A stretch of 64,000 nt of DNA. Source: Pacificispira spongiicola. GTDB taxonomy: Bacteria > Pseudomonadota > Alphaproteobacteria > UBA8366 > Aestuariispiraceae. A program made the position numbers and the translations under genes. Numbering within the stretch: the first letter of the stretch is position 1; each line of letters opens with the position of its first letter. Location: positions 434,001-498,000 of the forward strand of contig NZ_JABBNT010000003.1 of NCBI RefSeq assembly GCF_012926505.1, written 5' to 3'. Positions 1 through 64,000 of the stretch are shown here, piece by piece. Under the pieces are notes generated by a model. The model ran no database searches. It was not told where the DNA came from and saw nothing but the letters and a program-made list of their open reading frames with translations.

Positions 1-351
1 ATCTCCTTTATCGTTCCGGAGACCCGGTTCGGATCGGCGCGTCGGAGGACCGTCGCCCGGATCGGGTGCTGCATCGGTTTTCTGGTTCGGTCCGGAAATC
101 GTCGCCAGCAAATCCCCTGTGGCAATCCCCTGAGGCAATCTCTTGAGGGCGGCGCTTCCTGATCGGTCCACTCTCGTCTCTATACGCGAGCTCTATGACA
201 GTGGACCTACACAATGCTTAAAAAATCCGGCGCCGTCGAGAAACAGGACCGAAAAAGTCCTGTTCCAATTTGGAAACAGTAACGCTTTTGTGACAGCGAT
301 TACACGCTTTGAAGCGAAGATTCCGCGTTTGGCCGGTGTCGTGTCGCCGGA
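1..351. other. Non-coding stretch at left edge
   Basis: I see no convincing gene here; the short open frames have no ribosome site and resemble no family I know. The only structure is a pair of adjoining inverted repeats around 242-275. This stretch lies downstream of the leftward gene that ends at 352, so at least part of it should be that gene's 3' untranslated region. Confidence 0.5.
242..264 (-). terminator. Probable terminator hairpin of the leftward phosphatase-fold gene
   Basis: AACAGGAC at 242-249 pairs perfectly with GTCCTGTT at 257-264 around a 7-base loop. It lies about 90 bases beyond the stop codon at 352 of the leftward gene. The T-tract after it on the minus strand is short (TTT then CTC). 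A second palindrome, TTCCAA-T-TTGGAA (263-275), abuts it. Confidence 0.4.
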
Positions 352-1155
352 TCAGACGATGAAACGGCGTTCGATCTGGCCTTCATTGTCCAACAGCGCG
401 GCGGCCAACGGTCCGCCCCGACCGGACCCGGCGTCCAGGGACAGGGTGTATTTTCCATCGACGATCCCGGCCATGTCGGGGTCGTAGCCTCGCACGACGC
501 GGCGGAACCCGCGATAGGGTTGGTCGATTTCCGCGAAGCTGCGCGCCGCCCACCAGAAGGCGTCGGCCTGTTTCGCCAGGGGCTTTTGAATATCCAGGCC
601 GGTATGCACGAACAGGATCGCGCCGTCTTCGGTATAGGCGGCGCGTTTCAGGGCGGCGAACAGGGCGTCGTGGCCCGGTTCCGCCCGGGCGGCTTCGCGC
701 ACGCGGGCGGTCCAATAGGTTAGCGCCAAGGTGCCCTTTTCCGCTTCCTTCAAGCCGTCTTCCACGCTGAACCCGAAACCGCGCAACTGCGCCGCCAGAC
801 CGCGCTCCCCCATCCAACGCAGAACGGCGGGCGGGTCCGGGGCGAATTGCAGCTGCATCAGCTTCAGCCACATTTCCTCCTGGGCACCGCGCAGGAAGAC
901 GATATCGTCGACATGACGGAACGGCGGATGCGACAGAAACCAGCGGCGAAAGCGGACCAATTCCTCCAACACGCCGACGGGATCCGGCCCATAACCGAAA
1001 TAGTTGCCCAGATAGACCATCCGGTCCCCGGCCTGCATTTCCGGCGCGATCATGTCGTGTAGCGTGATGAGCCGTTCCAGGTCGCCATGGATGGCGCCGA
1101 TCGCCCAGATGCGTTCGGCCGCGCGCAGGACGGTGAATTTGTCGGATTGGCTCAT
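352..1155 (-). CDS. Calcineurin-like phosphoesterase-fold protein with degenerate metal site
   Basis: A 267-residue protein that follows the layout of PPP/ApaH-type metallophosphatases. Where the family has GDIHGD it reads GAIHGD; where it has GDYxDRGPD it reads GNYFGYGPD; where it has RGNHEE it reads RGAQEE. The late VHAG motif is kept as VHTG. Three of the usual metal or phosphate ligands are therefore replaced while the surrounding fold residues remain. No signal peptide is visible, so it should be cytoplasmic. I chose the ATG at 1155; a GTG three codons upstream (1164) has no better ribosome site. It is transcribed away from the chemoreceptor-like gene at 1415. By inference it is a non-catalytic binding or regulatory protein; altered catalysis cannot be excluded. 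Confidence 0.8.
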   Translation of the reverse strand: MSQSDKFTVLRAAERIWAIGAIHGDLERLITLHDMIAPEMQAGDRMVYLGNYFGYGPDPVGVLEELVRFRRWFLSHPPFRHVDDIVFLRGAQEEMWLKLMQLQFAPDPPAVLRWMGERGLAAQLRGFGFSVEDGLKEAEKGTLALTYWTARVREAARAEPGHDALFAALKRAAYTEDGAILFVHTGLDIQKPLAKQADAFWWAARSFAEIDQPYRGFRRVVRGYDPDMAGIVDGKYTLSLDAGSGRGGPLAAALLDNEGQIERRFIV

Positions 1156-1414
1156 CTGTCTCACGGAACGGGGTGACGCAAAAATCGCTTATAGCCTTCT
1201 ACACCGAATCGGGCAGGCGTAGAAAGCGCGCTGCCGCGCCCACACCATGGGACGATTCCAAACTGTCGGGAACTTCGCTTTTGATCCCGATCAATGTCGC
1301 GAAATGAGGGATGCAGTAGCGTGTAAATCAGTATAACTATTTCCATAAGTTCCAAAGAGAACAAGACGCGGGATCGAAACACCATGGTAATTTGGATGAA
1401 GAAGAGTGTCGGCC

Positions 1415-2515
1415 ATGCCATCGAGTTCTCTTTCCGTGAAGAAGTCTGTACCCGCACCTGAAGTTAAGGATACGCAAGACGACGCCAGCCCGGAGCGCGT
1501 ATTCAGACTTGCCGCCGATGTCGGGCAATCAGTGCGCGGTCGCACCGCGGATATCCGCGACATTACCAGTCGAACGCGAATACTGGCCCTGAACGCGCTG
1601 ATCGAATCCGCGCGCGCCGGGGATGCCGGGCGGGGTTTCGCCGTCGTGGCGAAGGAGGTGAAGGACGTTTCGGCGGAAATCGCCGATGTCGTCGGAACCC
1701 TGGAACTGGAACTTCTGTCCCGCGTCGACGAACTGGAATCCATCGGTAAGTTGCTGGTGAACAAGGTGCGCGGCGAACGGTTCGCCGATCTGGCCCTGAA
1801 CGCGGTCGAACTGATCGACCGGAATCTCTACGAACGAACCTGCGATGTGCGCTGGTGGGCGACGGACAGCGCGATCGTCGATGCGGCGGCGTCCCCGGAC
1901 AATGGCGCGGCGGCGGACTATGCGTCGAAGCGGTTGGGCGTCATTCTGGATGCCTACACGGTCTATTTGGACCTGTGGATCGCCGATGCCGACGGGACTG
2001 TGATCGCCAATGGTCGGCCGGACCAATATCGGACCAAGGGATTGAATGTGTCCCGCGAAGGATGGTTCCAACAGGCCCTGCGCACGGCCAGCGGGGACGA
2101 CTATGTCGCCGCCGATATTGATCGCAATTCGGCCCTCAACGGGTCCCTGGTCGCCACCTATGCCGCCGCCATCCGCGAAGGCGGGGAACAACACGGGCGC
2201 GTGCTGGGCGTCTTGGGTATTCATTTCGATTGGGAACCGCAGGCCGATGCCATCGTCGGCGGCGTACGGTTGGGGGACGAGGAGCGGCGCGGCACCCGTG
2301 TCATGCTGTTGGATCGGAATCACCGCATCATCGCCGCAGCGGACGGCAAGGGAGTGTTGATCGATACGCAGCCCCTGACCCTGTCGCAGGGAGATCGCGG
2401 TTTCTATGAGGATGAGAAGGGCCGGATCGTCGCCTATTCCAAGACGCCGGGCTACGAGACCTATGGCGGCATGGGGTGGTTCGGGTGCCTGGTCTTCACG
2501 CCCGACGCTCCCTAA
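1415..2515 (+). CDS. Soluble chemoreceptor-hairpin plus cache sensor protein
   Basis: A 366-residue protein. Residues about 45-95 match the signalling tip of methyl-accepting chemotaxis proteins (ILALNALIESARAGDAGRGF followed by AVVAKEV), the part that normally contacts CheA/CheW. Residues about 130-366 look like a double cache ligand-binding domain. No transmembrane segment and no signal peptide are visible, and the order is reversed compared with ordinary receptors, which place the sensor before the tip. The tip is followed by only a short helix, so a full receptor bundle cannot form. ATG at 1415 was chosen over a GTG at 1406 because a purine-rich GAAGAAGAG lies upstream. Its end overlaps the stop of the convergent LysR gene. 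Likely a cytoplasmic sensor feeding chemotaxis or another CheA-like complex. Confidence 0.8.
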   Translation: MPSSSLSVKKSVPAPEVKDTQDDASPERVFRLAADVGQSVRGRTADIRDITSRTRILALNALIESARAGDAGRGFAVVAKEVKDVSAEIADVVGTLELELLSRVDELESIGKLLVNKVRGERFADLALNAVELIDRNLYERTCDVRWWATDSAIVDAAASPDNGAAADYASKRLGVILDAYTVYLDLWIADADGTVIANGRPDQYRTKGLNVSREGWFQQALRTASGDDYVAADIDRNSALNGSLVATYAAAIREGGEQHGRVLGVLGIHFDWEPQADAIVGGVRLGDEERRGTRVMLLDRNHRIIAAADGKGVLIDTQPLTLSQGDRGFYEDEKGRIVAYSKTPGYETYGGMGWFGCLVFTPDAP

Positions 2516-3360
2516 CGCCGCAGGTTTTCTTCCAGGAAATCGCCGAAGGCGCGCACGATGGCGGGCGGTTTCGGCGCGGCATAGGCCAGGGCGATCCCGA
2601 CATCGGGCAGGGGCGGCATCGGCGCGTGCAGGATATGCAGGTCCTTCGGAACGGCGGCTTTCGTGACGATGCTGATCGCTTGCCCGGATCGTGTAACGGC
2701 CAGCAGGCCCGACAGGCTGTTGCTGGCGAAGGCGATGCGGTAGGGCCGACCGGCCCGGTCCATGGCATCGCAGGCCGCGCGATGATCCAAGGTGTTGGGC
2801 GCGGACAGGGCCAAGGGCAAAACCGCGCTGTCCAAAATGGCCGGATTAGGGTCGGCGGCGACCCAGACCAGGGATGCGGGGCGCAGCACCCGCGACGGTT
2901 CCGCATCGCCGGGCAGGGAGATCAGCGCGGCATCGATACGCCGTCTGTTCAACATGGGGCGCAGTTCGACCGTCGGCGCGCAGACAATTTCAATCTCCAC
3001 ACCGTGATGGCGTGCGCCGAACCCTTTCAACAGATCGGGGATGAATGCCGTCAGGAAATCTTCCGGGCAGCCGAAACTGATCGATCCTTGCAGGCCGGTG
3101 CCGGACAGACCGGCGAGGGCGTCGTCATGGGCGGCTAGAATTCTTTCGGCATGGGTCAACAACCGGTCGCCGGTCAGGGTCAGTTGAACCCCGGTGCCGG
3201 TCCGGTGCAGGATCGGTTGCCCGACCAATCCTTCCAGGCGCTGCATCTGCATGCTGACGGCGGATTGCGTGCGTCCGACCTGCAGGGCGGCGGCGCTGAT
3301 CGATCCGGTCCGCGATACGGCAACGAAACTGCGCAAGAGATGGATATCCAGCGTGTCCAT
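2512..3360 (-). CDS. dgdR: LysR-family regulator, probable DgdR
   Basis: A 282-residue LysR-type regulator: winged helix-turn-helix at residues about 5-64 (the stretch AAALQVGRTQSAVSMQMQRL is the recognition region), then a two-lobed effector-binding domain. It is divergent from dgdA. In Burkholderia the dialkylglycine decarboxylase gene dgdA is controlled by a LysR-type repressor, DgdR, so position supports the same role here. No Shine-Dalgarno sequence is visible before the ATG at 3360, so translation may be weak or leaderless. A palindromic LysR box sits 6 bases upstream of the start, which would allow autorepression. Its stop codon overlaps that of the chemoreceptor-like gene (2512-2515). 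The effector is presumably a dialkyl amino acid such as 2-methylalanine, inferred from context. Confidence 0.8.
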   Translation of the reverse strand: MDTLDIHLLRSFVAVSRTGSISAAALQVGRTQSAVSMQMQRLEGLVGQPILHRTGTGVQLTLTGDRLLTHAERILAAHDDALAGLSGTGLQGSISFGCPEDFLTAFIPDLLKGFGARHHGVEIEIVCAPTVELRPMLNRRRIDAALISLPGDAEPSRVLRPASLVWVAADPNPAILDSAVLPLALSAPNTLDHRAACDAMDRAGRPYRIAFASNSLSGLLAVTRSGQAISIVTKAAVPKDLHILHAPMPPLPDVGIALAYAAPKPPAIVRAFGDFLEENLRR

Positions 3361-3365
3361 AGAAT

Positions 3366-3380
3366 ATCAATAACATTGAT
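3366..3380. promoter_or_regulatory. LysR-type operator between dgdR and dgdA
   Basis: ATCAAT-AAC-ATTGAT is a perfect 6-bp inverted repeat containing the T-N11-A core (T3367, A3379) typical of LysR-regulator binding sites. It touches the 5' end of dgdR and lies just upstream of a TATAAT at 3391, overlapping where the -35 region of the dgdA promoter should be. Confidence 0.6.
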
Positions 3381-3390
3381 TACTAATCTT

Positions 3391-3396
3391 TATAAT
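3391..3396 (+). promoter_or_regulatory. Putative -10 box of dgdA
   Basis: TATAAT matches the sigma-70 -10 consensus exactly. It lies about 85 bases upstream of the dgdA start and 11 bases after the LysR palindrome. No good -35 hexamer is present, as expected for a regulator-dependent promoter. Confidence 0.45.
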
Positions 3397-3471
3397 ATGA
3401 ATTTGGCTGAACAACGCAGCACGATTATGGTGCGCGCATCGCCCCGTCGCCGCGACGGGGCCAACCGATAG

Positions 3472-4803
<1,332 letters not shown>

Positions 4804-4819
4804 CGGTGCCGGAAAACGC

Positions 4820-4854
4820 GATGCCCGCCGGACCATCACAATCCGGCGGGCATC
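4820..4854. terminator. Bidirectional hairpin between dgdA and carD
   Basis: GATGCCCGCCGGA (4820-4832) and TCCGGCGGGCATC (4842-4854) form a perfect 13-bp stem with a 9-base loop between two convergent stop codons. There is no T-tract directly after it on either strand, so it may act as an mRNA 3' end stabiliser or a weak terminator for both genes. Confidence 0.6.
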
Positions 4855-4882
4855 CGCATTCCGTGAAAAAGGTGGGCGCCGG

Positions 4883-5383
4883 TTAGGCGGCCTTTTCCAT
4901 CATTTCTTCCAGCTTCAGGGCCGCTTCTTCTTCGCCGAGGTCTTCCACGGCGGCGAATTCGCGAGCCAGACGGTCCAGCGCCGCCTGATACAGCTGACGT
5001 TCGCTATAGGACTGATCCGGCTGATTGGAATTGCGGAACAGATCCCGGACCACTTCCGCGATCGCGACCGGATCGCCGGAATTGATCTTGGCTTCGTATT
5101 CCTGGGCGCGGCGCGACCACATGGTGCGGCGCACGCGGCTTTTGCCCTTCAGGGTCTTCAGCGCGGCCTTCATCATATCCGGCGACGACAGCTTGCGCAG
5201 GCCGGACTTGTCGGCCTTCGCGACCGGAACGCGCAGGGTCATGCGGTCCTTGTCGAATTCGATGATGATCAGCTCGACCTTCTGATCCGCGATCTCCTGC
5301 TCTTCGATACCAAGCACCTTGCCGACGCCATGGGTCGGGTAGACAACGAAATCACCCTTCGTATACGCGCTACTCTGAGACAT
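4883..5383 (-). CDS. carD: CarD-family RNA polymerase-binding regulator
   Basis: A 166-residue protein starting MSQSSAYTKGDFVVYPTHGV. The N-terminal beta-barrel RNA-polymerase interaction domain (residues about 9-65; YPTHGVGKVLGIEEQEI) precedes a helical C-terminal domain (about 70-160), the usual CarD/CdnL layout and length. The family binds the RNAP beta subunit and stabilises open complexes at many housekeeping promoters, including rRNA promoters. The ATG at 5383 has GGAAG upstream (GTAAGGAAGTCGGA); in-frame codons farther upstream encode an Arg/Pro-rich stretch unlike the family and were rejected. It is convergent with dgdA and preceded by a 504-base non-coding leader region. Confidence 0.92.
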   Translation of the reverse strand: MSQSSAYTKGDFVVYPTHGVGKVLGIEEQEIADQKVELIIIEFDKDRMTLRVPVAKADKSGLRKLSSPDMMKAALKTLKGKSRVRRTMWSRRAQEYEAKINSGDPVAIAEVVRDLFRNSNQPDQSYSERQLYQAALDRLAREFAAVEDLGEEEAALKLEEMMEKAA

Positions 5384-5887
5384 TCCGACTTCCTTACACT
5401 CTGCCGCACGAATTGAACCGACGCAGAGGCGCTTTACGTCCCGACAGGCCCGGTCTTCCCCGAACGGATCAGCCCGATCCGACGGACGGCGCGCGATCCG
5501 TTTCGGGTTTCGCACGCCGGGGCTGTTGGCAACGCGGTCGCGCGGTGCGTTTGGTGTTTTTCGGGGGTTCACGGCCCCTACCCCGAAAAATCCGACCGAA
5601 GCCCCGTCGCCGAAAACCAATGGCTTCGACGTCCGACTCTTCGGTTTGTGGAAAGTGACGGCGTTTCCACCGCGATCGGCCCGGTTTATCGGCTCCCCGC
5701 TATCGGGAAACCGGCTGATTGGGCCAGAGACTCTCCATTTCGGAAACTATATTACCACAAATTTCCGTTGTTTCCGAGTCCGAAAACAGCACAAAATGCC
5801 CGCCGCTTGTGCGCGGGCTGCAAAAATCCCTATCTGAAACGTCGGAAATACGGCGTCTGCACTAAGGAACGCCGGAAATCCGATGGG
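5384..5887. other. 504-base intergenic region upstream of carD
   Basis: No gene found. Going leftward (the direction of carD transcription) it holds the fdxA terminator hairpin (5798-5818) and an AT-rich patch with CGGAAAC (5741-5747) and GTTTCCG (5770-5776) as inverted repeats. A possible minus-strand -10 box TAATAT lies at 5749-5754. Nearer carD is a perfect 10-bp inverted repeat TTTTTCGGGG/CCCCGAAAAA (5557-5566 and 5581-5590). If the -10 guess is right, carD has a leader of roughly 350 bases. Confidence 0.5.
5798..5818 (-). terminator. Probable fdxA terminator
   Basis: GCCCGC (5798-5803) pairs with GCGGGC (5813-5818) around a 9-base loop. On the minus strand the hairpin is followed by ATTTTGTG. 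It lies 70 bases past the fdxA stop codon. Confidence 0.5.
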
Positions 5888-6226
5888 TCAGGTTCCCTGA
5901 CCCGGTTTCGGAGAGAAGTATAATTTGAACTTATCCGGTACGCCGTGCCAGTCGTTCGCATCCGCCGGCGCGTCGCCGATGGCGGTGATATTCGGCCAGG
6001 TTTCCGAATATTCCTTGTTCAGTTCCAGCCATTTTTCGGCTTCCGGCTCGGTATCGGGAAGGATCGCCTCCGCCGGGCATTCCGGCTCACAGACGCCGCA
6101 ATCGATGCATTCGTCCGGATGGATGACCAGCATGTTCTCGCCCTCGTAGAAGCAATCGACCGGGCAAACTTCAACACAGTCCATATGCTTGCATCGGATG
6201 CAGTCTTCGGTGACGACGTAGGTCAT
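5888..6226 (-). CDS. fdxA: 7Fe ferredoxin FdxA ([3Fe-4S][4Fe-4S])
   Basis: A 112-residue ferredoxin. Cysteines at 9, 17 and 50 fit the [3Fe-4S] cluster, and 21, 40, 43 and 46 fit the [4Fe-4S] cluster, the same pattern (shifted by one) as Azotobacter ferredoxin I; the extra C25 is also in that family. The C-terminal extension (residues 60-112, with [14 protein letters not shown] and DWHGVPDKF) is typical of alphaproteobacterial FdxA. It acts as a cytoplasmic electron carrier; its partner cannot be told from this context. GGAAGGAAG precedes the ATG. It is divergent from the DUF938 methyltransferase gene. Confidence 0.95.
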
Positions 6227-6373
6227 GGAACTTCCTTCCGCTCTTCCTCAATTCCTGCGCGCTTTTCGCCGCGCGACGCGTCTGTTAAGCCTTTTCGGAC
6301 CCGTTTCGGGCGACCGACCCGTCTGATAGGGGACGTTACCCGGTCCGCGCAACTCAAATCGACAGGCCCGCCG

Positions 6374-7039
6374 ATGCCGACCCCGGAAATACATGGTCCG
6401 AACGCTTCTTCCGGCAAGGACGCGGAAGGTGAACCGCGTCGGCACGCCCCGTCGACCCTGCGCAACCGCGATGCCATCCTGCCGGTCCTGATCGACCATT
6501 TGCCGACAGAAGGCCGGGTGCTGGAAATCGCGTCCGGCACCGGCGAACACGCCGCATTTTTTGCACCGCGTCTGCCCGACGGGTTGGTCTGGCAACCGAC
6601 GGACCGCGACCCGTCCGCATTGGCCGGTATCGATAGCTATACCGCCGATAGCGGATGTGCGCGGATCGAACCAGCCCGCGTGGTCGATGTGTCGCACCGA
6701 TTATGGGCCGAAGACTTGTCCGCCGACGCCCTCTTCTGCGCCAACATGATCCATATCGCGCCCTGGATCGCGACATTGGGGCTGATGGCCGGGGCGGGCC
6801 GCTTGTTGCCGCCCGGCGCACCGTTGCTGTTATACGGGCCGTTCCGGCGGGACGGTCGGCATACCGGCGACGGCAATGTCGACTTCGACCGGTCGCTGAA
6901 ACAGCGCGATCCCGAATGGGGAATCCGCGATCTGGAAGGGGAGGTCCTGCCCGCCGCGCAGCAGGCGGGCTTGGCATTGCGCACGGTCGTCGCTATGCCG
7001 GCTAACAATCTGATCGTCGTTCTGGAGCGACACGTATAA
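6374..7039 (+). CDS. DUF938-family SAM-dependent methyltransferase
   Basis: A 221-residue protein. VLEIASGTGEHAAFFA is a class I SAM-binding motif I, followed by WQPTDRD (acidic end of strand 2) and ALFCANMIHIAPW (motif IV region). YGPFRRDGRHTGDGNVDFD and the closing MPANNLIVVLER are hallmarks of DUF938. The substrate is not established for this family as far as I know. The reading frame stays open far upstream across the fdxA gene; I chose the ATG at 6374 because it gives the family length and the preceding sequence is antisense to fdxA. The benE-like transporter starts 38 bases after its stop, so the two may be co-transcribed. Confidence 0.82.
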   Translation: MPTPEIHGPNASSGKDAEGEPRRHAPSTLRNRDAILPVLIDHLPTEGRVLEIASGTGEHAAFFAPRLPDGLVWQPTDRDPSALAGIDSYTADSGCARIEPARVVDVSHRLWAEDLSADALFCANMIHIAPWIATLGLMAGAGRLLPPGAPLLLYGPFRRDGRHTGDGNVDFDRSLKQRDPEWGIRDLEGEVLPAAQQAGLALRTVVAMPANNLIVVLERHV

Positions 7040-7077
7040 ACAAAGACATATCGCAGTCGTCGTGGGGGAGTCAGCGG

Positions 7078-8253
7078 ATGAAAGTTTCGGTAATCGGATC
7101 GGGTATCGTCGCCGTGCTGGTCGGTTTCGGCAGCAGCGTCGCCATCGTCATTGCGGGCGCGCAGGCGGTCGGTGCCGATGCGGGACAGGTTGCGTCCTGG
7201 GTGTCGGGCCTGTGCATCGCCATGGGCGTGTCCAGCGCCTACCTGTCCTATCGCCACAAGATGCCGATGATCACGGCCTGGTCGACGCCGGGCGCGGCAT
7301 TGATCGGGGCGACGGCGGTCGGCGGCGTGCCGACCATCGGGATAGAGGCCGCGGTCGGCAGTTTCCTCTTCGCGGCCGTGCTGATCCTGTTGAGCGCCGC
7401 CGTCAAACCCCTGAACGATGCGATTTCCAAGATTCCGACGGCCATCGCGGCGGCCATGCTGGGCGGGGTGCTGATCGGGTTTTCCGTCGCGGTGTTCGAC
7501 GCCGCGCGGGCCGATCCGATTTTGGTCCTGCCGCTGGTCGGTCTGTATCTCGTCATGCGGCTGATGAGCGCGACCTGGGCCGTCATCGTCGTCCTGGCTG
7601 CCGCCGTCGCCTGGTCCTTTATCCTGGGTCGCGTGGGCGAATTGCCGGATGGCCTGGCCCTGTCGCATTTCGAACTGATCGTCCCGTCCTTCGACCCGGC
7701 GGCGCTCATCGGTCTGGGCCTGCCGCTGTTCCTGGTTTCCATGGCCAGTCAGAACCTGCCGGGCTTCGCGGTGATGAAGGCCGCGGGCTATCAACCGCCG
7801 ACCCGGTCGGCCCTGGGCGTCACGGGATTGGTGTCCCTGCTGACCGCGCCGTTCGGGTCGCATACGACGACCATGGCGGCGATCACGGCGTCGCTCTGCG
7901 CCGGGCCGGATACGCATCCCGACCCGGCGAAACGCTGGCCCAGCGGTGTGATCAGCGGCGCGATTTGGCTGGTCTTCGCGGCGATCGGCGTGTCGATCGT
8001 GTCGGGCTTCGCCGCCCTGCCGCCCGCCGTTCTGGTGACCGTCGCGGGTCTGGCGCTGCTGGGGCCGCTGATGGCGTCCCTCAGCACCGCTCTGGCACCA
8101 ACGGAAACCCGCTTCGCAGCGATCCTGACGGTCGCGGTGACGGCGTCCAGCCTGTCCCTGTTCGGGATCGGCGCGGCGTTCTGGGGACTGGTGGCGGGCC
8201 TTGCCACGCTGGGTCTGGAAACCCTGGCGCGGCGATTGCGCAAACCCGCTTAA
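7078..8253 (+). CDS. benE: BenE-family benzoate/proton symporter-like membrane protein
   Basis: A 391-residue very hydrophobic protein with about 11-12 predicted membrane helices. MPMITAWSTPGAALI, FLVSMASQNLPGFAVMKAAG and APFGSHTTTMAAITASLCAG match conserved BenE segments. Characterised members import benzoate with protons. No benzoate degradation genes are nearby, so the actual substrate is open. GGGGGAG sits 7 bases before the ATG. It is convergent with cbtA; the 18 bases between the stops leave little room for a terminator. Confidence 0.85.
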   Translation: MKVSVIGSGIVAVLVGFGSSVAIVIAGAQAVGADAGQVASWVSGLCIAMGVSSAYLSYRHKMPMITAWSTPGAALIGATAVGGVPTIGIEAAVGSFLFAAVLILLSAAVKPLNDAISKIPTAIAAAMLGGVLIGFSVAVFDAARADPILVLPLVGLYLVMRLMSATWAVIVVLAAAVAWSFILGRVGELPDGLALSHFELIVPSFDPAALIGLGLPLFLVSMASQNLPGFAVMKAAGYQPPTRSALGVTGLVSLLTAPFGSHTTTMAAITASLCAGPDTHPDPAKRWPSGVISGAIWLVFAAIGVSIVSGFAALPPAVLVTVAGLALLGPLMASLSTALAPTETRFAAILTVAVTASSLSLFGIGAAFWGLVAGLATLGLETLARRLRKPA

Positions 8254-8271
8254 GTCCCGGTTGAACCCGGT

Positions 8272-9036
8272 TTAAGAGTCGGCGAGTTTTTTGTAGAACG
8301 TCCCGCTGAACCAGCCCAGCATCGCCCAGAAGATCGCCTTGGTGACGATGGAGGCGGCGGCGAAATGGCCTGCCAGTTCCGGCGGTGCCGTGCCGCCGAA
8401 ATGTTCCGGTTGCGGCGCGCCGATGACATGCGGCGCGGCGATGATCAACAGGCCCAAAACGATCAGCGGCAGCCGATTGCCGAACACCAGCAGCAACAGC
8501 CCGACCCCCGTTGCGGCCGCGCAGCCGAGCCACCAGATCTGACGCCCGCCAAGATCGGCGGCCATGCTGCCCGGCACTTCCGGCGGCAGGCCCAGCGCGG
8601 GGGCCAGCGTGAACACGGCAAAACCGCCCATGGCCCACAATACGCCGCGGCGACCGTCCACCGGCACGCCATGCACGGTGAAGGCGGCGGTTAACATCAG
8701 CGCGAAGGCGACGCCGAAAACGATTTCCGACCCGACGGTATACAGGGTGCGTTCGATACCGTCTTCCGGTGCCCAGGCTTCGTCGCCGCCTTCATGGCCG
8801 GCATCGCTGTGCGCCTTGTAGATCTTGAAGGGCGTGTCGTTGGAGAAGCTGGCGGATTCCAAGACGGGTTGGTTCGACAGGTGCGGCGCGAAGGCTTGGC
8901 TATGATCATGCTCGCCCTGTTCGTATTTTTCCGCCTCCAACAGGATGGGGGTCGTGGTGAATTGATGAATGCCGGAAATCAGGATTCCGGTCAGAATACC
9001 GGCGGCAAAGGCCGCGCCGAAGACGCGCTTGAACAT
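8272..9036 (-). CDS. cbtA: CbtA-family cobalt transporter subunit
   Basis: A 254-residue membrane protein. It begins MFKRVFGAAFAAGILTGILI (first membrane helix), has a His/Glu-rich loop (EKYEQGEHDHSQAF) near residue 40, then four or five further helices, the layout of CbtA proteins. GGGGAGA before the ATG at 9036 decides the start; in-frame codons farther upstream lack a ribosome site. It follows cbtB by 126 bases on the same strand, behind a cobalamin riboswitch, the arrangement from which this family was first predicted to take up cobalt. Transport itself is inferred from family and context. Confidence 0.88.
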   Translation of the reverse strand: MFKRVFGAAFAAGILTGILISGIHQFTTTPILLEAEKYEQGEHDHSQAFAPHLSNQPVLESASFSNDTPFKIYKAHSDAGHEGGDEAWAPEDGIERTLYTVGSEIVFGVAFALMLTAAFTVHGVPVDGRRGVLWAMGGFAVFTLAPALGLPPEVPGSMAADLGGRQIWWLGCAAATGVGLLLLVFGNRLPLIVLGLLIIAAPHVIGAPQPEHFGGTAPPELAGHFAAASIVTKAIFWAMLGWFSGTFYKKLADS

Positions 9037-9138
9037 GGAAATCTCCCCAAAATCGATAGGCGCATGGATGCCGGTTCGCATCCGGTCATCCGGATGCGGT
9101 AAGACCGTCTGGGACGGTTGCCGGTCTCAGCGGAATTT

Positions 9139-9170
9139 TTAGTGGCCGTCTTAGTGACCGTCTTAGTGGC
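9139..9170 (-). repeat. 12-bp tandem repeat spanning the cbtB stop codon
   Basis: TTAGTGGCCGTC (9139-9150), TTAGTGACCGTC (9151-9162) and TTAGTGGC (9163-9170) repeat in tandem. Read on the coding strand, each unit contains CAC TAA; the rightmost TAA is the actual cbtB stop and the other two are in-frame extra stops after it. Confidence 0.8.
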
Positions 9171-9366
9171 AGGGCACCGCGTAAAAATGGCGGCTGTCAT
9201 GCGTCGAATTGTGGATCGTTTCCGAATGAGCGAACCCGACGCCCAGGAACAGGAAGATGCCGAAAAGCGCGGCTGCGAGGGCGACGCCAAGGCGCTGCAC
9301 GCGATCATGGTCTTGGGCCTGATCGTGGGACAGAACGGCGGCCTGGGACTGCTGGAACTTGCTCAT
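9163..9366 (-). CDS. cbtB: CbtB-family small cobalt-uptake protein
   Basis: A 67-residue protein with one central membrane helix (GVALAAALFGIFLFLGVGFA) and a His-rich tail ending HDSRHFYAVPCH, the characteristic CbtB C-terminus that probably binds the metal. GGAGGAG precedes the ATG at 9366. It is the first gene after the cobalamin riboswitch and is followed by cbtA. Together they are predicted to bring cobalt into the cell when cobalamin is low. The 12-bp unit holding the stop codon is triplicated. Confidence 0.9.
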   Translation of the reverse strand: MSKFQQSQAAVLSHDQAQDHDRVQRLGVALAAALFGIFLFLGVGFAHSETIHNSTHDSRHFYAVPCH

Positions 9367-9417
9367 TTACTTACCTCTCCTCCGTCACACCCGACGGAAA
9401 TTGGGTTGTAGCGGTTT

Positions 9418-9625
9418 CTCGGCAGGTTTCCCGGCTCGCGGGTCGACGCTCCATCGCCAGCCTTCCCGGATCGATCGATCCAGTGGCCTGTCCGAACCGT
9501 CGTCTCTTGGGACGGTCGATCCGGGGCGGCGGAACTCTCCGCTCACGGTTGCGGGGGCAGCCCGGGCTTCGGTTCCCTGATGGGTAAACCGTTCCCGTGT
9601 TCCCTTTTCACTCCAAGGCCTTCAT
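9418..9625 (-). promoter_or_regulatory. Cobalamin riboswitch upstream of cbtBA
   Basis: Read on the minus strand, this 5' leader has the conserved cobalamin-aptamer blocks in order: GCCTTGGAGTGAAAAGGGAA (about 9620-9600), then the B12-box core GCTGCCCCCGCAACCGTGA (9543-9561), then a GGGAAGGC block, then CGAGCCGGGAAACCTGCC (9421-9438). It ends about 50 bases before the cbtB ribosome site. High cobalamin should shut off cbtBA. I cannot tell from sequence alone whether the switch acts by termination or by hiding the ribosome site. Confidence 0.93.
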
Positions 9626-9710
9626 GACCCGTTCAGGAGCACCGAGATGCTTAATGGACACAGTATTGTAACGGTGTGGATCGAACGTCAAGCGCCGCAA
9701 TTGGCGTGGC

Positions 9711-10358
9711 TTACGAACCCGTGGTCACGACCCGTGTCAGGACTTCGGCCACGTTTTCCGCCGACGCCCCGCCCCGGATCAGGGATTTCAACTCCCCATT
9801 CGGTCCCATGAGGTAGAGGTAGCTGGAATGATTGACGAGGTAGAATCCGTCGCCCAGGTCCTCACCGACGGCATAGTAGACGCGGAATTTGGCGGCCACA
9901 TCGGCGGTGGCGGCCTCGTCCCCGCGCAGGCCGACCATGCGAGGATGGAACGCCTGAACGTAATCCTTCATCAGGGCCTGGCTGTCGCGCTTGGGATCGA
10001 CGGTGACGAAAACGGGCGTTACCTGTTCGGCCACGGCGGGGTCTTTTTCCGCGACGAGGTCCAGCGCGCGGGCCACCGTCGACAATTCCGTCGGGCAGAC
10101 ATCCGGGCAGAAAGTATAGCCGAAATAGAATAGGGAATAACCGCCCTTGAAATCCGCTTCGGTGACGATCTTCCCGTCCTGATCGGTCAGGGTGAAGTCA
10201 CCGCCGATGGCGACGCCCGGCGCAACCACGGTTTCGGCGGCATTTCGCGCCCCGCCGGACCCGCCCGCCAGTTGGTGCCACGCAACCAGCGCGGCAAGTC
10301 CGATGGCGGCCAAGACGGCCAACATCGCACCAATCATGGGAAGGGTACGCCGATTCAT
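9711..10358 (-). CDS. SCO1/SenC-family copper chaperone
   Basis: A 215-residue thioredoxin-fold protein with one N-terminal membrane anchor (residues about 7-27). Copper ligands are visible: C84 and C88 in FCPDVCP, and H177 in VNHSSYLYLM. The family delivers copper to the CuA centre of cytochrome c oxidase on the outer face of the inner membrane. GGAG precedes the ATG at 10358; codons upstream in the same frame lack a ribosome site. No oxidase genes are in the window. It lies upstream of, and is transcribed toward, the riboswitch-cbtBA unit but is separated from it by about 85 bases. Confidence 0.88.
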   Translation of the reverse strand: MNRRTLPMIGAMLAVLAAIGLAALVAWHQLAGGSGGARNAAETVVAPGVAIGGDFTLTDQDGKIVTEADFKGGYSLFYFGYTFCPDVCPTELSTVARALDLVAEKDPAVAEQVTPVFVTVDPKRDSQALMKDYVQAFHPRMVGLRGDEAATADVAAKFRVYYAVGEDLGDGFYLVNHSSYLYLMGPNGELKSLIRGGASAENVAEVLTRVVTTGS

Positions 10359-10620
10359 CGCAAGAATACTCCAATCACCGGATAATCCGTTCGTCGCGTC
10401 AAGGCGGGGTCCGTCCTCTCGGCTACAGGACACAGCTAGAAAGTCAGGGCTAAAGAATCAAGCCGCCAAATCGTCGCGCATCTCTCGGCGGTGCGGGGCG
10501 CCACCCTATTGCGGATCGTTTGCATCGTCAAAAAAACACCGTATTTTGTCGGCACGTTCCCCCGGAGAGACCGAAATCGGGTCTTCTAGACAGAGAACAG
10601 CGAAAGCCGACGTGCACATC

Positions 10621-11145
10621 ATGACTTCATTCCGCATCCATTCGATCCGTTTCATCGCGACCGTGGCCGTCCTGACCGCGGGTTTGGCCGCGCCGGTCCG
10701 GGCGCAGGAACCGAATTTGGGCACCTTCACGGACTGGATCGCCTATGACTACGATCAGTCGGGATCGAAGCGCTGCACCATGGCGTCGCAACCGAAAAAA
10801 GACGAAGGCGACTATACAAAGCGCGGCGCGATCTGGGCCTTCGTGATGCACCGGCCCAAGGAAGGCGCGACCGGGGAGGTCGGCTTCTTCATGGGCTATC
10901 CCTTGAAGGAAGGGTCCTTGGTCAAGGTGACGATCGGCGGGCAGACCTTCGATCTGTTTACCAGCGGCGAGGGCGCTTACGCCTGGCCGGAGGACGAGCC
11001 GAAGCTGATCGCCGCCATGCGGGGCGGGGCGTCGATGGTGGTCAAGGGCGTATCCGCGCGCGGCACGAATACGATCGACACCTACTCCCTATCCGGCTTC
11101 ACTGCTGCGAAAGGCGCGATCGACAAGGAATGCGGGGTTAAATAA
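10621..11145 (+). CDS. Invasion-associated locus B (IalB)-like exported protein
   Basis: A 174-residue protein with a clear signal peptide (about residues 1-28, ending PVRAQ). The mature part (FTDWIAYDYDQSGSKRCTMA, AFVMHRPKEG, MRGGASMVVKGVSARGT, DTYSLSGFTAA) follows the IalB family pattern; the family's paired cysteines appear at the CTMA and KECGVK positions. It should be periplasmic. IalB was named from Bartonella but relatives are widespread in free-living alphaproteobacteria, so no virulence role is implied. The start is the ATG directly before the signal peptide. It is convergent with the downstream hydrolase gene. Confidence 0.85.
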   Translation: MTSFRIHSIRFIATVAVLTAGLAAPVRAQEPNLGTFTDWIAYDYDQSGSKRCTMASQPKKDEGDYTKRGAIWAFVMHRPKEGATGEVGFFMGYPLKEGSLVKVTIGGQTFDLFTSGEGAYAWPEDEPKLIAAMRGGASMVVKGVSARGTNTIDTYSLSGFTAAKGAIDKECGVK

Positions 11146-11174
11146 CCGCCCGCGTGACGGTCGCCGTCACCCGT

Positions 11175-12158
11175 TCAGAGCGTGCGGCGGAAGAAATCCG
11201 CGATCCAGGAATTGACCGCGTCATGCACCGCTGCCCGGTCGACCCCGGCGGCGTCGGAGCACAGCATCGGCGCGTCTGCCTTAAAGGCCGGGGGGCAGAT
11301 ATCCACGAAAACGAAATGGCCGCCCGGCACATGGCGGATTTCGGGCGGCGCGGGCAGACCGGCGTCGAGTGCCAATAGGTTCTGCTTGCCGAGCCGACTG
11401 TCATTTGGACGGATCGCGAGAACCGGCATACCCACCTTCGCCAGGTCGTGCGCCGTGAACAGGACCGCGAATGGGTCCAGCAAAACCATCGCTTTCGGGA
11501 TGGGAAGCGGGTTTCCGCCGGTCCGGACGACGCCCCCGGACCCGGGTGGATCGCCGTCGTTCTTCTGGGGGCCGCCGCTACAGGACAGCGGATCGTCCGG
11601 ATTGTCGGCGCAATAGTCGGCCAACTGCGCCTCGTTCGGGACGGCCCCCGCCGTCATGAGCGACACGGCGGTGCCCAGCGAGAAGCCCAGCACCCCCAAT
11701 CGCTCCGCATCCAGATGCGGTGACAGGCGCAGCATCGACGCAACGGTTTCAAATGCCGCGCCCAGCTGATCCAGGCGCGCCGGAAGCCGCGTCTTGCCGT
11801 GGAACGGCGCGATCACGATGAATCCGCGTTTCGCCAGCGCCGTCGCCGTTTCCAGGAGGATCATCGGGCTGCCGCCCGTCCGTCCACCGCCATGCGACAG
11901 AATCACGACCGGAAACCGGCCCGCGGAGACGGGAACGTCACGGCCGGCATGAAGCGTGAAGGGGCCGGCCTGCCACGGGTCGGCCTTCTGGTCCGCAGGA
12001 TAGACGACCAATGTGTCGAAGGGGGGCTGCGCCGGTACAGCGATTTTCGAGACACCCGCTTCGTAATCGGCAAATGCCGGGGAGAGTGTCGGACCGACGC
12101 TGGAAAACGCGCCGATCAAGAAAAGCGTTATGCCCGGAAAGAAACTGCGAAAGCCCAT
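11175..12158 (-). CDS. Exported alpha/beta hydrolase, dienelactone-hydrolase-like
   Basis: A 327-residue protein with an N-terminal signal peptide (GITLFLIGAFSSVGPTLS, about residues 8-31). VVILSHGGGRTGG supplies the oxyanion HGGG, and GVLGFSLGTAVSLM holds the nucleophile elbow G-F-S-L-G. A late aspartate (LAIRPNDSR) and histidine (VPGGHFVFVD) are positioned to complete the triad. It resembles the predicted dienelactone hydrolase group of secreted esterases; the substrate is unknown. Residues about 190-225 (CADNPDDPLSCSGG onward) are a Gly/Pro-rich loop with two cysteines. I start it at MGFRSFF (12158) because that codon directly precedes the signal peptide. Confidence 0.8.
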   Translation of the reverse strand: MGFRSFFPGITLFLIGAFSSVGPTLSPAFADYEAGVSKIAVPAQPPFDTLVVYPADQKADPWQAGPFTLHAGRDVPVSAGRFPVVILSHGGGRTGGSPMILLETATALAKRGFIVIAPFHGKTRLPARLDQLGAAFETVASMLRLSPHLDAERLGVLGFSLGTAVSLMTAGAVPNEAQLADYCADNPDDPLSCSGGPQKNDGDPPGSGGVVRTGGNPLPIPKAMVLLDPFAVLFTAHDLAKVGMPVLAIRPNDSRLGKQNLLALDAGLPAPPEIRHVPGGHFVFVDICPPAFKADAPMLCSDAAGVDRAAVHDAVNSWIADFFRRTL

Positions 12159-12292
12159 GCCCGACCGATCCTCGCGCTTGCAGCGGCGGAAGGCCGCGCC
12201 CTCGACAAACATAAGGATACTATCTATGAACCCACCCGCTCGCGTTCAATGGCGCCCCGGCGGGTCAAGAAAGTTTAATGCGAGGGGATGGG

Positions 12293-12487
12293 TCAGGCCT
12301 TGCCGCCGAACTTTTCCTCTAAGTCGGCTTCCAGTTCCTTCAGGTCGTCGGGGACCGGCAGACCTTCGGCGCGCAGGGTGTTGATCAGCGCGTGGAGACG
12401 CATCTGAATTTCGTGTTCGTCGCCCGGATCGCCGGTCATCTGAGTCAGCAGCAGGGCGATTTCGGCCTTGTAATCCTCGAAGGACAT
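12293..12487 (-). CDS. Small acidic protein of unknown function
   Basis: A 64-residue protein, MSFEDYKAEIALLLTQMTGD at the start, almost entirely helical by eye, with a charged C-terminal half (LKELEADLEEKFGGK). AAGGAGAC precedes the ATG at 12487, which strongly supports real translation; codons upstream in frame are antisense to rlmN. I do not recognise the family. It shares a 121-base divergent promoter region with rlmN. Confidence 0.65.
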   Translation of the reverse strand: MSFEDYKAEIALLLTQMTGDPGDEHEIQMRLHALINTLRAEGLPVPDDLKELEADLEEKFGGKA

Positions 12488-12608
12488 GTCGGCGTCTCCT
12501 TGAACGATGCCTATATGATATACTGACACCAGTTTACACGAACCGGGTCGCGGCTGTATGACCTGCCGCAATTCGGCGATAGATTCAATCGAGGAAGGCG
12601 AAAAGCGC

Positions 12609-13820
12609 ATGAGTGAAGCATTGGCACGGAACGGCGAGACGGCGGTAGCGCCGGGTCTCAGCGATTTCATGCCGGGCGGCGTGCTGTCGCCCGAGCCGGA
12701 TTCGCGCGTCAATCTGATCGGGCAGGACCGCGACGGCCTGACCGCGCTGGTCGCGGAAATGGGCGAACCGGCCTTCCGCGCGAAACAGCTGTATCACTGG
12801 ATCTATATGCGCGGCGCGAAGAATTTCGCGGATATGACCAATCTGTCCAAGGCCTTCCGCGCGAAATTGGAAGAGAAGTTCCGACTCGACCGGCCGCGCA
12901 TTTCCGCCCATCAGAAATCCGTCGACGGCACGCAAAAATGGCTGCTGCGTTACGAAGACGGTAACGAGGCGGAAATGGTTTTCATCCCGGAAACCGACCG
13001 GGGGACTTTGTGTATCTCCTCTCAGGTCGGCTGTTCGCTGACCTGCGCCTTCTGTCATACCGGTACGCAAATGCTGGTGCGCAACCTGACGCCGGGCGAC
13101 ATCGCCGGTCAGGTCATGCTGGCGCGGGACGAACTGGACGACTGGGCCCAGACGGAGGAAGCGGGCCGAAAGGTCACCAATATCGTGCTGATGGGCATGG
13201 GCGAACCGCTCTACAACACCGACAATGTGATGGCGGCGATGCGTCTGGTTTCCGACGGCGACGGAATCGCCATCGGTCGGCGCAAGATCACCCTGTCGAC
13301 CAGCGGCGTCGTGCCGGATATCCAGCGGGTGGGCGAGGAATTGGGCCTGTCGCTCGCCATATCCCTGCATGCGGTGCGCGATGATCTGCGCGACAAGATC
13401 GTGCCGATCAACCGCAAATACCCGATCGCTCAATTGATGGAGACGGTGAAGGGCTATCCCGGCCTGACCACGTCGCGCCGCGTGACATGGGAATATGTCA
13501 TGCTGAAGGGCGTGAACGATTCCGACGAGGATGCGCGCACCCTGCTGCGTCTCATGGAAGGCATCCCGTCCAAGGTGAACCTGATCCCCTTCAATCCCTG
13601 GCCGGGCAGCGAGTATGAATGTTCCGACCCGGCGCGGGTCGAAAGCTTCCTGGCAATTCTGCATCGCGCGGGTATGGTGGCGACCATCCGCAAGACGCGC
13701 GGTCAGGACATTCTGGCGGCCTGCGGCCAGTTGAAATCGGAAAGCCAGCGCATCGGCAAGCGGGAACGGGATCGGCTGGCGTCGATCCGCGCGGAAAAGG
13801 AAGCGGCGGTCGGGTTGTAA
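12609..13820 (+). CDS. rlmN: 23S rRNA A2503 / tRNA A37 C2-methyltransferase RlmN
   Basis: A 403-residue radical-SAM enzyme. The cluster cysteines C142, C146 and C149 lie in GCSLTCAFCHTGTQ, followed by NIVLMGMGEPLYN (SAM-binding GEP motif), LSTSGVVPDI and the late ILAACGQL cysteine that becomes methylated during turnover. It methylates C2 of adenosine 2503 in 23S rRNA and A37 in some tRNAs. The ATG at 12609 follows GAGGAAGG; an ATG 17 codons upstream lacks a ribosome site. The histidine-kinase gene starts 24 bases after the stop on the same strand. Confidence 0.96.
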   Translation: MSEALARNGETAVAPGLSDFMPGGVLSPEPDSRVNLIGQDRDGLTALVAEMGEPAFRAKQLYHWIYMRGAKNFADMTNLSKAFRAKLEEKFRLDRPRISAHQKSVDGTQKWLLRYEDGNEAEMVFIPETDRGTLCISSQVGCSLTCAFCHTGTQMLVRNLTPGDIAGQVMLARDELDDWAQTEEAGRKVTNIVLMGMGEPLYNTDNVMAAMRLVSDGDGIAIGRRKITLSTSGVVPDIQRVGEELGLSLAISLHAVRDDLRDKIVPINRKYPIAQLMETVKGYPGLTTSRRVTWEYVMLKGVNDSDEDARTLLRLMEGIPSKVNLIPFNPWPGSEYECSDPARVESFLAILHRAGMVATIRKTRGQDILAACGQLKSESQRIGKRERDRLASIRAEKEAAVGL

Positions 13821-13843
13821 CACCCGCATTTGGGGGAAGCGCG

Positions 13844-15838
13844 GTGCGTCTGTCGTTCGTTTGGATTGCCGCCGCGATGTTGGCGCTCCTGTCCGCCACG
13901 CCCGGATTGGCGCGCGACGTTCTCTCTCTGACATCCGATATGCCGGTCAAACACCCGGCGGATGCGGCTGCAATTCTGGAGGACCCTGACGCGGTCCTGA
14001 CACCGGCGGACATTCTGGACGGCGATCTGGACGCGGATTTCGCCCTCGTTGACGGCACCGCCGTCGGCCCGACCCGGTCCGCCGTCTGGGTGCGCTTGGA
14101 AGCGGTCAACGCCACCAAGGCGCCCATAGACTGGGTGATAAACCTTCCCAATGCGCAAGTGGACGAGGCCGATATCTACCATGTGATCGACGGCGCGGTC
14201 GTGGCGGTCTTCACTCTCGGCGACAAACGACCAGAGACGAACAAGGTTCTGACCTCCGATGGGAATGCGGCACCTTTGGTCACCCCGCCCGACGCGACCA
14301 GTATCGTCTATATCCGGCTATACAACCGGATCGGCGACGTTATCGACCCGTATTTCGAGGTTTCGTCCCCCCAAGCCTTCGTGGCGAAGCAACAGGTCAT
14401 CTGGCTGTTGTTCGGATTGTTCATCGGCGGGACCGGCATCCTTTTCCTGTACAACACCATCCTGTTTCTGCGGATTCGATCCTCTCTGTATTTCTGGTAC
14501 ATCGCCTATTTGGGGACCGTGATTGCCGCCGTCGTCGCCGCGACAGGGATCGGGACACGGTTCCTGTGGTCGACCGACTCCTCCTTGCCGGAGGCGACGC
14601 CACCCTTTTTGACGTCTCTGGCCCTGGCCTTGGTGGTTCAATTCAGCCGCGCCTTTCTGGATACCCGGCGGCGCGCGCCGCATTTCGATAAGTTTCTGCG
14701 ATTGGCGATCGCCTATTTCGCGATTCCACCCGTGGCCTATCTGGCCGGGGACGGCGCGTTGGCATTACAGCTTATTGCCGCAGGCGGCCTGATCCTGACG
14801 CCGTTGCCGGTTTACGGCGCGTGGCTTTGGTGGCGCGGCCATAGGGAAGCACGGTTTTTCACCGTCGCTTGGGGGGCGTGGTTCACCGGATCCACCCTCG
14901 CCTTCGGTCGGGTTCTGGGCGTCCTGCCGTCTATTGACCTGACCGTCCGGTTCTTCTGGGTCGGCGTGCTGATGGAAGCGGTGCTGTTCGCTTTTGCCCT
15001 GGCGGAGCGTATTCGCACCCTTCAGACGGAAAAGGCGGCGGCGGAACGCCGTGAACGTGAGTCCTTGGAGCGTATGACGGCGGAGCTGGAAGCCCGTGTC
15101 GCCGAACGCACGGAGGAATTGAGCCAGAAGCACGGCGCCTTGACGGAGACGATCGCCCAGAAAGACCGTCTGCTTTCGATCGTCGCGCACGACCTGATAG
15201 GGCCTTTCAGCATTATCTTGGGCATGACGGAAGTTCTGAAGGAACGGGCCGCCCGGATGGACCCGACGAAGGTCGCGGCATTTTCGGCGGATGTGCACGA
15301 ATCGGCGAAAGCGCTGCACAAACTGCTCGACAATCTGCTGACCTGGGCGCGGATGCAGCGTGGCGAATTGACCTTCGAACCGACGGAAATCGATCTGTCC
15401 CACCGGGCGCGGCAGACCATCGATCTGTTCCGCCCGATCGCCGCGCAAAAGGATGTGCGGATCGTCTATGACGGGCCGACGGAGCTGCCCTGTCGCGTCG
15501 ATCCCAATTTGGTCGATACCGTTCTGCGCAATCTGGTCAGCAATGCGATCAAGTTTTCGCATCCCGACGGTACGGTCACGGTGGACGGCGCCCCTCGGGA
15601 CGATGGCGGCGTGTTGATTACGGTCACCGATACGGGGCTCGGCATGACGGACGATGTTCAAACGTCGCTGTTCCGGCTGGGCGCGGGTGCTTCCGCATCC
15701 GGGACGGTGGGCGAGACGGGCACCGGGATCGGTTTGCGCCTGTGTTACGAATTGCTGCGCGATCAGGGCGGGGGGATTTCCGTGCGCTCCGCCCCGGATG
15801 AGGGCGCGGCCTTCAGCGTCACCTTCCCGCCGCGCTAG
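13844..15838 (+). CDS. 7TMR-DISM sensor histidine kinase
   Basis: A 664-residue protein. A signal peptide (about 1-22) is followed by a periplasmic beta-rich domain of the 7TMR-DISM extracellular type 2 (about 30-170), then seven membrane helices (about 180-390), a short coiled coil (ERRERESLERMTAELEARVA) and a HisKA/HATPase kinase. The phosphoacceptor is H449 in IVAHDLIGPFS; the N box is LRNLVSNAIKFS and the G boxes are DTGLGM and GTGIGL. It lacks a receiver domain and no response regulator is adjacent, so its partner is encoded elsewhere. The DISM sensor may bind a carbohydrate or other small ligand. GTG start at 13844 after GGGGGAAG. Confidence 0.88.
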   Translation: MRLSFVWIAAAMLALLSATPGLARDVLSLTSDMPVKHPADAAAILEDPDAVLTPADILDGDLDADFALVDGTAVGPTRSAVWVRLEAVNATKAPIDWVINLPNAQVDEADIYHVIDGAVVAVFTLGDKRPETNKVLTSDGNAAPLVTPPDATSIVYIRLYNRIGDVIDPYFEVSSPQAFVAKQQVIWLLFGLFIGGTGILFLYNTILFLRIRSSLYFWYIAYLGTVIAAVVAATGIGTRFLWSTDSSLPEATPPFLTSLALALVVQFSRAFLDTRRRAPHFDKFLRLAIAYFAIPPVAYLAGDGALALQLIAAGGLILTPLPVYGAWLWWRGHREARFFTVAWGAWFTGSTLAFGRVLGVLPSIDLTVRFFWVGVLMEAVLFAFALAERIRTLQTEKAAAERRERESLERMTAELEARVAERTEELSQKHGALTETIAQKDRLLSIVAHDLIGPFSIILGMTEVLKERAARMDPTKVAAFSADVHESAKALHKLLDNLLTWARMQRGELTFEPTEIDLSHRARQTIDLFRPIAAQKDVRIVYDGPTELPCRVDPNLVDTVLRNLVSNAIKFSHPDGTVTVDGAPRDDGGVLITVTDTGLGMTDDVQTSLFRLGAGASASGTVGETGTGIGLRLCYELLRDQGGGISVRSAPDEGAAFSVTFPPR

Positions 15839-15841
15839 CCC

Positions 15842-16873
15842 CTAAACGGCGGTCAGGGACCCCCAAACCAGGGCGGCGAAGAAGATCAGGCCGTTGGCGA
15901 TCAGATAAAGCGCGCGGGCGCGGTCGATGTCGCGGGGTTCCAGGCGCGCGCGGCCGTCGCCGATCCACACGCCGACGACCTGACCGCCGGGATAGGTGCG
16001 CGGGCCGCCCAGCGCGATGTTCAAGGCGCCCGCGAAGGCCGCTTCCGGCCAGCCCGAATTCGGCGATTTGTGCTTCATCGCGTCGCGGAACATGATCCGC
16101 ACCGCACCGATGGGATAGGCCGTGGGCGTCAGGGCGGCGGCCAGACAGATGATCGCGCCGCTGATCCGGGCCGGGAAGAAATTCGCCGCATCGTCCAGCC
16201 GCGCCGCGACGAAGCCGAAATCCTTATAGGTTTCGTTCTTATAGGCGATCATGCTGTCCAACGTATTGATCGCCTTATAGGCCAGCAGGCCGGGCAGGCC
16301 GAACAGGACATAGAATGCCAAGGGCGCGACGACGCCGTCGCTGAAATTTTCCGACAGGGATTCGATGGCCGACCGGGCGACCCCGTGCCGGTCCAGGCTT
16401 TTCGGGTCTCGGCTGACGATATGCGCGATTTCGCGGCGTCCGCCGTCCAGCCCGTCCTTGCGCAGGGCCTTGCCGACGCGCCGGACATGGTCGTGCAGGC
16501 TGCGTCCGGCGATGAAGACGCCGACAATGATCAGTTCCACGATCCAACCCTGGCGCAGGGGCTCCAGGCCTTCTTGAATCAGATAACCGATCCCTGTCGC
16601 CGCGCCGACCACGACGGCGACCGTCACCGCGCCGCGGATCAGGCGGTCGCGGGACGTGCGGTTCGGACGGTTCAGCCGCCGATCCAGGAACCGGATCGGC
16701 GCGCCGATCCAGACGACGGGATGCGGGACGATGCGGTAGAACCAGCGCGGATCGCCGATCGTGGCGTCGAACAGCAGGGCCAGGGTCAGAATCAAGGCGC
16801 GCGGCAGGTCCGCGGGAAGGCTCCCGGACAGGGCCTTCAGGAAGGCTTCCAGGAAGGACCAGATTTCCCCCAT
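15842..16873 (-). CDS. cobD: Adenosylcobinamide-phosphate synthase CbiB/CobD
   Basis: A 343-residue multi-helix membrane protein. LLFDATIGDPRWFYRIVPHP at the N-terminus, ESLSENFSDGVVAPLAFY, NTLDSMIAYKNETYKDFGF and ARISGAII are classic CbiB/CobD segments. It attaches the aminopropanol arm to adenosylcobyric acid in cobalamin assembly at the inner membrane. The name CobD is used for this enzyme in the Pseudomonas nomenclature. Cobalamin synthesis here fits the riboswitch-controlled cobalt importer at 9 kb. It follows the EAL-like gene by 9 bases on the same strand, so the two are probably co-transcribed although functionally unrelated. Confidence 0.93.
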   Translation of the reverse strand: MGEIWSFLEAFLKALSGSLPADLPRALILTLALLFDATIGDPRWFYRIVPHPVVWIGAPIRFLDRRLNRPNRTSRDRLIRGAVTVAVVVGAATGIGYLIQEGLEPLRQGWIVELIIVGVFIAGRSLHDHVRRVGKALRKDGLDGGRREIAHIVSRDPKSLDRHGVARSAIESLSENFSDGVVAPLAFYVLFGLPGLLAYKAINTLDSMIAYKNETYKDFGFVAARLDDAANFFPARISGAIICLAAALTPTAYPIGAVRIMFRDAMKHKSPNSGWPEAAFAGALNIALGGPRTYPGGQVVGVWIGDGRARLEPRDIDRARALYLIANGLIFFAALVWGSLTAV

Positions 16874-16882
16874 GGATCGGCT

Positions 16883-18145
16883 CTAGCGTTTGGCGGCGCG
16901 CGGGATTGGCGGATTTTTCGACCGGGACATCTGCTGATAGACGGCGTCGAGATAGCGGCCCTGGAACATGGTAATGCCCATATTCTGGCCGGTCCGGATC
17001 ATGGTTTCGTTGTCGCAGCGCGACAGGATGATGCGGCCCTTGCCGATACGGTCCACCTGTTCGCTGACTTCCTTGCGCAGGGTTTCCGACCCACCGGAAT
17101 CGAAGACCGGCCCGGCGGACAGCTTCACCAGATCGATTTCCATAAAGTTTCGATCGATGAAATGTGTCAGTTCCGGCGTGATCCCGTCCAGACAGATGCG
17201 GTAGCCTTTTTCCCGCACAAAATCGCGCGCGAAGACGAAGGACGGATAGTCGGACAGGATGTCGATCAACTGCAATTCGACGACCAGGGTGCCGCGGCTG
17301 CCCATGCGCAGGGAGGAATCGAATTCCAGGAATTCCGGCGCCAGCAGGGTCTGAACGTTCACATTGATGGAAAAAGACGAATGCAGCGACCGGTCGTCGG
17401 CGCGCGCCAGCATCTTCAAAACACGGCGGTCCAGGGTCTGGGTCAGGTGCTGGAACAGCCAGCGGTTCGCGGCCAGGTTCACATCCGGCAACACGGTTTT
17501 CGCCAGATCGAAAATGGAAATGAACAACTCGTTGAAGATCGGCTTCGGCGGATTGTCCTTGTGGACGACGCTGACGGCCTGACGCTTGAAGACACTGGAT
17601 AGGTCTGACCGTTCCAGAAACTCCTCCAACCGGCCCAATTGTTCCGGTTTCAGCGGTCGGCGCGAATCCTCGAAGGTTTCGCCGGTCTGCTCCGCCATCT
17701 GTTGCAGGCGTTTCTGGCGCGCGCGTTCTTCCTCGAACACGCGTTCGCACAGTTCCATGAATTTCGGATACTGGCCTTCGACATTGTACAGGGTCGCGAA
17801 GCGGCCGTGGCCGTCGGTCGAATCCGCATCCGTCTGGGTCAGGGGATCGTCGCTGAACAGATAGCGCATGCGCATCACGGCTTCGTCCAGCTGCTGCAGC
17901 GACGCGCCCTTGACCACGAAGATCAGGTCGTTGTTGCCCAGCAGGAAGGACTGGCCCTCGAATGTCTGGACGAAGTCGTCCAGCGTGTTCAGGGCGATGC
18001 GGATATGGTGTTCGCGCCGGTTCTGCGGCTTCAGCCGGGACAGGTGAACATGCACGGCGCGGCGCCCCTCGCGGTGGCGATCCAACCGCTGGGCATAATC
18101 GAGCAGCAGATATTCCTGGCTGGCCAAATTCGGCTGTTGGGCCAT
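16883..18145 (-). CDS. Degenerate GGDEF-EAL domain protein
   Basis: A 420-residue soluble protein. Residues about 30-115 look like an eroded GGDEF domain: the signature position reads GNNDLIFVV around residue 70. Residues about 175-410 follow an EAL domain but with key positions changed: the EAL position reads NELF, the acidic metal motif DDFG reads LDGI, while the lysine (DLVKLS) and the late QG loop (GITMFQGRYLD) are kept. A helical linker with EEERARQKRLQQMAEQ joins them. It should neither make nor cleave c-di-GMP but may bind it or a protein partner. It is the first gene of a two-gene unit with cobD. Confidence 0.75.
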   Translation of the reverse strand: MAQQPNLASQEYLLLDYAQRLDRHREGRRAVHVHLSRLKPQNRREHHIRIALNTLDDFVQTFEGQSFLLGNNDLIFVVKGASLQQLDEAVMRMRYLFSDDPLTQTDADSTDGHGRFATLYNVEGQYPKFMELCERVFEEERARQKRLQQMAEQTGETFEDSRRPLKPEQLGRLEEFLERSDLSSVFKRQAVSVVHKDNPPKPIFNELFISIFDLAKTVLPDVNLAANRWLFQHLTQTLDRRVLKMLARADDRSLHSSFSINVNVQTLLAPEFLEFDSSLRMGSRGTLVVELQLIDILSDYPSFVFARDFVREKGYRICLDGITPELTHFIDRNFMEIDLVKLSAGPVFDSGGSETLRKEVSEQVDRIGKGRIILSRCDNETMIRTGQNMGITMFQGRYLDAVYQQMSRSKNPPIPRAAKR

Positions 18146-18337
18146 AAGAAACGTTGCCTCTTTCGCTAACTATTACCGTCCGCGCCGAAAGCCCCCTCCA
18201 CGCGATTTGAGTTGCAGGATATGCGGGTTAGACCTGCAAGAAAAGGCGTAAGGAATTGCTGTCATAACGGAATGCCCATGATAGTGCTATAAACGACTTG
18301 AATAACAAGCATCGACAGGTCCGGTTCCGGAGGAAAA

Positions 18338-20617
18338 ATGAGCGATAAAAAGACCGCCGACAAACGCATTTCCGATGAGGAAGCGCTGCAATTTCATGCT
18401 TCCGGACGGCCGGGTAAGATCGAACTGACGCCGACCAAGCCGCTGACCACGCAGCGTGACCTGTCGCTGGCCTATTCGCCGGGCGTCGCGGTGCCTTGTC
18501 TGCGAATCGCGGAAGATCCGTCCACCGCCTATGACTATACGGCGAAGGGCAATATGGTCGCGGTGATTTCCAACGGCACGGCGGTGCTGGGCCTGGGCAA
18601 TATCGGGGCGCTGGCCTCCAAACCGGTGATGGAAGGCAAGGCGGTGCTGTTCAAGCGCTTCGCCGATGTCGATTCCATCGATTTGGAAGTCGAAACCGAA
18701 GACGTCGACGAATTCGTCAATTGCGTGCGCTTCCTGGGGGCCAGTTTCGGCGGCATCAACCTGGAAGACATCAAGGCGCCGGAATGCTTCATCATCGAAC
18801 AGCGCCTGCGCGAAATCATGGATATTCCGGTTTTTCACGACGACCAGCACGGTACCGCGATCATTGCGGCGGCGGGTTTGATCAACGCCCTGCATCTGAC
18901 CGGACGCAAGGTGGAAGACACGAAACTGGTCGTGAACGGCGCCGGCGCCGCGGCCATTGCCTGTACCGAATTGGTGAAGGCAATGGGTATCCCGCATCAG
19001 AACGTGACGCTGTGCGATTCCAAGGGCGTGATCTATCAGGGCCGACAGGAAGGCATGAATCAGTGGAAGTCGGCGCATGCGGTGAAGACCGACGCCCGAT
19101 CCCTGGCCGACGCGTTGGAGGGCGCGGACGCGTTCTTCGGCCTGTCCGTGAAGGGGGCCGTCACCGCGGCCATGGTCGACAAGATGGCCGACCGACCGAT
19201 CATTTTCGCCATGGCCAATCCGGACCCGGAAATCACCCCGGACGAGGTTAAATCGGTGCGCGAGGACGCGATCGTCGCCACGGGCCGGTCGGACTATCCG
19301 AACCAGGTCAACAATGTGTTGGGTTTCCCCTATATTTTCCGGGGCGCGCTGGACGTGCGGGCGTCGACGATCAATGACGATATGAAGCTTGCCGCCGCCC
19401 ATGCCATCGCCGCGCTCGCGCGGGAAGACGTCCCGGACGAAGTCGCCAGCGCCTATGGCGGGCAGGCCCTGCAATACGGCCCGGATTATATCATTCCGGT
19501 GCCGTTCGATCCGCGCCTCGTCGTCGCCGTTCCGGCGGCGGTAGCGGAGGCGGCCATGACGTCCGGCGTCGCGCGCCGCCCGATCATGGACATGGAAAAT
19601 TACAGCCGGGAACTGCGCGCGCGCCTGGACCCGACGGCGAACATGCTGCACCTGATCATCGAACAGGTGCGCCAGAATCCGCGCCGTGTCTGCTTCGCGG
19701 AAGGGGAGGACCCCAGCGTCATCCGCGCGGCGGCGCTGTTCCGGTCTTCCGGTTACGGCATGCCGGTTTTGGTCGGCCGCGAGGACCGGATTCGGGAGAC
19801 CGCGAAGGAATTGGGCCTGGACCCGAACCTGGATTTCGAAATCCACAATGCCCGCATGTCGTCGAATAACGAAATATATACCGACCTTCTGTATCAGAAG
19901 ATGCAACGCAAGGGGCTGGTCTATCGCGATTGCCAGCGGCTGGTGAACCAGGACCGCAACATCTTCGCCGCCTGCATGTTGGAACATGGCGAAGTGGACG
20001 CCGTCGTCACCGGTGTGACGCGGGCGTTCAACGTCGCCTATGAAGGTCTGTCGCGCGTCATCGACGTGAAGGAGGGGTCGATCGCCATGGGCGTGTCGAT
20101 CATGGTCGTGCGCGGCCGGACGATCTTCATCGCCGATACCTCCGTCAATGAATTGCCGAATGGCGATACCCTGGCGGAAATCGCCAAGAACGCGGCGGCC
20201 TATGCCCGTCGGTTGGGCCATGAACCGCGCGTGGCGATGCTGTATGCGTCGAATTTCGGCAATCCCGACACGCCCGGCGGTCAGCGCGTGCGCGATGCCG
20301 TGACGCGGCTGGAGGCCATGGATGTCGATTTCGAATTCGATGGGGATCTGTCGCCGACCGTCGCGCTGGATTACGATCTGATGCAGCGCGCCTATCCGTT
20401 CTGCCGGTTGAGCGGCGCGGCCAATGTCCTGGTCATGCCGGGCATCAATTCCGCCCATATCGCGACCCGGATGTTGCAGAAGCTGGGCGGCGGCACGTCG
20501 ATCGGGCCGTTGCTGATGGGCCATACGCGCCCGGTGCAGATCGCCCGGATGGGGTCCAGCGTCAGCGACCTCCTCACCCTGGCGGCCCTGGCGGCGCATG
20601 ACGCGATTTCCGCCTGA
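18338..20617 (+). CDS. maeB: NADP-dependent malic enzyme with C-terminal PTA domain
   Basis: A 759-residue protein of the usual MaeB length. The N-terminal part (about 1-430) holds the malic-enzyme segments LAYSPGVAVPCL, GLGNIGALASKPVMEGKAVL and FHDDQHGTAI and the dinucleotide motif LVVNGAGAAAIAC. The C-terminal part (about 440-759) is a phosphotransacetylase-like domain, which in MaeB is thought to be regulatory rather than catalytic. It oxidatively decarboxylates malate to pyruvate and makes NADPH. GGAGG lies 6 bases before the ATG. It stands alone, with an unrelated phoR gene 108 bases downstream. Confidence 0.95.
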   Translation: MSDKKTADKRISDEEALQFHASGRPGKIELTPTKPLTTQRDLSLAYSPGVAVPCLRIAEDPSTAYDYTAKGNMVAVISNGTAVLGLGNIGALASKPVMEGKAVLFKRFADVDSIDLEVETEDVDEFVNCVRFLGASFGGINLEDIKAPECFIIEQRLREIMDIPVFHDDQHGTAIIAAAGLINALHLTGRKVEDTKLVVNGAGAAAIACTELVKAMGIPHQNVTLCDSKGVIYQGRQEGMNQWKSAHAVKTDARSLADALEGADAFFGLSVKGAVTAAMVDKMADRPIIFAMANPDPEITPDEVKSVREDAIVATGRSDYPNQVNNVLGFPYIFRGALDVRASTINDDMKLAAAHAIAALAREDVPDEVASAYGGQALQYGPDYIIPVPFDPRLVVAVPAAVAEAAMTSGVARRPIMDMENYSRELRARLDPTANMLHLIIEQVRQNPRRVCFAEGEDPSVIRAAALFRSSGYGMPVLVGREDRIRETAKELGLDPNLDFEIHNARMSSNNEIYTDLLYQKMQRKGLVYRDCQRLVNQDRNIFAACMLEHGEVDAVVTGVTRAFNVAYEGLSRVIDVKEGSIAMGVSIMVVRGRTIFIADTSVNELPNGDTLAEIAKNAAAYARRLGHEPRVAMLYASNFGNPDTPGGQRVRDAVTRLEAMDVDFEFDGDLSPTVALDYDLMQRAYPFCRLSGAANVLVMPGINSAHIATRMLQKLGGGTSIGPLLMGHTRPVQIARMGSSVSDLLTLAALAAHDAISA

Positions 20618-20725
20618 CGCAAAGTCGTCATGGAATCGGGTTACAAGGGGGTTTCGATGGGCGACATGGTTTGACCTCCGTCCATCGAATTTCCCTTTGA
20701 GGATGATACGGAGCGGGAAACAGCC

Positions 20726-22048
20726 ATGTCCGGTTCATGGGTCAGATCGATTCTTTTGGCGTCGGCGCCTGCCTTGGCGGCGCTGGGTTTCCTGACCTAT
20801 ACGGACCGGTTGCCGCCATGGGAAGCGGCGGTGTTGGCGGGGGCGGTGCTGCTGGGCGTCGCCATCGCCGTGCGGCGGCGCTTGTCGGCGGAACAGGTGG
20901 CGATGCGCCGCCTGAACCGGTTGACGGCGGAAGCCCAGGCCCAGTTGGACGCGTTGAGCTATAAGGCCGCCGTGGCGGACCGGATCGTTTCCTCTCTGCC
21001 GCATCCGATTTTCTTCCTGGATCGCGAACGGCAGGTCGTGCGCGCCAATGCGGTGGCGCATGCCCTGTTGGATTCCGATCTGACCGGGCGCGATATCGCC
21101 GACGGGCTGCGCGATCCGGCACTGCTGGCCGCGATCGACCGGGCGCTGGACGGCGCGGGGCCTCAGCAGATCGACCTCAGCCTGCCTGTGCCGGTCGAAA
21201 CGGATTATATCGCGCGGATCGAACCGGTCGCGCCGCCGCCCGGGACACCGCCGGACGGTCGCGATGCGCCGGTGGTTCTGGTCGATATGCAGGACGTCAC
21301 GGCGCTGCGCCGGTCGGAACAGATGCGTGTCGATTTCGTCGCCAATGTCAGTCACGAATTGCGCACGCCGCTGACGAGTCTGAGCGGCTTCATCGAAACC
21401 CTGCGCGGCCCGGCGCGCGACGACGCGCAGGCGCGCGATCATTTCCTGGCCATCATGCAGGAACAGTCCGAACGCATGTTCCGCCTGATCAACGACTTGT
21501 TGAGCCTGTCGCGGATCGAGCTGGACGAACACAGCCGCCCGCAGAAGGAAGTAGATCTGACGGACCTGCTGCGCCGGTTGATCGAAATGCTGGCGCTGAA
21601 GGCGAAGCAGGCGAATGTGCGCGTGGAAAGCGACTGGCCCGACGATCTGCCGCCGGTGCGGGGCGATGCGGACCAATTGTTCCAGGTTTTCCAGAACCTG
21701 TTGGACAATGCCATCAAATACGGCGCGAAGGGCGAGCGGGTCCTGGTCCGGGTGTCGCGCAAGGAACGACGGCGGGTTTCCGTCGATATCGTCGATTTCG
21801 GCCCGGGTATCCCGCGCGAACATATTCCGCGCCTGACGGAACGGTTTTATCGGGTCGATGCGGCGCGGTCCCGCGAACTCGGCGGTACGGGTCTGGGGCT
21901 CGCCATCGTGAAACATATCGTCAATCGCCACCGCGGACGGCTGAATGTTACAAGCGAAATCGGGCGTGGATCGACTTTCAGTGTCACGCTGCCGTTGATC
22001 GAATCCATCCAGGAATCCCAGGATTCCGCGGAAATGCCTGCAGCGTGA
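20726..22048 (+). CDS. phoR: Phosphate regulon sensor kinase PhoR
   Basis: A 440-residue kinase: two N-terminal membrane helices (about 8-24 and 34-49), a PAS domain (about 82-195; LPHPIFFLDRERQVVRAN), HisKA with H210 in NVSHELRTPLTSLSGFIETL, and HATPase with FQNLLDNAIKYG, DFGPGI and GTGLGLAIVKHI. The near absence of a periplasmic loop is the PhoR pattern, where the phosphate signal comes through PstB/PhoU. It lies directly upstream of the Pho-box promoter of pstS-pstCAB-phoU-phoB, and its regulator PhoB is the last gene of that operon. GGAGCGGGAAA precedes the ATG. Confidence 0.92.
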   Translation: MSGSWVRSILLASAPALAALGFLTYTDRLPPWEAAVLAGAVLLGVAIAVRRRLSAEQVAMRRLNRLTAEAQAQLDALSYKAAVADRIVSSLPHPIFFLDRERQVVRANAVAHALLDSDLTGRDIADGLRDPALLAAIDRALDGAGPQQIDLSLPVPVETDYIARIEPVAPPPGTPPDGRDAPVVLVDMQDVTALRRSEQMRVDFVANVSHELRTPLTSLSGFIETLRGPARDDAQARDHFLAIMQEQSERMFRLINDLLSLSRIELDEHSRPQKEVDLTDLLRRLIEMLALKAKQANVRVESDWPDDLPPVRGDADQLFQVFQNLLDNAIKYGAKGERVLVRVSRKERRRVSVDIVDFGPGIPREHIPRLTERFYRVDAARSRELGGTGLGLAIVKHIVNRHRGRLNVTSEIGRGSTFSVTLPLIESIQESQDSAEMPAA

Positions 22049-22077
22049 CACATAAAGGTCTATACCTTTCGGCGTTG

Positions 22078-22117
22078 ATGTAACAAAACAGTCTTGCATC
22101 CATCACAAAAGCGTCAG
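22078..22117 (+). promoter_or_regulatory. Pho box (four PhoB half-sites) of pstS
   Basis: Four 7-base half-sites start exactly 11 bases apart: ATGTAAC (22078), CAGTCTT (22089), CCATCAC (22100) and GCGTCAG (22111). The first and third are followed by AAAA spacers. They match the CTGTCAT/CTGTCAC PhoB half-site at 4-5 of 7 positions each. This is room for two PhoB dimers. A TAAAAC about 10 bases after the last half-site could be the -10. Confidence 0.6.
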
Positions 22118-22396
22118 CAGCCGCGCCTAAAACCCGGCCAACGTCGTGGTGACGAGTGCGTGCCATCCGGCACGACATCATCCGAGCAGGGGCAGAGACA
22201 TATGCAGGTATCAGGACGCCAGCGGGTAATAGCGGTCGCGCTAATTCCCCAGGAGTCCCTTATGCCGTTCCGTATGTCGTCCCCGGAAGTACCGGGTCGC
22301 GCCATGACGGAAGTTTCCCACCGGTATTCTCATCCGAATCCGACCCGTTTCCCGAAACAGAAACTCTGACATCACCTGTCAGGATGGAGTAGAGAC
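22118..22396 (+). other. Long 5' leader region of pstS
   Basis: About 280 bases lie between the Pho box and the pstS start. An ATG-started frame at 22202-22369 (55 codons) is present but has weak coding character and no family resemblance, so I do not call it. GGATGGAGTAGAGAC at the end supplies the pstS ribosome site. Confidence 0.4.
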
Positions 22397-23446
22397 ATGA
22401 AGGCTTTGAAACTGACCGTCGCCGCCGCCGCTCTGGGCGCCGTCGCTTTCTCCGGCGCCGCGCAGGCGCGTGATTATGTGTCGATCATGGGCTCGTCGAC
22501 GGTTAAGCCGTTCGCCGATCTGGTCGCCGAAGAATTCTCCAAGGTTTACTCCGGCAAGTTTGCCGCGCCGGTCGTCGAAAGCGGTGGCTCCTCCGCCGGT
22601 CTGAAAGAATTCTGCAAGGGTGAAGGCGAAGGCACGATCGACGTCGCCAACGCGTCCCGCCCGATCAAGGCGAAAGAAATTCAGGCTTGCGCCGACGCCG
22701 GTGTCACGAAGATCACGGAAATCCGCATCGGTTACGACGGCATCGTCTTCGCCAACCCGGTCGACAAGCCGGCCTTCGCGTTCGAACCGAAAGACATCTA
22801 TCTGGCCCTGGCCGATCAGATTCCGGTCGACGGTGCGCTGGTCGCCAACCCGAACACCCATTGGGATCAGGTGAACCCGGCTTTCCCGCACCAGGAAATC
22901 ATGATGTTCATCCCGGGCGAAAAGCACGGCACCCGTGAAGTCTTCGAAGAGAAGGTTCTGGAAGCCGGTTGTGAAGCCGCCGGTGGCCTGGAAGCCCAGC
23001 TGAAAGCCAATGGCGACGACAAGAAAGCCGCCGGCAAGGCCTGCATGAAGGTCCGCAAGGACGGCCGTTCGGTCGACATCGACGGCGATTACTCCGAAAC
23101 GCTGGCCCGTATCGGCTCCAACCCGGACGGTATCGGCGTCTTCGGCCTCAGCTTCGCCGAAAACAACCCGGACAAGGTGAAAACCGCCACGGTCAACGGC
23201 ATCACGCCGTCCCTGGAAACCATCGCCAAGGGTGAATACCCGGTCTCCCGCCCGCTGTTCTTCTACGTGAAGGGCGCGCATGTGGACGTCATTCCGGGTC
23301 TGCGTGAATATGTCGAATTCTTCCTGTCCGACGACATGATCGGCAGCTACGGCAAGGCCATCGACAAAGGCCTGATCCCGATGCCGGAAGAAGAACTGCA
23401 GCAGGTCCGCTCCAACTTCGCCAACGGCGTGTCGGTCGGTTCCTAA
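22397..23446 (+). CDS. pstS: Phosphate-binding protein PstS
   Basis: A 349-residue periplasmic binding protein with a signal peptide (cleavage after GAAQA, about residue 24). MGSSTVKPFADLVAEEF and VVESGGSSAGLKEFC carry the phosphate-contacting serine/glycine loops, and IPGEKHGTREVF supplies the second-lobe arginine. Codon use (strong preference for gaa, gtc, ctg) suggests high expression. It captures phosphate for PstCAB. It is preceded by a Pho box and followed by a strong intercistronic hairpin, expected to raise its mRNA level above the permease genes. Confidence 0.95.
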   Translation: MKALKLTVAAAALGAVAFSGAAQARDYVSIMGSSTVKPFADLVAEEFSKVYSGKFAAPVVESGGSSAGLKEFCKGEGEGTIDVANASRPIKAKEIQACADAGVTKITEIRIGYDGIVFANPVDKPAFAFEPKDIYLALADQIPVDGALVANPNTHWDQVNPAFPHQEIMMFIPGEKHGTREVFEEKVLEAGCEAAGGLEAQLKANGDDKKAAGKACMKVRKDGRSVDIDGDYSETLARIGSNPDGIGVFGLSFAENNPDKVKTATVNGITPSLETIAKGEYPVSRPLFFYVKGAHVDVIPGLREYVEFFLSDDMIGSYGKAIDKGLIPMPEEELQQVRSNFANGVSVGS

Positions 23447-23460
23447 TCAGGTTCCGTGTG

Positions 23461-23492
23461 GTTCGGGCGGCCGGTGATCCGGTCGCCCGAAC
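23461..23492 (+). terminator. Intercistronic hairpin between pstS and pstC
   Basis: GTTCGGGCGGCCGG (23461-23474) and CCGGTCGCCCGAAC (23479-23492) form a 14-bp stem with one G-T wobble and a TGAT loop, starting 14 bases after the pstS stop. Only broken T runs follow. By analogy with other binding-protein operons it should act as a partial terminator or an mRNA-protecting 3' end. Confidence 0.65.
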
Positions 23493-23571
23493 GACTGCTT
23501 TCTTGCTTTCGGTTTGATCATTCGTTCGTATCTTTTCTTCAGAAATCGACTTCGCGGTTCGGGGAGATCCC

Positions 23572-24951
23572 ATGTCCGTTTCAGTTCTGCTCGCGGTGGT
23601 GCTTGGCTTGGCCGTCGCTTTCTATTTCCTGGGCACCCGCCGCGCGTTCGGCCTGTCCGGGGGAGACACGAGAACCCTTCATTCACGGCCGAACTACTAT
23701 GGCTTGTTGACGGCCTTGTGGGTCGCCATCCCGGCCATCGCCGCGATCATCGCCTGGCGTCTCCTGCAGCCGGGTTTCATGGACAGCATTCTGGTGGACA
23801 GTCTGCCCGCATCGGTGCTGAACCAGGAGGACAGCCAGCTTCGTCTGATCGTCTCCACGGTGAAAAGTCTGGCGACCGGCGGCATTTCCAGCGGTGTCGA
23901 ACCCTATATGATGGATGCGGCCCAGGTGTATTCCGATGCCCGCGCCACCGCCTCGGTGTGGCTGGCGATCGCGGCGCTTGCCGCGGGTTTGATCGGCGGC
24001 GGGGTCGTCCTGCTCAAGATGACCTCCGACACCCGCGCCCGGAACCGTGTCGAACAGATCGTCAAATTGGTTCTCATCGGCTGCGCCAGCATCGCGATTC
24101 TGACCACCGCCGGTATCGTCCTGTCGATGCTGTTCGAAACGATCCACTTCTTCAAATCGGTGTCCTTCAGCAACTTCTTCCTGAACACGGTTTGGGACCC
24201 GCGCTTCTCCTCGGCGGGCCGTGACGGCGGCGATACCGGTCAGTACGGGATGATCCCACTGATGGTCGGGACGATGTATGTCGCCTTCGTCGCCATGCTG
24301 GTCGCGGTGCCGATCGGATTGCTGGCCGCCATGTATTTGGCCGAATACGCGACCCCGAAATTCCGCGCCACGGCGAAACCGATGTTGGAAATCCTGGCTG
24401 GCATCCCGACCGTCGTCTATGGCTTCTTCGCGCTGATGACGGTCGGTCCGTTCCTGCGGGATACGGGCGACATTCTGGGTATGGATATCGATGCGCGGTC
24501 CGTCATGACCGCCGGGATCGTCATGGGGATCATGATTATCCCGTTCATCTCCTCTCTGTCCGACGACGTGATCACCCAGGTGCCGCGCTCCTTGCGGGAA
24601 GGCTCGCTGGGTCTCGGCGCGACGAAATCGGAAACCATCCGCAAGGTTATCTTCCCGGCGGCACTGCCGGGCATCGTCGGGTCCATCCTGCTGGCCGCCA
24701 GCCGCGCGATCGGGGAAACCATGATCGTCGTCATGGCCGCGGGCGTGGCCGCGAACCTGTCCGGGAACCCCTTCGAACCGATGACGACGGTGACGGTGAA
24801 AATCGTCAACCAGCTGACCGGGGACAATGAATTCACCAGTCCGCAAACGCTGGTCGCCTTCGCCCTGGGTATGACGCTGTTCGTCATCACCTTGGGCTTG
24901 AACATCTTCGCGCTGCACATCGTGCGCAAGTATCGCGAACAGTACGACTGA
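23572..24951 (+). CDS. pstC: Phosphate ABC transporter permease PstC
   Basis: A 459-residue inner-membrane permease, longer than the enteric form (about 320) because of an N-terminal extension with extra helices (about 1-190). The core permease (about 225-455) carries LEILAGIPTVVYGFFAL and the cytoplasmic EAA-type loop REGSLGLGATKSETIRKVIF that contacts PstB. GGGAGAT precedes the ATG. It is the second gene of the pst operon; with PstA it forms the transmembrane channel. Confidence 0.93.
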   Translation: MSVSVLLAVVLGLAVAFYFLGTRRAFGLSGGDTRTLHSRPNYYGLLTALWVAIPAIAAIIAWRLLQPGFMDSILVDSLPASVLNQEDSQLRLIVSTVKSLATGGISSGVEPYMMDAAQVYSDARATASVWLAIAALAAGLIGGGVVLLKMTSDTRARNRVEQIVKLVLIGCASIAILTTAGIVLSMLFETIHFFKSVSFSNFFLNTVWDPRFSSAGRDGGDTGQYGMIPLMVGTMYVAFVAMLVAVPIGLLAAMYLAEYATPKFRATAKPMLEILAGIPTVVYGFFALMTVGPFLRDTGDILGMDIDARSVMTAGIVMGIMIIPFISSLSDDVITQVPRSLREGSLGLGATKSETIRKVIFPAALPGIVGSILLAASRAIGETMIVVMAAGVAANLSGNPFEPMTTVTVKIVNQLTGDNEFTSPQTLVAFALGMTLFVITLGLNIFALHIVRKYREQYD

Positions 24952-24989
24952 CATCCGTGGCCGTCTAAGGTCCTAAGGGAGTATTACGC

Positions 24990-26303
24990 GTGACGACAAT
25001 ATCCGAAGTCAGCACCTCCAGCGCCGCGCCGAGCCTCTCGCCGGAGGTCGCCCGCCGCCTGAAGCGTCGGTATGCCGCGGAACGTCGGTTTCAGGTCTAT
25101 GGCCTCTCCGCGATCATGATCGGCCTTGCTTTCCTGGTGATCATGTTCACGTCGATCATTCAGGCCGGGCTGCCCGCATTCCAGGAAACGCGCATCCGTT
25201 TGGATGTCGAGCTGGAGGCCGATAAGTTCCCGACGGATCCCGCCGAACTGACGGCGGACGGCCTGCGCCTCGTCGGGTGGACGGGCATGATCCAGAAAAG
25301 CATTCGCGACACGCTGAAACCGGAAGCCCGGTCCGATGCCGTCCTGATGCATAAGCTGCTGTCGCCGAATGCCGAAGTCGCCGTGCGCGATGCGGTTGTG
25401 GACGATCCGTCGCTGATCGGGTCGACCCTGTCGATCTGGGTTCTGGCCGCAGGCGACGTCGACGCGATCATGAAGGGCACGATCGACCGGAACCTTCCGG
25501 AAGAACAGCGCACGGTCAACGACAAGCAGCTGACCTATATCGATCGGCTGGACGCCGATGGGCGTTTGCGCAAGCAATTCGCCTTCACCCTGTTCACGGC
25601 GGGTGCCTCGTCCTATCCGGAATCCTCCGGTATCGGCGTCGCCATGATCGGGTCGCTGTTCATGATGCTGATCGTCCTGATGCTGGCCTTGCCCATCGGT
25701 GTGGCGGCAGCGGTCTATCTGGAAGAATTCGCGCCGCGCAACCGCTGGACCGATATTATCGAGGTCAACATCAACAACCTCGCCGCCGTGCCGTCCATCG
25801 TGTTCGGTCTGCTGGGTCTCGCCGTTTTCATCAACTTCGTCGAACTGCCGCGTTCCGCGCCGCTGGTCGGCGGTCTGGTGCTGACGCTGATGACCCTGCC
25901 GACGGTCATTATCGCAACCCGCGCCGCGTTGAAGGCGGTGCCGCCGTCGATCCGCGAGGCCGCACTGGGCATCGGCGCGTCCAAAATGCAGTCGATCTTC
26001 CATCACGTGCTGCCGCTCGCCGCGCCCGGCATCCTGACCTCCATCATCATCGGGTTGGCGCAGGCGCTGGGCGAAACGGCGCCGCTGCTGATGATCGGCA
26101 TGGTCGCGACCGTGTTCACCTATCCGGCGACGCCGATGGACCCGGCGACGGCGCTGCCGGTTCAAATCTATATGTGGTCGGGTCTGCCGGAGCGCGGCTT
26201 CGTCGCGCGGACCTCCGCCGGGATCATGGTGCTTCTCGGCTTCCTAATCTTTATGAACGCTCTTGCGGTCTTTCTGCGCAAGAAATTCGAACGCCGTTGG
26301 TAG
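24990..26303 (+). CDS. pstA: Phosphate ABC transporter permease PstA
   Basis: A 437-residue permease with an enlarged N-terminal part: one membrane helix at about 33-55, then a roughly 150-residue extracytoplasmic domain (about 60-205) not found in the enteric protein, then the core permease (about 215-437). The core has LNNLAAVPSIVFGLLGLAV-like residues and the EAA-type loop REAALGIGASKMQSIFHHVL. Translation starts at a GTG (24990) after AAGGGAG. It lies 38 bases after pstC and 12 before pstB. Confidence 0.92.
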   Translation: MTTISEVSTSSAAPSLSPEVARRLKRRYAAERRFQVYGLSAIMIGLAFLVIMFTSIIQAGLPAFQETRIRLDVELEADKFPTDPAELTADGLRLVGWTGMIQKSIRDTLKPEARSDAVLMHKLLSPNAEVAVRDAVVDDPSLIGSTLSIWVLAAGDVDAIMKGTIDRNLPEEQRTVNDKQLTYIDRLDADGRLRKQFAFTLFTAGASSYPESSGIGVAMIGSLFMMLIVLMLALPIGVAAAVYLEEFAPRNRWTDIIEVNINNLAAVPSIVFGLLGLAVFINFVELPRSAPLVGGLVLTLMTLPTVIIATRAALKAVPPSIREAALGIGASKMQSIFHHVLPLAAPGILTSIIIGLAQALGETAPLLMIGMVATVFTYPATPMDPATALPVQIYMWSGLPERGFVARTSAGIMVLLGFLIFMNALAVFLRKKFERRW

Positions 26304-26315
26304 GAGACAGTTAAG

Positions 26316-27140
<825 letters not shown>

Positions 27141-27185
27141 GCGCGTTTCGAATCCATCGGTTCGACGAAACGGAAAGCAGGACCC

Positions 27186-27941
27186 ATGTCAGAAGTATCC
27201 CAAGGCCACATCGTCGGCGTCTACGACGAGGAATTCAAAAAACTCACCAAGCTGCTGGCGAAAATGGGCGGTCTGGCGGAAAGCCAGCTGGCCAATGCCT
27301 TGACCGCGATCGAAAAGCGGGACAGCAAGCTGGCGCTGGCGGTGAAGGAAAACGACAAGGAAATCGACGCGCTGGAACACGAGGTCGAAGCCTTGGTCGT
27401 GCGTATGCTGGCCTTGCGCCAGCCGGTTGCCAACGACCTGCGCTACATCGTTTCCACGCTGCGCGTGTCGGCGGATATCGAACGGATCGGCGATTATGCG
27501 AAAAACATCGCGAAGCGCGCCGTCGCCCTGAATCAGATGCCGTCGGAACCGCTGCTGCGCGGGATCCTGCGCATGGGGCGTCCGGTGCAGAGCATGTTGA
27601 AGGACGTGATCGACGCGCATCTACAGGGCGACGTTGCCAAGGCCATCGATGTCTGGGAGGCCGACGAAGAGGTCGATGCCCTGTATACCAGCCTGTTCCG
27701 CGAACTCCTGACCTATATGATGGAAGACCCGCGGCACATCACGCCCTGCACGCATCTTCTGTTCATCGCGAAAAACCTGGAACGTATCGGCGATCACGCA
27801 ACCAATATCGCGGAGATCATTCACTTCCAGGTCAAGGGCGAGGCTCTGGGCGATCGGCGCCCGAAGGCGGATGCGTCGAACTATGCTACCCTGCAGCCGG
27901 GCGAAGCCGCGATAGACGACGTGGCTGCCGAGGACGACTAA
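27186..27941 (+). CDS. phoU: Phosphate signalling protein PhoU
   Basis: A 251-residue all-helical protein made of two three-helix repeats. The metal-binding motifs are visible twice: DIERIGDYAKNIAKRA (about residues 97-112) and NLERIGDHATNIAEII (about 197-212). It couples PstB to PhoR so that the kinase is kept off when phosphate is plentiful. The C-terminal 35 residues after the second repeat are acidic and variable. It ends one base before the phoB start, so the two are translated together. Confidence 0.95.
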   Translation: MSEVSQGHIVGVYDEEFKKLTKLLAKMGGLAESQLANALTAIEKRDSKLALAVKENDKEIDALEHEVEALVVRMLALRQPVANDLRYIVSTLRVSADIERIGDYAKNIAKRAVALNQMPSEPLLRGILRMGRPVQSMLKDVIDAHLQGDVAKAIDVWEADEEVDALYTSLFRELLTYMMEDPRHITPCTHLLFIAKNLERIGDHATNIAEIIHFQVKGEALGDRRPKADASNYATLQPGEAAIDDVAAEDD

Positions 27942-27942
27942 A

Positions 27943-28680
27943 ATGCCTGACGATTTGCGCGAACACAGCGCATCGAAACCGGTGAGCGGTATGAAACCAA
28001 AGGTATTGATCGTGGAAGACGAAACGGCGGTCGTAACGCTGCTTCGCTACAATCTGGAACATCAGGGGTTCGAGGTCGAGGCCGTTTCCGACGGCGAGGA
28101 AGCCCTGGTCGCCATCGAGGAGAACCCACCGGATCTGGTCCTGCTGGACTGGATGCTGCCGCAATTGTCGGGGATCGAGGTCTGCCGCCAGCTGCGCCGC
28201 AAACCGGCGACGAAACAGCTGCCGATCATCCTGCTGACGGCGCGGGGCGAGGAAGCGGACACGGTTCGGGGCCTGGAATCCGGTGCCGACGACTATGTCA
28301 CCAAGCCGTTTTCCCCGGCGGAATTGACCGCCCGCGTCCATGCCCTGCTGCGCCGGTCGCGTCCGGCCCTGTCGGACGAGGCGCTGCGCGTCGCCGACCT
28401 GCAGATGGATTTGGCCGCGCATCGGGTCTATCGCAACGAACGCGAAATTAAGCTGGGCCCGACGGAATACCGCCTGCTGCGCCATTTCATGGAACATCCG
28501 GGCCGCGTGTTCAGCCGCGAACAGCTTCTCGACGCGGTCTGGGGCCGCGACGTCTATGTCGAATTGCGGACCGTGGACGTGCATATCCGCCGTCTGCGCA
28601 AGGCGCTGAACGAAGGCGGCGACAGCGATGTCATCCGCACCGTCCGGTCGGCCGGTTACGCGTTGGAAGTGTCCAACTGA
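27943..28680 (+). CDS. phoB: Phosphate regulon response regulator PhoB
   Basis: A 245-residue OmpR-family regulator: receiver domain (about 17-135; phospho-acceptor in LVLLDWMLPQLSG) and winged-helix domain (about 145-243; LGPTEYRLLRHFMEHPGRVF, VDVHIRRLRKAL). I keep the ATG at 27943, which has GAGGA upstream and is nearly fused to phoU; an internal ATG at residue 17 begins the conserved domain directly and is an alternative. Its expected binding sites are the 11-bp-period repeats upstream of pstS and phoX. A strong terminator follows. Confidence 0.95.
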   Translation: MPDDLREHSASKPVSGMKPKVLIVEDETAVVTLLRYNLEHQGFEVEAVSDGEEALVAIEENPPDLVLLDWMLPQLSGIEVCRQLRRKPATKQLPIILLTARGEEADTVRGLESGADDYVTKPFSPAELTARVHALLRRSRPALSDEALRVADLQMDLAAHRVYRNEREIKLGPTEYRLLRHFMEHPGRVFSREQLLDAVWGRDVYVELRTVDVHIRRLRKALNEGGDSDVIRTVRSAGYALEVSN

Positions 28681-28725
28681 CGCACGTCTTTCCCCGCGCC
28701 GTCGGTGCGGTTGGAAATGGGATGG

Positions 28726-28760
28726 AAAGCCGCGGCCTTATGAAGGGGTCGCGGCTTTTT
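28726..28760 (+). terminator. Rho-independent terminator of the pst-pho operon
   Basis: AAAGCCGCG (28726-28734) pairs perfectly with CGCGGCTTT (28750-28758) and runs into TTTTT. It lies 46 bases after the phoB stop, and 5 bases before the stop of the convergent 88-residue gene, so it may also end that transcript. Confidence 0.85.
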
Positions 28761-28764
28761 CCCT

Positions 28765-29031
28765 TTAATGCTGTTCCAGCGCCAGTGTGAACTCGCCCCG
28801 CCGGATGCGATGGGGCAATGTCTCCATGATATCGGCGACATCGTCTTCACCGTGATCTTCGATCATGTCCGTCAGTGCCAGATACAGACAAACTTCCGAT
28901 AAAAGATCGCTGGGCAGTCCTTCCACGCAGGCTTCATCCCACGTGTCCAGAAACAGGGAAATCACGCGTTTGCGCAATTTCTCCGATACTTCCGCACGGG
29001 ACGGCCCGGCGGCTTCATAGTTACTGATCAT
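28765..29031 (-). CDS. Small helical protein of unknown function
   Basis: An 88-residue acidic protein (SEKLRKRVISLFLDTWDEAC near the start, DMIEDHGEDDVADIMETLP near the end), predicted all-helical. GGAGGAACC directly before the ATG at 29031 supports translation. I do not recognise the family. It is convergent with phoB and shares that gene's terminator. No signal peptide, membrane helix or DNA-binding motif is apparent. Confidence 0.7.
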   Translation of the reverse strand: MISNYEAAGPSRAEVSEKLRKRVISLFLDTWDEACVEGLPSDLLSEVCLYLALTDMIEDHGEDDVADIMETLPHRIRRGEFTLALEQH

Positions 29032-29160
29032 GGTTCCTCCGCTCCGGCCAAAGTGCCAGGGTTGCCTGAGCTACAATGACTGGGTACAGCGATTCGGAAA
29101 CGCCTGTCACTAGGCAGAATTTTCCTTCAATAAAAGATAGTTAAGAAGGACAGCTAAAGT

Positions 29161-29181
29161 CGTTTCGAAAGCGTTTCAAAA
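29161..29181. repeat. Direct repeat upstream of the Lhr-type helicase gene
   Basis: CGTTTCGAAAG (29161-29171) is followed by CGTTTCAAAA (29172-29181), an 11-base period. Read as GTTT-N7-GTTT it is one mismatch per half from the alphaproteobacterial LexA site GTTC-N7-GTTC, so it could be a weak SOS box; it lies about 110 bases before the gene. Confidence 0.3.
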
Positions 29182-29272
29182 CCTACTTTAAGACACTGAT
29201 TTTCTACGTGAACCGCTTCATGGACAAATTCACGTCAGGCCCCGGATCGGGGGATTTCCCATCGGGGCGGGA

Positions 29273-31738
29273 GTGACCATACTCCCCATTATGTCTGATG
29301 CCTTACCAACTCTGCCCAGTGCCTTTTCGTCCTGGTTCCGATCCCGGGACTGGGCGCCGCATCCGCATCAGATGGAGATGCTGGCCGTCGACGGGCGTGG
29401 GGAGAACGCGTTGCTGATCGCGCCGACCGGGGGCGGCAAGACATTGGCCGGGTTCCTGCCCAGCCTGATCGATCTTGCGGCGGCCCCGGACCGCAACGGG
29501 TTGCACACGCTCTATATCTCCCCGTTGAAGGCCCTGGCGGTGGATATCCAGCGGAACCTGACCACGCCGATCGAGGAAATGGACCTGCCGATCCGGGTGG
29601 AAACGCGGACCGGGGACACGCCCGCGAACCGGCGGCAGCGTCAGCGGGAAAATCCGCCGCATATCCTGCTGACGACACCGGAATCTTTGTCGGTTCTGCT
29701 GTCCCAGCCGGACAGTTTCGATCTGTTCGCCGGATTGCAACGGATCGTCGTGGACGAAACCCATGCCCTGGTCGGGACGAAGCGCGGCGATCAGCTGGCC
29801 CTGTGCATGGCGCGTCTGTCGCGGATCGCCCCCGATGTGCGCCGCATCGGCCTGTCGGCCACGGTCGCCTGGCCGGAGGAACTAAAGGCCTATATCGCGC
29901 CGGATGCCGATCCGGGGCGCGTCACCACGGTCAACGGCATGCAGGCGAAGCAGGCGGAGGTCAGGCTGCTGGCCACGGATGAAAGCCTGCCCTGGTCCGG
30001 TCATTACGGGCTGCACGCGGTGCCGGAAATCTATCGTGAAATCCAGCAAGCGGGCACGGCCATCGTCTTCGTGAATACCCGCGCCCAGGCGGAGTTGCTG
30101 TTCCAGGCCCTGTGGCATGCGAATGAGGATGCGCTGCCCATCGCCCTGCATCACGGTTCCTTGGACCGGGACCAACGCCGTAAGGTGGAGGCGGCGATGG
30201 CCGACGGCAAATTGCGCGCCGTCGTGGCCACCGCCTCTCTGGATCTGGGTATCGATTGGGCCGCGGTCGACTTGGTTGTGCAGGTCGGCCCGCCGAAGGG
30301 TGTGTCGCGTCTGATCCAGCGGATCGGCCGGGCCGGGCATCGGCTGGATGTGCCGAGCCGAGCCGTGCTGGTCCCCTGTAATCGGTTCGAGGTTCTGGAA
30401 TGCCGCTGCGCCATCGACGGTGTGGCGGAAAACACCCTGGACGGCGATCCGCCGCGCCCCGGCGGGCTGGACGTGCTGGCCCAGCATGTGATGACACTGG
30501 CCTGTGCCGGGCCGATCCATCCCGGTGAGATTTTCGCGGAAATCACCGACGCGTCCCCCTATGCCGATCTGCCGCGCGACACATTCGACGCCGTGCTGCG
30601 CTATGTCGAGGACGGCGGTTATGCGTTGAAAAGCTACGACCGGTGGAAGCGCCTGTTTCACAAGGCCGACGGCACTTACGAAGTATCCTCCCCCCGGATT
30701 GCGCAGCGCCACCGCATGAATATCGGCACCATTGTCGAGGAGGCCCTGCTGAAGGTGCGGATGCGGGGTGGCGGCACTTTGGGAGAGGTGGAGGAGTATT
30801 TCGCGAATATGCTGGAGCCGGGAGACACCTTCCTGTTCGCGGGTCGGATGCTGCGGTTCGAGGCGATCAAGGACATGGCTGTCATTGCCACGGCGGCGCA
30901 GGGCACCGCGCCGAAGGTTCCGGCCTATATGGGCGGGCGCATGCCCTTCACGACGCATCTGTCCGACCGGGTGCGGCATACCCTGTCCGATCCGTCGACC
31001 TGGGGCGGCCTGCCGGACACGGTGCGGGAATGGCTGCGGCTGCAGCAATGGCGGTCGGTTCTGCCCGGCGACGACGGGTTGCTGGTCGAAACCTTCCCGC
31101 GGAACGACAAGGAATATCTCGTCGCCTACAGCTTCGCGGGTCGCAACGCGCATCAGACCCTGGGCATGCTGTTGACCAAGCGGATGGAACGGATGGGATT
31201 GGGGCCGTTGGGCTTCGTTGCCAGCGATTATGTGATCGCGGTGTGGAGCCTGAAACCCGCGCGGGACTTCGCCGCCCTGTTCGACGAGGACATGCTGGGC
31301 GACGACCTGGAAGCCTGGATGGAGGATTGCTCGCTGATGAAGCGGACCTTCCGCAATGTCGCCATCGTCGCGGGCCTGATCGAACGCCGCCAGCCGGGGC
31401 AGGAAAAGACCGGGCGGCAGGTGACCTTCAGTTCCGATTTGATCTATGACGTGCTGCGTCGGCACGAACCGGACCATATCCTGTTGCAGGCGACGCGGCA
31501 GGATGCACGCGGCGGGTTGATCGATGTCGGGCGCTTGGCGGAATTCTTGACCCGCGCAAAGCACGGGATTCGGCACCGACGCCTGGATCGCGTGTCGCCG
31601 CTGGCGGTGCCGATCCTCCTCGAAGTCGGGAAGGAATCCGTCTATGGTGACGCCGAAGCCCAATTGTTCGACGACCTTGCCCGCGACCTGATCGACGACG
31701 CCATGAATGTCGACACGCAGGGCGGATTGCCGCTGTAA
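29273..31738 (+). CDS. Lhr-type ligase-associated DEXH-box helicase
   Basis: An 821-residue superfamily 2 helicase. Motif I is IAPTGGGKTLAGF, motif II VDETHALVGTKRG, motif III LSATVAW, motif IV IVFVNTRAQAEL, and motif VI QRIGRAGHRLD; the C-terminal half carries the Lhr-core winged-helix and WH-extension regions. This is the short Lhr form found next to ATP-dependent DNA ligases, Lexo nuclease and PdeM in many Gram-negative bacteria and assigned to DNA repair. Here PdeM follows by 4 bases, but no ligase or Lexo gene is next to it. The start could be the GTG at 29273 (after GGGGCGGG) or the ATG at 29291. Confidence 0.92.
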   Translation: MTILPIMSDALPTLPSAFSSWFRSRDWAPHPHQMEMLAVDGRGENALLIAPTGGGKTLAGFLPSLIDLAAAPDRNGLHTLYISPLKALAVDIQRNLTTPIEEMDLPIRVETRTGDTPANRRQRQRENPPHILLTTPESLSVLLSQPDSFDLFAGLQRIVVDETHALVGTKRGDQLALCMARLSRIAPDVRRIGLSATVAWPEELKAYIAPDADPGRVTTVNGMQAKQAEVRLLATDESLPWSGHYGLHAVPEIYREIQQAGTAIVFVNTRAQAELLFQALWHANEDALPIALHHGSLDRDQRRKVEAAMADGKLRAVVATASLDLGIDWAAVDLVVQVGPPKGVSRLIQRIGRAGHRLDVPSRAVLVPCNRFEVLECRCAIDGVAENTLDGDPPRPGGLDVLAQHVMTLACAGPIHPGEIFAEITDASPYADLPRDTFDAVLRYVEDGGYALKSYDRWKRLFHKADGTYEVSSPRIAQRHRMNIGTIVEEALLKVRMRGGGTLGEVEEYFANMLEPGDTFLFAGRMLRFEAIKDMAVIATAAQGTAPKVPAYMGGRMPFTTHLSDRVRHTLSDPSTWGGLPDTVREWLRLQQWRSVLPGDDGLLVETFPRNDKEYLVAYSFAGRNAHQTLGMLLTKRMERMGLGPLGFVASDYVIAVWSLKPARDFAALFDEDMLGDDLEAWMEDCSLMKRTFRNVAIVAGLIERRQPGQEKTGRQVTFSSDLIYDVLRRHEPDHILLQATRQDARGGLIDVGRLAEFLTRAKHGIRHRRLDRVSPLAVPILLEVGKESVYGDAEAQLFDDLARDLIDDAMNVDTQGGLPL

Positions 31739-31742
31739 CCCA

Positions 31743-32468
31743 ATGACCCAATTCGCCGACATAACGCTAAACGGTGTCCGCCTTCAGGCTTGGGCGGATG
31801 GCAGCCTTTACTGGCCGGACGGACAGACCTTGATCGTCTCCGACCTGCATCTGGAAAAGGGGTCGTCCTATGCCAGGCGCGGTCAGATGCTGCCGCCCTA
31901 TGACAGCCGCGCGACGCTGGAACGGTTGGACCGCGCACTGACGGGCCGGGCGGTGCGACGGCTGATCTGCCTGGGCGATTCGTTCCACGATCAAGGCGCG
32001 GCGGATCGATTGGGCGGGGACGAGCGCAACGCCCTGATCGCCTTGACGGAGCAGGTGGAAACAATCTGGATCGCCGGTAATCACGATCCCGCTCCGCCGC
32101 CGGATTTCGGCGGTATGGTGGTGGAAGACCTTGTCGAGGGCGGGCTCGTTTTCCGGCATGAGGCCGATACGCAAACCGGCTGGGGCGAAATATCCGGCCA
32201 CTACCATCCCAAGGCTGGACTGTCGGCGAAGGGGCGGCGGCTGTCCGGCCCCTGTTTTATGGAAGACGGACGACGGCTGATCATGCCCGCTTTCGGCAGC
32301 TATACCGGCGGATTGTCGGTTCTGGACCCGGTCTATCGCCCCCTGTTTCAGACGGGGTTCCGGGTGCATATCACCAGTCGCCACGGTGTCTTGTCGGTAT
32401 CGGAAGACAGGCTGAGACAGTCGAACCGGGCCGAAGCGGGTGCCTCGGCCCGGTTGCTGCGGCGCTAG
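31743..32468 (+). CDS. pdeM: PdeM-type ligase-associated metallophosphoesterase
   Basis: A 241-residue calcineurin-like phosphoesterase with intact metal motifs: SDLHLEKG, CLGDSFHD, IAGNHDP and the late GHYHPKAG. This pattern and its place directly after the Lhr-type helicase identify the PdeM family, a nuclease or phosphoesterase partner of that helicase in DNA repair. The ATG at 31743 is 4 bases after the helicase stop, so translation is probably coupled. Its intact metal site contrasts with the eroded one in the phosphatase-fold gene at 352. Confidence 0.88.
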   Translation: MTQFADITLNGVRLQAWADGSLYWPDGQTLIVSDLHLEKGSSYARRGQMLPPYDSRATLERLDRALTGRAVRRLICLGDSFHDQGAADRLGGDERNALIALTEQVETIWIAGNHDPAPPPDFGGMVVEDLVEGGLVFRHEADTQTGWGEISGHYHPKAGLSAKGRRLSGPCFMEDGRRLIMPAFGSYTGGLSVLDPVYRPLFQTGFRVHITSRHGVLSVSEDRLRQSNRAEAGASARLLRR

Positions 32469-32521
32469 ACGGTTGGGTGGGGAGTATCCAACGCCGTCTC
32501 TCTATACGCAGGGGCCCGGCC

Positions 32522-32546
32522 ATTGGATTACCGGCGCTGATCCAAT
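32522..32546. promoter_or_regulatory. Inverted repeat upstream of the photolyase gene
   Basis: ATTGGAT (32522-32528) and ATCCAAT (32540-32546) are a perfect inverted repeat with an 11-base spacer, flanked by CCGGCC on the left and GGCCGG on the right, which extend the dyad. It ends about 50 bases before the photolyase ATG. No T-tract follows on either strand, so an operator is likelier than a terminator. Confidence 0.4.
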
Positions 32547-32598
32547 TTCGGGGGCCGGACCGTAAAAAGTTAAAAATCGGTACCGAAAAGAGCGATAG

Positions 32599-33978
32599 AT
32601 GCCTTCCCCTTCCCTGATCTGGTTCCGCAAGGATTTGCGACTGACGGATAATCCGGCTCTACAGGCGGCGCTGAACAGCAAGTCGCCGGTGATCTGCCTT
32701 TTCATTCTGGATGACCGTATCGACGGCAGCTTGCCGATGGGCGGGGCATCGGCCTGGTGGCTGCATCACAGTCTGGCGGCGCTCGACACCGCCTTGCGGG
32801 ATCGCGGTGGGAAATTGATCCTGCGCCGGGGGGCGGCTCTACCGATCCTGGAGGATATATGCCGCAGGGCGGATGTCGGCGCGGTCTACTGGAATCGCTG
32901 CTACGATCCGGCCGCGATCGACCGGGACACGGCGATCAAGAAGGCGCTGAGCGAGGCGGGCGTCGTGGTCGAAAGCTTCAACGGGTCTCTGCTGCGCGAA
33001 CCGTGGGAGGTCAAAACCAAGACCGGCGGCGCGTATAGCGTCTTCACCCCATTCTGGAAGGCGTCCTGTGCCTTGGGTGAGCCGGACCGCCCGACCCCAG
33101 CGCCGGAGACGCTGCCCGGCTATTCCGGGGATCTGGATGCTGAAACGCTGGAATCCTGGTCTCTGGTGCCGACGAGGCCCGATTGGGCGGGCGGATTGCG
33201 GGAAACCTGGCAGCCGGGGGAAAACGGCGCGCGCGCGCGGTTCGACGCCTTCCTGGACAAGGATATTGCGGGTTATGGCGAACGCCGGAACCGACCCGAT
33301 TGGGATCGAACGTCGCGGCTGAGTCCACATCTGGCCTTCGGCGAATTGTCGGTGCGGGAAATCTGGCATGCGGCGCTGGGGCATGCCCGCTTCGTTCTGG
33401 ATGGTGAGGAGTCCGGGGCCTGGTCCTTCCTGCGGGAGGTCGGCTGGCGCGACTTCAACCACAATCTGCTGTTCCACAATCCGGACATGCCGACAGTCAA
33501 TTTCCACCGAAAGTTCGATGCCTTCCCCTGGCGGGAGGATGAGGACGGTTTCCAGGCCTGGTGCCGGGGGCGCACGGGCTATCCTCTGGTCGATGCCGGG
33601 ATGCGGGAGCTATGGCATACGGGTTTCATGCACAATCGCGTGCGGATGGTTGCGGCGTCCTTTCTGATCAAGCATCTGCTGGTCGATTGGCGCCGGGGGG
33701 AGGCATGGTTCCGCGACACGCTGGTCGATGCGGATCTGGCCAACAATGTCTGCAACTGGCAATGGGTCGCAGGTTGCGGTGCGGATGCGGCCCCGTATTT
33801 CCGCATTTTCAACCCGACGGGGCAGGCCGAAAAATTCGATCCGGACCAGGCCTATATCCGGCGCTGGGTGCCGGAACTGGCACACGGGGGCGAAGACTAT
33901 CCCGCGCCCATCGTGGATCATAGGATGGCGCGTCAGCGGGCGCTCGACGCCTATGCCGACATTAAAGGGGCGGTATAA
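32599..33978 (+). CDS. phrB: Class I deoxyribodipyrimidine photolyase
   Basis: A 459-residue photolyase. The N-terminal antenna-binding Rossmann domain begins SLIWFRKDLRLTDNPAL. The C-terminal FAD domain holds WRDFNHNLLFHNPDMP, GYPLVDAGMRELWHTGFMHN, WRRGEAWFRDTLVDADLANN and NPTGQAEKFDPDQAYI, all diagnostic of bacterial CPD photolyases. It splits UV-induced pyrimidine dimers with blue light. It is a separate unit 130 bases after pdeM; together with the helicase-PdeM pair it makes a DNA-repair neighbourhood. Cryptochrome-like relatives are a less likely alternative. Confidence 0.93.
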   Translation: MPSPSLIWFRKDLRLTDNPALQAALNSKSPVICLFILDDRIDGSLPMGGASAWWLHHSLAALDTALRDRGGKLILRRGAALPILEDICRRADVGAVYWNRCYDPAAIDRDTAIKKALSEAGVVVESFNGSLLREPWEVKTKTGGAYSVFTPFWKASCALGEPDRPTPAPETLPGYSGDLDAETLESWSLVPTRPDWAGGLRETWQPGENGARARFDAFLDKDIAGYGERRNRPDWDRTSRLSPHLAFGELSVREIWHAALGHARFVLDGEESGAWSFLREVGWRDFNHNLLFHNPDMPTVNFHRKFDAFPWREDEDGFQAWCRGRTGYPLVDAGMRELWHTGFMHNRVRMVAASFLIKHLLVDWRRGEAWFRDTLVDADLANNVCNWQWVAGCGADAAPYFRIFNPTGQAEKFDPDQAYIRRWVPELAHGGEDYPAPIVDHRMARQRALDAYADIKGAV

Positions 33979-33984
33979 AATCAG

Positions 33985-34024
33985 GGGTCACACCAACTTC
34001 ACGACCCGGTCATGGATCGGTAAC
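33985..34024 (+). promoter_or_regulatory. Pho box (four PhoB half-sites) of phoX
   Basis: Half-sites GGGTCAC (33985), ACTTCAC (33996), CGGTCAT (34007) and CGGTAAC (34018) start exactly 11 bases apart with 4-base spacers. They match the CTGTCAT/CTGTCAC unit at 4 to 6 of 7 positions. The array begins just after the photolyase stop and ends 52 bases before the phoX ATG; TGATAG about 12 bases further is a possible -10. Confidence 0.65.
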
Positions 34025-34076
34025 CGGTGCGGTGTTGATAGAGCGGCATTTTGCGATCTGTGAAAGGAGACCCACC

Positions 34077-36008
34077 ATGTCGCATTCCCCGACGGAGACG
34101 TTCGAAACCTCCGAAGACCTGCCGACCAATACCAGCGGTAATGAGACCTTTGCGGCGCTCTGTAGCCGTCGTTTCCTGTTGAAGGGCATGCTGGCCGCCG
34201 GGACCGCCTTGTCCTTCGGCGGTTTGGCCAATCCGTTGCGCGCCGCCGGTGGGGCCGCGTTCTCCTTTGACGAAATCAGCCACGGCGTGGACGAAACCCA
34301 CCATGTCGCGCCGGGCTATAACGCCGATATCCTGCTGCGCTGGGGCGATGCGCTGTTCCCCGATTCGCCCGCCTTCGATCCGATGACGCAGACCGCGGCG
34401 ACGCAGGAACGTCAGTTCGGTTACAACAACGACTTCATCGGCGTGATTCCGCTGGCGGCGGATCGCGCTGTTCTGTGCGTGAACCACGAATATACCAGCC
34501 CGGAAGTCATGTTCCCCGGTCTGAACGGCGCGGAAATGGCGGATAGCGCCGATCTGGTCGATATCGAAATGGCGGCCCATGGCGGCACGGTGGTCGAAAT
34601 CACCCGCGACGGATCGGGCAAATGGGCGGTCGATACGAACGGCGCGCGCAACCGCCGCATCACGGTGAACACGCCGATGCGCCTGTCCGGCCCCGCCGCC
34701 GGTCATGACCGGGTGAAGACCAAGGCCGACCCGGACGGCATGACCGTGCTTGGCACTTTCAACAACTGTGCCGGGGGCATCACGCCCTGGGGCACCTATC
34801 TGATGGCCGAAGAAAACTTCAACGGCTATTTCCTTGGCAAGGACGCGGCGGAAAGCCATCCGGAAGCCGATGCCCTGAAACGCTATGGCGCGCCGGGCGA
34901 ATGGTATGCCTGGGGCAAGTATCACGATCGTTTCGACATCGCGAAGGAACCGAACGAAGTGAACCGCTTCGGCTGGGTCGTCGAAGTCGACGTGGAAGAT
35001 CCGGCGTCCACGCCGGTGAAGCGCACGGCGATGGGCCGCTTCAAACATGAAGGCGCCGAAACCATCGTCAACGGCGACGGTCGCGTCGTCGTCTATATGG
35101 GTGACGATCAGCGTTTCGATTACCTGTACAAATTCGTCACCGACGGGAAATACGACCCGGCGAACCGCGCGGCGAACAAGGACCTGCTGGATCACGGCAC
35201 GCTGTCGGTTGCGAAATTCGGCGAAGACGGCTCCGTCACCTGGCTGCCGCTGACCCATGGCACCGGTCCGCTGACTGCCGAAAACGGCTTCAAGGATCAG
35301 GGCGACGTCCTGATTTCCACCCGTCAGGCGTCGGACCTGCTGGGCGCGACCAAGATGGACCGCCCGGAAGACGTCCAGGCCAATCCGAAAACGGGCAAGG
35401 TCTATGTCATGCTGACCAACAATTCCAAGCGCAAACCGGAACAGGTGGACGGCCCGAATCCGCGCGCGGAAAATACCTTCGGTCAGATCGTCGAACTGAC
35501 GCCGGAGGGCGGCGATCACGGGTCGGACAAGGCGACCTGGGACATGCTGGTCGTCTGCGGCGATCCGTCGAACCCGGATGTCGGCGCGAAATGGAACACG
35601 GCGACGACGGAAAACGGCTGGTTCGCCTCCCCCGACAACTGCACGGTCGATCCGTCGGGCCGCCTGTGGGTGTCCACGGACCAGGGCAGCAGTTGGGCCA
35701 AATCCGGCACGGCGGACGGGCTGTGGGCGATGGAAACCGACGGCGACCTGCGGGGAACGGGCAAGATGTTCTTCCGTGTGCCGATCGGCGCGGAACTGTG
35801 CGGCCCGGCCTTCCACGAAGACGGCACCACCCTGTTCCTGGCCGTTCAGCATCCGGCGACCGACGGGACGAAGAACTATCCCGGCTTCGAACGCAATTCG
35901 ACCTTCGAAGACCCGGCGACCCGTTGGCCCGACTTCAAGGACGGCATGCCGCCGCGCCCGTCCGTGGTCATGATCACGCGTCAGGATAAGGGCAAGATCG
36001 GCGTCTGA
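34077..36008 (+). CDS. phoX: PhoX-type alkaline phosphatase (Tat-exported)
   Basis: A 643-residue protein with a twin-arginine signal (SRRFLLKGMLAAGTALSF at about residues 36-53). The mature domain (VNHEYTSPEVMF, NNCAGGITPWGTYLMAEENF, YMGDDQRFDYLYKFV, SPDNCTVDPSGRLWVSTDQG) matches the PhoX/DUF839 family of calcium- and iron-dependent phosphomonoesterases. It releases phosphate from organic phosphate esters in the periplasm or outside the cell for uptake by Pst. AAAGGAGA precedes the ATG at 34077; an upstream in-frame ATG has no ribosome site and would place the twin arginines too deep. It is controlled by the Pho box just upstream. Confidence 0.92.
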   Translation: MSHSPTETFETSEDLPTNTSGNETFAALCSRRFLLKGMLAAGTALSFGGLANPLRAAGGAAFSFDEISHGVDETHHVAPGYNADILLRWGDALFPDSPAFDPMTQTAATQERQFGYNNDFIGVIPLAADRAVLCVNHEYTSPEVMFPGLNGAEMADSADLVDIEMAAHGGTVVEITRDGSGKWAVDTNGARNRRITVNTPMRLSGPAAGHDRVKTKADPDGMTVLGTFNNCAGGITPWGTYLMAEENFNGYFLGKDAAESHPEADALKRYGAPGEWYAWGKYHDRFDIAKEPNEVNRFGWVVEVDVEDPASTPVKRTAMGRFKHEGAETIVNGDGRVVVYMGDDQRFDYLYKFVTDGKYDPANRAANKDLLDHGTLSVAKFGEDGSVTWLPLTHGTGPLTAENGFKDQGDVLISTRQASDLLGATKMDRPEDVQANPKTGKVYVMLTNNSKRKPEQVDGPNPRAENTFGQIVELTPEGGDHGSDKATWDMLVVCGDPSNPDVGAKWNTATTENGWFASPDNCTVDPSGRLWVSTDQGSSWAKSGTADGLWAMETDGDLRGTGKMFFRVPIGAELCGPAFHEDGTTLFLAVQHPATDGTKNYPGFERNSTFEDPATRWPDFKDGMPPRPSVVMITRQDKGKIGV

Positions 36009-36030
36009 CGCGACCCTGGACCGACATAAA

Positions 36031-36065
36031 GAAGGGGGAGGGACCAACCGGTTCCTCCCCCTTTT
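36031..36065. terminator. Terminator between phoX and the HD-GYP gene
   Basis: AAGGGGGAGGGACC (36032-36045) pairs with GGTTCCTCCCCCTT (36050-36063) with one wobble and a 4-base loop, then TTTTC. It lies between two convergent stop codons and can serve both. Confidence 0.8.
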
Positions 36066-36082
36066 CGTGACTTACGGGGCTG

Positions 36083-37867
36083 TTACTCCGCCGCTTCCTT
36101 GGAGGCGAGCAGCTCCGGATTCGGCAGGTAATCGTCGATGGAAACCGGATCGATCTGCGACGGGTCCAGGAATTCGTCGGCATAGCGTTGCCAGACGCCC
36201 GATTTCAGGAACAGGTCGAACAGATCGGCGTCGATATGCTGATCCTGGCACATGAATTTCATGATTTTCAGCGACTCGCTGATCGTCTTGGCCTTCTTGT
36301 ACGGACGGTCGGCGGCGGTCAGGGCCTCGAAGATATCGGCGATGGCCATGATCCGCGCCGGGATTGACATATCCGACTTCTTCAACCCGCGCGGATAGCC
36401 GGTGCCGTCCATCTTTTCGTGGTGGCCGCCGGCATATTCCGGGACGCGCTTCATCTTCTTCGGGAAGGGCAGCTGTTCCAGCATCTTGATCGTGACGACG
36501 ATGTGGTCGTTGATCTTTTCCCGCTCTTCCGCCGTCAGCGTGCCGCGCCGGATCGACAGGTTGTAGAGTTCGCCCTGATTGTACTGGTCGACCAGATGTT
36601 CGGGCAGGTCGCCCAGCAGCGGTTCCGTCGCCGGCGGCGGCGGCGGCGGGTTCTGTTTGACGCGCAGGGCTTCGACCGGGCTCAATCCCATGGCCTTGTC
36701 GAAATGCCGCGTCCAGGTCTGCGCGCCGATTTCCTTCAGGCGCACGATATCCTCGTCATCCATGAATTCGCCGCCGACATTGGCCGTGGCGACGAAATGG
36801 TATTCTTCCTGGAGCTTGTCGCAGGCGAATTGGAAATCCCGGTCGCAGGTATCGGGGTCTTCCCCGGCCAGCTTGCGCTTCAGACAGTCGATTTCCGCAT
36901 CCCGGCGCAGAACCTCGAACCGGGTGCGGACCTCGTGAATCCGGTTATAGATCGTCTCCAGCTTGGAGGCCTTGTCGACGACATATTCCGGTGTCGTAAC
37001 CTTGCCGCAATCGTGAAGCCAGGCCGCGACATGCAGTTCGTACCACTGGTCCTCGTTCAGGTCGAAGCCCTTGAAGATACCGTATTCGGCCTCGCAGGCG
37101 GCTTCGGCCAGCAGCTTCGTAATTTCCGGCACGCGCTGACAATGGCCGCCGGTATAGGGCGACTTGTCATCGATCGACGCCGCGATCATCTCGATCAACG
37201 AGTTCCACAGGGCCCGTTGCTGCTGGATCAGCATCTGGTTTTCAAGCGCGACCGCCGCCTGACTGGTCAGCGCCTCGATCATCGCCTGCATCGACGTTTC
37301 GAACGGGATCGTCGTGCCGCCCATATCCCGCGCATTGATCAACTGCAGGACACCGATGACTTCCCGCGCCGTGTTGATCATCGGCACGGTCAGGAAGGAA
37401 CAGGACCGATATCCGGTCGTTTCGTCGAATTTCTTGGTGCCGGAGAAGTCGAACTCCTCCGCCTCGTAGGCGTCGGCGATATTGCTCGCCGTGGCCTGAT
37501 GATAGACCGCCGACGCGACGTTGTTCATATTCTTGGAACCGTCGGGACGGTACAACGGGACCGGCGGGAACGGGATTTTCTTGCCCGTCGTGCCGCCCAT
37601 GGCGATGTTCAACGTGTCGTTCCGCATGATCTGGAAGGACAGACCGGTTTCGTCCTCCGTCACCAGATACAGGGTGCCGCCGTCGGCGTTGTAGATCGAT
37701 TTCGCCTCCAGGAGGATCATCTCCATCAGGCGGTCGTGATTCTTCTCCGCCGAAAGCGCAATGCCCAGCTCCACCAGCCGATGGACCATCTTTTCACCCG
37801 CGCGCCGCCCGAATGGGTGGTCGCGGCGATCGTCCTCACTGCCGATAGCGTCTTGGTCCTGACTCAT
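36083..37867 (-). CDS. GAF and HD-GYP domain phosphohydrolase
   Basis: A 594-residue soluble protein. A GAF domain (about 25-210; YRSCSFLTVPMIN, VIGVLQLINARD) precedes an HD-GYP domain. The HD motif is AAWLHDCGK and the GYP motif GGHHEKMDGTGYPRG, both intact, so c-di-GMP hydrolysis is expected. Between them is an unusually long insert of roughly 200 residues containing KLETIYNRIHEVRTRFEVL and a run of six prolines; the same layout occurs in other GAF-HD-GYP proteins I know of. The ligand of the GAF domain is unknown. ATG at 37867 is preferred to a TTG five codons upstream. Confidence 0.88.
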   Translation of the reverse strand: MSQDQDAIGSEDDRRDHPFGRRAGEKMVHRLVELGIALSAEKNHDRLMEMILLEAKSIYNADGGTLYLVTEDETGLSFQIMRNDTLNIAMGGTTGKKIPFPPVPLYRPDGSKNMNNVASAVYHQATASNIADAYEAEEFDFSGTKKFDETTGYRSCSFLTVPMINTAREVIGVLQLINARDMGGTTIPFETSMQAMIEALTSQAAVALENQMLIQQQRALWNSLIEMIAASIDDKSPYTGGHCQRVPEITKLLAEAACEAEYGIFKGFDLNEDQWYELHVAAWLHDCGKVTTPEYVVDKASKLETIYNRIHEVRTRFEVLRRDAEIDCLKRKLAGEDPDTCDRDFQFACDKLQEEYHFVATANVGGEFMDDEDIVRLKEIGAQTWTRHFDKAMGLSPVEALRVKQNPPPPPPATEPLLGDLPEHLVDQYNQGELYNLSIRRGTLTAEEREKINDHIVVTIKMLEQLPFPKKMKRVPEYAGGHHEKMDGTGYPRGLKKSDMSIPARIMAIADIFEALTAADRPYKKAKTISESLKIMKFMCQDQHIDADLFDLFLKSGVWQRYADEFLDPSQIDPVSIDDYLPNPELLASKEAAE

Positions 37868-38067
37868 GCCTTTTTTATCCAATCGCCGTCACGCACAACC
37901 ATGGACCACCTTCCCCAGGGCCCAGATTGTTAGCCTGCATATCATTCTCAACTGAATCTATGCCAGGATCACGCGGTTTTTTCGCAGTCTAGCACAGGCA
38001 CGAATGATGTATACGACGACATTGCGCGGCGCGGCATGGCGAATGGGGCCGAGTCCCCCCGGGCGGT

Positions 38068-39447
38068 CTAGTTCAACGGCGCGGTGCCGGAACCTGAAAA
38101 ACCGTTATGGGTCAGTGTCGTGGACAGTGAATTCGTCCCAGTAAACGTTACGACGGCCTCGCAAGACGAACAACCGGTTCCCCCTGCGGCGATGCCGTTT
38201 GATCCGCCAATGGTCAGGCCGGTGGCGGAGTCGGACAGCGCCGTGCTGCCTTCCGAGATATTGAAGGTCGCATTGCCGGCCAAGCCTCCACCGTTCAGAT
38301 CCCGGAACTGAATATCGAAGGTCCGCGCCGACAGATCGATATAAGTGTTGAACAGCCCGGTGATATCCCCGGACAGGACATTGTCATTGCTGCCGACGGA
38401 CGATGCGCCGGCATTGGCGGAAATGATGTCGCCGAAGGTTGTGCTGTTCGCGCCGGTGGACGACGCGCCGGTGGTGATGTCGTTCGACTGCGATGCGTTG
38501 TTCGTATTGACGGCGACGGTCATGACTTGCGTAAACGACGTGTCCTTGGACGCTCCGGATTGGGACGACAGGTTGCCCGACGAGGATTGGGATGTGCCGC
38601 CACCCGACGCTGAGCTGCCCGAAGAGGACGTCCCGCCGGAACCCGTTCCGGTGCCGGAATCGGCCGAATTGTCGTCCCCGCCGTCGCCACCATCGGCGTC
38701 GCCGGATTGCGTGCCGCGGCCGGTCAGTGACTGTGACACATTGTTCACGGCGCCCGGCGGCGCGATGAAAAAGACCGGCGGTTGACCCGGGGTGGCGAGA
38801 ACCGCGCCGCCCGGCCGGTTCAGATCGACGCTGCCGTTCGGGCTGGAGAAGGTGAAAGACCCGGTACTCGACCCGGTCTGGCTCAACGGGCCGGGACCTG
38901 CCAGCGCCGCGAAGACGACCGGTTGGTTCGGCTGGGGGGCGACCTGCTGCGATTGATCCGGGAATTGCTGGGCTGCCTGATCGGGCGTGAGGATCGATAC
39001 CACGCCGATCGTGCCGCGAATACCGATGGTGCCGACCGGTAGCTTGATGACCATGCTGTCCGGGTTGCCGTCGGAAACCTTGCCGGTCACGAAGCGCATG
39101 ACTCCTTTCGTCATATTCGCGGCCAGGGACCCGTCGCCCGTCGCGGGGTCATAGACGAATTCGTCGATCGAAATTTCGCTGTCCGCCCCGATCGTGAAAA
39201 CGGTTTCGTCCATCAACAGGATTTGCATGCCGGAATCGCTGCCGGATGTGATGGCGTCGCGCATATAGATCGCCTCGCCGCTGGAAATCTGGCGGCCGAC
39301 GGCATCGGTCCGCGCGACCTGTACCGCCCCGCGGACGGCGGCGGAAACCCCGGCTTGCACCGCGTCTTGCGCCACCGAAGGCGCGGACCATAGCGCAGCC
39401 CCGGATATCAGGCTGACGGTTAGGAAGTTCCGAAATGTCGTATTCAT
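38068..39447 (-). CDS. Exported FecR-domain protein with Ser/Gly linker and beta-rich C-terminus
   Basis: A 459-residue protein with a signal peptide (cleavage after PSVAQ, residue 27). Residues about 35-150 are a FecR domain (SSGEAIYMRDAITSG, GVMRFVTGKV, LPVGTIGIRGT). Residues about 245-300 are a Ser/Gly/Asp-rich linker. The C-terminal 95 residues (YIDLSARTFDIQFRD, GNATFNISEG, a CSSC pair at 426-429) look like short beta strands, somewhat like the barrel handle of Slam substrates; that comparison is by eye. No lipobox and no anchor are seen. AAAGGA precedes the ATG at 39447. It follows the Slam-like barrel gene by 104 bases and is probably its exported client. Confidence 0.75.
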   Translation of the reverse strand: MNTTFRNFLTVSLISGAALWSAPSVAQDAVQAGVSAAVRGAVQVARTDAVGRQISSGEAIYMRDAITSGSDSGMQILLMDETVFTIGADSEISIDEFVYDPATGDGSLAANMTKGVMRFVTGKVSDGNPDSMVIKLPVGTIGIRGTIGVVSILTPDQAAQQFPDQSQQVAPQPNQPVVFAALAGPGPLSQTGSSTGSFTFSSPNGSVDLNRPGGAVLATPGQPPVFFIAPPGAVNNVSQSLTGRGTQSGDADGGDGGDDNSADSGTGTGSGGTSSSGSSASGGGTSQSSSGNLSSQSGASKDTSFTQVMTVAVNTNNASQSNDITTGASSTGANSTTFGDIISANAGASSVGSNDNVLSGDITGLFNTYIDLSARTFDIQFRDLNGGGLAGNATFNISEGSTALSDSATGLTIGGSNGIAAGGTGCSSCEAVVTFTGTNSLSTTLTHNGFSGSGTAPLN

Positions 39448-39551
39448 ACCGATCGTCCTTTCGATGCGCCGGTCCGGCTGGCAGCCATTGCGGCGGGCAA
39501 CCGTTCCAGGGGCATCCATTGTTGCGGCGCGTTCCGTTCCGCGCGCCGACT

Positions 39552-41141
39552 TCAAAAATCCAGACGCTTGGTCAGCAGGAACTGCGCCCGTGAGCTGCGA
39601 TATTGGTAGTTCGTGATGTTGGACCGCTGATACGTATGTTCCCCGGTGAAAGAGATCGTCGTGTCTTTCAAAAGATCCGCCAGCAATTCGTCCATATTGC
39701 CGGACGGCCGCTTGGACGCGTCGAAATTGACCAGATCGGCCAACGGCATGCCATAGGTCATGCGCAGCCGGACCGGTTGTTCCAGTCGCCGGACATTCTG
39801 GGCGCCGACGATAAACGCGTCGGCCGACTGATAGCGGCGCGACCCGACCAACAGGTTGGTCAGCAGGAAGCGGCTGTTTTCCAGTAGCCACGTATGGGAA
39901 AGTTCCACGTTGTGATACTGGTAAGAATAGATGCGCGCACCATTGTTGGCCGGATCGGCGGCAGCGGATTTGAACTGGTAATGGCCGACCGCGGACAGAT
40001 AATGGTTGGGGTGGACCAGCATGCCGAAGCCGAGTTTGGCATCGAACTTCTTCCCCTTGCGCAGCGTCAGGCTCTGATAATCGGGCGTGTTGTGATAGCC
40101 CTCGTTCTGCTGGGAAACCAATGCCCAGGTATCGAGAAGGGGCCAGTCCGTGCCGTCGAATTTGTGTTTGTGATCGACCCGAAGCTCAATGCCTTCCGAC
40201 TGATAGAATTTGGTCCAGCCCAACCGCATGTTCGACATGAAGACGCGGGGCGATACGGTGATGCCCGGATAGCGCAGCCTGACGCCCGCATCCAATGACA
40301 TGGAATGAACGTCCTGGCTGCCCGCCTGTTCCGTCAGTGTGTCTGCATACAGGTCGGCGCCGCCGAAAATTTCATGCTGGTTCTGGAATCCCGGATCGTA
40401 GGTTACGTCGTATCCCAGGATCGTCAGGAAACCGAGAATGCCGTTCGGCCGGTCGCTGTTGATGGAAATCGGACTGCGTGTCCCGACGGCGAGAAGTTCT
40501 TCCGACTGGGGTGCCGAGTTTCGGTTCGTGTCGTAATACGATCCGACGCTGATCGTCGCGGACTGTTTCAGCTTCCGGCGGCGTTTCTCGATCCGGTCGA
40601 GATAATCGTCCACGAAAGCCCTTGTTTCCTCATCGAGTTGCAGGCGAGATACCGTCCGGAACTCGCCTTCCGCCTCGTCCATATTGTCCAGACGGAACAG
40701 GACCATCGCGTATAAAAGCCGGACATTTGCCGCGTCCGGCGCTATCAGCAGCACGCGTTCCAGTGTTGCCGCCGCGCCACGGACATCCCCTGTCACGTTC
40801 ACCTGATACAGCGCATAGCAGATGTTGAGTTGCACATCGTCGGGATTGGTCAGGATATCCGCATAGGTCACCGTGTCCGGACAATTGGGATCGTTCATGC
40901 TCTCGATGGCGATCCGGCTAGCCCGGAGCGTCTGTTCGACCTCCGACGTTCTCGTGTCCTGCTCCTCAATCCCTTGTTCGGGCGACACCGTTTGCGCGGA
41001 CACCGTATTGGCGGAAAAACCGCCAATGACAACGGCCAGGGCAGTCGCACCAAAGACTTGCGCCGCGAGACGCTTAACGAGGCAGCACGGTTCAACCGCT
41101 GCCAGCCGACTTTGGGCTGCAAAATGCTTAAATAAAATCAC
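39552..41141 (-). CDS. TPR plus outer-membrane beta-barrel protein, Slam-like
   Basis: A 529-residue protein. A signal peptide region (ALAVVIGGFSANTVSAQ, about 34-50) is followed by TPR-like helices (about 90-195; AAATLERVLLIAPDAANVRL, MDEAEGEFRTV) and a C-terminal beta-barrel (about 205-529). The barrel opens with ISVGSYYDTNRNSAP, similar to the G-x-DSN-x-N-AP opening of surface lipoprotein assembly modulators (Slam, DUF560), and ends in an aromatic residue (LTKRLDF), as outer-membrane barrels do. Slam proteins move partner proteins across the outer membrane. GTG start at 41141 after GGGGGTGAAG. It heads a two-gene unit with the FecR-domain protein. Confidence 0.78.
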   Translation of the reverse strand: MILFKHFAAQSRLAAVEPCCLVKRLAAQVFGATALAVVIGGFSANTVSAQTVSPEQGIEEQDTRTSEVEQTLRASRIAIESMNDPNCPDTVTYADILTNPDDVQLNICYALYQVNVTGDVRGAAATLERVLLIAPDAANVRLLYAMVLFRLDNMDEAEGEFRTVSRLQLDEETRAFVDDYLDRIEKRRRKLKQSATISVGSYYDTNRNSAPQSEELLAVGTRSPISINSDRPNGILGFLTILGYDVTYDPGFQNQHEIFGGADLYADTLTEQAGSQDVHSMSLDAGVRLRYPGITVSPRVFMSNMRLGWTKFYQSEGIELRVDHKHKFDGTDWPLLDTWALVSQQNEGYHNTPDYQSLTLRKGKKFDAKLGFGMLVHPNHYLSAVGHYQFKSAAADPANNGARIYSYQYHNVELSHTWLLENSRFLLTNLLVGSRRYQSADAFIVGAQNVRRLEQPVRLRMTYGMPLADLVNFDASKRPSGNMDELLADLLKDTTISFTGEHTYQRSNITNYQYRSSRAQFLLTKRLDF

Positions 41142-41325
41142 ACTTCACCCCCGGTACCGTAGCGTCCCACCGCGTTGCCGGGACACGACGAAGCATTGGC
41201 GATCCCCACGTCTCATTGCAAAACTAGCAAATTCGGTCCGACGTCTTGATTCAAAGACGCGCATTTCGGTGATGACGGTAAGGAAGTGTTGCATGATTGC
41301 GCCAGTTTTTACCGACAACGCCACC

Positions 41326-42153
41326 CTAGATTAAATTTATCCTCATATTTTCCCGTGCGACGATGGCGCCGGACCATGTGTTGCGGGCTTCCAGTTCCAG
41401 CGATTCCATGAAGGCGTCGTCATGGGTCGGATCATGGTGGAAGATGGCCAGCATCTTTACATTCGCCGCCTTGCACAGGCGCACGCCCTCTTCCCAGGTG
41501 GAATGACCCCAACCGACCTTTTCCGGAAATTCCGCTTCCGTATAGGTGCTGTCGTAGATGACGAGGTCGCTGCCTTCGATCAGGCCCAGGATATTCTGGT
41601 CGGGCTGCCCCGGAACATGTTCGGTGTCGGTGACATAGCAGACCGACTTGCCGCGATGGTCGATGCGGTAGGCCGTCGCCCCGTTCGGGTGGTTCAGGGG
41701 CGTCGTGGAGACCCGGACATTCGGGCCGATATCGAAACTGTCGCCCGCCGAAAAGTCGGAAAATGTCAGGGTGCCGCGCATCGCTTCCAACGGCACAGGG
41801 AAGAACGGCTGCGCCATCTGACCGGACAGAACCTTGCGGATGCCGCCTTCTTCCGGGGCGACATGCCCGGCCATGATTTCGAAGGACCGATCCGGCAGGA
41901 AGGCCGGGGTAAAGAAGGGGAAGCCGTTGATATGGTCCCAATGCGTGTGGGACAGCATCAGATGCGCCTTTTTCACTTCCTTCTTCAGCATCCATTGGCC
42001 CAGCGATCGGATACCGGTCCCGGCGTCGAAGATGATGCGTTCGCCGCCCGCCGCAACCTCGATGCAGCTTGTGTTGCCGCCGAACCCGATATGCTGTGGC
42101 GACGGACAGGCAATGGAACCGCGAACACCCCAGAATTTTACTTTGAAAGCCAT
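41326..42153 (-). CDS. MBL-fold metal-dependent hydrolase
   Basis: A 275-residue metallo-beta-lactamase fold protein. The metal motif is SHTHWDHINGFPFF, with further ligands in NHPNGATAYRI, TDTEH and the late FHHDPTHDD. FWGVRGSIACPSPQHIGFGG and STYTEAEFPEKVGWGHSTWE are typical of a widespread subgroup close to PqsE/cyclic-phosphodiesterase-like hydrolases. The substrate is unknown. ATG at 42153 after GGAAG; it is preceded by a 165-base AT-rich promoter region with a possible minus-strand TTGTTA (42309-42314), an 18-base gap and TAAAAT (42285-42290). Confidence 0.85.
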   Translation of the reverse strand: MAFKVKFWGVRGSIACPSPQHIGFGGNTSCIEVAAGGERIIFDAGTGIRSLGQWMLKKEVKKAHLMLSHTHWDHINGFPFFTPAFLPDRSFEIMAGHVAPEEGGIRKVLSGQMAQPFFPVPLEAMRGTLTFSDFSAGDSFDIGPNVRVSTTPLNHPNGATAYRIDHRGKSVCYVTDTEHVPGQPDQNILGLIEGSDLVIYDSTYTEAEFPEKVGWGHSTWEEGVRLCKAANVKMLAIFHHDPTHDDAFMESLELEARNTWSGAIVARENMRINLI

Positions 42154-42318
42154 GTTATCCCGCTTCCTTAGGCCCCGATCTCGTTCGTTTCGTTTACTTC
42201 TGCGTCCGTCCAAACGATTCGGGCTTTTTAGGTGTCCCTACCAAGGAACAAGGTAAATGTTCAGAAAATATCGTCTAGCAAATAATTTTACCCTATATTC
42301 GCAAGAAATAACAAATAT

Positions 42319-42996
42319 TTACGGATGCAACCGAAGGGACACCCGCTCATTCTTTTTTTGGTTTTGCGGTAAAGGGGTGTTTACAATGTCTTTATTGGGC
42401 ACCTTTGGTTGAGTATCCGCGTAGCCGGATGCCTTCAACCATTCCGGCCGCATTCCCAATTCCAGGAACACGCGCAGGACGCGCGCCGCCTGAGAGGCCG
42501 ACAATTCCCAATTGGTCGGGAAGGCGCTGTTCGCAGGCGGCGGCAGGTCGGAGGTATGCCCCTCCACATCAATCTTGAAGACGTCATAAGGCGGTTCCAG
42601 CAATTGCCGATAAACCCCGCCCAGAACGTCCTGCGTCCCGGGCAGCAGTTTGATCGTCCCCGGTTCGAAGAAATATCCGGCGGCGAAATCGATGACGACC
42701 CCCTGATCGTCGAAGCTGACCTCGACCGCTTCCGGCGGCAGGACGCTGGATTCCGACAGAATATCCCGCATCTTGGACTCCAGCGTGAAGATCGGGGTCT
42801 CGCGTTCCGTTACACCGCCGATTTTTTCCGCGATTCCGGCCTGCACGTCCTCGAACATCGGCAGATCGACCTTGGAAAAGGACACCAGCATGACGAAGAA
42901 CGCCATCAACAGCGTGATGGCGTCGGCATAGGTGACCATCCAGTCTTCGCTGTCGTCCGCTTCGGCGGGGGGCGCTGCCTTCTTTCTGCGTGCCAT
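42319..42996 (-). CDS. motB: MotB-type stator protein
   Basis: A 225-residue protein: a single membrane helix with the ion-carrying aspartate D25 (DWMVTYADAITLLMAFFVML), a linker, and an OmpA-like peptidoglycan-binding domain (about 90-225; VEGHTSDLPP, NWELSASQAARVLRVFLELG, KNERVSLRLH). This is the MotB/PomB layout. It anchors the flagellar stator to the cell wall and, with MotA, conducts ions. It follows the MotA-type gene by 21 bases. Other ion-driven complexes use related proteins, but the aspartate motif and MotA pairing favour the flagellar motor. Confidence 0.88.
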   Translation of the reverse strand: MARRKKAAPPAEADDSEDWMVTYADAITLLMAFFVMLVSFSKVDLPMFEDVQAGIAEKIGGVTERETPIFTLESKMRDILSESSVLPPEAVEVSFDDQGVVIDFAAGYFFEPGTIKLLPGTQDVLGGVYRQLLEPPYDVFKIDVEGHTSDLPPPANSAFPTNWELSASQAARVLRVFLELGMRPEWLKASGYADTQPKVPNKDIVNTPLPQNQKKNERVSLRLHP

Positions 42997-43017
42997 TTTC
43001 CGGGCTCCGGCTCGGGG

Positions 43018-43806
43018 CTAGCCTTGTTTGTCGATGTCGAAACGGATGCTGGGATCCAGGAAACTGTTCATTCGGTCGGCGATGTAGCGGGGCGTGCGGC
43101 GTTCCGCCAGCATGACCAGTCCTTCGGTCATCAACTCATGGCGGAAGCGCTGAATCTGATGGCGCTGGGTCAGCTTGCTCGATGCCGGGATCAGGATCAG
43201 GCGCGCGAACAATACGCCGTACAGCGTTGTGTTCAAGGCGACGGCCAAACCGACACCCAATTGTTTCGGGTCCGCGCCCAGATTGGACAGCATGATGATC
43301 AGCCCGACCAGGGTCCCGATCATGCCGAAGGCGGGCGCGGTCGCCGCCATGGTCTTCAGGATATTGGCCGGAACCATGTTGCGTTCGAAGGTCTTGTCGG
43401 CGGCGATGTCCAGGGAGTCGCGCAATTCCTCGCCGGTATAGCCGCTCAACAGGTTTTCGAGGCCGAAGCTCAGGAAATCGTCGCCCTGAACCTTGTTCAC
43501 CTCGTTGTCCAGGGCAATCAGGCCGTTCTGCTGGGCCATATAGCCCCATTGGATGATGCGGCCGACATCCTGATTCAACACGTTGCGACCGGACCGATAA
43601 ACGGCGAACATGCTGAAAATCGCGCGGATCGACAGCATGACATAGCGATATTCCTGGCCCAGGAAGGTCGCCGCAAGCGTGCCGCCGATCACCATGATCG
43701 CGCTGAACAGGTCGACGAATATGAAATAGTTATCCGTCGACGATACGATCGCGAAGATGAACAGGCCAAACGCCAGAATGAATGCGATGAGCGTATTGAG
43801 CGACAT
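43018..43806 (-). CDS. motA: MotA/PomA-type stator protein
   Basis: A 262-residue membrane protein with four helices: two near the N-terminus (about 3-20 and 28-48) and two in the second half (APAFGMIGTLVGLIIML and LNTTLYGVLFARLILIP), the conserved channel helices of MotA/TolQ/ExbB proteins. The cytoplasmic loop between them carries the charged region that contacts the flagellar rotor. The ATG at 43806 (MSLNTLIAF) begins the first helix; a TTG ten codons upstream is the alternative. It is the first gene of the motAB pair and is divergent from the RNA methyltransferase gene. Confidence 0.88.
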   Translation of the reverse strand: MSLNTLIAFILAFGLFIFAIVSSTDNYFIFVDLFSAIMVIGGTLAATFLGQEYRYVMLSIRAIFSMFAVYRSGRNVLNQDVGRIIQWGYMAQQNGLIALDNEVNKVQGDDFLSFGLENLLSGYTGEELRDSLDIAADKTFERNMVPANILKTMAATAPAFGMIGTLVGLIIMLSNLGADPKQLGVGLAVALNTTLYGVLFARLILIPASSKLTQRHQIQRFRHELMTEGLVMLAERRTPRYIADRMNSFLDPSIRFDIDKQG

Positions 43807-43982
43807 CGACCGGAACCGTTTCCCCTTTTCCGGCAATCCGTGTAAGGAAAGCCTGTCCCCGAAACCGCCGATGACAGTAGCGCGATTCGCCCCCTGTCAT
43901 CTGCAAGACTTTCGCAAAGTATGCGCGAAACCGAGGGGATAGAAAGAACGAAACCGTTTTCGCGCCGATCGAAAGGCGGATC

Positions 43983-45317
43983 ATGAGCCGTAGACCCCGA
44001 CTGACACAACCGCGACACACACACCATCGCCGCCAACAGAGTGGGCGCGCTGAACCGATCGAAGCGCTGGTTTCGGAAATCGGCGCGCGCGGTGACGGTA
44101 TCGCGCAATCCGACCAAGGGCTCCTGTTCGTTCCCGGCACGGCACCCGGCGATCGGGTATTGGTCCGACCCGGCCCCCGCCGGGGGGAAGGCCGAGCGGC
44201 AGAGCTGCTGGAGGTGTTGGAACCCGGACCGGATCGCGTCGATCCGCCCTGTCCGCATGCGAAAAGCTGCGGCGGGTGCAGTTTGCAACACATCCATCCG
44301 GATACCATCGCCGGGACGAAGCGTTCGATCCTGGCCGATGCCCTGGCCCATCGGGGCTTCGATGCGGACATTGTGACCGAAACCCGATCGGTCGGACCCG
44401 GCACGCGCCGTCGTCTGCGCGTCGCGGTGCGACGGCTGGGCGGGCGCACCGTCCTGGGCTTCAACGAACGGGCCAGCGGCAATCTGGTGGATATCTCCGT
44501 CTGTCCCATCGCACGGCCGGAACTGGTCTCGCTGTTCCCGGCGCTTCGGAAGCTTGCGGCCTCCCTGAACAGTTTGGGCAAGGGCGGCGATTTCCAACTG
44601 ACTCTGACGGAAACCGGAGTCGATCTGCTGATCGTGCCGATGCGCGACGTCGATCCGGATTTGGGTGAGCGGCGGCGCATGGTGGATTTCGCGGAAGATC
44701 ACGATCTTGCCCGCATCGCCTGGGAAATCGACGCCATCCCCGAACCCATCGTGGCGCGGCGGGATGCCGTTATGCGGTTCGGCGGCGTACCGGTCGCCCT
44801 GCCCATGGGCGCCTTCCTACAGCCGAGCGCGGAGGGCGAGGCCATCCTGGTTGAGCTCGTTCGTGCTGCAATTCCGGGAGGGGCCGATGCTGTTGCCGAC
44901 CTTTATTCCGGCTGCGGCAGCCTGTCCCTGCCCCTGGTCGCGGATGGCCGGAACGTCCTCGCGGTGGAGGGGGAATCCGCGCCGGTCGGTGCCCTGCGCG
45001 CCGCGACGGGCGGCATGCGCGTCCAGACGGAATGCCGCGATCTGGCGCGGGCGCCGTTGACCGTCCGGGAATTGGACCGCTTCGATGCCGTGGTCTTCGA
45101 CCCGCCCCGCGCGGGCGCGGCGGCCCAGGCGGAGGAATTGGCGCATAGCAAAGTCCCGCGCGTGATCGCCGTTTCCTGCAACCCATCGACTCTGGCCCGC
45201 GACCTGCGCCTGCTTGTCGACGGTGGTTATGTCTTGGACCGCGTCGTGCCGGTCGACCAGTTCACGTGGTCCGCCCATGTCGAAGCGGTGGCGGTGCTGT
45301 CGCGGCCTACAGAATAA
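43983..45317 (+). CDS. RlmD/RumA-type 23S rRNA uracil-C5 methyltransferase
   Basis: A 444-residue enzyme of the TrmA/RumA family. A TRAM-like RNA-binding domain (about 25-85) is followed by the iron-sulphur cysteines (PPCPHAKSCGGC, plus VCPIA farther on), the SAM-binding motif DLYSGCGSLSLPL and the catalytic cysteine in VSCNPSTLARDL; FDPPRAGA is the usual motif IV. It makes 5-methyluridine in 23S rRNA, at position 1939 or 747 by family knowledge; which one cannot be told. The last 11 bases overlap the end of the convergent AEC-transporter gene. Confidence 0.9.
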   Translation: MSRRPRLTQPRHTHHRRQQSGRAEPIEALVSEIGARGDGIAQSDQGLLFVPGTAPGDRVLVRPGPRRGEGRAAELLEVLEPGPDRVDPPCPHAKSCGGCSLQHIHPDTIAGTKRSILADALAHRGFDADIVTETRSVGPGTRRRLRVAVRRLGGRTVLGFNERASGNLVDISVCPIARPELVSLFPALRKLAASLNSLGKGGDFQLTLTETGVDLLIVPMRDVDPDLGERRRMVDFAEDHDLARIAWEIDAIPEPIVARRDAVMRFGGVPVALPMGAFLQPSAEGEAILVELVRAAIPGGADAVADLYSGCGSLSLPLVADGRNVLAVEGESAPVGALRAATGGMRVQTECRDLARAPLTVRELDRFDAVVFDPPRAGAAAQAEELAHSKVPRVIAVSCNPSTLARDLRLLVDGGYVLDRVVPVDQFTWSAHVEAVAVLSRPTE

Positions 45318-46182
45318 CCGCCAGTAGCAGCGGCAAGGTCGCGAAGCTCATCACCGTGGAGACAACGACCAGACCGGCGACTTCCGACGGGCTGTTGTCG
45401 TAATACTGGGCCAGCAGATAGTTGAAGACCGCGACCGGCATCGACGCCTGGATCAGGACGATACCGGCCGCCGTGCCGTCCAGCCCGGCCAGCCAGACGA
45501 AGCCCAGCCCGATGGCCAGCCCGCCGCCGATCCGCACGACGGACAGCAGGATCGCACGTCCGACCGCGCCGACGGTCAGTTTCGCCAGCGACACGCCCAG
45601 GAACAGCAGCATCATCGGAATGGTGAACTGACCCAGCAGGGAGACCGTGTTGCCGACCCAGACCGGTACGGGCGTATCCGTCCACAGCATCGCGACGGCG
45701 GCGGCGATGGCATAGATATGCGGCGTCGCCACGGCGCGTTTCCAGGAAAAGCGGTTGGCGGAAACCGATACGCCGAAGGTGAATTGCAGCAGTGCCGACA
45801 CGGTGAAATAGGCGACGCCCAGCGCCAGCCCGACATCGCCGAAGGCGAACAGGCACAGGGACAGGCCCATATTGCCGGTATTCGGCAGGGTCAGCGCGGG
45901 CAGGAAGGCCCGTACCGGAAGGCGCAACACTTTCAGCACGATCAGGCCGAGCGCCGCCGCGCATAGATGGATGCCCACGGCGACCCAGGCGATTTCCGTC
46001 AACGCGCTCAACCCGATATCGGACTTCATCAGGGCGGAGAAGATCAGGCAGGGACTGCCGATCCACACGATCAGCGGGGTGAACTGGTTCGTGTCCAGGG
46101 TTCTGCCGGATTTGGTCCAGGCGAATCCGATCCCGGCCATGATGAAGACCGGTGCCAAAATTTCGAGTAAGTTGAAAATCAT
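45307..46182 (-). CDS. AEC-family transporter (auxin-efflux-carrier fold)
   Basis: A 291-residue membrane protein with about ten helices in two five-helix repeats. It starts MIFNLLEILAPVFIMAGIGF and contains LPNTGNMGLSLCLFAFGD, the conserved N-P/N-T-G crossover region of the first repeat, and VLIQASMPVAVFNYLLAQYY in the second. Members export or import small organic acids; the substrate is unknown. The start is the ATG following a GGGAGAT. It sits 25 bases downstream of the PfkB-type kinase gene, so they may form one transcript. Confidence 0.85.
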   Translation of the reverse strand: MIFNLLEILAPVFIMAGIGFAWTKSGRTLDTNQFTPLIVWIGSPCLIFSALMKSDIGLSALTEIAWVAVGIHLCAAALGLIVLKVLRLPVRAFLPALTLPNTGNMGLSLCLFAFGDVGLALGVAYFTVSALLQFTFGVSVSANRFSWKRAVATPHIYAIAAAVAMLWTDTPVPVWVGNTVSLLGQFTIPMMLLFLGVSLAKLTVGAVGRAILLSVVRIGGGLAIGLGFVWLAGLDGTAAGIVLIQASMPVAVFNYLLAQYYDNSPSEVAGLVVVSTVMSFATLPLLLAVIL

Positions 46183-46207
46183 GCCCCCAACGATCTCCCG
46201 GTGCCGA

Positions 46208-47200
46208 TTACCCGAACCGCGCTTTCACCAGGGCGGCGACGTCGACTTCCGGTCGCGCGCCGTAATGGGAGATGACCTCCGCCGCCATGATCCCGGCGAT
46301 CCGGCCGGAATCGGCAAGACCATAGCCGTTGGTGTAACCGTAGAGGAAACCGGCGGCATATTGGTCGCCGGCGCCGGTCGTGTCGATCACGCGCTCGACC
46401 GGTTCGGCGTCGATGACATGCAGTTCGTCGCCGCGCAACACGACCGATCCCTTTTCCGACCGGGTCAGGCAGGCGATGCGGCAGTCGCGGCGCGCGGCCT
46501 GCAACGCTTCGTCGAAACTGGAAACCTGATACAGCGAGGTGATTTCGTCCTCGTTGGCGAACAGGATATCGACGTGATCCTTGACGAGGCTGAGGAAGGC
46601 ATCGCGATGGCGGTCGACGCAGAACCCGTCGCTCAAGGTCAGGGAAACCTCCCGTCCAGCCTCATGCGCCGCGTCGGCGGCGGCAACAAAGGCGTCCTTC
46701 GCCGCATCGCGGTCGAACAGATAGCCTTCCAGATACAGGACCTTGGACTCTTTCACGGTTTCCAGGGCCACATCCGCCGTCGACAGGTCGTTGGCCGCCC
46801 CCAGATAGGTGACCATCGTGCGCTGCGCATCCGGCGTGACCATGACGAGGCAGCGCCCGGTGCCGGGACCGTCCGTCGCCATTGCATTCGGGAAGGCGAG
46901 GCCGAGCGCGGTCATGTCGTGACGGAAGACGGTGCCGAACTGATCGTCGCGCACCCGGCCGATATAGGCGCCCTTGCCGCCCAGCGCGGCGAAACCGGCC
47001 ATGGTATTGCCGCAGGACCCGCCGGATTTCTCGATGCCCGGCGGCAGGGTTTCGTACAGCGCGTCCGACGCGTCGCGTTCGACCAGGAACATACCGCCCT
47101 TCGGGTGGCCGGTTTCGCTCAATTTCGCTTCATCGATCTCCACCAGAACGTCCACAAGGGCGTTGCCGATGCCCACGACGTCATACCGCGCGTCCGCCAT
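46208..47200 (-). CDS. PfkB-family sugar/nucleoside kinase, adenosine-kinase-like
   Basis: A 330-residue ribokinase-fold enzyme. GGSCGNTMAGFAALGGKGAY is PfkB signature 1 and VIDTTGAGDQYAAGFLYGY signature 2, with the catalytic aspartate in TGAGD. ALVDVLVEID and GGMFLVE near the N-terminus are typical of the adenosine-kinase-like alphaproteobacterial group. It most likely phosphorylates adenosine or a related nucleoside in salvage; other sugars are possible. It is transcribed into the AEC transporter gene. Confidence 0.88.
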   Translation of the reverse strand: MADARYDVVGIGNALVDVLVEIDEAKLSETGHPKGGMFLVERDASDALYETLPPGIEKSGGSCGNTMAGFAALGGKGAYIGRVRDDQFGTVFRHDMTALGLAFPNAMATDGPGTGRCLVMVTPDAQRTMVTYLGAANDLSTADVALETVKESKVLYLEGYLFDRDAAKDAFVAAADAAHEAGREVSLTLSDGFCVDRHRDAFLSLVKDHVDILFANEDEITSLYQVSSFDEALQAARRDCRIACLTRSEKGSVVLRGDELHVIDAEPVERVIDTTGAGDQYAAGFLYGYTNGYGLADSGRIAGIMAAEVISHYGARPEVDVAALVKARFG

Positions 47201-47432
47201 TGACCAATTTCCTTACAAAAAAGTGATGTCACCGCAACGGGTGATAGCTTGTGCCGCTGGGACCCGCAATCCCTAGCATGGCACGCTGGCCGATAGGGCC
47301 TGCCCTCTCCGGTACGTTGAATAGCATTTTACCGATCTTCCGGTGGTTGATTGACGGGGAAGACAGACCCGCCCAGAGTGGTTTCAGGTGGATCATTTGA
47401 GGTATCCCGGCACCGGTGCCGGAAAGTCTGAC

Positions 47433-48008
47433 ATGGCTTTTTGCCCGAAAAATCTGACGATCCTGATCGCCGAGGACAATGCGGCGATCCGGATTCTCGT
47501 CCGCGAAACGCTGAAGGTCTTCGGCGTTCGTCACATTGTTGAATGCAGCAATGGCGCCGATGCATTCCAAAGGGTATGCGACCAGAATATCGACGTCGTC
47601 ATCCTCGACTGGCAGATGGCGCCGATGGATGGGATAGAGGCAACCCGCAAAATCCGCAGGAAAGCCCCGGCACCGGCCTGCGAGGTGCCGATCTTGATGA
47701 TGACCGGCCATACCGAATTGAAGCGGGTGCAGGCGGCACGGGACGCCGGGGTGACGGAATTCCTGGCCAAGCCGATTTCCGCCGCGTCGTTGCATCAACG
47801 GCTGATGACGCTGTTCGAACAGCCCAGGCCCTTCGTGCGGGCATCGAGCTATGTCGGACCGGACCGCCGTCGTCGCATTGCACTTGGCGCACCGCAACGG
47901 CGGGCGGGGGACGGTGCCGGACAGGCGAGCGCCTCGCCCGCCAAACAATTCGAACCGCCGGACGAGGCGGTGTTCGATATCGAACACATCAAAGACGGAT
48001 CGTCTTAG
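47433..48008 (+). CDS. CheY-like response regulator with GPDRRRR tail
   Basis: A 191-residue protein: receiver domain (about 8-127) with D59 in VVILDWQMAP as phosphoacceptor, the lysine in FLAKPIS, and acidic residues in IAEDN. After it comes FVRASSYVGPDRRRRIALGA and a disordered tail without an output domain. The same receiver-plus-GPDRRRR organisation recurs in the longer protein at 53718. ATG at 47433 after GGAAAG; a GTG 15 codons upstream is the alternative. Its last 4 bases overlap the end of the convergent phosphate-transporter gene. The partner kinase is unknown. Confidence 0.85.
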   Translation: MAFCPKNLTILIAEDNAAIRILVRETLKVFGVRHIVECSNGADAFQRVCDQNIDVVILDWQMAPMDGIEATRKIRRKAPAPACEVPILMMTGHTELKRVQAARDAGVTEFLAKPISAASLHQRLMTLFEQPRPFVRASSYVGPDRRRRIALGAPQRRAGDGAGQASASPAKQFEPPDEAVFDIEHIKDGSS

Positions 48009-49507
48009 CGAACCAGCGACAATATCCAGTAGACCGTTGCCGACAGCGCGGCGGAAGCCGGAACCGTGACCACCCAGGCCGCGACGATGGTCAGAAAATG
48101 CGACCGTCGGACCAGTTTGCGCTTCAGGATTTCTTCCGGGCTGTGCGCGGGCTTCATGTCTACCGGGGGCGAATCCTCGCCCAGACGGGACTGGCGCTGA
48201 CGCTGCATCAATTCCTGGCGCCGTTTGCTGCGCCGGGTGAAGCTTTCGCGGAAGAAACCGACGCCGAAGACCGCACCGACAGCGATATGCGTCGAACTGA
48301 CCGGCAGGCCCAGCCAGGACGCGACGATCACCGTCAGCGCCGCCGACAGCGCCACGCAATAGGCCCGCATCGGGTTCATCTTGGTAATCTTGCTGCCGAC
48401 CATGCGGATCAGTTTCGGGCCGTATAGGAACAGGCCCAGGCTGATTCCGAAGGCGCCGATGATCATGACCCAGATCGGAACCGTGACCTTCGCCGACAGG
48501 GCGCCGTCCTGAACACCGTGCAGGATGGCGGCGACCGGTCCGATGGCATTGGCGACGTCGTTTGCGCCATGGGCGAAGGACAACAAGGCCGCGGAACAGA
48601 TCAGCGGGATATGGAACAGTTTGCGCAGCGACTGATTCCGGTTTTCCAACCCTTCCGACTGACGGCGGACCAGCGGCTTCATGATCGCATAGACGACAGT
48701 GAAACTGCCGATCGCGATGATCAGCAGGGTCGTCAGATCGGGTTTCCAGAACCGCTTGAACCCTTTCACCGACAGATACCAGGCGAAGGCGCCCGCCATG
48801 ACCGCGACCAGGATCGGAATCCAACGGCGCGCGGCGGCGATCTTATCCTCGCGATAAATGATGTTCAGCTTGATGAAGGCCAGGAACAGCGCCGCGATCA
48901 CCCCGCCCAGAACGGGGGAGATGACCCAGCTTGCCGCAATCGCGCCGAAGACGTGCCAGTTGACCAGATCGAACCCGACCGCCGCGATGCCGATCCCCAA
49001 TACCCCACCGACGACGGCATGAGTGGTGGATACCGGCGCGCCGATGAAGGTCGCCAGATGAATCCACACCGCCGAGGACAGCAACGCCGCCAGCATGCCC
49101 CAGACGAAGACGTTGGGATCGGGGACAAGGTCGGGATTGATGATGCCCTTTGAAATCGTGTCGACCACGTCGCCGCCGGCCAGCAACGCGCCGGCGCTTT
49201 CGAACACGGCGGCGATGACCAGGGCGCCGATCATGGTCATGGCGCGCGCGCCGACCGCCGGGCCGACGTTGTTGGCGACGTCGTTCGCCCCGATATTCAG
49301 CGCCATATAGCCACCCAGAATGGCGGCGAAGACGATGATCGCGGCTTCGGTGGACGCGCCTGTTACTGTGATGGCAAGCAGGCCGGACAGGCCCAGGAAC
49401 AGGATGGCGATGCCATGGGAAACATTGCCGCGCGTCACACTGCGCGCCGCCGCCTCGACATGGACGATCTTCTCTAGATCCTTATCCAGCGATCCTTTGG
49501 GGGACAT
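48005..49507 (-). CDS. pit: PiT-family inorganic phosphate transporter
   Basis: A 500-residue membrane protein. The two inverted halves each carry the PiT signature: LNIGANDVANNVGPAVGARA (about 72-91) and FAHGANDVANAIGPVAAI (about 315-332), plus GAPVSTTHAVVGG and GLPVSSTHIAVGAV. It moves phosphate (often as metal phosphate) with the proton or sodium gradient, the low-affinity counterpart of Pst. The start overlaps the preceding NUDIX gene by 26 bases, so translation is probably coupled to it. I see no Pho box before this pair. Confidence 0.93.
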   Translation of the reverse strand: MSPKGSLDKDLEKIVHVEAAARSVTRGNVSHGIAILFLGLSGLLAITVTGASTEAAIIVFAAILGGYMALNIGANDVANNVGPAVGARAMTMIGALVIAAVFESAGALLAGGDVVDTISKGIINPDLVPDPNVFVWGMLAALLSSAVWIHLATFIGAPVSTTHAVVGGVLGIGIAAVGFDLVNWHVFGAIAASWVISPVLGGVIAALFLAFIKLNIIYREDKIAAARRWIPILVAVMAGAFAWYLSVKGFKRFWKPDLTTLLIIAIGSFTVVYAIMKPLVRRQSEGLENRNQSLRKLFHIPLICSAALLSFAHGANDVANAIGPVAAILHGVQDGALSAKVTVPIWVMIIGAFGISLGLFLYGPKLIRMVGSKITKMNPMRAYCVALSAALTVIVASWLGLPVSSTHIAVGAVFGVGFFRESFTRRSKRRQELMQRQRQSRLGEDSPPVDMKPAHSPEEILKRKLVRRSHFLTIVAAWVVTVPASAALSATVYWILSLVR

Positions 49508-49982
49508 CAACGAGCGCGGCCTCCGACCAACTGTCCGACAGTTTACGCAAGGCGCGGCACTCGGACTTTTTTAGTTTTTTAAGAAGCTTCGCCAATCCGA
49601 TATCGTCGACCAATCCGATCGCCTCCGACAGCGGCACCCATAACAGGCTGCGTTCGCCCCGTTCTTTCCAGTCCGCCCGCTGTTCAGTGACAAGCAACGG
49701 ATAGACGCTGACACGGCAGGGAACGGAATATCCCTGCGACATGCGCTTCTCGTAGTGAAAAAAGCCCAGAGGATCAAGCGCGACCTGGCCGACCAGGCCC
49801 GCTTCCTCCTCCGCTTCCTTCGCGGCGGCTTCGGATGGGGCCAGTTTTCCGACGGGCCAGCCCTTCGGCACGATCCAGCGTTTCCGTTCCCGCGAGGTGA
49901 TCAACAGCACCAAGGGTTCGTCCTGCCCGCACACAAAGGGCAGGGCGGCGATCTGCTGCACGGATCGGAACGTCAGAAACAC
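49482..49982 (-). CDS. NUDIX hydrolase, diphosphoinositol/dinucleotide polyphosphatase-like
   Basis: A 166-residue NUDIX protein. The NUDIX box is GKLAPSEAAAKEAEEEAGL; the usual arginine is a lysine (KEAEEEAG), but the catalytic glutamates are present. RKRWIVPKGWPVGKLAPSEA and LGFFHYEKRMSQG resemble the DIPP/Ap6A-hydrolase group that acts on polyphosphorylated small molecules. The start ATG is at 49982. It is co-oriented with pit and overlaps it, which hints at a role in phosphate or polyphosphate metabolism. The real substrate is unknown. Confidence 0.85.
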   Translation of the reverse strand: MFLTFRSVQQIAALPFVCGQDEPLVLLITSRERKRWIVPKGWPVGKLAPSEAAAKEAEEEAGLVGQVALDPLGFFHYEKRMSQGYSVPCRVSVYPLLVTEQRADWKERGERSLLWVPLSEAIGLVDDIGLAKLLKKLKKSECRALRKLSDSWSEAALVDVPQRIAG

Positions 49983-50120
49983 GGGTGATTAGCACCAATT
50001 CGTTATCAATAGCGTGGGATCATGCCCGATACCGGGCCGCGAAAGCATGCGCGATCCTGTTTCAATTTGATGAAACATAAGACGATTCGAAAAAATCAGA
50101 AGGACAAATCCGCGTGAGGA

Positions 50121-51473
50121 TCAGCGCGTGCCGTTCGGAATTTCCGCATAAAGATCGTATTCGTCGGCTTCCCGAACCGTGACCGTCAGGCGGTCGCCGG
50201 TCTTCAGCGTGTCGGTGCCGGGGCCTTCGATATGGACAAGGCCGTCGATTTCCGGCGCGTCGGCGTGGGAGCGGGCGGTGGCGAAGCCGTCTTCGTCGAT
50301 TTCCTCGTCGACCAGGACCTCGATGGTCTTGCCGACCTTTTCCTGTAGCTTTTCGGCGCTGATCGCGGCCTGCGCTTCCATGAAGCGGTGCCAGCGGTCT
50401 TCCTTCACCGCTTCCGGGACATGGTTCGGCAGGTCGTTGGCGGCGGCGCCGTCGACATTTTCGTATTTGAAACAGCCGACGCGGTCCAGGCGCGCTTCCT
50501 TCAGCCAATCCAGCAGGATGTCGAAATCTTCCTCCGTCTCGCCGGGGAAGCCGACGATGAAGGTGGATCGGATGGCGATTTCCGGACAGGTTTCCCGCCA
50601 TTTGGCGATGCGGCCCAGCGTCTTTTCCTGATGCGCCGGGCGCTTCATCAGGTTCAGGACATGCGGGCTGCCGTGCTGAAACGGGATGTCCAGATAGGGC
50701 AGGATCAGCTTGTCGGCCATCAGCTCGATCAGGTGATCGACATGCGGATAGGGATAGACGTAATGCAGCCGGACCCAGGCGCCCAGGCTGCCCAATTCGC
50801 GGGCCAGATCCTGGATATGGGCGCGGACTTCCTTGCCGTTCCAGCGGCTGGTCCCGTGTTTCAGGTCCAATCCATAGGCGGAGGTATCCTGGCTGATCAC
50901 CAGCAATTCCTGAACGCCCGCCTTCACCAGACGTTCGGCCTCATACAGGACCTTCGCGGCGGGGCGGCTGTCCAGCTTGCCGCGCATCGACGGGATGATG
51001 CAGAACTTACAGGCGTGGTTGCAGCCTTCGGAAATCTTCAGATAGGCGTAATGGCGCGGCGTCAGGCGCACGCCCTGCGGCGGGACCAGATCGAATTTCG
51101 GGTCGTGCAGCGGCGGCAGGACCTCATGGATCGCGCCGACCACTTGTTCGTATTGATGCGGGCCGGATACCGACAGCACGTCCGGATGGACGGCGCGGAT
51201 CGCGGCCTCGTCGGCGCCCATACAGCCGGTGACGACGACGCGTCCGTTTTCCGCCATGGCCTCGCCGATGGCTTCCAGGCTTTCCGCCTTGGCGCTGTCC
51301 AGGAAGCCGCAGGTATTGACGACGACGACATCCGCCCCCTCATAGGATGGGGACAGGTCGTATCCTTCGGCGCGCAGGCTGGTCAGGATCCGTTCGGAAT
51401 CGACCAGGGCCTTCGGACAGCCGAGGCTGACGAAGCCCACTTTTCCGGGCGTTGCTTTGGTCTGGCTAGTCAT
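50121..51473 (-). CDS. rimO: Ribosomal protein uS12 methylthiotransferase RimO
   Basis: A 450-residue radical-SAM methylthiotransferase: N-terminal UPF0004 domain (cysteines in [25 protein letters not shown] and VTGCMGADE), radical-SAM core with [15 protein letters not shown], and a C-terminal TRAM domain (about 385-448). [12 protein letters not shown] and the [11 protein letters not shown] block point to RimO rather than MiaB. It adds a methylthio group to an aspartate of ribosomal protein S12. I start it at [14 protein letters not shown] (51473); an ATG 16 codons upstream would add a basic stretch unlike the family. Confidence 0.95.
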
Positions 51474-51565
51474 GGACGGTCTGGTAACCGAAGGCGCGTT
51501 CCGATACAAGCGGAATAGCATGTTTCCGGGCTTCGGGGACGACGGTCCAAAAGGGATGAACCGAT

Positions 51566-52585
51566 ATGAAAACCCTCCTCACCATGGCGACGCTTGTCGC
51601 GGCGACGCTTTTTGCTCTGCCGATACAGGCGGCGGATTTCAGGGTCGGCTATCGGGCATTTTCCATTCCGTCGCCGGATCGGGACGCGCCGCTGCCGGTT
51701 TCCCTGTGGTATCCGGCGGACGGCAGCGGCACGGAACAGATATCGATTGGCGAAAACGGCGTGTTTCAGGGCGCGATGGGGGAGCTGGACGCCCCCATCG
51801 TCGCGGAGGCCCTGCCGCTGGTCGTCTATTACCATGGCGGGTTCCGGTCCGCGCCGAATTCCGGCGCCTGGTTGGCCCATGCCCTGGCGGCGCGCGGCTT
51901 CGTCGTTGCGGAAATCACGCCGCCGCGCTTGGCGCAGGATGATGCCGGAATGGCCCCGGCGGAAATCTGGAAACGGCCGTCGGATATGTCGACGGTCCTG
52001 ACCGCCGTCATGGACGAACCGTCGGTCGCCGGTCATATCGATCCGGCGCGGATTGCCGCGCTGGGCACCTATCTGGGTGGAACGTCGGCGCTGTCGCTGG
52101 CCGGGTTGCGGCTGGACGGGCGCGAATACGCACGCAGTTGCGACGGCGATACCGGCAATGTCGATTGTGAATGGTTCGCCGTGAAAGGCGTCGACCTGCG
52201 CGATGTCGATACGGATCGGATCGAGGCCGACCGTCGGGACGACCGCGTCCGCCTTGCCATCGCGATCGACCCGGAACTGGCGGCCAGCTTTTCCCGCGAC
52301 AGCGTGGCGACGCCCGCTGTGCCGGTCGCGGTCATCGCGCTGGGCGACAGGACGGACCTGACCATCGACCTGGGCGACAGCATTCCCGTTCAGGAAGCGT
52401 CGGACGCCACCCGCTTCAGCGCGTTCAACGACTGCAAGCCGAAAGGCGCGGCGATCCTGACGGAAAGCGGGGCCGATCCGGCGATCTGCATGTCCGACGA
52501 TGCGGTCGGACGGGCGACGGTTCACACGGCATTGGCGGACCGGATCGCGGATATTCTGACGTCCTATCTGGCCAAGGCCAATTAG
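51566..52585 (+). CDS. Exported dienelactone-hydrolase-like alpha/beta hydrolase
   Basis: A 339-residue protein with a signal peptide ([16 protein letters not shown], cleavage near residue 23). [15 protein letters not shown] supplies the oxyanion loop. The expected nucleophile position ([15 protein letters not shown]) reads G-T-Y-L-G, with no serine at the elbow centre, whereas the related protein at 11175 has GFSLG. A cysteine-rich segment ([16 protein letters not shown]) follows. It is probably periplasmic; the missing serine makes hydrolase activity doubtful. It is divergent from rimO. It may be a binding protein or an enzyme with a shifted nucleophile. Confidence 0.7.
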
Positions 52586-52707
52586 GCTGACCGGCGGTCT
52601 TCCGCCGCTTCCGATCCCGGTCGCGCGAATAACCGATTGATTTTCGGGTTTTCGTGGGGACAGCTATGGCCGTCGGAAGGTTCAGCTATGGGGAAAGAGA
52701 GACCGCA

Positions 52708-53682
52708 ATGACGATCGACCGCAAGGATATCGAAGGGGATCAGGCGTTCCGGGGCGAGGGCCTGCTGGGGCGCGGCCACGACAATACGTTTTCCGGGGCG
52801 CTGAGCTTCCTGCGCCGGAAATACAGCCGTGACGTGACCGGTGCGGATATCGCTGTCGTCGGCGTGCCGTTCGATCTGGCCACGACGAACCGGTCCGGGG
52901 CGCGGCTGGGTCCGCGCGCGATGCGCGCCGGGTCGGCGGAACTGTCCTCGCTGAATGCGTTTCCCTTCGGTTTCGACCCGTTCGACTATCTGGGTGTCGT
53001 CGATTGGGGCGACATCTATTTCGATTGGGGCCACGGCGCGGCGGTGCCCGGCATCATTACCAAGGAAATTTCCGGCATTCTGTCGCAGGGCGCGAAGACC
53101 CTCTGTTTGGGCGGCGACCATTTCATCACCTATCCGATCCTGAAGGCCTATTACGAAAAATACGGCCCGATCCGGCTGGTGCATTTCGACGCTCATTGCG
53201 ACACTTGGCCCGATGACGGCACGCGGATGGATCACGGATCGATGTTCGCCCGCGCCGCGACGGAAGGCATCGTGATCCCGGAAAAATCGGTGCAGGTCGG
53301 TCTGCGGACCTGGAACGACGACGATTACGGGTTCACCGAACTGAACGCGCCCTGGGTGCACAAGAACGGCGTCCAGGCGACGATCGACAAGATTCTGGAG
53401 GTCGTCGGCACTGACGGACCGGCCTATATGACCTTCGATATTGACTGTCTCGACCCGGCCTTCGCACCGGGTACCGGGACGCCGGTGTCGGGCGGGTTGT
53501 CCAGCGCGCAGGCGCTGGAAATCGTCCGCGCCCTGGGGCCGATCGACTGGGTCGGCGCCGATGTCGTGGAAGTCGCCCCGGCCTATGACCATGGGGAAAT
53601 CACGGCGCTGGCCGCCGCGACCATTGCCCATGACTGGCTGTGCCTGATGGCGGAAAAGAAGCGCGGCGCGAAAAATGCATGA
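52708..53682 (+). CDS. speB: Agmatinase-type ureohydrolase
   Basis: A 324-residue arginase-fold enzyme. Manganese ligands lie in CLGGDHFITYP, VHFDAHCDTWPDD and FDIDCLDPAFAPG; VVEVAPAYDHGEITAL is the conserved late motif of agmatinases. It hydrolyses agmatine (or a guanidino relative) to putrescine and urea. GGGGAAAGAGAG precedes the ATG at 52708. The receiver-HPt protein starts 36 bases later on the same strand. Related guanidino-acid ureohydrolases share the same motifs, so the substrate is probable rather than certain. Confidence 0.88.
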   Translation: MTIDRKDIEGDQAFRGEGLLGRGHDNTFSGALSFLRRKYSRDVTGADIAVVGVPFDLATTNRSGARLGPRAMRAGSAELSSLNAFPFGFDPFDYLGVVDWGDIYFDWGHGAAVPGIITKEISGILSQGAKTLCLGGDHFITYPILKAYYEKYGPIRLVHFDAHCDTWPDDGTRMDHGSMFARAATEGIVIPEKSVQVGLRTWNDDDYGFTELNAPWVHKNGVQATIDKILEVVGTDGPAYMTFDIDCLDPAFAPGTGTPVSGGLSSAQALEIVRALGPIDWVGADVVEVAPAYDHGEITALAAATIAHDWLCLMAEKKRGAKNA

Positions 53683-53717
53683 CCGTTCAGGGCACTAACC
53701 CTAGCGTTTGAGGAAGA

Positions 53718-54983
53718 ATGAGCGGGTTGCGCAGCACAACGATTCTGGTCGTCGAGGACCAGATGCAGATTCGGGGGCTTCTCGCCTCTGTCCTTCGCAC
53801 GTTCGGCGTCGGTAATATCCTGCGCGCGTCCAATGGGGCGGAAGCGATCGAATTGTTGCGCACCGTGTCGCGCGATCCCGCCGCCGCGGGGGCCAGCCGC
53901 GTCGACGCGATCCTGTCGGACTGGGTCATGCATCCGGTCGACGGGGCGATGTTGCTGCGCTGGGTGCGCAAGCATAAGGAATCGCCGAACCGATTCCTGC
54001 CCTTTGTGATGATCACCGCCTTTTCCGACCCGCATCGGGTGGAATTGGCCCGCGATCTGGGCGTGACGGAATTCCTGTCCAAACCGTTTTCCGCGCAGTC
54101 GGTGGCGATCCATCTGATGGCGGCCCTGAAGGATAAGCGGCGTTTCGTGCGGGTGGGGCAATTCTTCGGTCCCGATCGCCGCCGCCGGGAGAGCCTGACC
54201 GCCAAGGACCGCCGCGACGCGGAAAAATCGGACGAGGAAAAAGGTGTTACCTTCTACGATCCGCCGATGGATTTGCGCCGCCGCGTCGCCAGTGCGGATA
54301 TCGATATCCAACGCATCCTGGAAGTGCAGCGGGAAATGGACAGTTGGGCGGAAGACTTCCGCGACTGGACCGACGATTTCATCAAACAGATCGATGCCGC
54401 GCTGGGCGCGTGCCGGGGGTCGGAAACGGCGGACCGTCTGCGCCCGTTCAACCGGATCAACTTCCTGGCCCACGAAATGCGCGGACAGGGCGGGACTTTC
54501 GGATATCCGCTGGTCAGCAAGGTGGCGCGGTCCCTGTTCGACCTGACGCTGCACAATCTGGATCGGTCGGACGCGTGTTGCGACCTGATTGAGGAACATG
54601 TCCGTATTCTGAAGGCCGTGGTGCGCGAACGCATTACCGGCGATGGCGGCATTATCGGGCGCGAACTGATGCAGGAACTGGAACGCGCCAATGCGAAATT
54701 CCTGCGTAATTCCAGCGGCCTGCAATATGTCAGCCGTGCCTTCCACGATGCGAATGTTCACAATCTGGAAGAACCGGCGGCGCCGAAACCCAAGAAACCG
54801 CCGGCGAAAAAGCATCTGTTGTCCGAGGAAAAGTCGGCGGCGCCCGAAGACGCGGGGGATCGCGACGAAGCCATTCCGGACGGCCCAATTCCCGATGACG
54901 ACGACCCGAATGACGTTGATCCGGATAAGGGCGCGGACGCCTTCGATATCGACATTTCCGATCAGGAAGACGCCGACCGCTGA
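53718..54983 (+). CDS. Receiver domain protein with HPt-like C-terminal domain
   Basis: A 421-residue protein. The receiver domain (about 8-135) has D68 in AILSDWVMHP and the conserved lysine in EFLSKPFS. RRFVRVGQFFGPDRRRRE follows, as in the shorter regulator at 47433. Residues about 190-345 are helical, with H252 in FLAHEMRGQGGTFGYPL, resembling the histidine-phosphotransfer motif A-H-x-L-K-G. The last 75 residues are an acidic, Pro/Lys-rich disordered tail. It could pass phosphate between D68 and H252 within a relay. GAGGAAGA precedes the ATG. No kinase is adjacent. Confidence 0.8.
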   Translation: MSGLRSTTILVVEDQMQIRGLLASVLRTFGVGNILRASNGAEAIELLRTVSRDPAAAGASRVDAILSDWVMHPVDGAMLLRWVRKHKESPNRFLPFVMITAFSDPHRVELARDLGVTEFLSKPFSAQSVAIHLMAALKDKRRFVRVGQFFGPDRRRRESLTAKDRRDAEKSDEEKGVTFYDPPMDLRRRVASADIDIQRILEVQREMDSWAEDFRDWTDDFIKQIDAALGACRGSETADRLRPFNRINFLAHEMRGQGGTFGYPLVSKVARSLFDLTLHNLDRSDACCDLIEEHVRILKAVVRERITGDGGIIGRELMQELERANAKFLRNSSGLQYVSRAFHDANVHNLEEPAAPKPKKPPAKKHLLSEEKSAAPEDAGDRDEAIPDGPIPDDDDPNDVDPDKGADAFDIDISDQEDADR

Positions 54984-55283
54984 TCCGCCCCAAGCGGAAC
55001 GCTCACCCGAAACGCCCGCCCTTAAACGTCCTAATTTCGCTGCGATTCAGACGGGCATTTTCATCAACCGTCCCTCTGTGCCATAATCGCGCGTGATTGC
55101 CTGTATTGGAGGGCGTCCAACATTGATCGGGTTTCCCTGCCGGAAGCCAACGGGAAGCGGAGGAAGAGCGGTTCTGCCGCGACACTTTTAATTGCCGAAC
55201 AGGTCCCAGCCGTGCTGAAAGATCGGATCGGGACGCAAGGTCGGTTGGCTTCGGAATTCGGGCCGGGGGGCCGGAGGGTGAAT
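54984..55283. other. 300-base intergenic region before the glycan operon
   Basis: No gene found. TCCGC-cccaa-GCGGA just after the preceding stop could be a small hairpin. CCATAATC near 55081 is a loose -10-like match on the plus strand. A GTG-started extension of the next gene (55212) is possible, but GGAGG before the ATG at 55284 argues against it. Confidence 0.4.
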
Positions 55284-56540
55284 ATGGACGGTCACACGGG
55301 TATCGGCGGTGCGGTCAGGGACGGGGTCCGAAGCGGCGGTAACGTCCGGGTTCTGATGTATTCTCACGACACGTTCGGTCTGGGACATCTGCGGCGCTGT
55401 CGCGCCATCGCCCATCATCTGGTGGAACGGCACAAGGACCTGACCGTGCTGATCCTGACCGGGTCTTCCATCATCGGCAGTTTCGATTTCCGCAGCCGCG
55501 TCGACTTCGTCCGCGTGCCCGGCGTCATCAAGCTGCGCAACGGCGATTACACGCCGCTTCAGCTTCACATCGATATCGACGAGACGCTCGCCTTGCGGGA
55601 ATCCATCATCCGCCACACGGCCAGCATGTTCGACCCCGACCTGTTCATCGTCGACAAGGAACCGCTGGGTCTGCGCGGGGAAGTCGCGGATACACTGCGC
55701 ATGATGCGCGACCGCGGCGTGCCGACGGTTCTGGGCCTGCGCGACGTTATGGACGACCCGGACCTGTTGGAACCGGAATGGGAACGCAAGAACGTCATGC
55801 CGGCCCTGACCGATCTGTATGACGATATCTGGGTTTACGGCCTGCCGCAGATTCACGATCCGCTGGCGGGAATCCGGGTGCCGGATTCAGTGCGGCGCAA
55901 GATGACCTATACCGGGTACCTGCGGCGGGAAGTGTCGCTGGACGGGCCGATCTATCAGACGGTGAAGATCGACGCGCCCTATATCCTGGTCACGCCGGGC
56001 GGCGGCGGCGACGGGGAAATGATGGTCGATTGGGTCTTCCGCGCCTATGAGTCCGACCGGAAACAGCCCTATCCCGCGCTGGTCGTCCTGGGCCCCTTCA
56101 TGCCGTCGGACGTACAAGCCGATTTCATGGAACGCGCGTCCAGCCTGCCGGATGTGGAGGTGATCACCTTCGACGCGCATATGGAAAGCCTGATCACCAA
56201 TGCGGTCGGCGTGGTCGCCATGGGCGGCTACAATACTTTCTGCGAGATTATGAGTTTCGATAAGCGGGCGTTGATCGTGCCGCGCACCAAACCGCGCCGG
56301 GAACAGTATATCCGGGCCATCCGGTTTCAGGAATTGGGGCTGGTATCCGCCTTGTCGGCGGATGGCGGCACCGATACCGATCAGATGATCACGGCGCTGC
56401 GCCACCTGCCGCAGCAGCCGAAACCGTCGGAAGTCGTCGTGCCGGGCCTGATGGACGGGTTGGACAATGTCGACCGATTGGCCCGGCGTTGGATCGCCCG
56501 CCCGCGCCGTGCCCTGACGCTGGCCGAAAAGCGGGCTTAA
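55284..56540 (+). CDS. MurG-like predicted glycosyltransferase (COG4671 type)
   Basis: A 418-residue GT-B fold protein. VLMYSHDTFGLGHLRRCRAI is the N-terminal glycine-rich acceptor loop and AMGGYNTFCEIMSFDKRALI the C-terminal nucleotide-sugar loop, the pattern of the predicted glycosyltransferase family COG4671. IVDKEPLGLRGE and LLEPEWERKN support this group. No membrane helix is visible. It opens the glycan operon, 6 bases before the next gene. A paralogue with the same organisation lies at 59541. Donor and acceptor are unknown. ATG at 55284 after GGAGG. Confidence 0.82.
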   Translation: MDGHTGIGGAVRDGVRSGGNVRVLMYSHDTFGLGHLRRCRAIAHHLVERHKDLTVLILTGSSIIGSFDFRSRVDFVRVPGVIKLRNGDYTPLQLHIDIDETLALRESIIRHTASMFDPDLFIVDKEPLGLRGEVADTLRMMRDRGVPTVLGLRDVMDDPDLLEPEWERKNVMPALTDLYDDIWVYGLPQIHDPLAGIRVPDSVRRKMTYTGYLRREVSLDGPIYQTVKIDAPYILVTPGGGGDGEMMVDWVFRAYESDRKQPYPALVVLGPFMPSDVQADFMERASSLPDVEVITFDAHMESLITNAVGVVAMGGYNTFCEIMSFDKRALIVPRTKPRREQYIRAIRFQELGLVSALSADGGTDTDQMITALRHLPQQPKPSEVVVPGLMDGLDNVDRLARRWIARPRRALTLAEKRA

Positions 56541-56546
56541 TACCGG

Positions 56547-57812
56547 ATGCACGACACTCCCATCGGGCCGGTCGCCTTTGTCCTGAAAGGCTATCCCCGG
56601 CTGTCCGAAACCTTTATCGCGCAGGAAATCTTGGGGCTGATGCGCCGGGGCCTCGATATCCGCATCGTGTCCCTGCGCCATCCGACCGACGCGCATACCC
56701 ATCCGGTGCATGATGAAATCGCGCGCCTGTCGAAAGCGTCGGTTCTGTACCTGCCGGAATATCTGCATCAGGAACCGATGCGCGTGGTGCGCGGCTGGTG
56801 GCGGGCGCGGCGGATGCCGGGATACCGTCAGGCGATTTCCGCGTTCTGGGCGGACTTGAAGCGGGATTTGACCCGGAACCGGATTCGCCGCTTCGGTCAG
56901 GCGCTGGTGCTGGCGGCGGAATTGCCCGCCGGGACCGTGCGTCTGCATTTCCATTTCCTGCACACGCCGGCCTCCGTCACGCGCTATGCCGCGAAGATGC
57001 AGGACCTGCCGTGGAGCGGGTCGGCCCATGCCAAGGATATCTGGACCTCCCCGGAATGGGAGATTCGCGAGAAATTGACGGAATGCGACTGGCTGGTCAC
57101 CTGTACCGCCCATGGCGCGGAGCATCTGAAAACCCTGGCCGCCGATCCGGGCAAGGTGCATCTGCAATATCACGGGCTGGACCTGACGCGATTTCCGCCC
57201 GCGCCGGATCGACAGGCGGCAACCGGGCGTGGTGGGGGCGGGCCGGTCACCATCCTGTCTGTCGGGCGGGCCGTGCCGAAAAAAGGTTATGACGATCTGA
57301 TCGATGCCCTTGCGGCGCTGCCAAAGGATTTGGACTGGCGGCTGATCCATATCGGCGGCGGCAAAAAACTGAAGGCACTGAAGGCGCGGGCGGCGGAAAA
57401 GGGGCTGTCGAGCCGTGTCGACTGGCGTGGGGCGCAGCCGCAGGAAAAGGTACTGGCGGCGCTGCGCAAGGCGGACCTGTTCGTGCTGGCCAGCAAGATC
57501 GCGGGCGACGGCGACCGCGACGGGTTGCCCAATGTCTTGATGGAGGCGCAGAGCCAATCGGTTCCGGTTGTCGCCACCGCCGTATCGGCCATCCCGGAAT
57601 TGATCCGCGATGGGAAAACGGGGTTGCTGGTCCCGCCCGGCGATCCGGCGGCCCTGTCCGCGGCACTGGCCCGCGCGCTGGCCGACCCGGAATTGCGCCG
57701 GCGGCTGGGCGCGGCGGGGGCGGAACGGGTGCGCAAGGAGTTCGACGCGGCGGTCGAACTGACCGATTTGGCGCGACGTTTCGGCCTGCCGGGAGACGTG
57801 GAGGCGGCATGA
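56547..57812 (+). CDS. GT4-family glycosyltransferase
   Basis: A 421-residue GT-B glycosyltransferase. FVLKGYPRLSETFIAQEILG at the N-terminus is typical of the capsule/colanic-acid type of GT4 enzymes. The donor-binding part carries VGRAVPKKGYDDLIDAL, FVLASKIAGDGDRDGLPN, VLMEAQSQSVPVVATAVSAI and ELIRDGKTGLLV, with the E-x7-E region. It overlaps the next gene by 4 bases (ATGA). It transfers a hexose-like sugar to an unknown acceptor in the cluster's glycan. Confidence 0.88.
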   Translation: MHDTPIGPVAFVLKGYPRLSETFIAQEILGLMRRGLDIRIVSLRHPTDAHTHPVHDEIARLSKASVLYLPEYLHQEPMRVVRGWWRARRMPGYRQAISAFWADLKRDLTRNRIRRFGQALVLAAELPAGTVRLHFHFLHTPASVTRYAAKMQDLPWSGSAHAKDIWTSPEWEIREKLTECDWLVTCTAHGAEHLKTLAADPGKVHLQYHGLDLTRFPPAPDRQAATGRGGGGPVTILSVGRAVPKKGYDDLIDALAALPKDLDWRLIHIGGGKKLKALKARAAEKGLSSRVDWRGAQPQEKVLAALRKADLFVLASKIAGDGDRDGLPNVLMEAQSQSVPVVATAVSAIPELIRDGKTGLLVPPGDPAALSAALARALADPELRRRLGAAGAERVRKEFDAAVELTDLARRFGLPGDVEAA

Positions 57813-58945
57813 CACCGCGCATTGCCTTCCATGCACCCTTGAAGCCGCCGACCCATCCCGTGCCGTCCGGCGACCGGCGGTTCGCACGGTTGCTGATGCA
57901 GGCCCTGCGGCGGGCCGGGTTCACCGTCGATCTGGCCAGTCGTTTGCGCAGCCGGAATGCCGCCTTCGATCCGGCGGTACAGTCGCGTCTCGACGTCCGC
58001 GCGACGAGGATTCGCGACCGTTTGTCCGCGACGTGGCGGCGGGACGGCGCGCCGGACCTGTGGATGACCTATCACCTGTATGACAAGGCGCCGGACCTGT
58101 TGGGGCCGGTTCTGTGCCGTGAATTTTCCGTTCCCTATGTCGTGGTGGAGGCCAGCCTATCGCCACGCCGCACCGGAACGCCCGCCCATGCCCTGGTGGA
58201 AGCCGCCCTGCGTCAGGCCGCGCTGATCCTGCAACCGAATCCGAAGGACCTGCCGGAAGTCGCGCGTCTGAACGGTGTGACGGCGGACCAAGTCCGCTTG
58301 CCGCCCTTCCTGGATGTGGCGCGGGACGTTCCCGTCAACCCGTCGCGGCGGGTTCTGCGCCGGGAAATGGCCATGAACTATGGTATCAATCCGGATAGCG
58401 TCTGGGCGGTGGCGACCGGGATGATGCGGCCGGGCGGGAAAACCGAATCATTCCGAATTCTGGCGGCGGCGTGCCGGAAAATCGATGCGGATTTCACGCT
58501 GCTGATCCTGGGTGACGGTGACGCGCGGGATGAGGTTGAGGCAGCGTTCAGCGGTGACGGGCGGGTTCGGTTTCTGGGCGCTGTCGACCGGGCAACGGTG
58601 GGGCGTGTGAACCGGGCCGCCGATCTGTTCGTTTGGCCCGCGATTCAGGAAGCCTTCGGCATGGCGCCGTTGGAAGCGCAAGCGGCGGGCCTGCCGGTCG
58701 TGGCGGGGGATCGGCCCGGTCTGCGGGGTATAGTCGATGCCGGGGTGACAGGCCTGCTGGTGCCGGAAGGGGATGTCGATGCCTTCGCCGATGCGATGCG
58801 GCACCTGCTGACCGACGATGCGGGTCGTGCGCGCATGGCGGCGGCGGCGCGGGCGCATGTCCTGGCGAATCACGATATCGGCGGGGCGGCGGCGTTGTTG
58901 CGCCGGACTTTGCTGCCGTTGATCGAAAAGGGGCGGGCCGCATGA
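57809..58945 (+). CDS. GT4-like glycosyltransferase
   Basis: A 378-residue GT-B glycosyltransferase. The N-terminus IAFHAPLKPPTHPVPSGDRR is unusual, while the C-terminal domain (LLILGDGDARDEV, VNRAADLFVWPAIQEAFGMA, PLEAQAAGLPVVAGDRPGL, DAGVTGLLVPEGD) has the standard GT4 donor-site motifs, including E-A-F-G-M-A-P-L-E. Both ends overlap neighbours by 4 bases (57809-57812 and 58942-58945), so it is translationally coupled on both sides. Confidence 0.85.
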   Translation: MTPRIAFHAPLKPPTHPVPSGDRRFARLLMQALRRAGFTVDLASRLRSRNAAFDPAVQSRLDVRATRIRDRLSATWRRDGAPDLWMTYHLYDKAPDLLGPVLCREFSVPYVVVEASLSPRRTGTPAHALVEAALRQAALILQPNPKDLPEVARLNGVTADQVRLPPFLDVARDVPVNPSRRVLRREMAMNYGINPDSVWAVATGMMRPGGKTESFRILAAACRKIDADFTLLILGDGDARDEVEAAFSGDGRVRFLGAVDRATVGRVNRAADLFVWPAIQEAFGMAPLEAQAAGLPVVAGDRPGLRGIVDAGVTGLLVPEGDVDAFADAMRHLLTDDAGRARMAAAARAHVLANHDIGGAAALLRRTLLPLIEKGRAA

Positions 58946-59544
58946 CAGTTCGATTGGCCCTCATCCGCCACGGCCCGACCGATTGGAACGGTGAAAAACG
59001 CTTCCAGGGACATGTCGACCGGCCCTTGTCGGAAGACGGTAAGCGCGCGGTGGCGCAATGGCGTCTGCCGGGCGACTTTGCGGCGTTCGATTTCTGGTGC
59101 AGCCCGCTGACACGCTGTCGCCAGACGGCGGCGTTGCTGTTGCCGCGCGAACCGCAAATCGACGCGCGCCTGACCGAAATGAGCTTCGGCGATTGGGAAG
59201 GCCAGCGCATCGCCGATCTGCGGGAGAAATGGGGTGAGGAGGTGGCGGAGCGGGAAGCCTGGGGCCTGGATTTCTCGGCACCCGGCGGCGAAAGCCCGCG
59301 TCAGGTGCAAGACCGGGTCGCCCCCTTGTTCCGCGACTGGGCCAGGCAGGGGCAGGATCGGCTCGCCGTTTGCCACAAGGGCGTGATCCGCGCGATTTAT
59401 GCCTGGGCGCGGGACTGGCCGATGCTGGGGAAGCCGCCGGACAGGCTGCGCTGGGATTGCGTTCATTTGTTCGATCTGGATCGGGAAGGGCACCCGTCCG
59501 TCGCGCGGTTGAACATCCCGTTGACCGGAGGAGAAGGCGAATGA
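58942..59544 (+). CDS. Histidine-phosphatase-superfamily protein
   Basis: A 200-residue branch-1 histidine phosphatase (phosphoglycerate-mutase-like). LALIRHGPTDWNGEKRFQG carries the catalytic R-H-G, PLTRCRQTAALLL the second arginine, and AVCHKGVIRAIYAW the late histidine. Such enzymes remove phosphate from small molecules or sugars. In this operon the substrate may be a sugar phosphate or a phosphorylated intermediate, which is inference. It overlaps both neighbours by 4 bases. Confidence 0.88.
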   Translation: MTVRLALIRHGPTDWNGEKRFQGHVDRPLSEDGKRAVAQWRLPGDFAAFDFWCSPLTRCRQTAALLLPREPQIDARLTEMSFGDWEGQRIADLREKWGEEVAEREAWGLDFSAPGGESPRQVQDRVAPLFRDWARQGQDRLAVCHKGVIRAIYAWARDWPMLGKPPDRLRWDCVHLFDLDREGHPSVARLNIPLTGGEGE

Positions 59545-60689
59545 CAGGCGCGCGGCGGCCCCGACTGCTGTTCCATGTTCAACATATGCTGGGTATCGGT
59601 CACCGTATCCGCGCGGACCGTATCGCTCTTGCCTGCGCGCGCGCCGGGTTCGATGTAACGGTGTTGGAAGGCGGCGTACCGGACGGCATTCACCCGGAAC
59701 AACCGGGCGTGACGCGTATCCATCTGCCCCCGGCGCGTGCCGCCGATGCCGGGTTTTCCGCCATTGTCGATGCGGATACCGGGCGGGAAATCGATGATGC
59801 CTGGCGCGTGCGGCGCGCGGCGGCCTGCCTGGACGAGGTGTCGGCGGCGAAGCCCGATGTCTTCCTGGTCGAATCCTATCCCTTCGCGCGGCGGGCCTTC
59901 GCCTTCGAACTGGACCCGGCGATTGCCGAAGCGCGTCGGGGCGGCGCGAAAATCGCGGGGTCGATCCGCGATATCCTGGTTGCCCGGCCCGACAGATTGA
60001 AGAATGCCCGGATCGCGGAAAAGGCGCGGACCCTGTTCGATCGCATTCTGGTGCATGGCGATCCCGGTTTCGCGCAATTGGCGGACAGTTTCTCGGCGGC
60101 CCCGGTCGTGGCGGATCGTGTGATCTATACCGGCATCGTCGGCCCGGAGCCGGTGCACGGAACCGGTAATCCATCGGATGGAGAGGTCGTCGTGTCCGTT
60201 GGCGGCGGCGCGGTCGGCGGGGCCTTGATCCGCGCGGCAATTCAGGCGCGGGAACTTTGCCGTCTGAAGGATAGGCCTTGGCGCATTCTGGTCGGGCCGA
60301 ACCTGCCAGACTTCGACCGTCCGACCGATGTGCCGCCGGGTGTCGCCATCGAACCGGCGCGGCCCGATTTTCTGTCCCTGCTGTCGAGTGCGTCTCTTTC
60401 CGTCAGTCAGGCGGGGTACAACACCGTGGCCGATCTTGCGGTCAGCGGCTGTCCCGCCGTTTTGGTGCCCTTCGCCGGACCGTCGGGTAAGGAAACGGAA
60501 CAGCCCCTGCGCGCGCGGTTGATGCAGGCGGCGGGCCGGGCGGTGTGTCTGTCCGAAGCCGACCTGACCCCGCAGGCGCTGGCCGGTGCGATCGATCGTG
60601 CCGCCGGTCTTTTTCGGCATGCCGAAACACCCTACCGTACCGGCGGGGCGGCGGCGTCCGCCCGCGCCTTGATGGAGTTGGTGGGGTGA
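59541..60689 (+). CDS. MurG-like predicted glycosyltransferase (COG4671 type), second copy
   Basis: A 382-residue GT-B protein. LLFHVQHMLGIGHRIRADRI is the N-terminal loop equivalent to that of the operon's first gene, and SVSQAGYNTVADLAVSGCPA the donor-site loop; FAGPSGKETEQPLRARLM follows. GGAGGAGAAGG precedes the ATG at 59541, and it overlaps its neighbours by 4 bases on each side. Together with the first gene it gives two COG4671-type and two GT4-type transferases in one operon. Confidence 0.82.
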   Translation: MTGARRPRLLFHVQHMLGIGHRIRADRIALACARAGFDVTVLEGGVPDGIHPEQPGVTRIHLPPARAADAGFSAIVDADTGREIDDAWRVRRAAACLDEVSAAKPDVFLVESYPFARRAFAFELDPAIAEARRGGAKIAGSIRDILVARPDRLKNARIAEKARTLFDRILVHGDPGFAQLADSFSAAPVVADRVIYTGIVGPEPVHGTGNPSDGEVVVSVGGGAVGGALIRAAIQARELCRLKDRPWRILVGPNLPDFDRPTDVPPGVAIEPARPDFLSLLSSASLSVSQAGYNTVADLAVSGCPAVLVPFAGPSGKETEQPLRARLMQAAGRAVCLSEADLTPQALAGAIDRAAGLFRHAETPYRTGGAAASARALMELVG

Positions 60690-61465
60690 GCGACTGGAGC
60701 GATCTGAACGCGGAATTGGACCTTTGGGCCGATGCGGGCCGGGTGGCGCGCCTGTGGTGGCGCGACGACGACGCGGTCGCGGCCAGTCCGGCGCTGGATC
60801 GGTTGCTGTCCTGCCGCGACGGCGTACCGCTGTCGCTGGCCGTCATCCCGGATCGGTTGGAACACTCCCTGGTCGACCGATTGGACGGGGAAGCGGACCT
60901 TTTGGTCCTGCCGCACGGTTTCGCGCATCGGAATCATGAGCCTCCGGATCGCAAAAAGGCGGAATTCGGCGGGGAGAGGAATGAGGAAGAGGCGCTCCGC
61001 GATATCGCCGAAGGATGCGCTGGATTGGCAAAAGCGTTCGGGCCTGTCTTCTTCGGGTTGTTCGTTCCGCCCTGGAACCGGATCGCGCCGGGCATCGCGG
61101 CGAGGTTGACGGATTTAGGCCTTGTCGGGGTGTCCACCTATACCGACCGGGCGCCGGAAGAACGGGCTTTCCGTCTGAACACCCATGTCGACCCCCTGGA
61201 CTGGAAGGAAAAGAAACGGTCGGGTGCCGCGCGATTCCTGGGGGAAGAGGCGGCCTTGTCCCTGCTGACCGATGCGTTGCGTCGCCGCCGGGAAGGGGTG
61301 CCCGGCACGGATCAGGATGAAGCGGTCGGTATCCTGACCCATCACCTGGAGCACGACCCCGGGACCTGGGATTTTCTAGTGACGCTGGTGCAGGCCGTCC
61401 GGGCGCATCCGGCGTCGGAATGGGTCTCCGCGCGGCAAGCGATGGCGGCGGGATTGTGGGCATGA
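60686..61465 (+). CDS. NodB-fold polysaccharide deacetylase-like protein
   Basis: A 259-residue protein with the NodB metal triad: the aspartates in WWRDDDAVAA, and HGFAHRNHEP giving the H-x3-H pair; VPPWNRIAP corresponds to the R-x-P-W motif 3. No signal peptide or membrane helix is seen, so it should work in the cytoplasm on a precursor, unlike most secreted deacetylases. Translation starts at a GTG (60686) overlapping the previous stop by 4 bases. It may remove acetyl groups from an amino sugar before polymerisation, by inference. Confidence 0.8.
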   Translation: MSDWSDLNAELDLWADAGRVARLWWRDDDAVAASPALDRLLSCRDGVPLSLAVIPDRLEHSLVDRLDGEADLLVLPHGFAHRNHEPPDRKKAEFGGERNEEEALRDIAEGCAGLAKAFGPVFFGLFVPPWNRIAPGIAARLTDLGLVGVSTYTDRAPEERAFRLNTHVDPLDWKEKKRSGAARFLGEEAALSLLTDALRRRREGVPGTDQDEAVGILTHHLEHDPGTWDFLVTLVQAVRAHPASEWVSARQAMAAGLWA

Positions 61466-61977
61466 CGGACGTATACCGCTATGGCTTCGCCGGTCAGCGC
61501 ATGGACTTGCTGCGCGGGGTGTTCGGTCTGGCCTTGACCCTGGGGCCGTTGTTCGCGGTCGATGCCATCCTGCCTTGGATTGCCGTCATTCTGGCCGTTC
61601 TGGCCGCTTTTTTCGCGATTTTCCTGATAAAGATATGGATTCGTCACCGTACCGAAATACGCGTGTCGCAGGATGGGATTGAACAACGCGGCCCCTTCGG
61701 CGGGAAGACCATCGCCTGGGGGGACGTGTCCGGTTTGCGGGTTGCCTATTTCGCCTCCGCCAAATCACGGGACGGTATCGTGACCTTGACCCTATCCGGG
61801 CAGGGGCGGAAAATCGTTGTCGAGTCGTCCTTGTCGGAGTTTGATAGGGCGATGGAACGGATCGTGCGGATTTGCGATCGGGCGGATGTCGAAATGGACG
61901 CCACGACCGTTCACAATCTGGCGGCGCTGGGGCTTCGGAAGGGAGCCGAACCCGGCGCGGGATCGTCAGGGGGTTAG
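61462..61977 (+). CDS. Small membrane protein with PH-like domain
   Basis: A 171-residue protein. Two adjacent membrane helices (about 17-58; FGLALTLGPLFAVDAILPWI and AVILAVLAAFFAIFLIKIWI) are followed by a cytoplasmic beta-rich domain (about 63-140; TEIRVSQDGIEQRGPFGGKT, IVTLTLSGQGRKIVVE) that looks like bacterial PH-type domains. It is the last gene of the glycan operon, overlapping the deacetylase gene by 4 bases. Its role is unknown; a membrane anchor or scaffold for the soluble enzymes is one possibility. Confidence 0.7.
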   Translation: MTDVYRYGFAGQRMDLLRGVFGLALTLGPLFAVDAILPWIAVILAVLAAFFAIFLIKIWIRHRTEIRVSQDGIEQRGPFGGKTIAWGDVSGLRVAYFASAKSRDGIVTLTLSGQGRKIVVESSLSEFDRAMERIVRICDRADVEMDATTVHNLAALGLRKGAEPGAGSSGG

Positions 61978-62027
61978 TCCGAGTCGTAAGCCGGGACGGG
62001 AAGCGCGGGACAGCGCGAAAGGGGGAG

Positions 62028-64000
62028 ATGCGTGACGAGCGTTCGGGGGAGCACTCAAACCACACCATCGATGTCGATGCCGGTGTTGACGCCGACGTTA
62101 ACGCCGACGTTAACGCTGGGGCACCGATGAGCGACGCGCCCTGCAGCCCGATCGCGATCAAGGAACGGACGCTGTCCGGCGATCTTCTGTCCGTCCAGGA
62201 CCTGCGCATCGGCTTCAAGATGATGGAAGGGTCGCTGGAGGCCGTGAAGGGCGTGTCCTTCCGCGTGCCCCAGGGCGGCACGGTGGCGCTGGTCGGGGAA
62301 TCCGGGTCCGGTAAATCCGTGGTCAGTCAGGCGATCATGGGCATCCTGCCGAAGGCCGCCAGCATCACCGGCGGGTCGATCCTGTTCGACGATCCGCGCA
62401 ACGACCTGCCGCCCATCGACATTGCCGCCCTGGACCGTCATGGCCCGCAGATGCGCGCCATTCGGGGCGGGCGGATTTCGATCATTTTCCAGGAACCGAT
62501 GACGGCGCTGTCGCCGCTGCACACCATTGGCAATCAGATCGGGGAGGCCGTGGAACTGCACCGCAATTGCGGCGCGGCGGAAGTCGTCGACCTGACCCGC
62601 GATATGCTGCGCATGGTCGGATTTCCCGATCCCGACCGGGCGTTGCGGACCTATCCGTTCGAACTGTCCGGCGGATTGCGGCAACGCGCGATGATTGCCA
62701 TGGCCCTGGTTTGCCATCCGGCCCTGTTGATCGCGGACGAACCCACGACGGCGCTGGACGTGACGATCCAGGCGCAAATCCTGAAACTGATGCGCGACCT
62801 GCAGCAGGAATTGGGCATGGCCGTGCTGATGATCACCCACGATCTGGGCGTGGTCGCCAACATGGCGGAAGAAATCGTCGTCATGTATCATGGCGAGGTC
62901 ATGGAACACGGGACGCTGGACCATATTTTCCGCGACCCGCGCCATCCCTATCTGAAGGCGCTGCTGAAGGCGGTGCCCCGGTTCGACATGGCGCCGGGCG
63001 AACGTCTTGTGCCGATCCGCGAGATCGAAACCAAGGCCGAAAGCCTGCATGCCGAAGCCGTCGCCGCCCATCCGGTCGTAGAGCCGGAGAAGCCGATCCT
63101 GACCGTCGACGGCATTCGGAAGACCTTCTCCATCCGCAAGGGCGGGCTGTTGAAGCAGTCCGCCCCGGTGCGCGCGGTCGACGATGTCGGCTTCACCGTG
63201 AAACGCGGCGAATGCTTGGGGCTGGTCGGGGAAAGCGGCTGCGGCAAGACGACCTTGTCGAAAATCCTCATGCGGGCGCTCAGCCCCGACGCCGGGCGCG
63301 TGAGTTTCTATGACGGGACGCGGGATATCGACGTGCTGGCGCTGGACGGCGACGACCTGTTCGAGTTTCGCCGGACGATGCAGTTCATCTTTCAGGACCC
63401 GTTTTCCTCCCTCAATCCGCGGATGACGGTTCTGGATATCCTGACGGAGCCGCTGACCATCCACGGCATCGGGACCATGGACGAACGCAAGCAGAAGGCG
63501 GCGCGGTTGATGGATCTTGTCGGCCTCGACATGCGTCACCTGAAACGCTACCCGCACAGTTTTTCCGGCGGGCAGCGTCAGCGCATCGGCATTGCCCGCG
63601 CCCTGGCGTTGAACCCGGAACTGCTGATCTGCGACGAACCCGTTTCGGCCCTGGATGTGTCGATCCAGGCGCAGATTTTGAACCTGTTGAAGGACCTGCA
63701 ACGCGATCTGGGCCTGACCTATATCTTCATCAGCCACAATTTGGCCGTGGTCGATTATATCGCCGATCGGATCGCGGTGATGTGCCGGGGGCGGCTGGTG
63801 GAATTGGCGCCCAGCGAATTACTGTTCCAGAATCCGCGCCACCCCTATACCCAAGGTCTGCTGCGCGCCGTGCCGGACCCGAATCCGGACAATGCCCTCG
63901 ATTTCGCGCAACTGATGGACGACAAGGCCTCGTCGCCGGACCGTTGGCCCGCGCCCTTCACCGATGACGGGACCGGGGGGCTGATCTTCCACGATCTGGG
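62028..64000 (+). CDS. Double-ATPase ABC transporter subunit for peptides (partial at 3' end)
   Basis: At least 657 residues; the frame runs off the window. Two complete ABC ATPase domains in tandem: Walker A GESGSGKS and GESGCGKT, Q loops IFQEPMTAL and IFQDPFSSL, signatures LSGGLRQR and FSGGQRQR, Walker [10 protein letters not shown] and CDEPVSALD, each followed by HPY-type oligopeptide C-terminal segments. This is the fused DppD/DppF (GsiA-like) arrangement of peptide/nickel-type importers. The ATG at 62028 follows GGGGGAG and adds an acidic 33-residue leader containing [12 protein letters not shown]; the next ATG (62127) has no good ribosome site. The binding protein and permeases are not in the window. 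Confidence 0.9.
62089..62112 (+). repeat. 12-bp tandem repeat in the leader of the ABC ATPase gene
   Basis: ACGCCGACGTTA occurs twice in tandem (62089-62100, 62101-62112), followed by a partial third copy ACGCTGG. In the ABC-ATPase frame it encodes repeated D-A-D-V-N-A units near the N-terminus. Confidence 0.75.

Follow-up and report, generated by a model that had tools for sequence, protein, structure and literature searches.

A Slam-type outer-membrane protein paired with a FecR-domain protein: candidate outer-membrane half of a CHASE2 cyclase signalling pathway

Two adjacent genes of Pacificispira spongiicola raise the question of whether a Slam-type outer-membrane protein (OMP) simply exports the FecR-domain protein encoded beside it, or whether the two take part in signalling across the envelope. 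The genes lie within a 64,000-nucleotide stretch of DNA that was analysed as a whole (the window; Table 1). The original prediction, made from the letters of this stretch, saw in them a Slam-like exporter and its client, possibly forming a surface or secreted system of their own.

Table 1. Positions of the OMP-FecR gene pair, its predicted features and its flanking genes in the window
Feature	Coordinates	Strand	Details
FecR-domain exported protein with C-terminal cargo-type barrel	38068..39447	-	459 aa
Sec-type signal peptide of the FecR protein, no lipobox	39370..39447	-	Residues 1-26, by eye
FecR domain	39007..39258	-	Full-length residues 64-147, PF04773
Disordered Ser/Gly/Thr-rich linker, 90 residues	38446..38715	-	Residues 245-334; pLDDT <50, composition
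C-terminal beta-barrel, predicted T11SS targeting barrel	38071..38400	-	Residues 350-459, structure model
CSSC pair in a hairpin of the client C-terminal barrel	38161..38172	-	Residues 426-429
Slam-type OMP: signal peptide, TPR domain, 14-strand beta-barrel	39552..41141	-	529 aa ORF, GTG start
TPR_19 in the periplasmic TPR domain of the OMP	40632..40790	-	Residues 118-170, Pfam, above cut-off
14-strand transmembrane barrel of the OMP	39558..40571	-	Residues 191-528, DSSP on model
YDTNRNSAP motif at the OMP barrel opening	40509..40535	-	Residues 203-211
MBL-fold hydrolase upstream of the pair	41326..42213	-	PF12706; kept there in loci L021-L025
GAF-HD-GYP protein downstream of the pair	36083..37882	-	Pfam

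The TPR repeats, barrel and YDTNRNSAP motif ascribed to the upstream gene are all where they had been placed. Slam/T11SS proteins have an N-terminal periplasmic TPR domain followed by a 14-strand barrel, and the same layout is present in the AlphaFold2 model of the window OMP (pLDDT 91.4, pTM 0.84), in which helices span mature residues 44-139 and 14 long strands form the barrel. The signal peptide, judged by eye, would be cleaved at about residue 49. D204, N206 and P211 of the motif are invariant in 14 homologues.

Pfam and NCBIfam gave the OMP little beyond TPR and the client little beyond FecR; Slam membership was therefore judged by profile-profile comparison, with a reference alignment from 15 of the 30 SlipAM loci that were fetched (L087-L116). 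The TPR domain and barrel together matched Slam proteins with an E-value of 4.5e-38 over 379 columns, and the barrel alone did so at 99.8% (E 1.1e-28, 290 columns); reversed controls for the barrel-only comparison were far weaker (59.0% and 42.3%, over 167 and 149 columns). Neither the window OMP nor any other protein of its genome matches the Pfam SlipAM model (PF04575) directly. The TPR_Slam model recognises 24 of 48 relatives and SlipAM recognises 15 (E<=0.01). The OMP of locus L185 scores 52 bits with SlipAM, whose cut-off is 22. Judged by these profiles, the window OMP is homologous to the Slam/T11SS superfamily, though outside the direct reach of Pfam SlipAM. The barrel can thus be called Slam-like on profile-profile homology, although not on a Pfam match.

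Searches of the PDB were less specific. The best Foldseek matches of the OMP barrel are outer-membrane porins, including OmpG and CymA, and the rows listed contain porins and other barrels but no Slam structure; sequence-profile searches of the PDB from both alignments, OMP and FecR protein, returned nothing convincing. BcsC and PelB are also among the PDB matches of the barrel, and the TPR region weakly matches a PgaA model (E 0.0017), as would suit a PgaA/BcsC-like TPR barrel engaged in polysaccharide export. We consider that function highly improbable: the PgaA match is limited to residues 67-170, where its 16.7 bits fall far short of the cut-off (366.65), no glycosyltransferase gene was noticed by eye among the neighbouring ORFs, and direct profile comparison, made with Slam, gave the barrel alone a far stronger match.

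The downstream gene was listed mechanically as an ORF of 607 aa, but translation plausibly begins at the ATG at 39447, which gives 459 aa. The signal peptide, FecR domain, Ser/Gly linker, beta-rich C-terminus and CSSC pair foreseen for its product were all recovered (by PF04773, the structure model and inspection by eye). The protein scores 34.7 bits against PF04773, with a cut-off of 24, and the mature protein alone scores 35.5 bits. A further match, to the Lsa33 adhesin model, falls far short of the cut-off. Counts across relatives were taken on 66 FecR proteins drawn from alignments A3 and A6, not one per related locus: a lipobox-like pattern occurs in 2 of them, and 39 carry a C-x(1-8)-C pair within their last 90 residues.

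Its FecR domain, together with the first rank of the PupR periplasmic domain among the PDB fold matches of the protein (Foldseek), recalls iron-regulated sigma-factor signalling of the classical FecI/FecR/FecA type. Inspection by eye, however, revealed no cytoplasmic anti-sigma part and no hydrophobic or transmembrane helix after the signal peptide, and no sigma factor or TonB receptor was noticed among the ORFs around the pair, so that this is the least probable of the explanations we weighed.

The C-terminal region tells more about the relationship with the OMP. It is modelled as a barrel of eight to nine strands, with ten-residue pLDDT means of 52-92, mostly above 70. Slam/T11SS-type surface proteins account for 45 of the 50 PDB matches listed for the FecR protein (NHBA for 5 of the 45), and the barrel resembles fHbp, NHBA, TbpB, haemophilin and PmSLP by fold. 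These Foldseek E-values are weak (best 1.7e-3, none <=0.001), in four fHbp rows the alignment is global and the rmsd >21, and the fold evidence comes from one modelled client only. At the level of sequence, the window FecR protein matches no Pfam client family (TbpB_B_D, FHBP_C or the like); TbpB_B_D and FHBP_C each give weak matches in 2 of 32 FecR relatives (E<=1, scanned one by one). Client C-termini are strongly divergent among the FecR relatives, and an HMM of the C-terminal domain, built from 24 rows, performs well within the near clade and fades in Omnitrophota and Elusimicrobiota. On the strength of the model, the FecR protein seems to carry a client handle, with the barrel at its C-terminus and FecR as its N-terminal part. 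The client had been expected to differ from known handle-bearing Slam clients; it does so in its FecR part, whereas a client-like barrel handle is apparently present by fold.

The two genes are strongly linked, as the original prediction implied. In a wide search they were adjacent in 60 of 66 related loci, with a median gap of 23 bp; gene starts in the relatives were guessed by script, so intergenic gaps are approximate. A first search had found a FecR ORF in 15 of 20 loci, the window's own included; the exceptions were L012, a contig fragment, and L014, L015, L016 and L020, which are weaker or TPR-only matches. Since homologues hold both ORFs side by side, the pairing is more than chance. 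The neighbouring ORFs look like genes for photolyase, PhoX, HD-GYP, MBL and MotA/MotB-type proteins (PhoX, HD-GYP and MBL checked with Pfam). All NCBIfam matches of the MBL hydrolase are below cut-off: ribonuclease Z models lead (69 bits against a cut-off of 252), and a cyclic-nucleotide phosphodiesterase model ranks fourth (46 bits against 400). A scan for promoters and terminators gave no clear excess over shuffled sequences (promoter-like, 2 against a mean of 2.7; terminator-like, 8 against 6.4).

A further gene recurs beside the pair. At least 47 of the 66 related loci, including L021-L023, contain a CHASE2 cyclase gene; the count is a lower bound because many of these loci stop at contig ends, and Pfam confirmed CHASE2 in 8 of the 8 loci scanned. 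The system is thus probably not stand-alone, contrary to what had been supposed, and the association points to signalling. It had escaped the original prediction. The HD-GYP gene comes after the CHASE2 cyclase in L021-L023 and L043, and after FecR in L025. Unlike L021-L023, the window operon has only 185 bp between FecR and HD-GYP and no CHASE2 cyclase gene. Two CHASE2 genes lie elsewhere in the genome of the window species; the partner would therefore be one of the two proteins they encode.

The composition of such loci varies. The OMP and CHASE2 occur without a FecR gene at five loci (L048, L049, L054, L056 and L081), and a TbpB_B_D cargo with its SlipAM protein lies beside a CHASE2 gene in L105. 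Among the SlipAM loci, which were fetched with flanks of about 1.5 kb, so that "no FecR" means none within that reach, L113 and L115 hold FecR and CHASE2; their FecR frames of 342 and 354 aa have no recognised client barrel. A rule that any FecR protein adjoining the OMP has a client barrel is thus not upheld. L066 has a second FecR gene, in which just 149 residues follow FecR.

The association was also viewed from the CHASE2 side, in 40 alphaproteobacterial CHASE2 loci from 37 genomes, hand-picked from among the matches listed and including several short contigs (L159 has 4,494 bases). FecR lies near CHASE2 in 16 of the 40 and a Slam-type OMP in 8, all of which also hold FecR (Fisher p 1.7e-4); the other 24 lack FecR over a reach of about 6 kb. 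The pair in L157 had been found beforehand; without that locus the fractions are 15/39 for FecR and 7/39 for the OMP. The FecR background, estimated from one genome, is about 1 per Mb (4 matches in 4.2 Mb).

These counts bear on the simplest account of the locus, plain T11SS secretion, by which the FecR protein would be a surface or secreted adhesin or binding protein exported whole, and the cyclase, MBL and HD-GYP neighbours would only regulate its expression. The client barrel and the Slam homology of the OMP fit this account, as does the fact that known T11SS cargo is described as surface-exposed or secreted (PMC12282271); giant proteins of the same genome also bear FecR domains. Against it, 8 of the 16 FecR-bearing picked CHASE2 loci have no Slam-type OMP, and the tie between FecR and CHASE2 recurs alongside an RTX-repeat protein (L160), in the LysM-FecR proteins described with CHASE2 kinases (PMC5192318) and beside cyaK. 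A tie that extends beyond the OMP-FecR family is not explained by mere regulation of one adhesin, and we regard plain secretion as unlikely. The pair and its frequent CHASE2 enzyme suggest a cell-surface signalling device instead.

The account we lean towards is a transenvelope cyclic-nucleotide signalling pathway whose outer-membrane half is made up of the T11SS-type exporter and its FecR cargo. The FecR protein, a likely client of the Slam-type OMP, would be delivered to the periplasm in soluble form. Its barrel would engage the Slam-type pore and become exposed at or beyond the cell surface, and its FecR domain would be periplasmic for at least part of the client's life. An inner-membrane adenylate/guanylate cyclase could then read the FecR domain through its own periplasmic CHASE2 domain, and surface state or export state would thereby be converted into cyclic nucleotide. 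The computed support consists of the homology, the domain architecture, the client-type barrel, the conserved linkage and the CHASE2 association; from it we infer the engagement of client by OMP, the topology, the contact between FecR and CHASE2 and the direction of the signal. Several observations given above weigh against this account: the missing cyclase gene of the window operon, the five loci with OMP and CHASE2 but no FecR gene, the 24 picked CHASE2 loci lacking FecR, the FecR proteins of L113, L115 and L066, the weak fold matches and the diverging C-termini of the clients.

Could the OMP act without exporting anything? The CHASE2 cyclase gene cyaK of S. meliloti has, immediately upstream, a gene whose product contains FecR and TPRs; we take this gene to be nsrA. 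NsrA would then appear to combine FecR, TPR and barrel in one chain. Profile comparison of the presumed NsrA barrel with the Slam barrel found no homology, so NsrA is an analogue only; a FecR-Slam-barrel fusion, which we had considered for it, is ruled out. The published account of NsrA makes it a receptor in the outer membrane that works with CHASE2 cyclases and is needed, along with CyaK, for signal perception; its barrel is put at residues 600-1200 (PMC7529298). By analogy, the window OMP might be a Slam-derived scaffold or receptor, NsrA-like in function, with a periplasmic FecR protein docked on its TPR or in its barrel and relaying an outside signal to CHASE2. The FecR and TPRs ahead of a barrel in the presumed NsrA speak for this possibility, as do L113 and L115, where OMP, FecR and CHASE2 occur together and the FecR protein has no recognised barrel. 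The client-type barrel of the window protein and the weak TbpB_B_D and FHBP_C matches among its relatives (2 each, of 32) fit Slam export better, and we think a receptor without export possible but doubtful.

If signalling through an exported FecR client is the correct reading, it may extend further. The factors recognised by CHASE2 were described as not known as of 2016 (PMC5192318), and FecR, whose genes recur beside those of CHASE2 proteins, is a concrete candidate partner. Tentatively, CHASE2 sensors might generally read FecR domains, with FecR as the periplasmic reporter on T11SS clients, RTX giants and NsrA-type barrels. A Slam pore and a partly exported FecR client would then make a trans-outer-membrane receptor leading to cyclic nucleotide. 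Envelope signalling of this kind would be a class not recognised before, present, by record labels, in Pseudomonadota, Myxococcota, Omnitrophota and Elusimicrobiota. The gene pairing also hints at how NsrA and other receptors of the outer membrane might signal to cyclases of the inner membrane. T11SS would gain a client architecture and a possible signalling role, neither of which was found in the T11SS literature searched. FecR is absent from the main texts of two T11SS surveys (PMC12282271 and PMC8406197), CHASE2 and cyclase have 0 occurrences in the main text of the former, and among the papers listed by a full-text search of main texts none joins a T11SS/Slam term with a FecR-domain or CHASE2 term.

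Compared with known systems, the pair is closest to type XI secretion (T11SS/Slam, DUF560/SlipAM), in which a TPR-barrel OMP likewise adjoins a Sec-exported client with a C-terminal beta-barrel; some known clients are described as unlipidated (PMC12282271), as is predicted by eye for the window client. It departs from known T11SS in its client, whose effector part consists of FecR carried by a long disordered linker, in the CHASE2 cyclase gene of most of its relatives, and in that no TonB or haem gene was noticed among the window ORFs. NsrA-CyaK shares FecR, TPRs and a described barrel, encoded directly beside a CHASE2 cyclase; it differs in being one chain, with no separate client barrel and no Slam homology. 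Another S. meliloti FecR gene, smc02177 near cyaD1, is reported to be dispensable for plant-signal perception (PMC5498481), a point against the signalling role that is tempered by the three cyclases acting there. Clusters in Campylobacterota combine a CHASE2 cyclase with a FecR protein, a TPR protein and a phosphodiesterase, the same gene partners when compared by description only, although the text describing them does not recognise a Slam-type barrel in the TPR protein or a cargo in FecR (PMC9239204). The BiofilmReg operon of Burkholderia likewise sets an exported FecR protein beside a CHASE2 sensor, but with LysM in place of the client barrel, a histidine kinase in place of the cyclase and, in the text describing it, no mention of a Slam-type OMP (PMC5192318).

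The gene pair of the original prediction, a Slam-type outer-membrane protein (OMP) gene followed by an FecR gene, is real and conserved. Both genes lie where they had been placed and share one orientation, and the FecR domain of the downstream product scores 34.7 bits against a Pfam cut-off of 24. On the 5' side of the pair are an MBL-fold gene and MotA/MotB-type genes (Mot names assigned by eye); on the 3' side are a GAF-HD-GYP gene and PhoX, the latter on the opposite strand.

Features of the gene pair and its products, with a cobalamin riboswitch found elsewhere in the window
Feature	Position	Strand	Details
Upstream gene, Slam-type OMP	39552-41141	-	529 aa; signal peptide (by eye), TPR match, barrel
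Downstream gene, FecR protein	38068-39447	-	ATG at 39447; 459 aa; plain signal peptide (by eye)
FecR protein, disordered stretch	mature residues 219-308		structure model
FecR protein, C-terminal domain of eight to nine strands	mature residues 324-433		structure model
Cobalamin riboswitch	9404-9661	-	90.4 bits

With each species represented by a single genome, a scan yielded 66 loci with OMP relatives, largely in alphaproteobacterial records, many of them Thalassospira; further records are labelled Omnitrophota, Elusimicrobia, and Deltaproteobacteria/Myxococcaceae, and many are metagenome bins. An FecR gene adjoins the OMP gene in 60 of these loci (OMP then FecR in 53, FecR then OMP in 5, opposite in 2), with a median gap of 23 bp and within 200 bp in 58/60; eight loci have two FecR genes. 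Among the six loci with no adjoining FecR gene, L072 stops at a contig end, and the other five (L048, L049, L054, L056, and L081) have a CHASE2 cyclase gene next to the Slam-type OMP gene and no FecR gene; four of these five represent one clade. A quick tree built from 85 OMPs, which does not tell FecR gains from losses, requires 5 changes of the FecR label, at least 3 of them forced by strongly supported branches; linkage to FecR is therefore spread over several branches within the superfamily. Pfam-recognized SlipAM proteins with FecR linkage are found in loci L097, L113, L114, and L115. Loci L021 and L061 come from CP051228.1, a record titled Mesoflavibacter (Bacteroidota); since L021 clusters tightly with the alphaproteobacterial relatives of the window, this label is probably wrong.

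The proposed Slam relationship of the barrel is borne out by profile comparison rather than by a direct match. Pfam SlipAM matches neither the window OMP nor anything else in its genome, and TPR_Slam reaches only 13.5 bits in this OMP; SlipAM-matching proteins were therefore fetched for comparison. A search of 299 genomes of the phylum found a match in 49, which exceeded the cut-off in 42; of the 30 proteins fetched, 15 were aligned. Compared by hhalign with 48 aligned relatives of the window OMP, this set gave an E value of 4.5e-38 across 379 columns, and the barrels alone gave 99.8% (E 1.1e-28, 290 columns). Reversed-profile barrel controls reached 59.0% (E 9.3e-5) and 42.3% (E 2.6e-4) over partial stretches only, indicating that strand pattern alone adds something to the score; the barrel of the presumed NsrA, a Sinorhizobium meliloti receptor, gave 0.5% and 0.1%. 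When the 48 relatives were scanned one by one (E<=0.01), TPR_Slam matched 24 and SlipAM 15; other barrel families also match, such as DUF2860 in 10/48. An AlphaFold2 model of the OMP (pLDDT 91.4, pTM 0.84) has TPR helices and 14 long strands, and the PDB fold matches listed for it, which include OmpG and CymA, are porins or barrels of other kinds, with no Slam structure among them.

An FecR-bearing client had been expected to be a different kind of substrate. Judged by fold, this appears to hold for its unusual front part, the FecR domain, but not for its C terminus, which would be the usual client handle. The FecR protein model (34 sequences; mean pLDDT 70.4, pTM 0.52), which contains an FecR part besides the two stretches tabulated above, gave 532 Foldseek matches in the PDB at E<=10, none at or below 0.001. 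The top rank is an FecR-type periplasmic domain (PupR). Slam/T11SS-type surface proteins, among which we count NHBA, make up 45 of the best 50 of the 532: factor H binding protein, TbpB, haemophilin, and PmSLP account for 40 rows and NHBA for 5 (row 31 by our own identification). The other four are a porin, one staphylococcal protein (two rows), and apolipoprotein M. Little weight attaches to four of the rows for factor H binding protein, which were aligned globally and exceed an rmsd of 21; most other rows span about 110-145 columns, and the best target-side TM-score among these 50 is 0.60 (NHBA). At the sequence level, no client family is matched by the window FecR protein. Of 32 further FecR proteins encoded in such loci, 2 match TbpB_B_D (best E 2e-4) and 2 match FHBP_C (best E 0.012). 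In locus L185, TbpB_B_D covers the last 115 residues of the FecR protein with 22.3 bits (cut-off 26), and the adjoining OMP matches SlipAM with 52 bits.

The larger point is a partner that the original prediction missed: the OMP-FecR pair likely forms a signalling unit with CHASE2 cyclases. A home-made HMM found a CHASE2 cyclase gene in 47/66 loci, and a Pfam scan of 8 of these confirmed CHASE2 and a cyclase domain in each. In the loci nearest the window (L021-L023), the gene order is MBL, OMP, FecR, CHASE2 cyclase, HD-GYP. The window and L025 have the same order but lack the cyclase, leaving 185 bp (37883-38067) between FecR and HD-GYP in the window. Two CHASE2 genes lie elsewhere in the window genome, and this species likely keeps the unit without an adjoining cyclase. 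One of these two, a CHASE2 cyclase gene (L124, C12:304000-323000), is directly preceded by an open frame of 4230 aa that carries FecR and RTX-like repeats, and an ABC-type gene for type I secretion flanks this open frame on the other side (repeats and ABC gene identified by eye); these three genes in a row appear to be an FecR-CHASE2 pair with another export route. A further 2869-aa open frame of this genome (L125, C1:752000-768000) has an FecR domain, and no CHASE2 match was found in the 16 kb around it.

Generality was evaluated in 40 CHASE2 loci from 37 genomes, hand-picked down a list, one of them a locus in which the pair had already been seen. In 16, an FecR gene is found no more than about 6 kb from CHASE2, and in 24 there is none in this reach; a Slam-type OMP occurs in 8, all with FecR (Fisher p 1.7e-4). 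The association also touches a classical cargo-SlipAM pair: L105 (L105:2-3831) combines a TbpB_B_D cargo over cut-off, a SlipAM protein, and an adjoining CHASE2-like protein, without FecR. A comparable arrangement is seen in L100 and L104; the cargo match of L104 is weak, and L100 shows no such match.

In the S. meliloti pSymB record, the gene directly upstream of cyaK, which we take to be nsrA, encodes a 1190-aa protein whose FecR domain spans residues 66-160 and whose TPRs span about 420-590. Wherever the architecture includes a large second part, FecR is found on the N-terminal side and is followed by an outer-membrane barrel (presumed NsrA), an RTX-type body (L160, L124), or a T11SS client barrel. 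Across the 66 FecR proteins of two alignments (A3 and A6), the first residue of the domain ranges from 4 to 154 (median 33), and 149 to 898 residues follow it. This layout is not shared by all small FecR proteins that occur near CHASE2 in the absence of an OMP; in L188, FecR occupies 175-262 of a 264-aa open frame. In a simple interpretation, FecR would remain or be retained in the periplasm, within reach of CHASE2 as its reader, while the rest of the protein would engage the outer membrane. Computation supports the homology, architecture, and linkage steps of this mechanism. Client recognition by the window OMP, the topology, the FecR-CHASE2 contact, and the direction of the signal are steps that we infer.

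FecR has zero occurrences in the main texts of two T11SS surveys (PMC12282271 and PMC8406197). In S. meliloti, NsrA is the outer-membrane receptor required together with the cyclases CyaK and CyaD1/D2, and its barrel spans residues 600-1200 (PMC7529298), a position that fits our assignment of the cyaK-upstream gene; these cyclases have been termed CHASE2 cyclases (PMC13001267). The FecR gene smc02177, near cyaD1, is dispensable for plant-signal perception (PMC5498481), which counts against a necessary FecR role there, although three cyclases act in that strain. In magnetotactic bacteria, the gene after mtxA encodes a CHASE2/adenylate cyclase, with no mention of FecR in the available text (PMC4439547). 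A biofilm operon combines an LysM-FecR protein with a CHASE2 kinase, the signals of CHASE2 being described as not known (PMC5192318). Finally, CHASE2 is present in the adenylate cyclases identified in Campylobacterota, most of which are encoded in clusters with a phosphodiesterase, an FecR protein, and a TPR protein (PMC9239204).
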